34,751 bases of DNA from Lachnospiraceae bacterium (GTDB lineage Bacteria; Bacillota; Clostridia; Lachnospirales; Lachnospiraceae): contig JAQYOA010000220.1 in NCBI GenBank assembly GCA_028727605.1, positions 1 to 34,751 of the forward strand. The letters run 5' to 3'. The position numbers and the translations under genes were made by a program. Shown here in pieces: positions 1-34,751 of this stretch (positions within the stretch are counted from its first letter, which is position 1; each line of letters opens with the position of its first letter). The notes below the pieces were generated by a model that saw only the letters and a list, made by a program, of their open reading frames with translations, was not told the origin of the DNA and did no database searches.

Positions 1-333
1 ATTTTCTTCGCATATTTTTATACCTCAATTACTTTCAATCCCTTGGAAGTAGCGGATAATATGCGTAAGCAGGGTGGATTTATACCCGGTATTCGTCCCG
101 GAAAAGCTACCACTGATTATCTGAACGGACTTTTAAGTTACATTATCTTTATTGGTGCAGCAGGACTTACGATTGTAGCGGTGATTCCGTTCTTCTTCAA
201 CGGATTTTTCAATGCGAATGTTTCTTTCGGAGGAACTTCATTGATCATTATCGCCAGTGTAATTCTCGAGACTTTAAAACAGGTTGAATCCATGATGTTG
301 GTTCGTAACTACAAAGGATTCTTAAACGAGTAA
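1..333 (+). CDS. secY: Preprotein translocase subunit SecY, C-terminal part (5' truncated by window edge)
   Basis: SecY forms the membrane channel of the Sec secretion pathway. The frame is open from base 1, so the gene starts before the window; the ORF-track start at 43 is an internal TTG codon. The visible 110 residues begin with FFAYFYTSITFNP, the conserved cytoplasmic loop of SecY. They continue through NMRKQGGFIPGIRPGK and two hydrophobic segments (roughly residues 50-70 and 80-97) and finish with a short basic tail. This matches the last two transmembrane helices of the family. It is followed by adk and map, the standard end of the spc operon. Assignment by motif is very secure. Confidence 0.96.
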   Translation: MFFAYFYTSITFNPLEVADNMRKQGGFIPGIRPGKATTDYLNGLLSYIIFIGAAGLTIVAVIPFFFNGFFNANVSFGGTSLIIIASVILETLKQVESMMLVRNYKGFLNE

Positions 334-340
334 GGCATCT

Positions 341-399
341 AAGGGACTGTCCGAAAATGGCAGGCCCTTAAAATGCTATCCGGGGATATTTCCGGATAG
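341..399 (+). promoter_or_regulatory. Two hairpins in the secY-adk spacer
   Basis: The 92-bp gap holds two inverted repeats. The first is AAGGG...CCCTT (341-369), extended inward with one mismatch. The second is a perfect 8-bp stem CTATCCGG/CCGGATAG (376-383 and 392-399) with an 8-nt loop, ending about 15 bases before the adk ribosome binding site. Neither has a following T-run, so they look like RNA processing or translation-control structures rather than terminators. Function is not shown by the sequence. Confidence 0.4.
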
Positions 400-425
400 A
401 CGATATATAATGGGAGGATAAGTCT

Positions 426-1070
426 ATGAAAATCATCATGTTAGGTGCTCCTGGTGCCGGAAAAGGTACACAGGCAAAACAGATTGCGGCAAAATATGAA
501 ATTCCGCATATTTCCACCGGAGATATCTTCCGTGCAAATATCAAGGAAGGAACAGAGCTTGGAAAGAAAGCAAAAGCTTTCATGGACAAGGGAGAACTCG
601 TTCCGGACGAACTCACCTGTGATCTGGTAGTCGACCGCATTTCAAAACCGGATGCCTCAAGAGGGTATGTGCTGGATGGATTCCCGAGAACCATTCCTCA
701 GGCCGAAGCCCTGACGAAAGCGCTGGAAGCACGGGAAGAAAAGATCGATTATGCGATCAATGTAGAAGTTCCGGATGAGAATATTGTCCATCGAATGTCA
801 GGACGCCGTGCATGCCTTGGATGCGGAGCAACTTATCATATCGAGTACAATGCTCCGAAAGTGGAAAATGTATGTGACAGCTGCGGAAGCGAGCTGGTGC
901 TTCGTGATGATGATAAACCTGAGACCGTGCAGAAAAGACTTTCCGTATATCATGCACAGACACAGCCTCTGATCGATTATTATAAAGAAGCAGGCGTGCT
1001 GGTTGAGGTTGATGGAACACAGGATATCAACGTGGTGTTCCAGGATATTGTGAAGATTTTGGGAGCGTAA
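426..1070 (+). CDS. adk: Adenylate kinase, zinc-type long form
   Basis: Catalyses ATP + AMP to 2 ADP in the cytoplasm. The 214-residue protein starts with the P-loop GAPGAGKGT (residues 7-15), then the AMP-site region STGD and the DGFPRT motif (84-89). The long LID domain carries four cysteines in two C-X2-C pairs (C130/C133 and C150/C153), the zinc-binding form common in Gram-positive bacteria. Length is typical of long-type enzymes. The start has a strong ribosome binding site (GGGAGGA). It sits between secY and map as in most Firmicutes, and map follows after three bases, so the genes are co-transcribed. Confidence 0.98.
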
Positions 1071-1073
1071 CTT

Positions 1074-1844
1074 ATGTCCATATCAATTAAAACTGCCAGA
1101 GAGATTGAGAAAATGCGTCATGCGGGACAGCTCCTTGAGAAAGTGCATGATGAACTGGGAAAAGCAATTCATCCGGGAATGTCGACGCTGGAGATTGACC
1201 GGTTAGGCGAGGAGATTATCAGAAGCTTTGGCTGTGTGCCGAATTTTCTGAATTACAACGGATATCCGGCATCCATTTGTGTATCCGTGAATCAGGAAGT
1301 AGTTCATGGAATTCCAAGCAGGAAACGGATCCTGAAGGAAGGCGATATCGTGAGTCTTGATGCAGGTCTGATTTATGAGGGGTATCATTCGGATGCAGCA
1401 AGGACCCATGCGGTTGGTGAAATTTCTCCGGAAGCAAAGCAGCTGATTGAGGTAACACGCCAGGCATTTTTTGAAGGAATTAAGTATGCAAAGGCAGGAC
1501 ATCATCTCCATGAAATTTCTGCTGCAATCGGGGCATATGCGGAAAGCTTTGGATATGGTGTCGTGCGTGATCTTGTTGGTCATGGAATCGGAACACATCT
1601 TCATGAGGATCCGCAGGTGCCGAATTTTGCACAGCCAAGCAGAGGAATTCGCCTTATGCCGGGAATGACGCTCGCAATTGAGCCAATGATCAATGCAGGC
1701 CGTCCTGAAGTGCGCTGGCTGGATGATGAATGGACAGTTGTGACAGAGGATGGTTCACTTTCCGCTCATTATGAGAATACCATTCTGATTACGGAGGGAG
1801 AACCGGAGATTCTGACACTTTCACATCCGGAGGTTACCATATGA
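1074..1844 (+). CDS. map: Methionine aminopeptidase, type I
   Basis: Removes the initiator methionine from nascent proteins with small second residues. The 256-residue protein is a complete type Ia enzyme. The five metal ligands are all visible: D96 and D107 in SLDAGL...YHSDAARTHAVG, H170 in LVGHGIGTHLHEDP, E203 in AIEP, and E234 near the C-terminus. The substrate-contacting H78 is in EVVHGIPS. It lacks the N-terminal zinc-finger extension seen in some homologues. The ATG lies three bases after the adk stop, with the GGAG site inside adk, indicating translational coupling. Its stop overlaps the next start by four bases (ATGA). Confidence 0.97.
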   Translation: MSISIKTAREIEKMRHAGQLLEKVHDELGKAIHPGMSTLEIDRLGEEIIRSFGCVPNFLNYNGYPASICVSVNQEVVHGIPSRKRILKEGDIVSLDAGLIYEGYHSDAARTHAVGEISPEAKQLIEVTRQAFFEGIKYAKAGHHLHEISAAIGAYAESFGYGVVRDLVGHGIGTHLHEDPQVPNFAQPSRGIRLMPGMTLAIEPMINAGRPEVRWLDDEWTVVTEDGSLSAHYENTILITEGEPEILTLSHPEVTI

Positions 1845-2092
1845 AACCCATCGTAAAAGGAATGTTTGCCAGGAGTCTGGCGGGTCACGATAAGGGAAAG
1901 CTGTATGTGATTGCGAAGGTGGAAGAGCCGTACGTTTATCTGATTGACGGTAAGATCCGTACAGCAGACAGACCAAAAAAGAAAAAACTGATTCATGTAC
2001 AGCCGGATTATGAAATAACCGAAGCGGTACGTGATGAAGAAATCCGAAAAGCAATCAAAGCAAAATTGAAGGAGGATTCAATCAATGTCTAA
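1841..2092 (+). CDS. KOW-domain RNA-binding protein (L14E-like, between map and infA)
   Basis: A small basic protein of 83 residues. The first half (roughly residues 5-50) reads as a KOW-type beta-barrel ([31 protein letters not shown]), and the rest is a lysine-rich charged helix. Firmicutes commonly carry a KOW protein at this position, described as L14E-like or YbzG-like in Bacillus; that equivalence is from family knowledge. Its precise role is unknown; ribosome or rRNA binding is inferred from the domain and operon. The start overlaps the map stop by four bases and its end overlaps infA by eight, so translation of the three genes is probably coupled. Confidence 0.88.
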
Positions 2093-2303
2093 GGCAGATG
2101 TAATTGAAGTAGAGGGAACCGTTCTTGAGAAATTGCCAAATGCAATGTTCAAGGTGGAACTTGAGAATAAACATGTGGTACTTGCTCATATCAGCGGAAA
2201 ACTGCGTATGAATTTTATCCGTATTCTTCCGGGAGATAAAGTTACCATCGAATTATCTCCTTACGATCTGGACAAAGGACGTATTATCTGGAGAGATAAA
2301 TAA
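2085..2303 (+). CDS. infA: Translation initiation factor IF-1
   Basis: IF-1 binds the A site of the 30S subunit during initiation. The 72-residue length is exactly that of bacterial IF-1. The S1/OB-fold sequence is typical: [18 protein letters not shown], then [25 protein letters not shown] and the closing GRIIWR. The start is set by AAGGAGG inside the KOW gene, eight bases before its end. Unlike many Firmicutes, rpmJ does not follow immediately: a 593-bp gap with terminator-like hairpins and a new promoter comes next. Confidence 0.98.
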
Positions 2304-2318
2304 AAAAGAAACAGAATG

Positions 2319-2375
2319 ATACAGACAGAGCCGGCAAAAACCATTTCGTTTGTTTTTTGTCGGCTCTGTCTGTAT
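2319..2375 (+). promoter_or_regulatory. Long hairpin downstream of infA
   Basis: A 22-bp inverted repeat starts 16 bases after the infA stop. ATACAGACAGAGCCGGCAAAAA pairs with TTTTTGTCGGCTCTGTCTGTAT, with one G-T wobble and a loop of about 13 nt. Its T-run lies inside the stem, so it is not a textbook terminator. It could protect the mRNA 3' end or be an RNase III-type processing site. Confidence 0.55.
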
Positions 2376-2411
2376 ATTGTTTACATGAAAATTTGTCGGT
2401 TTGATTTAAAT

Positions 2412-2454
2412 AAAAAAGGACTGTCCGTCATTGCCGGCGGACAATCCGTTTTTC
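2412..2454 (+). terminator. Intrinsic terminator after infA
   Basis: GGACTGTCCG (2418-2427) pairs with CGGACAATCC (2438-2447) with one mismatch. The stem is preceded by AAAAAA and followed by GTTTTT. It could work in both directions and would end the secY-adk-map-KOW-infA transcript. Confidence 0.6.
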
Positions 2455-2747
2455 TGTAAAAGATTTTCTGTATCCATCCCCAATAGCAGTTTCAATTCTA
2501 CAGAACAAAAGATTTCGACCGATGTTCAGATTTCTGACAACCGCAGAATAAGCACTCCTTTGCAAATCCCACAGCATCTGCAGCGGTATGTGTTTATTTC
2601 CGGAAAAGTTCCGGGAATGAAATAAAAGACATAACGAAATCCTTCAATTTTATTATGCATGATAATAGAAGGAAAAGCAATGAAAAAACTGTTAAAATTT
2701 TGAAAAGTGGCCTGCTTTAAAAAGTAAAAAAATATGTAAAATTCTTC
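2455..2747. other. Intergenic stretch with no gene seen
   Basis: AT-rich spacer between the infA terminator and the rpmJ promoter. The ORFs listed here on either strand (64 and 75 codons) show no ribosome binding site and no recognisable motif. I regard them as chance. No repeat of note was seen. Confidence 0.5.
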
Positions 2748-2776
2748 TTGCATTTAGGAATATATAATGCTATACT
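2748..2776 (+). promoter_or_regulatory. Sigma-A-type promoter for rpmJ and the alpha cluster
   Basis: TTGCAT (2748-2753) and TATACT (2771-2776) are separated by exactly 17 bp. An overlapping TATAAT occurs at 2763. Transcription would start near 2783, giving a leader of about 115 nt before rpmJ. The leader has an imperfect hairpin around a T7 run at 2803-2809. Confidence 0.65.
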
Positions 2777-2896
2777 ATAAAACGAACGTTTGTGCTCGGC
2801 TTTTTTTCTAACCCAAAAAGAGGCCGTGCAGAGATGTTGTGCAAATTAAAAATTCCCCTACACGGGGCGCCAAGGAGCAAAGAAAGGAGGATTCAA

Positions 2897-3010
2897 ATGA
2901 AGGTAAGGTCTTCTGTAAAACCGATCTGCGAAAAATGCAAGGTTATTAAGAGAAAAGGCAGTATCAGAATCATTTGTGAGAATCCAAAGCATAAACAGCG
3001 CCAGGGCTAA
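2897..3010 (+). CDS. rpmJ: 50S ribosomal protein L36
   Basis: The smallest ribosomal protein, 37 residues, starting [21 protein letters not shown]. Zinc ligands are present as C11, C14, C27 and H32, so this is the zinc-binding (C+) form. The true start is the ATG at 2897, preceded by AAAGGAGG. The ORF track extends upstream to 2792 only because no stop intervenes; that extension has no ribosome binding site and no L36 homologue has it. It stands alone between its own promoter and a 333-bp structured spacer before rpsM. Confidence 0.97.
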
Positions 3011-3343
3011 TCCGTCATAAGCTTGATCGTTGTTGTGCAGATTTTAGTGCGGCTGCAGAATGAACCGCCAGAGTGCGTTGTTCATACTGTTTAATATTAT
3101 AAAGTGAGACCTGACATTTCGTCGGGGAACCTCCGGCGGGTGGACGCGCGGAGCGCATACATCCCTTATAATATTGCTTAATACTCTTATCTGTCAGGTG
3201 GCAGAAGGAGAAAGGTCGTGCGAATCACGGCTGGATACACGCATACCTGTATCCCAATTAGGAAAATATTATGGTAATTGTTTGGCAGTGGAAGCACTGC
3301 GCAGACAGGTTACTGAGAAATCAGAAAATGGAGGACAAATTAC
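3011..3343 (+). promoter_or_regulatory. Structured rpmJ-rpsM spacer, candidate ribosomal-protein leader RNA
   Basis: No convincing ORF occupies this gap. It contains several potential stems: AATATTATAA (3093-3102) with TTATAATATT (3166-3175) enclosing a GC-rich hairpin CTCCG...CGGAG (3131-3153); ACCTGACA (about 3109) with TGTCAGGT (about 3192), which would compete with the first; GGATAC/GTATCC (about 3233-3254); and GCAGTG/CACTGC (about 3286-3301) just before rpsM. Competing pairings upstream of a ribosomal-protein operon suggest autoregulation. In E. coli, S4 controls the alpha operon through a leader pseudoknot. No specific known motif was recognised here. Confidence 0.4.
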
Positions 3344-3712
3344 ATGGCTCGTATAGCTGGTGTAGATTTACCAAGAGACAAACGTGTTGAGATTGGTCTG
3401 ACCTATATCTACGGAATCGGTAGAGCAAGTGCTGACCGTATCTTAAAAGAAGCCGGAGTAAACCCGGATACACGCTGCAGAGATTTAACAGACGATGAAG
3501 TAAAGAAAATCAGTGCAGTTATCGATGAGACTCAGGTAGTAGAAGGTGATCTGAGAAGAGAAGTTGCTATGAATATCAAGCGTCTTCAGGAGATCGGATG
3601 CTACAGAGGAATCCGTCATCGTAAAGGCCTGCCGGTTCGTGGTCAGAAAACAAAGACCAATGCAAGAACCCGTAAAGGTCCGAAGAGAACTGTTGCAAAT
3701 AAGAAGAAATAA
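3344..3712 (+). CDS. rpsM: 30S ribosomal protein S13
   Basis: A head protein of the small subunit that contacts tRNA and the central bridge to 50S. The 122-residue sequence begins [26 protein letters not shown], contains [24 protein letters not shown], and ends in the usual basic tail. The start ATG has GGAGG seven bases upstream. It is the first gene of the alpha cluster rpsM-rpsK-rpsD-rpoA-rplQ. Confidence 0.98.
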
Positions 3713-3759
3713 TAACCAGTAGTCCAAGAATAGATAAGAAAGTGTAGGTTAGTTTTAAA

Positions 3760-4152
3760 ATGGCAAAAGTGACAAAGAAAACGACAAAACGTCGTGTCAG
3801 AAAAAACGTTGAACACGGACAGGCACATATCCAGTCTTCCTTCAATAATACAATCGTAACACTGACTGATGCTGAAGGAAATGCTCTGTCATGGGCAAGT
3901 GCCGGTGGTCTGGGATTTAGAGGTTCAAGGAAATCTACTCCATATGCAGCACAGATGGCTGCAGAAACTGCTACAAAAGCAGCACTGGTTCATGGTTTGA
4001 AGACTGTTGACGTTATGGTAAAGGGACCTGGTTCAGGACGTGAGGCTGCTATCCGTGCACTGCAGGCATGCGGTCTGGAAGTAACCAGCATCCGTGACGT
4101 AACACCGGTACCGCACAACGGTTGCCGCCCACCAAAACGTAGAAGAGTCTGA
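3760..4152 (+). CDS. rpsK: 30S ribosomal protein S11
   Basis: A platform protein of the small subunit near the E site. The 130 residues include the typical ITVTD-like core ([33 protein letters not shown]), the [15 protein letters not shown] motif and the C-terminal [16 protein letters not shown]. The ribosome binding site is weak (AGGTT about 9-10 bases upstream), which may matter for stoichiometry. It lies 47 bp after rpsM and 17 bp before rpsD. Confidence 0.98.
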
Positions 4153-4169
4153 TTAGGAGGTAGAGGAAG

Positions 4170-4763
4170 ATGGCAGTAAATAGAGTACCGGTCCTGAAAA
4201 GATGCAGATCTTTAGGTCTGGATCCTGTATATCTGGGAATTGATAAGAAGTCCACAAGACAGCTGAAAAGAGCAAACAGAAAAATGTCTGAGTACGGCCT
4301 TCAGCTGAGAGAAAAACAGAAAGCAAAATTCATTTACGGCGTTCTTGAGAAACCTTTCCGTAACTATTACGAGAAGGCAGACAGAATGGAAGGACAGACC
4401 GGTGAGAACCTGATGATCCTTCTTGAGCTTCGTCTGGACAACGTTCTGTTCCGTATGGGAATGGCAAGGACCAGAAAAGAAGCACGTCAGATCGTTGACC
4501 ACAAACATGTTCTTGTAAATGGCAAGCAGGTAAATGTTCCGTCATACCTGGTAAGTGCCGGAGATACCATCGAGATCAAAGAGGGAAAGAAATCTTCTCA
4601 GAGATATAAAGATATCGTAGAAGTTACCGGCGGTCGTCTGACTCCGGAATGGATTGAGACTGATCTGGAAGCACTGAAAGGTGTTGTAAAAGAGCGTCCT
4701 ACCCGTGAAATGATCGATGTTCCGGTTGACGAAGTGCAGATCGTCGAGTTGTATTCTAAATAA
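4170..4763 (+). CDS. rpsD: 30S ribosomal protein S4
   Basis: A primary 16S rRNA-binding assembly protein. The 197 residues show the N-terminal arm, KMSEYGLQLREKQKAKFIYGVLEKPFRNYYEKA, and the S4 RNA-binding fold (RLDNVLFRMGMARTRKEARQIVDHKHVLVNG). It has one cysteine only, so it lacks the N-terminal zinc-binding cysteines found in some species. The ribosome binding site is strong (TAGGAGG). Bacilli keep rpsD at a separate locus; here it is in the alpha cluster as in many Clostridia and E. coli, where S4 acts as the operon's translational repressor. Confidence 0.98.
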   Translation: MAVNRVPVLKRCRSLGLDPVYLGIDKKSTRQLKRANRKMSEYGLQLREKQKAKFIYGVLEKPFRNYYEKADRMEGQTGENLMILLELRLDNVLFRMGMARTRKEARQIVDHKHVLVNGKQVNVPSYLVSAGDTIEIKEGKKSSQRYKDIVEVTGGRLTPEWIETDLEALKGVVKERPTREMIDVPVDEVQIVELYSK

Positions 4764-4832
4764 TAGTCGCCATACGCGGAAGGCTTTATTGAGAAACCAT
4801 AAGCCAACCAATCTAAAAGGAGGGGCTTTCGA

Positions 4833-5795
4833 GTGTTTGATTTTAACAAACCGAAAATTGAAATTACTGAGATCTCTGATGACAGAAAGTACGGCAGATT
4901 TGTGGTGGAACCTCTTGAAAGAGGCTACGGTACCACATTGGGCAATTCTCTTCGCAGAATAATGCTTTCCTCCCTTCCCGGAGCAGCTGTAAGCCAGGTG
5001 AAGATTGAGGGAGTTCTGCATGAATTCAGCTCCATCCCTGGTGTAAAAGAGGATGTTACGGAAATCATCATGAACCTGAAGAGCCTTGCAATCCGCAATA
5101 ACAGCGAAACCAACGAAGCAAAAGTTGCTTATATTGAGTTCGAGGGCGAGGGCGTTGTAAGAGCATCTGATATTCAGGTAGATCAGGATATTGAAATCAT
5201 GAATCCGGATCTGGTAATCGCAACCTTAAATGGCGGCCCTGAAAGCAAGCTTTACATGGAGCTGACCATTACAAAAGGCCGTGGTTATATCAGCGCCGAT
5301 AAAGGAAAAAGCGACGATATGCCGATTGGCGTCATTGCAGTAGATGCAATCTATACTCCGGTAGAGCGTGTAAATCTGACAGTGGAAAACACCCGTGTAG
5401 GACAGATTACCGATTATGATAAACTGACCCTGGATGTTTACACCAGAGGAACTCTTGATCCGGACGAGGCAGTGAGCCTTGCGGCAAAAGTTTTGAGCGA
5501 GCATCTGAAACTTTTCATTGACCTGTCTGAGAATGCGAAGACAGCAGAAGTTATGATTGAGAAAGAAGACAACGAGAAAGAGAAAGTCCTTGAGATGAAT
5601 ATCGACGAGCTGGAACTTTCTGTTCGTTCTTATAACTGCTTGAAACGTGCCGGTATCAATACCGTTGAAGAACTGTGCAATAAGACTTCCGAGGATATGA
5701 TGAAGGTTCGTAATCTGGGCCGCAAGTCTCTTGAGGAAGTACTCGCAAAATTAAAAGAACTGGGACTGTCATTGAGTCCTGGGGACGGAGAGTAA
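4833..5795 (+). CDS. rpoA: DNA-directed RNA polymerase subunit alpha
   Basis: The alpha dimer nucleates RNA polymerase assembly. The 320-residue protein has the N-terminal assembly domain ([32 protein letters not shown], residues about 24-55), an acidic linker near 240-255 ([12 protein letters not shown]), and the C-terminal domain that binds UP elements and activators ([23 protein letters not shown] to [21 protein letters not shown]). The start is GTG, set by AAGGAGGGG about nine bases upstream. It lies 69 bp after rpsD and 92 bp before rplQ. Confidence 0.98.
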
Positions 5796-5887
5796 TCCTT
5801 TTCGTTTGAATTTGTAGAATTAAACCCCTTGTCAGTAAGTCCGAGGAAGCGTGACCTGCGGGTTCCACAAATGGAGGAAAAATTAAA

Positions 5888-6424
5888 ATGGCAAAGTATA
5901 GAAAACTTGGCAGAACATCTGACCAGAGAAAAGCTTTATTGAGAAACCAGGTAACAAATCTTCTGTATCACGGAAAAATCGTTACCACTGAGACCAAAGC
6001 AAAAGAGATCCGCAAGATCGCTGAGAGCATGATTGCCCTGGCAGTAAAAGAAAAAGATAACTTTGAAACCGTAACCGTTACCGCAAAAGTAGCTCGTAAA
6101 GATGCTGACGGAAAACGTGTAAAAGAAGTAAAAGACGGAAAGAAAGTTACCGTATACGATGAAGTACAGAAAGAGATCAAAAAAGATCTTCCTTCCAGAC
6201 TTCATGCAAGACGTCAGATGGCAAGCTTCTTCTATCCTGTAACAGAGGTTCCGAAGGAAGCAGCAGGCCGTAAGAAACACACCAAGTCTATCGATATGAC
6301 AGAGAAGATGTTCTCTGAAATTGCTCCGAAGTATGCAGACCGCAACGGCGGATATACCCGTATCATCAAGATCGGACCGCGTAAGGGCGATGCAGCTATG
6401 GAAGTAGTAATCGAGCTGGTTTAA
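5888..6424 (+). CDS. rplQ: 50S ribosomal protein L17, with an internal insertion
   Basis: An assembly protein at the peptide exit side of 50S. The N-terminus ([20 protein letters not shown]) and C-terminus ([25 protein letters not shown]) are standard. Total length is 178 residues against about 120 in Bacillus. The extra sequence lies mainly between the MIALAVK helix (about residue 52) and LHARRQM (about residue 104) and is rich in K, D, V and E ([20 protein letters not shown]). I believe longer L17 forms occur across related Clostridia, so this is probably a lineage feature, not a frameshift. Last gene of the cluster, followed by a terminator. Confidence 0.96.
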
Positions 6425-6442
6425 TCGATACGATAAGAACTT

Positions 6443-6476
6443 AAAAGGATCGCCTTACGAGGCGGTCCTTTTTTCC
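6443..6476 (+). terminator. Intrinsic terminator of the alpha ribosomal cluster
   Basis: AAGGATCGCC pairs with GGCGGTCCTT through 10 bp with one G-T wobble, has a 6-nt loop TTACGA, and is followed directly by a T-run. Confidence 0.92.
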
Positions 6477-6503
6477 ATCCGACGCAGACGTTTGCCGCAT
6501 CTC

Positions 6504-6532
6504 TTGCACGGAATGGAAAAATCAGGTAAAAT
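6504..6532 (+). promoter_or_regulatory. Sigma-A-type promoter of the lipid kinase gene
   Basis: TTGCAC (6504-6509), 17-bp spacer, TAAAAT (6527-6532). It lies just after the rplQ terminator and 32 bp before the start codon, leaving a short leader that contains AAGGAGAG. Confidence 0.75.
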
Positions 6533-6564
6533 AGTAACTGCTTACAAATAAGGAGAGTAATCAT

Positions 6565-7467
6565 ATGGAAAAGAAAAAAAAGCTTTTATTTATTTTCAAT
6601 CCTCTTTCTGGAAAAGCGCAGATTACGAGCAAATTATTTGAAATTATTGATGTCTTTGTAAAAGGCGGCTATGAGGTAATTGTACATCCTACGCAGGCAG
6701 TCGGAGATGGCTATGAGAAGACCAAGGAACTGGCTCCGGAAGTGGATCTGGTTGTATGCAGCGGCGGTGACGGAACGCTTGATGAAGTGGTGAGCGGTCT
6801 GATGGATCTCAATGAGCGGATTCCTCTTGGCTATATCCCGGCAGGAAGCACAAATGATTTTGCGAACAGTCTTTCCATTTCTAAAGATATGGTACAGGCA
6901 GCCCGTGATATTATTGAAGGGCAGATGTATTCCTGCGATGTAGGCGCATTTAATCATGACAGCTTCGTCTACATTGCCGCATTCGGGCTTTTTACGGATG
7001 TATCTTATGAGACCGATCAGCATATGAAAAATATACTGGGGCATCTGGCATATCTGCTGGAGGGATCAAAACGAATCTGGAATGTGCCCACATATTGGAT
7101 CAAAGTGGAAGCAAATGGAAAAATTTTCGAAGATGAGTATATCTACGGAATGATAACCAATGCGAAATCCGTGGGTGGCTTTAAAAATCTTCCGGGTCAG
7201 GACGTAAAACTGGATGACGGACTGTTCGAGGTAACTCTGATCAAACGTCCAAAGAATCCGATTGAGCTGCATGAGATTATTACATCTCTGCTTGCAAAGG
7301 AAGATAAAACGAACATGATCGATTCTTTCAAAACCAATCGAATCATCATTGAATCAAATCAGGAAATTGCGTGGACACTGGACGGGGAATACGGCGGTGA
7401 ACACAACTATGTCTGTATCGAAGCCAGAAAGCATGCGATGGAGCTGATTTTGAATCCTCAGGAGTAA
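6565..7467 (+). CDS. Diacylglycerol kinase/YegS-BmrU-type lipid kinase
   Basis: A 300-residue soluble member of the DAGK catalytic family (DgkB, YegS, BmrU). Such enzymes phosphorylate diacylglycerol or related lipids with ATP. Visible motifs: NPLSGK (12-17) in the first strand, SGGDGT (66-71), the nucleotide-binding signature, and PAGSTNDFA (92-100). The second half is the beta-sandwich domain with LDDGLFEV and WTLDGEYGGE. Length matches the family. It is a single-gene unit with its own promoter. The exact lipid substrate cannot be read from the sequence; recycling of diacylglycerol from envelope polymer synthesis is the usual role of DgkB. Confidence 0.9.
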   Translation: MEKKKKLLFIFNPLSGKAQITSKLFEIIDVFVKGGYEVIVHPTQAVGDGYEKTKELAPEVDLVVCSGGDGTLDEVVSGLMDLNERIPLGYIPAGSTNDFANSLSISKDMVQAARDIIEGQMYSCDVGAFNHDSFVYIAAFGLFTDVSYETDQHMKNILGHLAYLLEGSKRIWNVPTYWIKVEANGKIFEDEYIYGMITNAKSVGGFKNLPGQDVKLDDGLFEVTLIKRPKNPIELHEIITSLLAKEDKTNMIDSFKTNRIIIESNQEIAWTLDGEYGGEHNYVCIEARKHAMELILNPQE

Positions 7468-7520
7468 GAATCGCTGCGGCAGGTGCTTCGCCAAAAAAAT
7501 TGAGAAATTCTGAAAACTAT

Positions 7521-7549
7521 TTGGCTTTTCTTAAAAGATGTTGTATAAT
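7521..7549 (+). promoter_or_regulatory. Sigma-A-type promoter of fba
   Basis: TTGGCT (7521-7526), 17-bp spacer, perfect TATAAT (7544-7549). About 50 bp before the fba start, which has an AGGAGG site. Confidence 0.75.
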
Positions 7550-7600
7550 GAGAGCAAGTTAGATAATTAACAATAACAGACACAGGAGGTTATTTGAGCT

Positions 7601-8464
7601 ATGTTAGTATCAGCAAAAGAGATGTTGGATAAAGCCAAAGCTGGTCACTATGCTGTTGGACAGTTTAACATCAACAATCTGGAGTGGACAAAATCAATTC
7701 TGCTTACCGCTCAGGAGATGAACTCTCCGGTTATCCTTGGTGTTTCCGAGGGCGCAGGAAAATACATGACAGGATTCAAAACCGTAGCTGCTATGGTAAA
7801 AGCAATGATCGAAGAACTGAACATTACCGTACCGGTTGCTCTGCATCTGGATCATGGAACCTACGAAGGATGCTATAAATGTATCGAGGCAGGATTCTCA
7901 TCCATCATGTTTGACGGATCTCACTATCCGATCGATGAGAATGTAGCAAAGACAAAAGAACTGGTAGCAGTCTGCAGAGAAAAAGGAATTTCTCTTGAGG
8001 CAGAGGTTGGTTCCATCGGCGGCGAAGAAGACGGCGTTGTAGGAATGGGCGAATGTGCAGATCCTAACGAGTGCAAGATGATTGCTGATCTGGGCGTTGA
8101 TATGCTGGCAGCAGGTATCGGCAACATTCATGGAAAATATCCGGCAAACTGGCAGGGACTGAGCTTTGAGACTCTGGATGCTGTACAGCAGCTGACCGGA
8201 GCAATGCCTCTGGTACTTCACGGCGGTACAGGAATTCCGGAAGATATGATCAAGAAAGCGATCGACCTTGGCGTATCCAAGATCAATGTAAATACAGAGT
8301 GCCAGCTGTCCTTTGCAGCAGCAACCCGTAAGTATATTGAAGAAGGAAAAGATCAGCAGGGTAAGGGATATGATCCTCGCAAGCTGTTAGCTCCTGGCGC
8401 AGAAGCAATCAAAGCAACTGTAAGAGAAAAAATTGAACTCTTTGGCTCTGCAAATAAAGCCTGA
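7601..8464 (+). CDS. fba: Class II fructose-1,6-bisphosphate aldolase
   Basis: Cleaves fructose 1,6-bisphosphate to dihydroxyacetone phosphate and glyceraldehyde 3-phosphate in glycolysis. The 287-residue protein is a full-length class IIB-type enzyme. The catalytic base and zinc ligand are in LHLDHG (D84, H85), the other metal ligands in LEAEVG (E135), GNIHG (H177) and LVLHGGTGI (H207). The phosphate-binding loop GGTG and INVNTE strand are intact. Because ketose-bisphosphate aldolases share these motifs, a tagatose-bisphosphate specificity is possible, but a free-standing strongly promoted copy favours the glycolytic role. Confidence 0.95.
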   Translation: MLVSAKEMLDKAKAGHYAVGQFNINNLEWTKSILLTAQEMNSPVILGVSEGAGKYMTGFKTVAAMVKAMIEELNITVPVALHLDHGTYEGCYKCIEAGFSSIMFDGSHYPIDENVAKTKELVAVCREKGISLEAEVGSIGGEEDGVVGMGECADPNECKMIADLGVDMLAAGIGNIHGKYPANWQGLSFETLDAVQQLTGAMPLVLHGGTGIPEDMIKKAIDLGVSKINVNTECQLSFAAATRKYIEEGKDQQGKGYDPRKLLAPGAEAIKATVREKIELFGSANKA

Positions 8465-8471
8465 GTTTTAG

Positions 8472-8519
8472 AAAAAAGTACCGTATCTGTTTAAAGAGAG
8501 GATGCGGTACTTTTTTTTC
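8472..8519 (+). terminator. Intrinsic terminator of fba
   Basis: AAAAAAGTACCGTATC pairs with GATGCGGTACTTTTTT, with one wobble, around a 13-nt loop, and is followed by a long T-run. Confidence 0.92.
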
Positions 8520-8520
8520 T

Positions 8521-8829
8521 TAAAAATAGCCGCTCCGTTCATCGAATCCAATAAATTTTTGCGGCAAAGAAGAGAACTTTTGGCAAAAAGTACGAAATAT
8601 TCGAAACAGGCCAAAAACTGCTTGCCTTTTTGGCTTTTTTGCGTTATCTTATTAGCAGTTGGAAATGAAAATTCCATATGCGTATGTAAAACAAGGGCGT
8701 TCTACAAAAAATGATATGTTTTTTGAGGACCCCTTTTTCTTTTCATGACGGTTTGATTCAGGCGGTGCTGCCTGTATTGCCGGAAAAAGGATCGTACGTA
8801 AATATATTGAACTGAAAGGAAGAAATGAA
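8521..8829 (+). promoter_or_regulatory. glnN leader with alternative hairpins (attenuator-like)
   Basis: The leader contains three related segments: TTTTGGC (8578-8584), GCCAAAAA (8610-8617) and TTTTTGGC (8627-8634), the last followed by TTTTTT. Segments 2 and 3 form a terminator-like hairpin. Segment 1 can pair with segment 2 over 7 bp and would prevent it. Further down are CAAAAAA/TTTTTTG (about 8704-8724) and a 5-bp stem CAGGC/GCCTG with a 6-nt loop (about 8759-8774). No clear promoter upstream of segment 1 was found. A weak alternative promoter (TTGCCT at 8623, 16-bp spacer, TATCTT at 8645) overlaps the terminator-like hairpin, so the attenuator reading is not certain. Confidence 0.45.
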
Positions 8830-10944
8830 ATGGGAGAATATGTAAATGCAGCCGAGATCTTTGGTGAAAACGTATTCAATGACAAAGTCATGCAGGAACG
8901 TCTTCCAAAGAACGTTTACAAAAAACTGAAAAAAATCATCGCAGAGGGCGGAGATCTGGATCTGGCAACTGCAGATGTCATTGCTCATGAGATGAAAGAG
9001 TGGGCAATCGAGAAGGGAGCTACTCATTATACACATTGGTTCCAGCCTCTGACAGGTGTAACTGCTGAAAAACATGATTCCTTTATTACCTCCCCACTGC
9101 CAAGTGGAAAGGTACTGATGAGCTTTTCCGGCAAAGAATTGATCAAAGGTGAGCCGGATGCTTCTTCCTTCCCTTCAGGTGGACTTCGTGCAACCTTCGA
9201 GGCAAGAGGATATACAGCATGGGATTGTACTTCTCCGGCATTTGTTCGTCAGGATGCTGCAGGAGCTACCCTTTGCATTCCTACTGCATTCTGCTCTTAC
9301 ACAGGAGAGGCACTGGATCAGAAGACACCACTGCTTCGTTCCATGGAAGCGATCAATGTTCAGTCTCTCAGACTGTTAAGACTCTTTGGAAATACTACTT
9401 CCAAGAAAGTTACACCATCCGTAGGACCGGAGCAGGAATACTTCCTGGTAGATGCTGAGAAATTCTTACAGAGAAAAGACTTGATTTATACCGGACGTAC
9501 CCTGTTCGGAGCAATGCCTCCGAAAGGACAGGAGATGGATGACCATTATTTTGGAACCATTCGTCAGAGAATTGCCGGATTTATGAAAGATGTCAATATT
9601 GAACTTTGGAAGATGGGTGTTACCGCAAAAACTCAGCACAACGAAGTGGCACCGGCACAGCACGAGCTGGCAACCATCTACTCCGAGGCAAATATTGCTG
9701 TTGATAATAACCAGCTGGTAATGCAGACCTTAAAGAGAGTTGCCTGCCAGCATGGAATGAAGTGCCTGCTTCATGAGAAACCATTTGCAGGTGTAAATGG
9801 TTCCGGAAAACATAATAACTGGTCAATCACAACGGATGACGGAATCAATCTGCTGGAGCCGGGAAAAACTCCTCACGAGAATGTTCAGTTCCTGCTCGTT
9901 TTAAGCTGCATCCTCAAAGCAGTCGATGTACATGCAGATCTTCTTCGTGAATCTGCAGCAGATCCAGGAAACGATCACAGACTGGGAGCAAATGAGGCTC
10001 CGCCGGCTATCATTTCTGTATTCCTTGGCGAACAGCTTGAGGACGTAGTAGATCAGCTGCTGAGCACCGGAAGTGCTACACAGAGCAAAAAGGGTGGTGT
10101 GCTTTCCACAGGTGTTAAGACTCTGCCGGATCTGAACAAGGATGCTACCGATCGTAACAGAACATCACCGTTTGCATTTACCGGAAATAAATTTGAGTTC
10201 CGTATGGTTGGATCCCGTGACTCCGTAGCAAGCCCGAACATTGTACTGAATACAATCGTTGCAGAAGCATTCCGTGATGCCTGTGATGAACTTGAGAAGG
10301 CAGAATGCTTTGAGGAAGCAGTACATGATCTGATCAAGAAGAACCTGAGTGAGCACCAGAGAATTATCTTCAATGGAAACGGATATACTGATGAGTGGGT
10401 AGCGGAAGCAGAGAAGAGAGGTCTTCCGAACATCAAATCCATGGTATATGCAATTCCTGCACTGACTTCCGAGAAAGCAGTAAAACTGTTCGGTGATTTC
10501 GGTGTATTCACCAAGGCAGAACTGGAATCCCGTGCGGAAGTAAAATATGAGAATTATGCAAAGACCATTAACATCGAGGCAAAGACCATGATCGATATGG
10601 CAAGCAAACAGATTGTTCCTGCAGTAATCAAATATGCTACTGGACTGGCCGGATCCATCAACACAATCCTTGCAGCAGGTGTCAGCGAAGTAAGCGTACA
10701 GAAAGAACTGCTTGAAGAGACCAGCAAGCTTCTGAAAGAGACTCAGAATGCTCTGGCAGCCCTGATTGCCATTGAAGACAAAGGCTGTACGATGGAAGAC
10801 GGCGAGGAAAAGGCAAAATATTACTACGAAGAAGTTGCTCCGGCAATGGAAGCACTCCGTACACCGGTAGATAAACTGGAAATGATCGTAGACAAAGAAA
10901 TGTGGCCGATGCCGTCCTATGGCGATCTGATCTTTGAAGTATAA
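8830..10944 (+). CDS. glnN: Glutamine synthetase type III
   Basis: Makes glutamine from glutamate, ammonia and ATP; the main ammonium-assimilation enzyme where present. The 704-residue length is that of GSIII, far longer than GSI or GSII. Characteristic regions: the N-terminal GSIII domain with [12 protein letters not shown] and [36 protein letters not shown] (glutamate/metal site), [13 protein letters not shown], then [18 protein letters not shown] (ATP and metal site), and [21 protein letters not shown]. The C-terminal part is a helical GSIII extension. It is a single-gene unit between terminators with an unusual leader, consistent with nitrogen control at the RNA level, which is inference. 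Confidence 0.97.
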
Positions 10945-10984
10945 AGAATCAGCTATACATCCCTGTTTGACGAATATGAGGAAG

Positions 10985-11018
10985 AAAAGAGCCGTTTTTG
11001 ACAACGGCTCTTTTTTTT
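10985..11018 (+). terminator. Intrinsic terminator of glnN, overlapping the next promoter
   Basis: AAAAGAGCCGTT pairs with AACGGCTCTTTT (12 bp) and continues into a T8 run. The 6-nt loop and right arm contain the -35 box of the downstream promoter. Confidence 0.92.
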
Positions 11019-11026
11019 GGTACAAT
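10998..11026 (+). promoter_or_regulatory. Strong sigma-A-type promoter of the TagA-like/YitT unit
   Basis: A consensus TTGACA (10998-11003), 17-bp spacer, TACAAT (11021-11026). The -35 box lies in the loop of the glnN terminator and the T-run forms part of the spacer. Confidence 0.8.
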
Positions 11027-11046
11027 GGGGATAATTATAGGGGGAA

Positions 11047-11772
11047 ATGCCCTTGATCAGCCACAAAGAATCAGAGGTGCAGGAGTTGAAGGCAGAAATT
11101 GAAATTTTAGGCGTTGCAGTGGAATTGAAACGAGTCGATGCAGCGATGAGTCAGGTGGAGGAATACCTGAAAAATGATAAACTGAATACGATCGGTGTCG
11201 TGACGATGCAGATGCTGATGCAGGCGAACAAGGATGAGCGATGGAAAAAATATATTTCCGATTTTGATATGACCGTGATCTGCGAGACGGAGGTGTTGGA
11301 TGCTGCCGGAGTTGAACCGGAAGAGCCTGTTTATGAGGAAGTGGAAACCAATGAGTTTATTGCCCGTCTGTTCTGGTATCTGATTCAGAAAGATTGCCGG
11401 GTTTATGTACTTGGCGATACGGAGAGTGAGGCCAGGGCATTGGTAAAATATCTTATGGAAACCTATCCGGGAATCCAGATTGAAGGCAGTTCTGTTGTGG
11501 ATTCCCTGGAGGAATCCGATTTTGACAGTCTGGTTAATGAGATTAACAGTAACACGGTGGATATTATCGTAAGCGGACTTGCCGGGACAAGACAGGATCA
11601 GTTTGTCCTGGAGAACAGCAGCAAAATTAATGCGAAAATCTGGTTCAGTCTCGGAGAGCATCCATCGGTACAAAATGATGCGGGAATAAAAACCAGCTGG
11701 TGGGGAAACTTATTGAAGAAGAATACATTCAAACGAATGGTAACAAAATATAACAGTGAGAAGGAAGGATAA
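11047..11772 (+). CDS. Degenerate WecG/TagA/CpsF-like (GT26 family) protein
   Basis: A 241-residue cytoplasmic protein with the overall plan of GT26 glycosyltransferases such as TagA. The N-terminal strand ILGVAVELKRVDAAMSQVEEYL, the segment TIGVVTMQMLMQANKDERWKKYISDFDMTVI, the second Rossmann-like part VYVLGDTESEARALVKYLMETYPG, and VDIIVSGLAGTRQDQFV all align by eye. However, the catalytic region that normally reads like LVLPDGIGVV is replaced by VICETEVLDAAGVE, so the key Asp-Gly pair is absent. It may be a non-catalytic relative. It forms an operon with the YitT-type gene five bases downstream. Family placement is moderately sure; the function is unknown. Confidence 0.65.
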   Translation: MPLISHKESEVQELKAEIEILGVAVELKRVDAAMSQVEEYLKNDKLNTIGVVTMQMLMQANKDERWKKYISDFDMTVICETEVLDAAGVEPEEPVYEEVETNEFIARLFWYLIQKDCRVYVLGDTESEARALVKYLMETYPGIQIEGSSVVDSLEESDFDSLVNEINSNTVDIIVSGLAGTRQDQFVLENSSKINAKIWFSLGEHPSVQNDAGIKTSWWGNLLKKNTFKRMVTKYNSEKEG

Positions 11773-11777
11773 CGATC

Positions 11778-12650
11778 ATGCACCCATTGGTGAAGAAGAG
11801 ACCGGGGAGAGATTACTTTTTGATTACTTTGGGGACAGCCCTCATGGCTGTGGCAATCAATTCTGTTTTTGATCCGGCCGGTCTTGTTACCGGAGGCTTT
11901 ACCGGTCTCGCCATTGTGATCAAACAGCTGACGGAAGAGGTCTTTCCGGGAGGCATTCCGATCTGGTTTACCAACCTGATTCTGAACATTCCCATGTTCT
12001 TTTTTGGTATTCGCATCAAAGGGATCGAATTTTTGAAGAAAACAATTTTCGGAACGCTGATGAATACTTTCTGGCTGGCGGTCCTTCCGGTATTTTGCCT
12101 GGTTCCGGATGATCTGACCTTGTCCGCTCTGTTTGGCGGCGTTCTTATGGGAGCCGGCATTGGAATGGTATTTATCGGAAACGGGACAACCGGCGGAACG
12201 GATATGATGGCTGCTTTGATTCAGCATTTCCTGCGCTATTACTCAGTGGGGCAGGTGATGCAGGTGGTCGATGGTCTGATTGTGTTTCTCGGAGTTTTCG
12301 TGTTCGGAATCCGTGCCTGTTTATATGCGGTTGTTGCAATTTTTGTAACCACAAAGGTGGCTGATGCACTGATGGAAGGTATGAATTATGCAAAATCCGC
12401 TTTCATTATCACTTCCGCGCCGGAAGAAGTTGCCAATCGTCTGATGGAGGAACTGGACCGGGGAACGACCGGTGTCCATATCCGCGGAATGTATACCGGT
12501 GAGGAACGCGTGATGGTGTTTTGTGTGCTGGGGAAAAAACAGGTTCCCCAGATGAAAGTAATTGTAGGGACAATTGATCCCGATGCGTTTGTAGTAGTGT
12601 TTGATGCAAGGGAAGTTCTCGGAGAGGGATTTCAGACAGATTTCTCATAA
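11778..12650 (+). CDS. YitT-family membrane protein (DUF161/DUF2179)
   Basis: A 290-residue integral membrane protein. About five hydrophobic segments occupy roughly residues 10-200 (for example LITLGTALMAVAINSVFDPAGLVTGGFTGLAIVI and LFGGVLMGAGIGMVFIGNGTTGGTDMMAAL). A soluble C-terminal DUF2179 domain follows (about 205-285, SAFIITSAPEEVANRLMEELDRGTTGVHIRGMYTGEERVMVFCVL), ending in DPDAFVVVFDAREVLGEGF. The GGFTGLA and GTTGGTD glycine motifs are family hallmarks. The family's biochemical function is not established. Co-transcribed with the TagA-like gene; only a weak hairpin follows it. Confidence 0.9.
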   Translation: MHPLVKKRPGRDYFLITLGTALMAVAINSVFDPAGLVTGGFTGLAIVIKQLTEEVFPGGIPIWFTNLILNIPMFFFGIRIKGIEFLKKTIFGTLMNTFWLAVLPVFCLVPDDLTLSALFGGVLMGAGIGMVFIGNGTTGGTDMMAALIQHFLRYYSVGQVMQVVDGLIVFLGVFVFGIRACLYAVVAIFVTTKVADALMEGMNYAKSAFIITSAPEEVANRLMEELDRGTTGVHIRGMYTGEERVMVFCVLGKKQVPQMKVIVGTIDPDAFVVVFDAREVLGEGFQTDFS

Positions 12651-12774
12651 AAGTGCAGAGATTGTTGGAGTTTCTCTTTATTTTTTGGACATTATGTATT
12701 AAAATGGAACTGTTCAGAGTCTAAGTAAGATTTGAAAAGCGGCACTGTACAGGAACCCGAAAAACGGTAATTGG

Positions 12775-12805
12775 TATCAGAAACATAGGGGTGTGGATTC
12801 TGATA
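12775..12805. promoter_or_regulatory. Perfect 8-bp dyad upstream of the PucR-type regulator
   Basis: TATCAGAA (12775-12782) and TTCTGATA (12798-12805) are separated by 15 bp, about 73 bp before the regulator start. This could be an operator, possibly for autoregulation, or an RNA hairpin. No clear promoter boxes were identified; a TAAAAT at 12700-12705 lacks a good -35 box. Confidence 0.35.
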
Positions 12806-12877
12806 TGCAGTTGTTCTTTCGGCAGCAGATGGGTATTTTGAAAAGCAAAAACCATAGGATGAAAGAGGGAAGAAGCT

Positions 12878-13966
12878 ATGATTTCAAATCAGATTTTGCA
12901 AAGTACGATTGAGGGAATCAAAAACATTTCACGTGTAGAGCTTTGTGTGACGGATGTGGAAGGAAAGGTGCTGGTCACAACCTTCCCGGAAGTAGAGATC
13001 AATAAAAATGAAGTTGCCAGTTTTGCCGAGTCTCAGGCAGATTCCCAGACCATGAAGAATTATCAGTTTTTTAAGATTTATGATGAGCATCAGCTGGAGT
13101 ATATTCTTGTGGTGAAAGGGGCAAATGATGATGTACATCTGGTAGGGAAACTTGTTACCTTCCAGATCCAGAATCTGCTGGTAGCTTATAAAGAGCGATT
13201 TGATAAAGATAACTTTATCAAAAATCTGCTCCTGGATAATCTGCTTCTTGTAGATATTTACAACAGAGCGAAAAAGCTACATATTGAGGCGGAAGCAAGG
13301 CGCCTTGTATTTATTCTGGAAACAAACCCGGACAAAAACAGCGGTGCGCTGGAAAGCGTGAAGAATCTGTTTGGCACCAAGTCCGGTGATTTTATAACTG
13401 CTGTCGATGAGAAAAATATTATCATCGTCAAAGAGCTGGATGCAGGGGAAGATTATGCACAGATGAATAAAGTTGCAGCTTCTATCCTGGATGCAGCAGG
13501 TAAGGATGAGGAAGGGAAGACTCACGTTGCTTACGGTACCATTGTCAAGGAGATTAAAGAAGTCTCCAGATCCTATAAAGAAGCCAAAATGGCTATGGAT
13601 GTAGGCAAGATTTTCTCCGGCGAGAATGATATCTATGCATATAGTTCACTCGGCATCGGACGTTTGATTTATCAGCTGCCGATTCCGCTGTGTAAAATGT
13701 TCATCAGGGAAATATTCGGAAATAAATCTCCGGATGACTTTGATGAGGAGACACTGACAACAATTAATAAGTTCTTCGAGAATTCGCTGAATGTTTCGGA
13801 AACATCCAGACAGCTTTATATACATCGAAACACGCTGGTATACCGGCTTGACAAGCTGCAGAAGAGTACGGGACTTGATTTGCGGGTTTTCGAGGATGCG
13901 ATCACATTCAAGATCGCACTTATGGTCGTGCAGTATATGAAATATATGGAAACGCTCGACTATTAA
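12878..13966 (+). CDS. PucR/CdaR-type helix-turn-helix transcriptional regulator
   Basis: A 362-residue protein whose C-terminus carries the PucR-type HTH (about residues 305-355): NKFFENSLNVSETSRQLYIHRNTLVYRLDKLQKSTGLDLR, the HRNTL(V/x)YRL signature of this class. The N-terminus (MISNQILQSTIEGIKNISRVELCVTDVEGKVL) resembles the sugar-diacid recognition domain of CdaR, and the middle resembles the GGDEF-like segment of the same family. Such regulators activate catabolic genes in response to small acids or purines, but no catabolic operon sits next to it. It lies 22 bp before ftsE, so it could be partly co-transcribed with it. The ligand is unknown. Confidence 0.85.
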   Translation: MISNQILQSTIEGIKNISRVELCVTDVEGKVLVTTFPEVEINKNEVASFAESQADSQTMKNYQFFKIYDEHQLEYILVVKGANDDVHLVGKLVTFQIQNLLVAYKERFDKDNFIKNLLLDNLLLVDIYNRAKKLHIEAEARRLVFILETNPDKNSGALESVKNLFGTKSGDFITAVDEKNIIIVKELDAGEDYAQMNKVAASILDAAGKDEEGKTHVAYGTIVKEIKEVSRSYKEAKMAMDVGKIFSGENDIYAYSSLGIGRLIYQLPIPLCKMFIREIFGNKSPDDFDEETLTTINKFFENSLNVSETSRQLYIHRNTLVYRLDKLQKSTGLDLRVFEDAITFKIALMVVQYMKYMETLDY

Positions 13967-13988
13967 GTACTCTTTAAGGAGGAGTTAC

Positions 13989-14672
13989 ATGATTATTTTA
14001 GACAGTGTAAGTAAGAGCTACGCGAAAGGCCAGCCGGCTGTAAATAACGTATCCTTACACATCGAGAAGGGGGAATTTGTATTTATTGTGGGCAACAGCG
14101 GCTCAGGAAAATCGACCCTGATCAAGCTTTTGCTCAAAGAACTGGAACCGACTTCGGGTACCATTAAAGTGAATGGGAAAAATCTGAATCGTATGAGACG
14201 GAGCCAGATACCGAAATACCGCCGGGGAGTCGGTGTTGTATTCCAGGATTTCCGGTTGCTGAAAGATCGCAACGTTTACGAAAATGTGGCCTTTGCCCAG
14301 AGAGTGGTAGAAAAACCGAACCGTGTCATTAAAAAACGTGTTCCGGAAGTGCTCACTCTGGTTGGACTGGCGGAAAAATACAGATCATTTCCAAAGGAGC
14401 TCTCCGGAGGTGAACAGCAGAGAGTTGCGGTTGCAAGAGCCATTGTAAACCGGCCGGATATTCTTCTTGCGGATGAGCCCACAGGTAATCTGGATCCGGG
14501 AAACTCCATGGAGATTATGAGACTGCTGGAGGAAATCAATGACCGCGGAACGACAGTGCTGGTGGTAACCCATAACCGGGAAATCGTCAACTCCATGAAA
14601 AAGCGCGTGATCACCATGCGCAAGGGTGTTGTGATCAGCGATGAGAAGGAGGGCGAGTACCATGAGGTTTAG
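13989..14672 (+). CDS. ftsE: Cell division ATP-binding protein FtsE
   Basis: ATPase of the FtsEX complex, which couples ATP use in the cytoplasm to peptidoglycan hydrolase activation outside. The 227 residues show Walker A GNSGSGKST (35-43), Q-loop VVFQDFRLL (about 83-91), signature LSGGEQQR (138-145), Walker B ILLADEPTGNLD (158-169) and the switch histidine in VVTHNRE. The DFRLL and RNVYENVAF segments are typical of FtsE rather than LolD. Strong AAGGAGGAG site. It overlaps ftsX by 11 bases. Confidence 0.97.
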   Translation: MIILDSVSKSYAKGQPAVNNVSLHIEKGEFVFIVGNSGSGKSTLIKLLLKELEPTSGTIKVNGKNLNRMRRSQIPKYRRGVGVVFQDFRLLKDRNVYENVAFAQRVVEKPNRVIKKRVPEVLTLVGLAEKYRSFPKELSGGEQQRVAVARAIVNRPDILLADEPTGNLDPGNSMEIMRLLEEINDRGTTVLVVTHNREIVNSMKKRVITMRKGVVISDEKEGEYHEV

Positions 14673-15576
14673 TACACTGTGTTACAGTATCAAACAGGGT
14701 GTCAGAAATATCTGGAGAAATAAAATGTTTTCTCTGGCATCCATCGCGACCATGGGAGCCTGTATTTTCCTGTTCGGTATCTTTTTTGCAATCGTCATCA
14801 ACTTTAATTATATTGTAAAGAGTGCAGAGACAGATGTGAGTATGACCGTTTTCTTTGATGAGGATGCGGATCAGGCGACGATTGATGAGATCGGAACCGA
14901 GATTTCTGCGAAGAAAGAGATTGTCAAAGAGGTCAAATATGTGTCTGCAGATGAGACCTGGGAAAATTTTGCAAAAGATTACTTCGAGGGAAAAGAGGAG
15001 TACAAAGAAGGGTTCCGACCGAACGACAACCCGCTGGCTACCTCTGCTCATTATGAAGTGTATGTGTACGAAGTGGAGAATCAGGATGCACTTGCTGATT
15101 ATATTCGCACACTGGATGGCGTTCGGGATGTAAAACAGATGGAAGGAGCGACGGCTACGCTTTCGACGATGAATCGTGTGATTGCGTATGTATCGATTGC
15201 CATTATCCTGATTCTGCTTGCGGTATCCGTATTCCTGATCAGCAACACTGTCACCATTGGTATCTCTGTCCGGAAGGAAGAGATTGGAATCATGAAGCTG
15301 ATTGGTGCTACCAATTTGTTTGTGCGTGCTCCGTTTTTGATTGAAGGAATTCTGATTGGCCTGATCGGTGCTGCAATTCCGCTGGGGCTTCTGTATCTGA
15401 TTTATAATAAAGTAATCAGTTATGTGATGACAGAATTCAGTGTTTTGTCAAGTTTTCTCGCTTTCATGCCGGTAGAGTCGGTCTTTCGGATTCTGCTTCC
15501 TGTCGGACTGCTCCTTGGTATGGGAATTGGCCTTGTGGGAAGTTTGGTTACAATTCGCAAACATCTGAGAGTATAA
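14662..15576 (+). CDS. ftsX: Cell division protein FtsX
   Basis: Membrane partner of FtsE. I choose ATG 14662 (304 residues) over the ORF-track ATG at 14641, because AAGGAGGG at 14646-14653 is correctly spaced for 14662 and the protein then begins MRFSTLCYSIKQGVRNIWRNKMFS, the family start. TM1 is about residues 22-46. A large extracellular loop (about 47-165) follows, with FDEDADQATIDEI and KEVKYVSADETWENFAKDYF, the hydrolase-regulator contact region of the family. Three further helices follow (VIAYVSIAIILILLAVSVFLI, IEGILIGLIGAAIPLGLLYLIY, ILLPVGLLLGMGIGLVGSLVTI). Confidence 0.96.
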   Translation: MRFSTLCYSIKQGVRNIWRNKMFSLASIATMGACIFLFGIFFAIVINFNYIVKSAETDVSMTVFFDEDADQATIDEIGTEISAKKEIVKEVKYVSADETWENFAKDYFEGKEEYKEGFRPNDNPLATSAHYEVYVYEVENQDALADYIRTLDGVRDVKQMEGATATLSTMNRVIAYVSIAIILILLAVSVFLISNTVTIGISVRKEEIGIMKLIGATNLFVRAPFLIEGILIGLIGAAIPLGLLYLIYNKVISYVMTEFSVLSSFLAFMPVESVFRILLPVGLLLGMGIGLVGSLVTIRKHLRV

Positions 15577-15593
15577 CAAGCAGAGTATTCTGG

Positions 15594-15650
15594 CTGCCCT
15601 TGGGGAGGAGCGCTGCAGTGTCGGACGCAGATCCCCGGGGCAGTTTTTTT
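15594..15650 (+). terminator. Intrinsic terminator of ftsEX
   Basis: CTGCCCTTGGGGA (15594-15606) pairs with TCCCCGGGGCAG (15632-15643) with a small bulge, then TTTTTTT. The apex holds a further small stem. It separates ftsX from the S41 peptidase gene. Confidence 0.8.
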
Positions 15651-15695
15651 AAAACGGAGTATCCGATGAGATAAGAGAACGGGAAGGGATGGAAA

Positions 15696-16934
15696 GTGAA
15701 CGAATTAGAGAATCAAAATGAACCGGAACATAAAGGAAAAAAGAGACGATTTTCAGGGAAGAAGATCAGCAGCACCAAAAAGGCGTTTTTCGCCGGAATT
15801 GCAGCGGCGCTTGGTGTCGTTGCCCTTTTGTTTCTTCTGATCAATTTTGTCTGGCTTCCCGGGAGTACTTCATCGCCCGGAAGCTGGCTTTCTGCAAAAA
15901 AAATCCGCACGATTGAGGAACTGATTGATCAGGTGTATGCCGGAGATAAGGAGGATGAAAAGCTGGCGGACAGTATGTATAAAGGATTGATCAGCGGATT
16001 AGGCGACCGCTATTCGACCTACTATACAGCCAGTGAATACGAAGCGATTAAAACCGCTCAGGACGGATATTATGAAGGCATTGGAGTCACGGTCTCCATG
16101 GAGGAGGATCACCTGATTGTGGAGGAAGTTCAGCAGGATACTCCGGCATGGAATGCAGGAATCCTGCCGGGTGATCAGATTGTAAGGATTGACGGAAATG
16201 AACTGACAGGAATGACGTTAAGCGAAGCGGTTGCGCTTCTCAAAGAAAACGGAAAAGAGACGGTAACGCTTACGATCAGCCGCGAAAGCGGGGAGAACGG
16301 CACATCAGAAGAACTGCTGCTGGAAGTGAAGAAAGAAAAACTGGAGGCAGTTTCGGTGGCGGGAGAGATGCTGGAGGATTCCATTGGATATCTGGCAATC
16401 AGTGAATTTACCAGTCTGACAGCAAAACAGTTCGGGGAAGTCTATGAAAACTTAAAGGAACAGGACATGGAGCGCCTGATTGTGGACTTGAGGGGAAATC
16501 CGGGTGGTCTGGTTTCTTCTGTCTGCGACACACTGCGCCAGATTCTTCCGGAAGGTCTGATTGTTTATACGGAAGATAAGAATGGAAAGCGGGAAGAATA
16601 CCTCTGTGACGGCGATACGCCTATTGACATTCCCCTGGTTGTGCTGGTCAATGAAAATACAGCCAGTGCGGCGGAGATTTTCACCGGAGCGGTCAAAGAT
16701 TATGGAATCGGTACGATTGTCGGTACTGTGACATTTGGAAAAGGTATTGTACAAAATACTTACAAACTGCCGGACGGCAGTGTGGTAAAATTGACGATCG
16801 CGCATTATTATACGCCTCTTGGGAATGATATTCATGGGGTGGGCATCACACCGGATGTGGAAATCGAACTGCCGGAAGATGCGGACAGCGATGTACAGCT
16901 GGAAAAAGCGATTGACGTGGTTAAGAAAATGTAA
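15696..16934 (+). CDS. S41-family C-terminal processing peptidase with PDZ domain
   Basis: A 412-residue membrane-anchored serine protease. A basic cytoplasmic N-terminus (KGKKRRFSGKK) is followed by one transmembrane segment (about 29-54), placing the rest outside the cell. The PDZ domain spans about 124-195 (GIGVTVSMEEDHLIVEEVQQDTPAWNAGILPGDQIVRIDG). The peptidase domain has LIVDLRGNPGG (261-271), the catalytic serine in NENTASAAE (S324) and the lysine in TFGKGIVQ (K349). The start is GTG at 15696 behind GGGAAGGGA; the nearby ATG at 15689 is out of frame. Likely target: envelope or cell-wall proteins, inferred from ftsEX next door. Confidence 0.93.
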   Translation: MNELENQNEPEHKGKKRRFSGKKISSTKKAFFAGIAAALGVVALLFLLINFVWLPGSTSSPGSWLSAKKIRTIEELIDQVYAGDKEDEKLADSMYKGLISGLGDRYSTYYTASEYEAIKTAQDGYYEGIGVTVSMEEDHLIVEEVQQDTPAWNAGILPGDQIVRIDGNELTGMTLSEAVALLKENGKETVTLTISRESGENGTSEELLLEVKKEKLEAVSVAGEMLEDSIGYLAISEFTSLTAKQFGEVYENLKEQDMERLIVDLRGNPGGLVSSVCDTLRQILPEGLIVYTEDKNGKREEYLCDGDTPIDIPLVVLVNENTASAAEIFTGAVKDYGIGTIVGTVTFGKGIVQNTYKLPDGSVVKLTIAHYYTPLGNDIHGVGITPDVEIELPEDADSDVQLEKAIDVVKKM

Positions 16935-16989
16935 AATGAAATACAAAAATGCATTTGGGTATTGAGTTTTGAGAAGATTGAACTTACAC

Positions 16990-16995
16990 TATAAT
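16990..16995 (+). promoter_or_regulatory. TATAAT -10 box before the nitrite/sulfite reductase gene
   Basis: A perfect TATAAT lies 30 bp before the start codon. The -35 region is poor (TTTTGA at the 17-bp position), which would fit a regulated promoter. Confidence 0.45.
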
Positions 16996-17024
16996 CAGGA
17001 AAAGAACATAGGAGGGATATTGCA

Positions 17025-18557
17025 ATGGAAAAATTAATGCAGGAATTTCGGGATGATCTGAGTGAATTCCGTGAGAAGACAGATCAGTTTTATGCCGGAG
17101 AAGTCAGCATGAAAGATTACAAGGGATTTTCCGGCGGCTTTGGAAGCTACGCCCAGAAAGGCGGAAAAGCCAGCATGATCCGTCTTCGCATGGCAGGCGG
17201 AAGAATGACAAAGGAAAAACTGAAATTTATTGCAGATGTGATTGCAGAGTATGGAGTGGACAAGGCTCATTTTACTACTTGTCAGACGGTTCAGCTGCAC
17301 AATCTGGACGGAAAAGCAGTCTGTGAGATTATGGAAAAGGCCATGGATGTGGGAATCGTCACCAGAGGCGGCGGCGGAGATTTTCCGAGAAATACCATGG
17401 TATCACCTCTTTCCGGTGTGGAAGCAGGAGAGTATTTTGATGTACTGCCCTATGCAGAGGCAGCTGCAGATTATCTTCTCACCACAATCAAAACCGTAAA
17501 GATGCCCCGAAAACTGAAAGTGGGATTTTCCAACTCTCCTGCAAATGTCACACATGCAACCTTCCGTGATCTTGGATTTGCCGCAAGAGAAGACGGAAAG
17601 TTTGATGTGTACAGTGCCGGCGGTCTGGGAAACAATCCCCGAATGGGCGTGAAAGTGGCGGAGGCAGTGGATCCCTCCGAAATACTGTTTTATATCAGAG
17701 CGATGATTGATACCTTTGTGGCATATGGAAACTATGAGAATCGTGCGAAGGCGAGAACACGATATATGCAGGAAACGCTGGGTGAAGGGTATAAGGCAGC
17801 ATTTCTTGAAAAACTTGCAGCGGTCAGGGAAAGAGAAGATCTGACAATTCAGGTAGAGCCCCGCGTTGTGAAAAAGACGGGAGATGGAAGCTGCGCATCC
17901 GGAGATAGAGTGATTCCCCAGAAACAGGAAGGTCTGTATGCAGTGGCATACCATCCGATCGGAGGACTTCCGGCGGTTGGAAAATTTGCAGAGATCTACG
18001 AAGCAATTCGTGATGCCGGGGAAGCAGAGGTCCGCATTGCACCGGATGAAACGATCTATGTGATTAATCTGACCGGAGCAGAGGCAGAGCGTGTACTTGC
18101 CGTTACCGAGGATGGAGCAAAGAATTTGTTTGAAACTTCCGTTTCCTGTATCGGAAGTACAATTTGTCAGATTGGTCTTAGAAACTCCCAGGGCTTGCTC
18201 GCAAGTATTGTAGAAGAAGTGAGAAAATATGATTTCGCTGACGGAGTACTGCCCCGGATTCATATTTCCGGATGTACCTCCTCCTGCGGAACCCATCAGA
18301 TCGGAACGCTTGGTTTCCATGGAGCAGTGAAAAAAGTGGATGGAAAACCACAGAGCGGTTTTACGTTCCATGTCAATGGATCCGATGTGCAGGGAGAAGA
18401 ACGTTTTGGTGAGGAGTGGGGCGTTATGCTTGAGTCCGAAATTCCTTCTTTCTTCGTGGACCTTGGAAAAGCTGTGGAAGCAGAGCATACCACTTTTGAT
18501 AAATGGTTTGCCAAAGATCCTGAGAAACTGCGCAAGGTGGCAGAGAAGTATCTTTAA
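17025..18557 (+). CDS. Nitrite/sulfite reductase, sirohaem and 4Fe-4S type
   Basis: A 510-residue enzyme of the ferredoxin-type nitrite/sulfite reductase family, which reduces nitrite to ammonia or sulfite to sulfide with six electrons. It has the two half-repeats of the family, with sirohaem-binding arginines and lysines in RGGGGDFPRNTMVSPLSG and PRKLKVGFSNS. The cluster cysteines are C375-X5-C381 (SCIGSTIC) and C417-X3-C421 (GCTSSC), the standard coupled sirohaem/Fe4S4 arrangement. Which substrate is used cannot be read from the sequence. No reductase partner, sirohaem synthesis or transporter gene is nearby. It is a single-gene unit with a good RBS (AGGAGGG) and its own terminator. Confidence 0.9.
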   Translation: MEKLMQEFRDDLSEFREKTDQFYAGEVSMKDYKGFSGGFGSYAQKGGKASMIRLRMAGGRMTKEKLKFIADVIAEYGVDKAHFTTCQTVQLHNLDGKAVCEIMEKAMDVGIVTRGGGGDFPRNTMVSPLSGVEAGEYFDVLPYAEAAADYLLTTIKTVKMPRKLKVGFSNSPANVTHATFRDLGFAAREDGKFDVYSAGGLGNNPRMGVKVAEAVDPSEILFYIRAMIDTFVAYGNYENRAKARTRYMQETLGEGYKAAFLEKLAAVREREDLTIQVEPRVVKKTGDGSCASGDRVIPQKQEGLYAVAYHPIGGLPAVGKFAEIYEAIRDAGEAEVRIAPDETIYVINLTGAEAERVLAVTEDGAKNLFETSVSCIGSTICQIGLRNSQGLLASIVEEVRKYDFADGVLPRIHISGCTSSCGTHQIGTLGFHGAVKKVDGKPQSGFTFHVNGSDVQGEERFGEEWGVMLESEIPSFFVDLGKAVEAEHTTFDKWFAKDPEKLRKVAEKYL

Positions 18558-18591
18558 GAAACAGGCATTTTCGAGTGCTGAGCAATGAGCA

Positions 18592-18636
18592 GCTGCCGCA
18601 CGGGTGATTTCAAATCACAGGTGCGGCAGCATTTTT
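18592..18636 (+). terminator. Intrinsic terminator of the nitrite/sulfite reductase gene
   Basis: GCTGCCGCAC and GTGCGGCAGC pair perfectly (10 bp). An inner stem GTGATT/AATCAC continues the hairpin, and ATTTTT follows. Confidence 0.92.
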
Positions 18637-18710
18637 ACTTTGTATGGAGAAATTGATGTCGGGCTCATATGCCGGGAAATTCAGATTGAAGAAACGGGGG
18701 ACAAAAGTGT

Positions 18711-19694
18711 ATGTCAGTTCATTTTGCGACAATCGGGACAAGTAAAATAACGGTTCGCTTTCTGGAAGCAGCCGGAAAATGTGAGGATTTCAGATACTGT
18801 GCGGCGTATTCCAGGGAGAAAGGAAGAGCAGAAGAGTTTGCCGGAATGTATGGGGCAGAAAAGAGTTATGATGATCTGGAAGAGTTGGCGGCGGATCGGG
18901 AAGTGGATGCGGTGTATATTGCAAGCCCGAATTCCCTGCATTGCCATCAGGCAGTACAGCTTTTGAATGCAGGAAAACACATTCTCTGTGAGAAATCCAT
19001 GGCTTCCAATCTTCGCGAGGTACAGGAGATGATCAAAGCAGCCCGCCAAAACAAAAGGGTGCTGATGGAAGCGATGCGCCCTCTCCATGATCCGGGCTTT
19101 GAGAGAATGGCAAAAGAGATGGCAAAGCTTGGAACAATCCGCCGGGCTGCTTTTCGTTATTGCCAGTATTCCAGCCGTTACGACAGTTTTTTGCAGGGGA
19201 ATCATCACAATATTTTTGATCGCAGCTGTTCGGCAGGGGCACTTATGGATATCGGCGTTTACTGTGTGGAGCCGATGGTGCAGCTTTTTGGTGTGCCAAA
19301 AGAAGTAAAAGCGTCGGCTGTTCTTCTGCGGGGAGGAATCGACGGGCTTGGAAGCATTCTGGCAAGCTACGATTCCATGGTGGCGGAACTGGTTTATTCG
19401 AAGATAACAGACAGTAAGGAGCCCAGTGAAATCCAGGGGGAAAAGGGAAGAATGCTGATCTGGAATATCACAAATCCCAGAAAGATAGCGATCCATTATT
19501 ATGATGGGACAGAAGAAGAATATGAAGTGCCGGGAGAAGAAAACAATATGCTTTATGAGATACAGAAATTTCTTCTGGCAGTACAGGGAAGAGAAAACAC
19601 CGAAGATTATCTTTGGACGTCGCTGGAGAGTATGAAAATCATGGATGAGGTCCGCAGGCAGATCGGGGTCTCATTTCCGGCAGACAACATCTGA
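18711..19694 (+). CDS. Gfo/Idh/MocA-family oxidoreductase (first of two)
   Basis: A 327-residue NAD(P)-dependent sugar-type dehydrogenase. The N-terminal Rossmann region begins VHFATIGTSKITVRFLEAA; the middle has the family pattern VDAVYIASPNSLHCHQAVQLLNAGKHILCEKSMASN, where the usual EKP is EKS but the catalytic lysine is kept. The C-terminal sheet domain includes GALMDIGVYCVEPMVQLFG. Substrate unknown; members act on sugars, inositols or dihydrodiols. It starts at ATG 18711 with a poor RBS and ends 16 bp before a second, related gene, so they form an operon. The two proteins may act on related substrates or as a pair. Confidence 0.88.
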   Translation: MSVHFATIGTSKITVRFLEAAGKCEDFRYCAAYSREKGRAEEFAGMYGAEKSYDDLEELAADREVDAVYIASPNSLHCHQAVQLLNAGKHILCEKSMASNLREVQEMIKAARQNKRVLMEAMRPLHDPGFERMAKEMAKLGTIRRAAFRYCQYSSRYDSFLQGNHHNIFDRSCSAGALMDIGVYCVEPMVQLFGVPKEVKASAVLLRGGIDGLGSILASYDSMVAELVYSKITDSKEPSEIQGEKGRMLIWNITNPRKIAIHYYDGTEEEYEVPGEENNMLYEIQKFLLAVQGRENTEDYLWTSLESMKIMDEVRRQIGVSFPADNI

Positions 19695-19710
19695 GAAGGA
19701 GGAGAGGGCA

Positions 19711-20751
19711 ATGGAACCGAAAAAGAAAATCATACGCTGGGGAATATTGGGAGCCGGCAGCATCCTGAACCGATGGATCAAAGGAGCCATGCAGGTGAAG
19801 GATATGGAGATTGCGGCAGTAGCTTCCAGAACAATGGAAAGTGCAGAGGCTGTAGCAAAACAGTACGGGATACCGGAGGCGACAAGCTATGAGGAGCTGC
19901 TGTCGCGGGAAGAGATTGATGCAGTATATATTGCCGTTCCTCACAGTGTACATAAGGATCTGGCATTGCAGGCGATGAAGGCGGGAAAACATGTGCTGGT
20001 GGAAAAACCGGCAGCAGTCAATGCGGCGGAATTTGAGGAGATGGCTGCCTGTGCAGAACAGCAAAACGTTTTCCTGATGGAGGCGGTATGGAGCAGATTT
20101 TTCCCGATGGCAGAAAGAATCTGTCAGTGTCTGGAACAGGGACAGATCGGTCAGGTGAGGGCAATCCATTCGGCATTCTCTTTTCGGGCGGAACCGCAGG
20201 ACGGCAGCGGAAGGCTGTTTGACCCGAACCGGGCAGGAGGAGGTCTTCTTGATGTCGGCGTTTATAATCTTCATTTTGCGGATATGATACTGAACAAAGA
20301 GCCTGTACGTATAACTGGTCTGGCTTCTTTTGATACGGATGAACTGCATTTGAAGGTAGATGAGCAGGCAAGCTATATTTCTTTGTATGACAAAGGAGAG
20401 CTGGCGGTTATGACAAGCGGAATCCGCACAGAAATGCCGGATACAGCCTGCATTTACGGTACAGACGGCTACCTTGTGGTGCCGCATTTCTGGAAGCCTA
20501 CACAGATGGAGATTCATTTGGGAGAGAAGGTGTACCGGGAAGAGCGGATGGTAGAGCAGAATGTGAGCGGAATACAGGATGAAGGCTTCCAGTATGAGAT
20601 AAGACATGTGAATGAGTGCATCCGAAACGGACGGATCGAGTCACCGGTTATGATCTGGAAAAAAAGTCTGTCGGTGTTAAGACAGTGTGATTCTCTGCGA
20701 AGAGAATGGAACCTGCGGTATCCGTTTGAGGAGGAATTTTCAAAACACTGA
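19711..20751 (+). CDS. Gfo/Idh/MocA-family oxidoreductase (second of two)
   Basis: A 346-residue dehydrogenase of the same family as its upstream neighbour. I place the start at ATG 19711, preceded by AAGGAGGAG (19696-19704); the ORF-track start at 19645 lies inside the previous gene and adds a non-conserved leader. The Rossmann motif is WGILGAGSILNRW, then VDAVYIAVPHSVHKDLALQAMKAGKHVLVEKP with the standard EKP, then VFLMEAVWSRFFP and GGGLLDVGVYNLHFADMIL. The LMEA(V)W(S)RF pattern is like dihydrodiol or xylose dehydrogenase-type members. The substrate is unknown. It is followed by a strong terminator. Confidence 0.9.
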   Translation: MEPKKKIIRWGILGAGSILNRWIKGAMQVKDMEIAAVASRTMESAEAVAKQYGIPEATSYEELLSREEIDAVYIAVPHSVHKDLALQAMKAGKHVLVEKPAAVNAAEFEEMAACAEQQNVFLMEAVWSRFFPMAERICQCLEQGQIGQVRAIHSAFSFRAEPQDGSGRLFDPNRAGGGLLDVGVYNLHFADMILNKEPVRITGLASFDTDELHLKVDEQASYISLYDKGELAVMTSGIRTEMPDTACIYGTDGYLVVPHFWKPTQMEIHLGEKVYREERMVEQNVSGIQDEGFQYEIRHVNECIRNGRIESPVMIWKKSLSVLRQCDSLRREWNLRYPFEEEFSKH

Positions 20752-20790
20752 TTGAGAATGAGCCGGAGCTTTTTGAATAAATTAAGATTC

Positions 20791-20833
20791 AAAAGTACAG
20801 AACGAGTATTCGGATTTGTTCTGTACTTTTTTT
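20791..20833 (+). terminator. Intrinsic terminator of the Gfo/Idh pair
   Basis: AAAAGTACAGAAC (20791-20803) pairs perfectly with GTTCTGTACTTTT (20818-20830), and the T-run continues. Confidence 0.93.
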
Positions 20834-21074
20834 GTCACGGTAAAAATAAAGAGGATGTCCGGACTTACATAGTAAGTAGTTGGTATTGAATATTTTGTAC
20901 GGATACGGATATAATTTTCAATAAGATTTGCTTCTGGAACTTTTCTGAGGTATAATCATACTGAAAAAAGTGGACGTAAACGTAAAAAATATTCAATAAA
21001 ACTTTATCTGATGAAAGCGTCATTGAATAAAAGGTACAAAATCGTTTAAAATGTGCAGTAAAGGAGATTGATTT
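20834..21074 (+). promoter_or_regulatory. AT-rich upstream region of the ATPase gene, with promoter and inverted repeats
   Basis: A promoter TTGCTT (20928-20933), 17-bp spacer, TATAAT (20951-20956) is present. It is flanked by a perfect 13-bp inverted repeat, TATTGAATATTTT (20884-20896) and AAAATATTCAATA (20986-20998). Partial copies of the same TTGAATA/TATTCAA word occur near 20914 and 21023. A short dyad ACTTAC/GTAAGT lies at 20863-20877. The paired boxes around a promoter suggest an operator for a dimeric or looping regulator. Confidence 0.5.
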
Positions 21075-22328
21075 ATGGAAATTAAAAGAGATAAATATCT
21101 AAACGATTTGATTAACCGAATGCACAATGGAATGATAAAGGTTGTAACAGGTATCAGAAGATGCGGAAAGTCCTATCTGCTTTTTCATATTTTCAAGAAT
21201 TATCTGTTAGAGCAAGGTGTACCTGTATCACATATTATTATGATTGAGTTGGATCAGCGAAAGAATAAAAAGTATCGTGACCCGGATGCAATATTAGATT
21301 ATATAGAATCATTGATTACCGATGACGAACAGTATTATATTATGTTGGACGAAGTTCAGATGCTGGAAGAGTTTGAAGAAGTGCTTAACTCGTTACTTCA
21401 TATCAGAAATGCAGATGTATATGTAACAGGCAGTAACTCAAAATTTTTGTCAAAAGATGTAATTACTGAATTTAGGGGTAGAGGTGATGAAATTCACATT
21501 TATCCATTGACTTTCAAGGAATTTATGGAAGCCTATGACGGAGACATATATCGTGGATGGGCTGAGTATGTAGTATATGGTGGTCTTCCGTTGACGGTTA
21601 CAATGAAAACAGAAGAACAGAAGATTAACTATCTTACGAATTTGTTTAAAGAAACCTATTTGAAAGATATTATTGAAAGGCACCATATTGAGAAAACACA
21701 GGAGCTGGAGGACTTAATTAACATTCTTGCTTCCGCTATTGGTTCCCTGACAAATCCGTCGAAGATTGAAGCTACATTTAAGAGTACAATTCAGTCAACA
21801 ATCAGTTTGAATACAATCAGGCAGTATATAGAGCATTTAGAAGATGCTTTCATTATTAATAAGGCAAATCGTTATAACGTAAAGGGCAGAAAATATATTG
21901 GTACACCATTAAAGTATTATTTTGAAGATGTGGGACTCAGGAATGCAATGTTAGAGTTCAGACAGGTTGAAGAAACGCATTTAATGGAAAATATTATTTA
22001 CAACGAATTGCGAAGCAGAGGATATTCAGTAGATATTGGTGTTGTAGAAAAACGTGGAACAGACGAAGAAGGTAAAGAATACAAGAAGCAGTTGGAGATT
22101 GACTTTATAGCGAACCTCGGCAGCAAACGATATTATATTCAATCAGCCTTTAGCATGCCGACGGAAGAAAAACGGATTCAGGAAAAGGTTTCTCTTGTAA
22201 ATGTAAACGATTCCTTTAAAAAGATTATTGTTGTTAAAGATGTTGTGAATATCACAAGGGATGAAGATGGAATTACTACTATGAGTATCTATGACTTTTT
22301 ATTAAAAGAAAATAGTTTGGAATTGTAA
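21075..22328 (+). CDS. AAA-type ATPase with DUF4143 C-terminal domain
   Basis: A 417-residue protein of the AAA_14/DUF4143 family. Walker A is TGIRRCGKS (25-33), Walker B YYIMLDEVQ (about 87-95), then the sensor-like VYVTGSNSKFLS (116-126) and the RGRGDEIHIYPLTFKEF segment typical of the family. The C-terminal DUF4143 part ends with a PD-(D/E)XK-like strand pattern, LEIDFIANLGSKRYYIQSAFS. The biochemical role of these proteins is not established; they are common accessory genes. The gene is visibly more AT-rich than its neighbours, uses A/T-ending codons, has its own promoter, and has no terminator after it, all consistent with lateral acquisition. Confidence 0.88.
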   Translation: MEIKRDKYLNDLINRMHNGMIKVVTGIRRCGKSYLLFHIFKNYLLEQGVPVSHIIMIELDQRKNKKYRDPDAILDYIESLITDDEQYYIMLDEVQMLEEFEEVLNSLLHIRNADVYVTGSNSKFLSKDVITEFRGRGDEIHIYPLTFKEFMEAYDGDIYRGWAEYVVYGGLPLTVTMKTEEQKINYLTNLFKETYLKDIIERHHIEKTQELEDLINILASAIGSLTNPSKIEATFKSTIQSTISLNTIRQYIEHLEDAFIINKANRYNVKGRKYIGTPLKYYFEDVGLRNAMLEFRQVEETHLMENIIYNELRSRGYSVDIGVVEKRGTDEEGKEYKKQLEIDFIANLGSKRYYIQSAFSMPTEEKRIQEKVSLVNVNDSFKKIIVVKDVVNITRDEDGITTMSIYDFLLKENSLEL

Positions 22329-22377
22329 ATACCTTTAAATGAGTTTGGTATGAATAATACAGAGGGAGGATGTTACA

Positions 22378-22389
22378 ATGAAAAGTTGA
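22378..22389 (+). other. Three-codon mini-ORF with strong ribosome binding site
   Basis: GAGGGAGGATGTTACAATG is followed by AAA AGT TGA, that is Met-Lys-Ser-stop. It may be the remnant of a gene start left by a rearrangement or a leader ORF; nothing in the reading frame after the stop is recognisable. Confidence 0.3.
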
Positions 22390-22424
22390 ATGTGGAGATT
22401 ATGGATTGAGGTAATTGTGAAAAG

Positions 22425-22555
22425 AAGGCCATGCCACTTCGATTTCGCTTATGCTGCATTTCGGTGAGGGCTTGTGCCCTATACATCTTCATTCGAATGT
22501 GCTTATACGTGAGCAAGCTCCCAATAAGCAATTCGGCTTATCTATGCATGGCTTT
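22425..22555. repeat. 131-bp hairpin-rich element with inverted-repeat ends
   Basis: The ends AAGGCCATGC (22425-22434) and GCATGGCTTT (22546-22555) are inverted repeats with one mismatch. Inside are AGGGC/GCCCT, the palindrome CATTCGAATG, GAGC/GCTC and AAGC/GCTT stems, and three copies of GCTTAT. Composition differs from the AT-rich gene before it. It is open in two frames, so ORF callers extend uvrB through it. The right end touches the uvrB ribosome binding site. It looks like a small non-coding repeat of the REP/MITE kind; I cannot show other copies from this window. Confidence 0.45.
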
Positions 22556-22570
22556 AAGGAGAAAAAAATC

Positions 22571-24562
22571 ATGGATAAATTCATATTACACTCCGAATAT
22601 AAACCAACCGGAGACCAGCCGCAGGCCATTGAAGCCCTTGTAAAAGGCTTCAAAGAAGGCAACCAATGTCAGACTTTATTAGGAGTTACGGGCTCTGGCA
22701 AGACTTTTACCATGGCAAACGTCATTGAACAATTAAATAAACCAACACTCATAATTGCGCACAATAAAACTCTGGCAGCACAGCTCTACGGGGAATTCAA
22801 GGAGTTCTTCCCGGAGAATGCGGTGGAATACTTTGTCTCCTACTACGATTATTACCAGCCGGAAGCCTATGTGCCTTCGTCGGATACGTATATTGCAAAG
22901 GATTCTGCCAGAAATGATGAGATTGATAAGCTCCGTCTGTCCGCTACTTCTGCGCTGAGTGAGCGGAAAGATGTGATTGTGGTCTCCAGTGTTTCCTGTA
23001 TTTATGGAATCGGAAGCCCGAAAGATTACATGGAAATGATCATCTCGCTGCGACCGGGAATGGAGAAGGACAGAGATGATGTGATACGACAGCTGATTGA
23101 CATTCAGTATGAACGAAATGATATGGATTTTCATCGGGGAACTTTCCGTGTACGGGGAGATGTATTGGAAATCTTTCCGGCGGAGGAATCGGACAAGGCG
23201 ATACGTGTGGAATTTTTCGGAGACGAGATTGATCGGCTTGTCCAGATTGATACGCTGACCGGGGAAATTCTCTGTGAGCTGAAGCATGCGGCAATCTTCC
23301 CGGCATCTCATTATGTTGTCCCGATGGATTCGATTTTGAAAGCGACCACGGAGATTGAAAAAGATATGGAGGAACAGGTGCGCTTTTTCAAGAGCGAAGG
23401 AAAACTGATTGAGGCACAGAGAATCGAAGAGAGAACAAATTTCGATATTGAGATGTTAAAGGAAACCGGAATCTGTTCCGGTATCGAGAATTATTCCAGA
23501 TATCTTTCTGGGTTAAAGCCTGGAGAACCGCCCTATACGCTGATGGATTACTTTGGGGATGATTTCCTGATTATCATTGATGAGTCGCACAAAACTCTGC
23601 CGCAGATCCGAAGCATGTATGCAGGCGATCAATCCAGAAAGAGCACGCTGGTAGACTATGGATTTCGTCTGCCGTCCGCAAAAGACAACCGGCCGCTGAA
23701 CTTTGAGGAATTTGAGGATCGGATTGACCAGATTCTGTTTGTATCTGCCACACCGGGAGAATATGAGGCGGATCATGAGCTGCTGAGAGCGGAACAGATC
23801 ATTCGCCCGACAGGACTTCTTGATCCGAATGTGGAAGTACGTCCGGTGGAAGGTCAGATTGATGATCTGATTTTTGAAGTGAAAAAAGAGGTAGCCAGTC
23901 ATAACAAGGTACTTGTGACGACCCTGACCAAGCGTATGGCGGAGGATCTTACGGATTATATGAAAGAGGCCGGGATACGGGTCCGTTATCTGCATTCCGA
24001 TATTGACACCTTAGAGCGGACCGAGATTATCCGGGATATGCGGCTGGATGTATTTGACGTGTTGGTGGGAATCAACCTTCTAAGAGAAGGTCTGGACATT
24101 CCGGAGATCACGCTGGTGGCGATTCTCGATGCGGACAAAGAAGGCTTCCTGCGTTCGGGAACCTCTCTGATTCAGACGATCGGACGTGCGGCGAGAAACA
24201 GTGACGGACATGTCATTATGTATGCGGATACCGTGACAGATTCCATGAAAATGGCAATGGAAGAGACTCTTCGCCGAAGGGAATTGCAGGAGAAATACAA
24301 CGAAGAACACAATATCACACCAAAGACAATCCAGAAGGCCGTTCGGGATTTGATCAGCATTTCCAAAGAGGTTGCAAAATCGGAAGAAAAACTTTCGAAA
24401 GATCCGGAATCTATGAGCAGGGAAGAACTGGAAAAACTCATCGGAAAGGTACAGAAACAGATGAAGGCGGCAGCGGCAGAACTGAACTTCGAGATGGCGG
24501 CACAGCTGAGGGATCAGATGCTGGAATTGAAGAAAAATCTGGAGGATCTGCAGGAAAATTAA
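22571..24562 (+). CDS. uvrB: UvrABC system protein B (excinuclease subunit)
   Basis: Damage-verification helicase of nucleotide excision repair; works with UvrA and UvrC. I set the start at ATG 22571 ([23 protein letters not shown], 663 residues) because AAGGAG precedes it and family members begin this way; the ORF-track start at 22451 lies in the hairpin element. Walker A GVTGSGKT is at 38-45, the DNA-probing beta-hairpin region reads [14 protein letters not shown], motif II is IIDESH, and motifs V-VI are [13 protein letters not shown] and QTIGRAARN. The C-terminal UVR motif [21 protein letters not shown] binds UvrC. uvrA is not adjacent in this window. Terminated downstream. Confidence 0.97.
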
Positions 24563-24568
24563 ACAGTA

Positions 24569-24612
24569 AAAAAGCCGTTTCGATTCCGGGAGGAAAACAG
24601 AAACGGCTTTTT
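24569..24612 (+). terminator. Intrinsic terminator of uvrB
   Basis: AAAAAGCCGTTTC (24569-24581) pairs perfectly with GAAACGGCTTTTT (24600-24612) around an 18-nt loop. Confidence 0.92.
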
Positions 24613-24667
24613 GCATCCGGGAAAGATCCATTCGGATATCCGGCTCCTTTGGAATAGAGTTCCCTAC

Positions 24668-24697
24668 TTGACGCCGAACAGGAATTCTCGTTATAAT
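24668..24697 (+). promoter_or_regulatory. Sigma-A-type promoter pointing into the 3' end of HTH gene 1
   Basis: TTGACG (24668-24673), 18-bp spacer, perfect TATAAT (24692-24697). The predicted start near 24704 falls on the first 18-bp motif. Its transcript would be antisense to the minus-strand regulator and would continue toward the 138-residue gene at 25116. Confidence 0.6.
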
Positions 24698-24702
24698 GAA
24701 AA

Positions 24703-24720
24703 TACTACTAAATGGTCGTA
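24703..24720 (+). promoter_or_regulatory. 18-bp cassette motif, site A
   Basis: TACTACTAAATGGTCGTA. One of four related sites; placed at the predicted transcription start of the promoter at 24668-24697, the position of a repressor site. Confidence 0.5.
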
Positions 24721-24759
24721 AAAGAGCAGATGAAAAAGTTACGAAGAGAAATCATTGAT

Positions 24760-24978
24760 TTATTGACCGAATTTTCTTTTCACGTCGCTGATGCCAAGCA
24801 GATAATCTGTTGTGCAGTCATAAAGCTTTGCGAGCCGGATCAGAAAATCAGTAGGAATATCGCGAGTTCCTTTCTCGTAACGGGAATATACATCTCTGTG
24901 ACAATTCAGGATCACGGATATTTCTTTGATTGTCAGATCATGGTCTACTCGCAGGTCTTCAATTCTCTGATATTTCAT
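24760..24978 (-). CDS. XRE-family helix-turn-helix regulator 1
   Basis: A 72-residue single-domain Cro/CI-type DNA-binding protein. The helix-turn-helix reads LTIKEISVILNCHRDVYSRYEKGTRDIPTDFLIRLAKLYDCTTDYLLG, the canonical XRE pattern with the YEKG recognition region and a final DYLLG helix cap. It starts at ATG 24978 with only a weak ribosome binding site. About 40 of 72 positions are identical by eye to the second regulator at 25579-25797, so they are paralogues of equal length. Target genes are not known; the 18-bp motifs nearby are candidate operators. It has no ligand or protease domain. Confidence 0.9.
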   Translation of the reverse strand: MKYQRIEDLRVDHDLTIKEISVILNCHRDVYSRYEKGTRDIPTDFLIRLAKLYDCTTDYLLGISDVKRKFGQ

Positions 24979-25037
24979 CTGTCTCTACCAATCCTTTGCC
25001 ACTAATCCTACCAATGGCGGCAGAATTTAAGGACAAA

Positions 25038-25055
25038 TACGACTATACGGCTATA
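25038..25055 (+). promoter_or_regulatory. 18-bp cassette motif, site B
   Basis: TACGACTATACGGCTATA. It lies in the divergent gap between HTH gene 1 (minus) and the 138-residue gene (plus), 60 bp from each start. Read on the minus strand it contains TATAGT, a possible -10 box for HTH gene 1. Confidence 0.5.
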
Positions 25056-25115
25056 TTTGCACGGCAATTTATTCGAAAAATCTGTGCGGCGATTCGTTGA
25101 AGGAGGATGCAGGTC

Positions 25116-25532
25116 ATGGAGGAGCGGCAGATCATCAGGGCAGGCGAGATTGCGCAGGATATGATGGGAGCGATCTGCGATGGTGATGAAGAAGCGATAA
25201 AAGAGGGATTTCCCCGGGAAATTCGGGAATACTGTGAGCAGGGAGAAATTCTGGATGGAATGGAAGTTCATCGGCTTAAGGCGGAATTGATGCAGGAGGC
25301 CGGAATCGATGAGACGAGTTTCTTCTATAAAAAGATAGGAATTCGTATCGGTTCCGGAGAACAGGAGTGTGATGAGGAAGTGCCGGAAACAGAAAAATGC
25401 AGTGTTCTGTTTCAGATCGGAAAACCTTTTTGGCAGGGGCATATGGGATGGCCGTTTTCCATCGATCTTTGTCTGGAAGAAGAGGAATGGAAGCTGGACG
25501 AATCATGGATCAGAGAATACCTGCTCCGATGA
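25116..25532 (+). CDS. Uncharacterised 138-residue protein
   Basis: Not recognised. I set the start at ATG 25116, nine bases after AAGGAGG (25100-25106); the ORF-track ATG at 25107 directly abuts that site and is too close. The protein is acidic and soluble, without signal peptide or membrane segment. It begins with a predicted helix (AGEIAQDMMGAICDGDEEAIKEGFP), has a charged middle, and ends in aromatic-rich strands (VLFQIGKPFWQGHMGWPFSIDLCLEEEEWKLDES). That layout is reminiscent of small NTF2-like domains, but this is only an impression. It lies between two minus-strand XRE regulators, whose motifs flank it, so it may be their target. Confidence 0.7.
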   Translation: MEERQIIRAGEIAQDMMGAICDGDEEAIKEGFPREIREYCEQGEILDGMEVHRLKAELMQEAGIDETSFFYKKIGIRIGSGEQECDEEVPETEKCSVLFQIGKPFWQGHMGWPFSIDLCLEEEEWKLDESWIREYLLR

Positions 25533-25546
25533 TTTGACGAAAAGAG

Positions 25547-25573
25547 ACAGTCGGGATGAAAAATCCCGGCTGT
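25547..25573. terminator. Hairpin between the convergent 138-residue gene and HTH gene 2
   Basis: ACAGTCGGGA (25547-25556) pairs with TCCCGGCTGT (25564-25573), with one wobble and a 7-nt loop. Downstream on the minus strand is CTCTTTTCG, on the plus strand TCCATTT. It probably serves both genes as a weak shared terminator. Confidence 0.6.
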
Positions 25574-25578
25574 TCCAT

Positions 25579-25797
25579 TTACTCTCCGTAATGATGTCTG
25601 ATATCAGAAAGACCCAGAAGATAATCCATGCTGCAGTCATAAAGCCTGGCGAGACGAACAGCGAGATCAATGGGAATCTGTCGTCCGCCTTTCTCGTATC
25701 TGGAATAGACATCGCGGTTGCAGCCGAGGTAGGAAGCAACAAAGCGAATCGTAAAGCCACGCTCCAGACGGAGCTGTTCAATTCTTTCAAATTTCAT
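25579..25797 (-). CDS. XRE-family helix-turn-helix regulator 2
   Basis: A 72-residue Cro/CI-type protein, MKFERIEQLRLERGFTIRFVASYLGCNRDVYSRYEKGGRQIPIDLAVRLARLYDCSMDYLLGLSD in outline, paralogous to regulator 1 over its whole length. I place the start at ATG 25797, which gives the same length and N-terminus as regulator 1; the ORF track starts three codons earlier at a GTG (25806). The recognition helix region (NRDVYSRYEKG versus HRDVYSRYEKG) is nearly the same in both, so they may share operators. Two copies of the 18-bp motif lie immediately upstream. Confidence 0.9.
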   Translation of the reverse strand: MKFERIEQLRLERGFTIRFVASYLGCNRDVYSRYEKGGRQIPIDLAVRLARLYDCSMDYLLGLSDIRHHYGE

Positions 25798-25815
25798 TTT
25801 GATCACCCATTCTCA

Positions 25816-25833
25816 TACTACTAAACGGCCGTA
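25816..25833 (+). promoter_or_regulatory. 18-bp cassette motif, site C
   Basis: TACTACTAAACGGCCGTA, 19 bp upstream of the HTH gene 2 start. The closest of the four to a dyad, with a CGGCCG centre. Confidence 0.55.
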
Positions 25834-25847
25834 TCGAAAAAGCAGGA

Positions 25848-25865
25848 TACTACTATACGGCATTA
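25848..25865 (+). promoter_or_regulatory. 18-bp cassette motif, site D
   Basis: TACTACTATACGGCATTA. It is in direct orientation to site C, 32 bp apart start to start, about three helical turns. Read on the minus strand it contains TATAGT, a possible -10 box for HTH gene 2. Confidence 0.5.
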
Positions 25866-25990
25866 CCAGTTTTCAGTTATAAAACAATAACGAAAATGAG
25901 AATATATCCCGGATGGAACGTCAGAGGAAGGGAAAAACTTCCCTGGGTGTTTATATTTTTTTCACAATTTCTTCATGGAAAAACTGGTAA
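25866..25990. other. Spacer between the regulator cassette and the hrcA promoter
   Basis: No gene is seen. A short stem AGGGAA/TTCCCT (25929-25944) is followed a few bases later by TTTATATTTTTTT on the plus strand and could be a weak terminator isolating the heat-shock operon from upstream transcription. Confidence 0.35.
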
Positions 25991-25997
25991 AAAGTGT

Positions 25998-26026
25998 TGA
26001 CAAACAAATACCGGAGTGCTATCTTA
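25998..26026 (+). promoter_or_regulatory. Sigma-A-type promoter of the hrcA operon
   Basis: Consensus TTGACA (25998-26003), 17-bp spacer, TATCTT (26021-26026). The CIRCE operator follows at about +7. Confidence 0.88.
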
Positions 26027-26039
26027 AGAACATAGATGT

Positions 26040-26066
26040 TAGCACTCCACTGAAACGAGTGCTAAC
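26040..26066. promoter_or_regulatory. CIRCE operator (HrcA binding site)
   Basis: TTAGCACTC (26040-26048), 9-bp spacer, GAGTGCTAA (26058-26066): an exact match to the CIRCE consensus. HrcA bound here represses transcription until heat shock. A further half-site GAGTGCTA occurs at 26015-26022, overlapping the -10 box. Confidence 0.97.
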
Positions 26067-26143
26067 AAAACTAAAATCATCCGAGTCGAATGCCGACAGC
26101 GTCTGTCGGGAATATTTGACAGAGAAGAGAGGAGCTTAAGGGA

Positions 26144-27196
26144 ATGGATGTGGAATTGGATGAGCGAAAGAAAAAAATATTAAAAGCAATCATCCGGACT
26201 TATCTGGAAACCGGTGAACCGGTCGGCTCAAGAACGATTTCCAAGTACACAGATTTGAATTTAAGCTCCGCCACAATTCGGAATGAGATGTCTGATCTGG
26301 AAGAAATGGGTTACATTATACAGCCTCATACTTCCGCAGGACGCATTCCTTCAGATATGGGCTATCGCCTTTATGTAGATGAGCTGATGAAAGAAAAGGA
26401 GCAGGAGATCGCGGATATCAAGTCTATGGTAATCGAGCGAACCGATCACATGGAGAAAGTTCTCCAGCAGGTGGTAAAGCTTCTGGCTTCATCAACAAAT
26501 TATGCAACGTTGATTACAGGCCCTGAATATCACCACAATAAGGTAAAGTTCATACAGCTTTCCAAGCTGAATGAGGATCAGGTGCTGGCCGTCATCGTAG
26601 TGGAGGGAAATCTGGTGAAGAATCAGATTATCGACCTGGATGAGACAATCGACGATGAACAGATATTGAAACTGAACCTGCTTTTGAATACTCAGCTGAA
26701 CGGTCTTACAATAGAAGAGATCAATCTGGGTATTATCAAAAAATTGAAAGAGCAGGCGGGAATCCACTCCGGTGTGATCAGTCAGGTGGTTGATGCAGTA
26801 GCGGAAGCCATTGCAGTGAGCACGGAAGATGTGCCAATCTACACCAGTGGAGCAACCAACATTTTCAAATATCCGGAACTGTCAGACCGGAGCAGAGCCA
26901 GTCAGCTGATCTCCACATTCGAGGAGAGACAGAAACTGGTGGATATGCTCAAAGACACCGTGTCAGAGGAAAAGGAAAATACCGGTATTCAGGTATATAT
27001 CGGAAGCGAATCGACGCTGGAACCGTTTCGTGACTGCAGTGTCGTGACAACCACATATGATATGGGGAACGGCATGAAGGGAACCATCGCAATTGTGGGA
27101 CCAAAGAGAATGGATTACGAAAATGTGGTAGACAATTTGAAAACATTAAAAGTCCAGTTGGACTCCGTCTTTAAGAAGCCGGATACGAATACGTAG
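26144..27196 (+). CDS. hrcA: Heat-inducible transcription repressor HrcA
   Basis: Repressor of class I heat-shock genes; binds CIRCE and is folded by GroEL. The 350-residue protein has the N-terminal winged helix (LDERKKKILKAIIRTYLETGEPVGSRTISKYTDLNLSSATIRNEMSDLEEMGYIIQPHTSAGRIPSDMGYRLYVD, about residues 4-78), a central GAF-like dimerisation region with an inserted segment, and the end motif VIGPKRMDYENVV-like (IVGPKRMDYENVVDNLK). It is the first gene of hrcA-grpE-dnaK-dnaJ, preceded by its own operator, hence autoregulated. A 7-bp dyad CCGACAG/CTGTCGG lies in its leader. Confidence 0.98.
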   Translation: MDVELDERKKKILKAIIRTYLETGEPVGSRTISKYTDLNLSSATIRNEMSDLEEMGYIIQPHTSAGRIPSDMGYRLYVDELMKEKEQEIADIKSMVIERTDHMEKVLQQVVKLLASSTNYATLITGPEYHHNKVKFIQLSKLNEDQVLAVIVVEGNLVKNQIIDLDETIDDEQILKLNLLLNTQLNGLTIEEINLGIIKKLKEQAGIHSGVISQVVDAVAEAIAVSTEDVPIYTSGATNIFKYPELSDRSRASQLISTFEERQKLVDMLKDTVSEEKENTGIQVYIGSESTLEPFRDCSVVTTTYDMGNGMKGTIAIVGPKRMDYENVVDNLKTLKVQLDSVFKKPDTNT

Positions 27197-27213
27197 AAAG
27201 GTGGCATGAGGTT

Positions 27214-27888
27214 ATGGCGGAAGAAAATAAAAAGGAAGCAGAGGAAAACATGGAAGAACCTACACGCGATATAGAAAAAGAAATCGGGCAGGAAGCTGAT
27301 AAAGCGGATGCGGATGCAATTTTACAGGAAGAGCAGCCGGAAGCAGAAACTGTGGAGAATACAGAAGAAGCAGCTTCATCGAAAACGGAGGAGGACAGCT
27401 CCAAGGAAACCGCGGACGATGGAAAAGAGAGAAAATTCTTCAAGAAGAAAAAAGATAAGAAAGACGAGAAAATTGAAGAATTGACAGACCGTCTGACCCG
27501 ACAGATGGCAGAGTTTGATAATTTCCGCAAGAGAACCGAGAAAGAAAAAGCAAATATGTATGCAATCGGTGCCAGGGATATTGTAGAAAAGATACTCCCT
27601 GTTGTGGATAACTTTGAACGTGGCCTGGCCACGGTGGAACATCCGGAGGAGGATCCATTTGCTGACGGTATGAATAAGGTGTATAAGCAGCTTACGAAGA
27701 CCCTGGAAGATCTCGGTGTGACCGTGATCGAAGCAGTCGGCAAAGAATTTGATCCGAATCTGCACAATGCAGTGATGCATGTGGAAGATGAGGAAGTCGG
27801 TGAGAACATCATCGTTGAGGAATTCCAGAAGGGCTACAAATACAAAGAAACTGTAGTCCGCCACAGTATGGTCAAGGTGGCTAACTGA
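27214..27888 (+). CDS. grpE: Nucleotide exchange factor GrpE
   Basis: Releases ADP from DnaK in the chaperone cycle. The 224-residue protein has an unusually long, very acidic, low-complexity N-terminus (about residues 1-85, rich in E, D, A, K). The GrpE core then starts at about residue 88: the long dimerisation helix (KIEELTDRLTRQMAEFDNFRKRTEKEKANMYAIGARDIVEKILPVVDNFERGL) and the C-terminal beta domain with EFDPNLHNAVMHVEDEEVGENIIVEEFQKGYKYKETVVRHSMVKVAN. It lies 17 bp after hrcA and 94 bp before dnaK. Confidence 0.97.
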   Translation: MAEENKKEAEENMEEPTRDIEKEIGQEADKADADAILQEEQPEAETVENTEEAASSKTEEDSSKETADDGKERKFFKKKKDKKDEKIEELTDRLTRQMAEFDNFRKRTEKEKANMYAIGARDIVEKILPVVDNFERGLATVEHPEEDPFADGMNKVYKQLTKTLEDLGVTVIEAVGKEFDPNLHNAVMHVEDEEVGENIIVEEFQKGYKYKETVVRHSMVKVAN

Positions 27889-27979
27889 TACCGGCCTTGA
27901 TTTTGAATAGATCCGCCGGACAGGCGGGAAAACAAACAGGTAATGATTTTATTTAGTATATTTCATTGAGGAGGAATAA

Positions 27980-29848
<1,869 letters not shown>

Positions 29849-30040
29849 GAAAGAGATCAGTAAGCCAAAAGGCAAAAGAAAAGCCCTGTGAGGCTGGTAT
29901 TTGCAGGGGACGGAAGGTTTTCCGCCCCCTGTATCTCTGAAAAAGAAATCATGCAGAAAAAAACGCTGACGCAAGAACGACTTTTTCAGAAAAAAAGGTA
30001 CCGGCAGACGCAGGATTTTTGCATGGAAAGGTGAAAACAT
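29849..30040 (+). promoter_or_regulatory. dnaK-dnaJ spacer with two hairpins
   Basis: CAGGGGACGG (29904-29913) pairs with CCGCCCCCTG (29922-29931) with one mismatch. A perfect 9-bp repeat CTGAAAAAG (29937-29945) / CTTTTTCAG (29981-29989) follows with a 35-nt loop. No T-run follows either stem directly, so partial termination or RNA processing that lowers dnaJ relative to dnaK is plausible but not proven. Confidence 0.4.
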
Positions 30041-31240
30041 ATGGCAGATAAGAGAGATTACTACGAGGTCCTTGGCGTAGATCGTGGGGCTGACGATGCC
30101 ACATTAAAGAAAGCATACAGACAGCTTGCCAAAAAGTATCATCCGGATATGAACCCGGGAGACAAAGAGGCAGAAGCCAAGTTTAAGGAAGCGACGGAGG
30201 CCTACGGCATCCTCAGCGATCCGGAGAAACGGCGTCAGTATGACCAGTTCGGTCATGCAGCATTTGAAAATGGCGGAGGCGGCGGAGCAGGCGGCTTTGG
30301 CGGTTTCGATTTCAACGGCGGAGATATGGGTGATATCTTCGGCGATATTTTTGGTGATCTGTTCGGCGGCGGAGCAGGCAGAAGAAGAGCAAATAACGGA
30401 CCGATGAAGGGAGCCAATCTTCGTGCGGTGGTTCATATTACGTTTGAGGAGGCAGTCTTTGGCTGTGAGAAGGAACTGGAACTGAATCTGAAAGACACCT
30501 GTACCACCTGCCATGGAACCGGAGCAAAACCGGGTACATCTCCGGAAACCTGTTCCAAATGTAACGGAACCGGTCAGGTGACCTATACACAGCAGACCAT
30601 GTTTGGTTCTGTGAGAAATGTCACAACCTGTCCGGACTGTAACGGAACCGGAAAGATTATCCGTGAAAAATGTACCAATTGCCATGGAACCGGCTTTACT
30701 TCCAGCCGCAAACGCATTCAGGTTTCGGTACCGGCAGGAATCGACGACGGCCAGAGTATCCGGATTCGAGAGAAAGGTGAGCCGGGTATCAACGGTGGAC
30801 CAAGAGGCGATCTGCTGGTAGAGGTTCAGGTTGCACGTCATCCGATTTTCCAGAGACAGGATATGAATATCTTCTCCACAGCTCCGATTACCTTTGCACA
30901 GGCAGCGCTTGGCGGTGATGTCCGGATCAGTACCGTGGACGGAGATGTCCTTTATACCGTAAAACCGGGTACCCAGACAGATACCAAGATTCGTCTGAAA
31001 GGAAAAGGAGTACCGTCTTTGCGCAACAGCAGTGTGCGGGGTGATCATTATGTGACTCTGGTTGTTCAGACTCCAACCAAGCTGAATGAAAAGGCGAAAG
31101 CGGCTCTCCGTGAATTTGACGAAGCCTGCGGAAACAAACCCGCCGGTTCCGATTCCGGGGATTCCGCACCGGAACAGCATAAGAAAAAGAAAGGCTTCAT
31201 GGATAAAGTAAAAGAAGCTTTTGAGGATGTAACAGACTAA
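30041..31240 (+). CDS. dnaJ: Chaperone protein DnaJ (Hsp40)
   Basis: Co-chaperone that stimulates the DnaK ATPase and delivers substrates. The 399-residue protein is a complete type A DnaJ. The J domain has HPD at 34-36, the glycine/phenylalanine region covers about 75-115 ([27 protein letters not shown]). Four zinc-finger repeats CxxCxGxG have cysteines at 154/157, 171/174, 197/200 and 211/214. The C-terminal substrate domains and a lysine-rich tail ([17 protein letters not shown]) follow. Last gene of the heat-shock operon, followed by a terminator. Confidence 0.98.
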
Positions 31241-31253
31241 AAAGGAAATAACG

Positions 31254-31287
31254 TACCGTCGGTTTTTTAAGCCGGCGGTATTTTTTT
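31254..31287 (+). terminator. Intrinsic terminator of the hrcA-grpE-dnaK-dnaJ operon
   Basis: TACCGTCGG (31254-31262) pairs with CCGGCGGTA (31272-31280), with one wobble, followed by T7. Confidence 0.88.
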
Positions 31288-31337
31288 GCTAAAAGTTGTG
31301 AACTTTGGATGAAAAGGATACACAGATCTTTTCTTTT

Positions 31338-31347
31338 TTGCTATAAT
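31338..31347 (+). promoter_or_regulatory. Extended -10 promoter before hisA
   Basis: TTGCTATAAT contains TGnTATAAT (TATAAT at 31342-31347), an extended -10 box; no good -35 box at 17 bp. It lies 29 bp before the start codon. Confidence 0.5.
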
Positions 31348-31376
31348 TGGGGACAAATTTGAAGGAGGAAAAAGTT

Positions 31377-32156
31377 ATGAGATTTCGTCCGTGTATCGAT
31401 ATTCACAATGGAAAAGTAAAACAGATTGTGGGAAGCAGTCTGAACGATATAGGAGATAAAGCAAAAGAAAATTTTGTTGCCGAGCAGGATGCCTCATTTT
31501 ATGCCGGGCTCTACCAAAGGTATGGGATCAGCGGAGGGCATGTGATCCTTTTGAACAGCAAAGATTCACCGTATTATCCGGAGACAAAACGTCAGGCGCT
31601 TCTGGCATTGTCTTCCTATCCGGGAGGGCTGCAGGTCGGCGGCGGCATCAATGCGGAGAACGCGTGTGAATTCTTAACAGCCGGAGCCAGTCATGTCATT
31701 GTAACTTCCTATGTATTCCGCGACGGCCATATTTACTATGAAAATCTGGAGAAGCTTGTGACGACAGTCGGAAAGAAACGCCTCACTCTGGATCTGAGCT
31801 GCAGAAAAAAGGAAGACGGATATTACATTGTCACAGACCGCTGGCAGAAGTTTACAAAGGAGAAGCTGACGGAGGAACTGCTTCTGAAATTGTCGGAAAG
31901 CTGCGATGAATTTCTGATTCATGCGGTGGATGTGGAGGGAAAAGCTTCAGGGATTGAGGTTGAGCTGGTTCGTCTGCTGGCAAAAATGAAAGGCTTTCCC
32001 ATCACCTATGCAGGCGGAGTCGGCACATTCCATGATCTGGAACTTCTGAAACAGGAGGGGCAGAATCATCTGGATGTCACCATAGGAAGTGCGCTCGATC
32101 TGTTTGGGGGATCCATGAATTTTGCGGAAGTACTGCGAATCTGTTCCGGTAACTGA
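31377..32156 (+). CDS. hisA: Phosphoribosylformimino-AICAR ribotide isomerase, eukaryotic-type HisA
   Basis: Catalyses the isomerisation of ProFAR in histidine synthesis. The 259-residue TIM barrel resembles yeast HIS6 more than the usual bacterial HisA: FRPCIDIHNGKVKQIVG, LQVGGGIN, VIVTSYVF, LTLDLSCRKKEDGYYIV, FLIHAVDVEG and TYAGGVG all follow the eukaryotic pattern. The two catalytic aspartates are at D8 (CIDIHNG) and D139 (LDLSCRK). I start at ATG 31377, preceded by GAAGGAGGAA; the ORF-track start at 31347 is inside the promoter. No other his genes are adjacent, so it stands apart from any his operon. Confidence 0.9.
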   Translation: MRFRPCIDIHNGKVKQIVGSSLNDIGDKAKENFVAEQDASFYAGLYQRYGISGGHVILLNSKDSPYYPETKRQALLALSSYPGGLQVGGGINAENACEFLTAGASHVIVTSYVFRDGHIYYENLEKLVTTVGKKRLTLDLSCRKKEDGYYIVTDRWQKFTKEKLTEELLLKLSESCDEFLIHAVDVEGKASGIEVELVRLLAKMKGFPITYAGGVGTFHDLELLKQEGQNHLDVTIGSALDLFGGSMNFAEVLRICSGN

Positions 32157-32195
32157 GTAAAATGTCTGAAAAAAGTGTAAATTTTCTAAATTCTA

Positions 32196-32224
32196 TTGCA
32201 TTCTTTTGACCGGATTGTTATAAT
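32196..32224 (+). promoter_or_regulatory. Sigma-A-type promoter of hpf
   Basis: TTGCAT (32196-32201), 17-bp spacer, TATAAT (32219-32224). The predicted RNA 5' end begins almost at a perfect 8-bp hairpin, TTACAGGC (32233-32240) / GCCTGTAA (32254-32261). Confidence 0.75.
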
Positions 32225-32288
32225 ATATTTACTTACAGGCGACAGGATCAAATGCCTGTAAAATTTCAGAGCAAAGGGGTTGGGCATT

Positions 32289-32816
32289 ATGAAGATTACC
32301 ATCAGTGGAAAAAATATCGAAGTGACAGAGGGATTGAAAGCCGCGGTAAATGAGAAACTCGGCAAGCTGGAGCGATATTTCACGCCTGACACGGAAGTCA
32401 TCGTAACATTAAGCGTAGAGAAAGAAAGACAGAAAATAGAGGTTACCATCCCAGTCAAAGGAAATATTATCCGCTCCGAGCAGGTGAGCAGCGACATGTA
32501 CGTATCGATCGATCTGGTGGAAGAGATTATTGAACGCCAGCTTCGCAAATATAAGACCAAAATCGTGGACAAGCAGCAGGATGCCAGCAATTTCCAGAAA
32601 TCGTATCTGGAGCATGATTATCTGGAGGATGAGGATATTCAGATCATCCGTACAAAGAAGTTTGGCATGAAACCGATGTATCCGGAAGATGCCTGTGTAC
32701 AGATGGAACTCCTCGGACACAGCTTCTTCGTATTCCGCAATGCAGAGACAGAGGAAGTAAATGTCGTATACAAACGGAAAAACAACACTTACGGTCTGAT
32801 TGAACCAGAGTGCTGA
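32289..32816 (+). CDS. hpf: Ribosome hibernation promoting factor, long form
   Basis: Binds the 30S subunit and pairs 70S ribosomes into inactive 100S dimers in starvation or stationary phase. I start at ATG 32289 (MKITISGKNIEVTEGLKAAVNEKLGKLERYF, 175 residues); the ORF-track start at 32280 is a TTG and has no better ribosome site. The N-terminal HPF/YfiA domain covers about 1-95. The C-terminal dimerisation domain, with KPMYPEDACVQMELLGHSFFVFRNAETEEVNVVYKRKNNTYGLIEP (about 128-173), identifies the long form typical of Firmicutes. It is a single-gene unit with its own promoter and terminator, directly upstream of secA as in many relatives. Confidence 0.96.
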   Translation: MKITISGKNIEVTEGLKAAVNEKLGKLERYFTPDTEVIVTLSVEKERQKIEVTIPVKGNIIRSEQVSSDMYVSIDLVEEIIERQLRKYKTKIVDKQQDASNFQKSYLEHDYLEDEDIQIIRTKKFGMKPMYPEDACVQMELLGHSFFVFRNAETEEVNVVYKRKNNTYGLIEPEC

Positions 32817-32828
32817 TCGAAAATTCAT

Positions 32829-32862
32829 ACAGGTCCCGGTAAAAAGCCGGGACCTGTTTTTA
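32829..32862 (+). terminator. Intrinsic terminator of hpf
   Basis: ACAGGTCCCGG (32829-32839) pairs perfectly with CCGGGACCTGT (32847-32857), followed by a T-run. Confidence 0.93.
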
Positions 32863-32881
32863 TTTGTTAACGAAAAATTCA

Positions 32882-32910
32882 TTGTTATATTGTTCCAAAG
32901 GTGGTAAAAT
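32882..32910 (+). promoter_or_regulatory. Sigma-A-type promoter of secA
   Basis: TTGTTA (32882-32887), 17-bp spacer, TAAAAT (32905-32910), directly after the hpf terminator. The leader to the secA start is about 140 nt and holds a hairpin ATGTC...GACAT (about 33003-33022). Confidence 0.6.
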
Positions 32911-33056
32911 ACGAATAGTATGTAAAAATGTCCTTATCCTGCCCGAATCACAGTGTTTTCGATGACGCGTGGACGGAAGGTATGAGACAGGGATTTTGGC
33001 GATGTCGGCAAAAGCGGACATGGCCGTTTATCATAAAAATTAGGAGTGTACTGCGC

Positions 33057-34751
33057 ATGAAATTTACAGAAAAGATCTTTGGTACCCACAGTGAGAGGGA
33101 ACTGAAGCGGATCATGCCCATCGTGGACAAGATCGATGCCCTTCGTCCGGAAATGCAAAAACTTTCTGACGAGGAACTGCGGGGGAAGACAAAGGAATAT
33201 AAAGAGCGTTATGCCAACGGAGAGTCTCTGGATGCTCTTCTTCCGGAAGCTTATGCGACAATTCGTGAGGCAGCCAAGAGGGTTCTCGGTATGGAACATT
33301 ACCGGGTACAGCTGATCGGCGGTATTATTCTCCATCAGGGACGAATTGCAGAGATGAAAACCGGTGAAGGAAAAACGCTGGTGTCAACGCTTCCTGCCTA
33401 TCTGAATGCATTGACAGGCCGCGGAGTTCACATTGTAACGGTCAACGACTATCTGGCAAACCGTGATGCCGAGTGGATGGGAAAGGTTCATGAATTTCTT
33501 GGTCTGACGGTTGGTGTTGTGCTGAACGATATGAAAAACGATGAGCGCCGCAAGGCTTATGCCTGTGACATCACTTACGTGACCAACAACGAACTTGGTT
33601 TTGATTATCTTCGTGATAATATGGTCATTTATAAAGAACAGCTGGTACAGAGAGAGCTGGCTTACTGTATTATCGATGAGGTTGACTCTGTTTTGATTGA
33701 CGAGGCCAGAACCCCGCTGATTATTTCCGGACAGAGCAGCAAATCCACAAAGCTGTATGAAACCTGTGACATTCTGGCACATCAGATGGAACGGGGCGAA
33801 GCCAGCGGAGAAATGACAAAAATGACGGCCATCATGGGCGAAGAAATTGAAGAGACCGGAGATTTCATCGTCAATGAGAAGGACAAAGTCATTACACTGA
33901 CAGAAGAAGGAGTACACAAGGTGGAGAATTTCTTCCACCTGGAAAACCTGTCGGATCCGGAAAACCTGGAGATTCAGCACAACATCATACTGGCACTGCG
34001 GGCGAATTATCTGATGCACAGAGACAAAGACTATGTGGTAAAAGATGATGAGGTACTGATTGTTGATGAATTTACCGGCCGTATCATGCCGGGACGCCGT
34101 TACTCCGACGGCCTTCATCAGGCAATCGAGGCAAAAGAGCATGTGAAGGTAAGACGTGAGAGCAAGACACTTGCTACCATCACCTTCCAGAACTTCTTTA
34201 ACAAATATGAGAAAAAAGCAGGTATGACAGGTACCGCTCTCACAGAGGAGCAGGAGTTCCGCGATATTTACGGAATGGATGTTATCGAGATTCCGACCAA
34301 TAAACCGGTAATCCGTATGGACATGGAAGATGCCGTTTATATGACCAAGAAGGAAAAATTCCATGCGGTTGTGGAAGCGGTGAAAGAGGCACATGCAAAA
34401 CAGCAGCCGGTACTGGTAGGTACGATTACCATTGAAACCTCCGAACTGTTAAGCAAAATGCTGCGCCGGGAAGGAATTCCCCATCAGGTACTGAATGCCA
34501 AGTTCCATGAGCTGGAGGCGGAGATTGTAGCGCATGCCGGGGAGGCTGGTGCCGTGACGATCGCGACTAACATGGCAGGCCGTGGTACGGATATTAAGCT
34601 GGATGAAGTGGCAAAAGCGGCAGGCGGTCTTAAGATTGTAGGTACGGAACGCCATGAATCCCGCCGTATCGATAATCAGCTTCGCGGACGTTCCGGACGT
34701 CAGGGAGATCCGGGTGAATCCCGTTTCTATATTTCCCTGGAGGATGATCTG
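33057..34751 (+). CDS. secA: Protein translocase ATPase SecA (3' truncated by window edge)
   Basis: Motor ATPase that drives secreted proteins through SecYEG. This gene is missing from the ORF track because it runs off the window; 565 residues are visible. The start is ATG 33057 behind TTAGGAG, giving [19 protein letters not shown]. Walker A is MKTGEGKT (100-107); then [18 protein letters not shown], motif [23 protein letters not shown], the preprotein cross-linking domain (about 220-365), [41 protein letters not shown], and [25 protein letters not shown] at the end of NBD2. About the last third (helical scaffold, C-terminal zinc tail) lies outside. Confidence 0.98.

Follow-up and report, generated by a model that had tools for sequence, protein, structure and literature searches.

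Published target RNAs of ANTAR-domain antiterminators carry tandem hexaloops (PMC3369931, PMC8164766). The ANTAR motif has been defined as two hexaloops separated by a linker of 5-12 nt, both of which are needed for full binding and induction (PMC3369931, Ramesh et al. 2012). From the structure of EutV with RNA, it has been argued that an ANTAR dimer engages only one hexaloop at any moment, that one hexaloop is therefore the minimal binding motif and that single-hexaloop sites may exist (PMC8934654, Walshe et al. 2022); according to the same work, antitermination still requires both hexaloops, and single sites are expected where the time constraint imposed by transcription is absent. That ANTAR proteins control nitrogen genes, glutamine synthetase among them, is already known, as is clostridial NitR (PMC3369931, PMC3369936, and the discussion of ammonia assimilation in PMC4676874). 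That discussion covers the NitR antiterminator of Clostridium acetobutylicum and an ANTAR gene that C. thermocellum carries within its GS-GOGAT cluster.

The locus described here is in a 34,751 nt stretch of a contig of a Lachnospiraceae bacterium [GenBank accession JAQYOA010000220.1, assembly GCA_028727605.1], the whole stretch being referred to as the window. The leader of its glnN gene, at approximately 8657-8738, is very probably an ANTAR-type transcription attenuator, which the ANTAR protein encoded after glnA would override under nitrogen limitation. Sequence analysis provides a promoter, a terminator and an overlapping hairpin that both covary, a regulon of related elements, and co-occurrence and linkage with an ANTAR gene. 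As in known ANTAR target RNAs (EutV of Enterococcus faecalis, NasR and AmiR; PMC3369931), an A1/G4 hexaloop overlaps the 5′ arm of a terminator, nitrogen genes are the targets and an ANTAR protein is encoded in the genome. Unlike the two-hexaloop targets (PMC3369931), most of the related leaders that precede genes other than glnN have one hexaloop, at the predicted 5′-end of the transcript. These match the minimal motif of PMC8934654 but, contrary to its expectation, the single hexaloops overlap terminators. The NitR and C. thermocellum cases share with this one an ANTAR-type protein beside glutamine synthetase and a proposed control of ammonia assimilation, whereas the leader RNA, the hexaloop and the type III glutamine synthetase (GSIII) target are described here and not in that discussion (PMC4676874). 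No description of single-hexaloop ANTAR attenuators at transcript starts, or of this glnN regulon, was found in openly accessible main texts.

The fba-glnN intergenic region

The gene upstream of glnN is fba (positions 7601-8464, forward strand), which predicts a class II fructose-bisphosphate aldolase (Pfam PF01116, E = 1.6e-101) and is followed on the same strand by its own terminator, a symmetric hairpin AAAAAGTACCG...CGGTACTTTTTTTT at 8472-8519. The glnN gene (8830-10944, forward strand) predicts a 704 aa protein, and the assignment to GSIII made in a preliminary description of this DNA was confirmed by Pfam PF12437, PF18318 and PF00120. Rfam cis-regulatory families are also structured leaders of bacterial genes, and none matches the glnN leader; a search of 8465-8830 returned no family at the gathering score and nothing relevant at permissive thresholds. 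Elsewhere in the window, an S4-Clostridia ribosomal protein leader (RF03140, 49.8 bits) is present at 3210-3262 on the forward strand. An inverted repeat, CAGGC-N6-GCCTG (8759-8774), lies between the attenuator terminator described below and the glnN ribosome-binding site.

The preliminary description placed an attenuator at 8578-8640 (forward strand), formed by three segments, the second of which could pair with either of the others. The segments are present, with TTTTGGC at 8578-8584, GCCAAAAA at 8610-8617 and TTTTTGGC at 8627-8634 followed by six T residues to 8640, and their complementarity in the window is perfect. However, in an alignment of the seven available genomes of the genus, the G-C pairs that give the two hairpins their specificity are present in only 1 or 2 of the 7, and 73% and 67% of cells are paired, compared with up to 66% and 69% in slid controls. 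Covariation across these seven leaders gave no support to the alternative pairings. The fold of 8560-8645 is also at chance level (z = -0.73, with 44 of 200 shuffles folding equally well), and a terminator scan gave 1 match where 0.8 were expected. The features conserved in the genus over this region are an A-tract, TTGC(C/G)T, a T-rich 17 nt spacer and a -10 element, which by their sequence are those of a promoter. In the window, the -35 element is TTGCCT (8622-8627; TTGC(C/G)T in 7/7 genus genomes) and, at a spacing of 17 nt, the -10 element is TATCTT (8645-8650; TATCTT, TATTTT or TAATCT in the genus), both on the forward strand. The trio overlaps the -35 element and the spacer of this promoter, its supposed terminator arm and T run falling inside the spacer, and transcription of glnN is predicted to start at approximately 8657, downstream of 8640, which would place the trio upstream of the transcript. 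A start downstream of 8640, here a predicted one, and a lack of covariation are the two outcomes that the preliminary description had named as refuting its trio.

Lacking conserved pairings and lying upstream of the predicted start, the trio fails as a three-segment leader attenuator and, even with its perfect complementarity, is a highly improbable candidate. An alternative raised in the same description, that a promoter overlaps the hairpin, is the better reading of these segments given the conserved -35, spacer and -10. The kind of mechanism that had been envisaged, attenuation of glnN by an ANTAR antiterminator, is probably right, but the location was not; as judged from sequence, the attenuator is about 60 nt downstream of the trio, at 8657-8738. 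It is equally hard to credit that the hairpins in this region are only terminators of fba. Although fba is directly upstream both here and in several relatives, it has its own terminator at 8472-8519, making a second one unnecessary, and a conserved promoter lies in between. The element is also found ahead of unrelated nitrogen genes in other genomic settings, and its conserved 5′ arm is not something a terminator requires.

Terminator and hexaloop hairpin of the glnN leader

Downstream of the predicted start, relatives share a conserved block, RAAC-AARGGC-GUUC, after which comes a terminator 3′ arm. In the window, the predicted intrinsic terminator (8693-8738, forward strand; AAGGG.GUUCU.CAAAAAA...UUUUUUGAGGACCCCUU and then a U run) was identified from its fold (-21.6 kcal/mol), from covariation and with R1, a covariance model for which glnN leaders were the only input. 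Scored over 12 pairs in an alignment of 18 glnN leaders, 93.5% of its cells are paired compared with 67% or less in slid controls. Two-sided changes occur at 7 of the 12 pairs, with 26 two-sided cells observed against 7.6 in shuffled alignments, a number reached in 0 of 500 shuffles.

This terminator overlaps a putative antiterminator hairpin, P2 (8687-8704, forward strand), with the sequence UAAAAC[AAGGGC]GUUCUA. The window's P2 includes one A-C mismatch and has only 3 contiguous pairs, with 2 more beyond the mismatch. Its loop, AAGGGC (8693-8698, forward strand), is a hexaloop of the ANTAR type in which the first base is A and the fourth is G, though the preliminary description had seen no such loops. 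Bases 8693-8703 are common to P2 and the terminator, the 3′ side of the P2 stem doubling as part of the latter. Both pairings show covariation, and the two predicted structures are mutually exclusive.

Covariation of the P2 stem fell short of significance in the first 18 sequences and reached it only when the larger regulon set was used. Among 74 distinct cores, 89% of cells are paired compared with 36-56% in slid controls, and there are 22 two-sided cells against 7.9 ± 2.3 in shuffled alignments (0/2000); as the shuffles ignore relatedness, this figure is to be read as support and not as a probability, and the slid controls agree with it. It is a test separate from R1, because R1 models only the terminator as paired. 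Loop position 4 is G in all 74 cores and position 1 is A in 62 and G in 12, frequencies that are partly favoured by match selection. In all 84 instances before nitrogen genes, position 1 is a purine (A or G) and position 4 is G.

By default, the RNA would fold into the strong terminator at 8693-8738 and transcription would stop approximately 80 nt downstream of the start. When nitrogen is limiting, the ANTAR protein encoded directly after glnA would bind the hexaloop hairpin AAAC[AAGGGC]GUUC. Because this hairpin and the 5′ arm of the terminator share their bases, the bound hairpin would sequester that arm, termination would be blocked and GSIII would be made. We infer the binding, the direction of control and the signal, the latter two from the identity of the targets.

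The regulon and the ANTAR gene

In the own genome, R1 detected the glnN leader (8683-8740, E = 4.7e-7) and gave weaker matches at E = 0.12 before the glnA-ANTAR gene pair and at E = 1.7 before an amino-acid ABC transporter. Both weak matches are backed by well-scoring orthologues in relatives, with glnA-ANTAR leaders present in nine family genomes, the own genome among them, and a transporter leader in G003. Two tandem attenuator copies precede the transporter in G003 (L102, G003:C127:33560-33742) and one copy is found in the own genome (L097, C42:286-333). Within the genus (L196-L201 and L095), the glnN leader is present in 7/7 genomes and the glnA-ANTAR leader in only 3/7 (G000, G002, G005).

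Over all genomes searched, R1 matches precede genes for GSIII (41), type I glutamine synthetase (GSI; 17), GltB1, a separate amidotransferase subunit (8), Amt (6), GltB (5) and SBP (3), with one each before PII, CarA, PurB and a CP-ATPgrasp gene. Target families were checked against Pfam for a sample, and PurB and CP-ATPgrasp were named by eye. The attenuator in G032 (L108, G032:C23:22215-22260) lies before a CP-ATPgrasp-like cluster, which suggests a nitrogen-related function for the cluster. In named GTDB genomes (search space 395 kb, both strands), a plus-strand match was found just upstream in 24 of 80 GSIII loci, 23 of them at E ≤ 0.002, and 23/23 plus-strand matches at that threshold are within approximately 210 nt upstream of GSIII. 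A P2 stem of at least 3 bp occurs in 82 of the 84 matches before nitrogen genes, and in 19 of 36 matches with no recognised nitrogen gene downstream. The latter matches, one of which is in the own genome (C142:1147), were counted as ordinary terminators or given no assignment, about half having no P2 stem. Across the order, the same element precedes gltB, amt, PII, carA and amino-acid transporters, and before glnA-ANTAR it would provide autoregulation.

The own genome has one ANTAR gene (C165), located directly after glnA, the GSI gene, and a single ANTAR gene in this position is the rule in the family. The predicted protein (PF03861, E = 1e-16) resembles EutV, Rv1626 and NasR. However, unlike the EutV-type two-component regulator, it lacks the phospho-acceptor Asp, with G53 at this position of the receiver and Gly likewise in 23 of 29 aligned sequences. 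FP replaces the acidic pair, and Response_reg is below the cut-off. When EutV residues taken from PMC8934654 were mapped via a protein alignment, Lys149, Glu160 and Met172 were found to be kept in the family ANTARs, whereas Tyr164, which stacks on G4 in EutV, is replaced by His in 25 of 29. The location of a non-phosphorylatable receiver beside GSI suggests the hypothesis that control is exerted by GSI, PII or glutamine and not by a kinase. Only one genus member encodes a further ANTAR protein (L034, G005:C99:26840-26995), and in this one the receiver Asp is intact.

Of 117 genomes from the order, 81 have an ANTAR gene, and 39 of these have an R1 match before a nitrogen gene, compared with 1 of the 36 that have none (Fisher p = 4e-7, calculated over genomes, which are not independent events). 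Thirty-five leaders adjoin the ANTAR gene or lie a few kb upstream on the same strand, and in ten of these the leader is between ANTAR and GSIII. About half of the ANTAR-bearing genomes have no nitrogen-gene match at E ≤ 0.003; therefore, either R1 misses targets or the element is absent there. A leader-like match with a weak hairpin (closing U-G) is also present before GSIII in G042 (L159, G042:C50:3878-3925), and no ANTAR gene was found in that genome.

One hexaloop or two

Promoters scoring 10/12 or better were found for 36 of the 43 leaders that precede genes other than glnN. The -10 element ends 8-18 nt before the hexaloop in 32/43, compared with 0.44 expected from shuffles. In these 32 leaders, the predicted start is in or beside the hairpin's 5′ arm, and a first hexaloop would have no space. 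Judged by the predicted starts, the element outside glnN thus usually appears to be a lone hexaloop with which the transcript begins. The glnN leaders are longer than the others and often include a 5′ hairpin, usually without an A1/G4 loop. In the window, this hairpin (8660-8676, forward strand; UGGAA-N7-UUCCA) occupies the place of the first ANTAR hairpin and has a non-canonical 7 nt loop without G4. It is not significantly more stable than shuffles (z = -0.64), and a mean z of only -0.76 over 32 glnN leaders gives no support to a generally stable structure. A canonical A1/G4 first hexaloop (P1) is absent from the window's own leader and occurs in only 2 of 40 longer leaders, of glnN and other genes (G049 and G119).

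These observations bear on the possibility that the glnN leader is a conventional two-hairpin ANTAR target in which 8660-8676 is a divergent P1 acting with P2 as in EutV. Many glnN leaders do carry an upstream hairpin at the P1 position, G049 and G119, both outside the family, have the canonical hexaloop there, and several other leaders keep a 6 nt loop (CAGGCG, GGTAGT, ATAAAA, AACTAA, GACAAA). However, the rarity of A1/G4 at P1, the loop and stability of the window's own 5′ hairpin, and the want of space for any P1 in most non-glnN leaders make this arrangement rather unlikely. Less probable still is that the same RNA switch operates with no ANTAR involvement, being read by a different factor or relying on RNA folding alone. 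It would accommodate the leader-like match in G042 and the His at the G4-stacking position, and ANTAR binding is itself deduced, but it would leave aside both the co-occurrence of leaders with ANTAR genes and the linkage of 35 of them to one, and the A1/G4 loop, the terminator overlap and the nitrogen targets all fit the ANTAR model (PMC3369931). On balance, we favour an order-wide nitrogen regulon of Clostridia under an ANTAR protein with a non-phosphorylatable receiver, acting via single hexaloops at transcript starts and without the recruitment hairpin on which current models depend.

Structural studies of EutV did not settle whether a single hexaloop can function in ANTAR control, and they attributed the requirement for two to a race with the polymerase; leaders in which the sole hexaloop is transcribed first would directly test that model. 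The single-hexaloop layout would also explain why searches for two hairpins would miss such targets, and these leaders would supply a mechanism of nitrogen control for Lachnospiraceae and related gut and rumen Clostridia.
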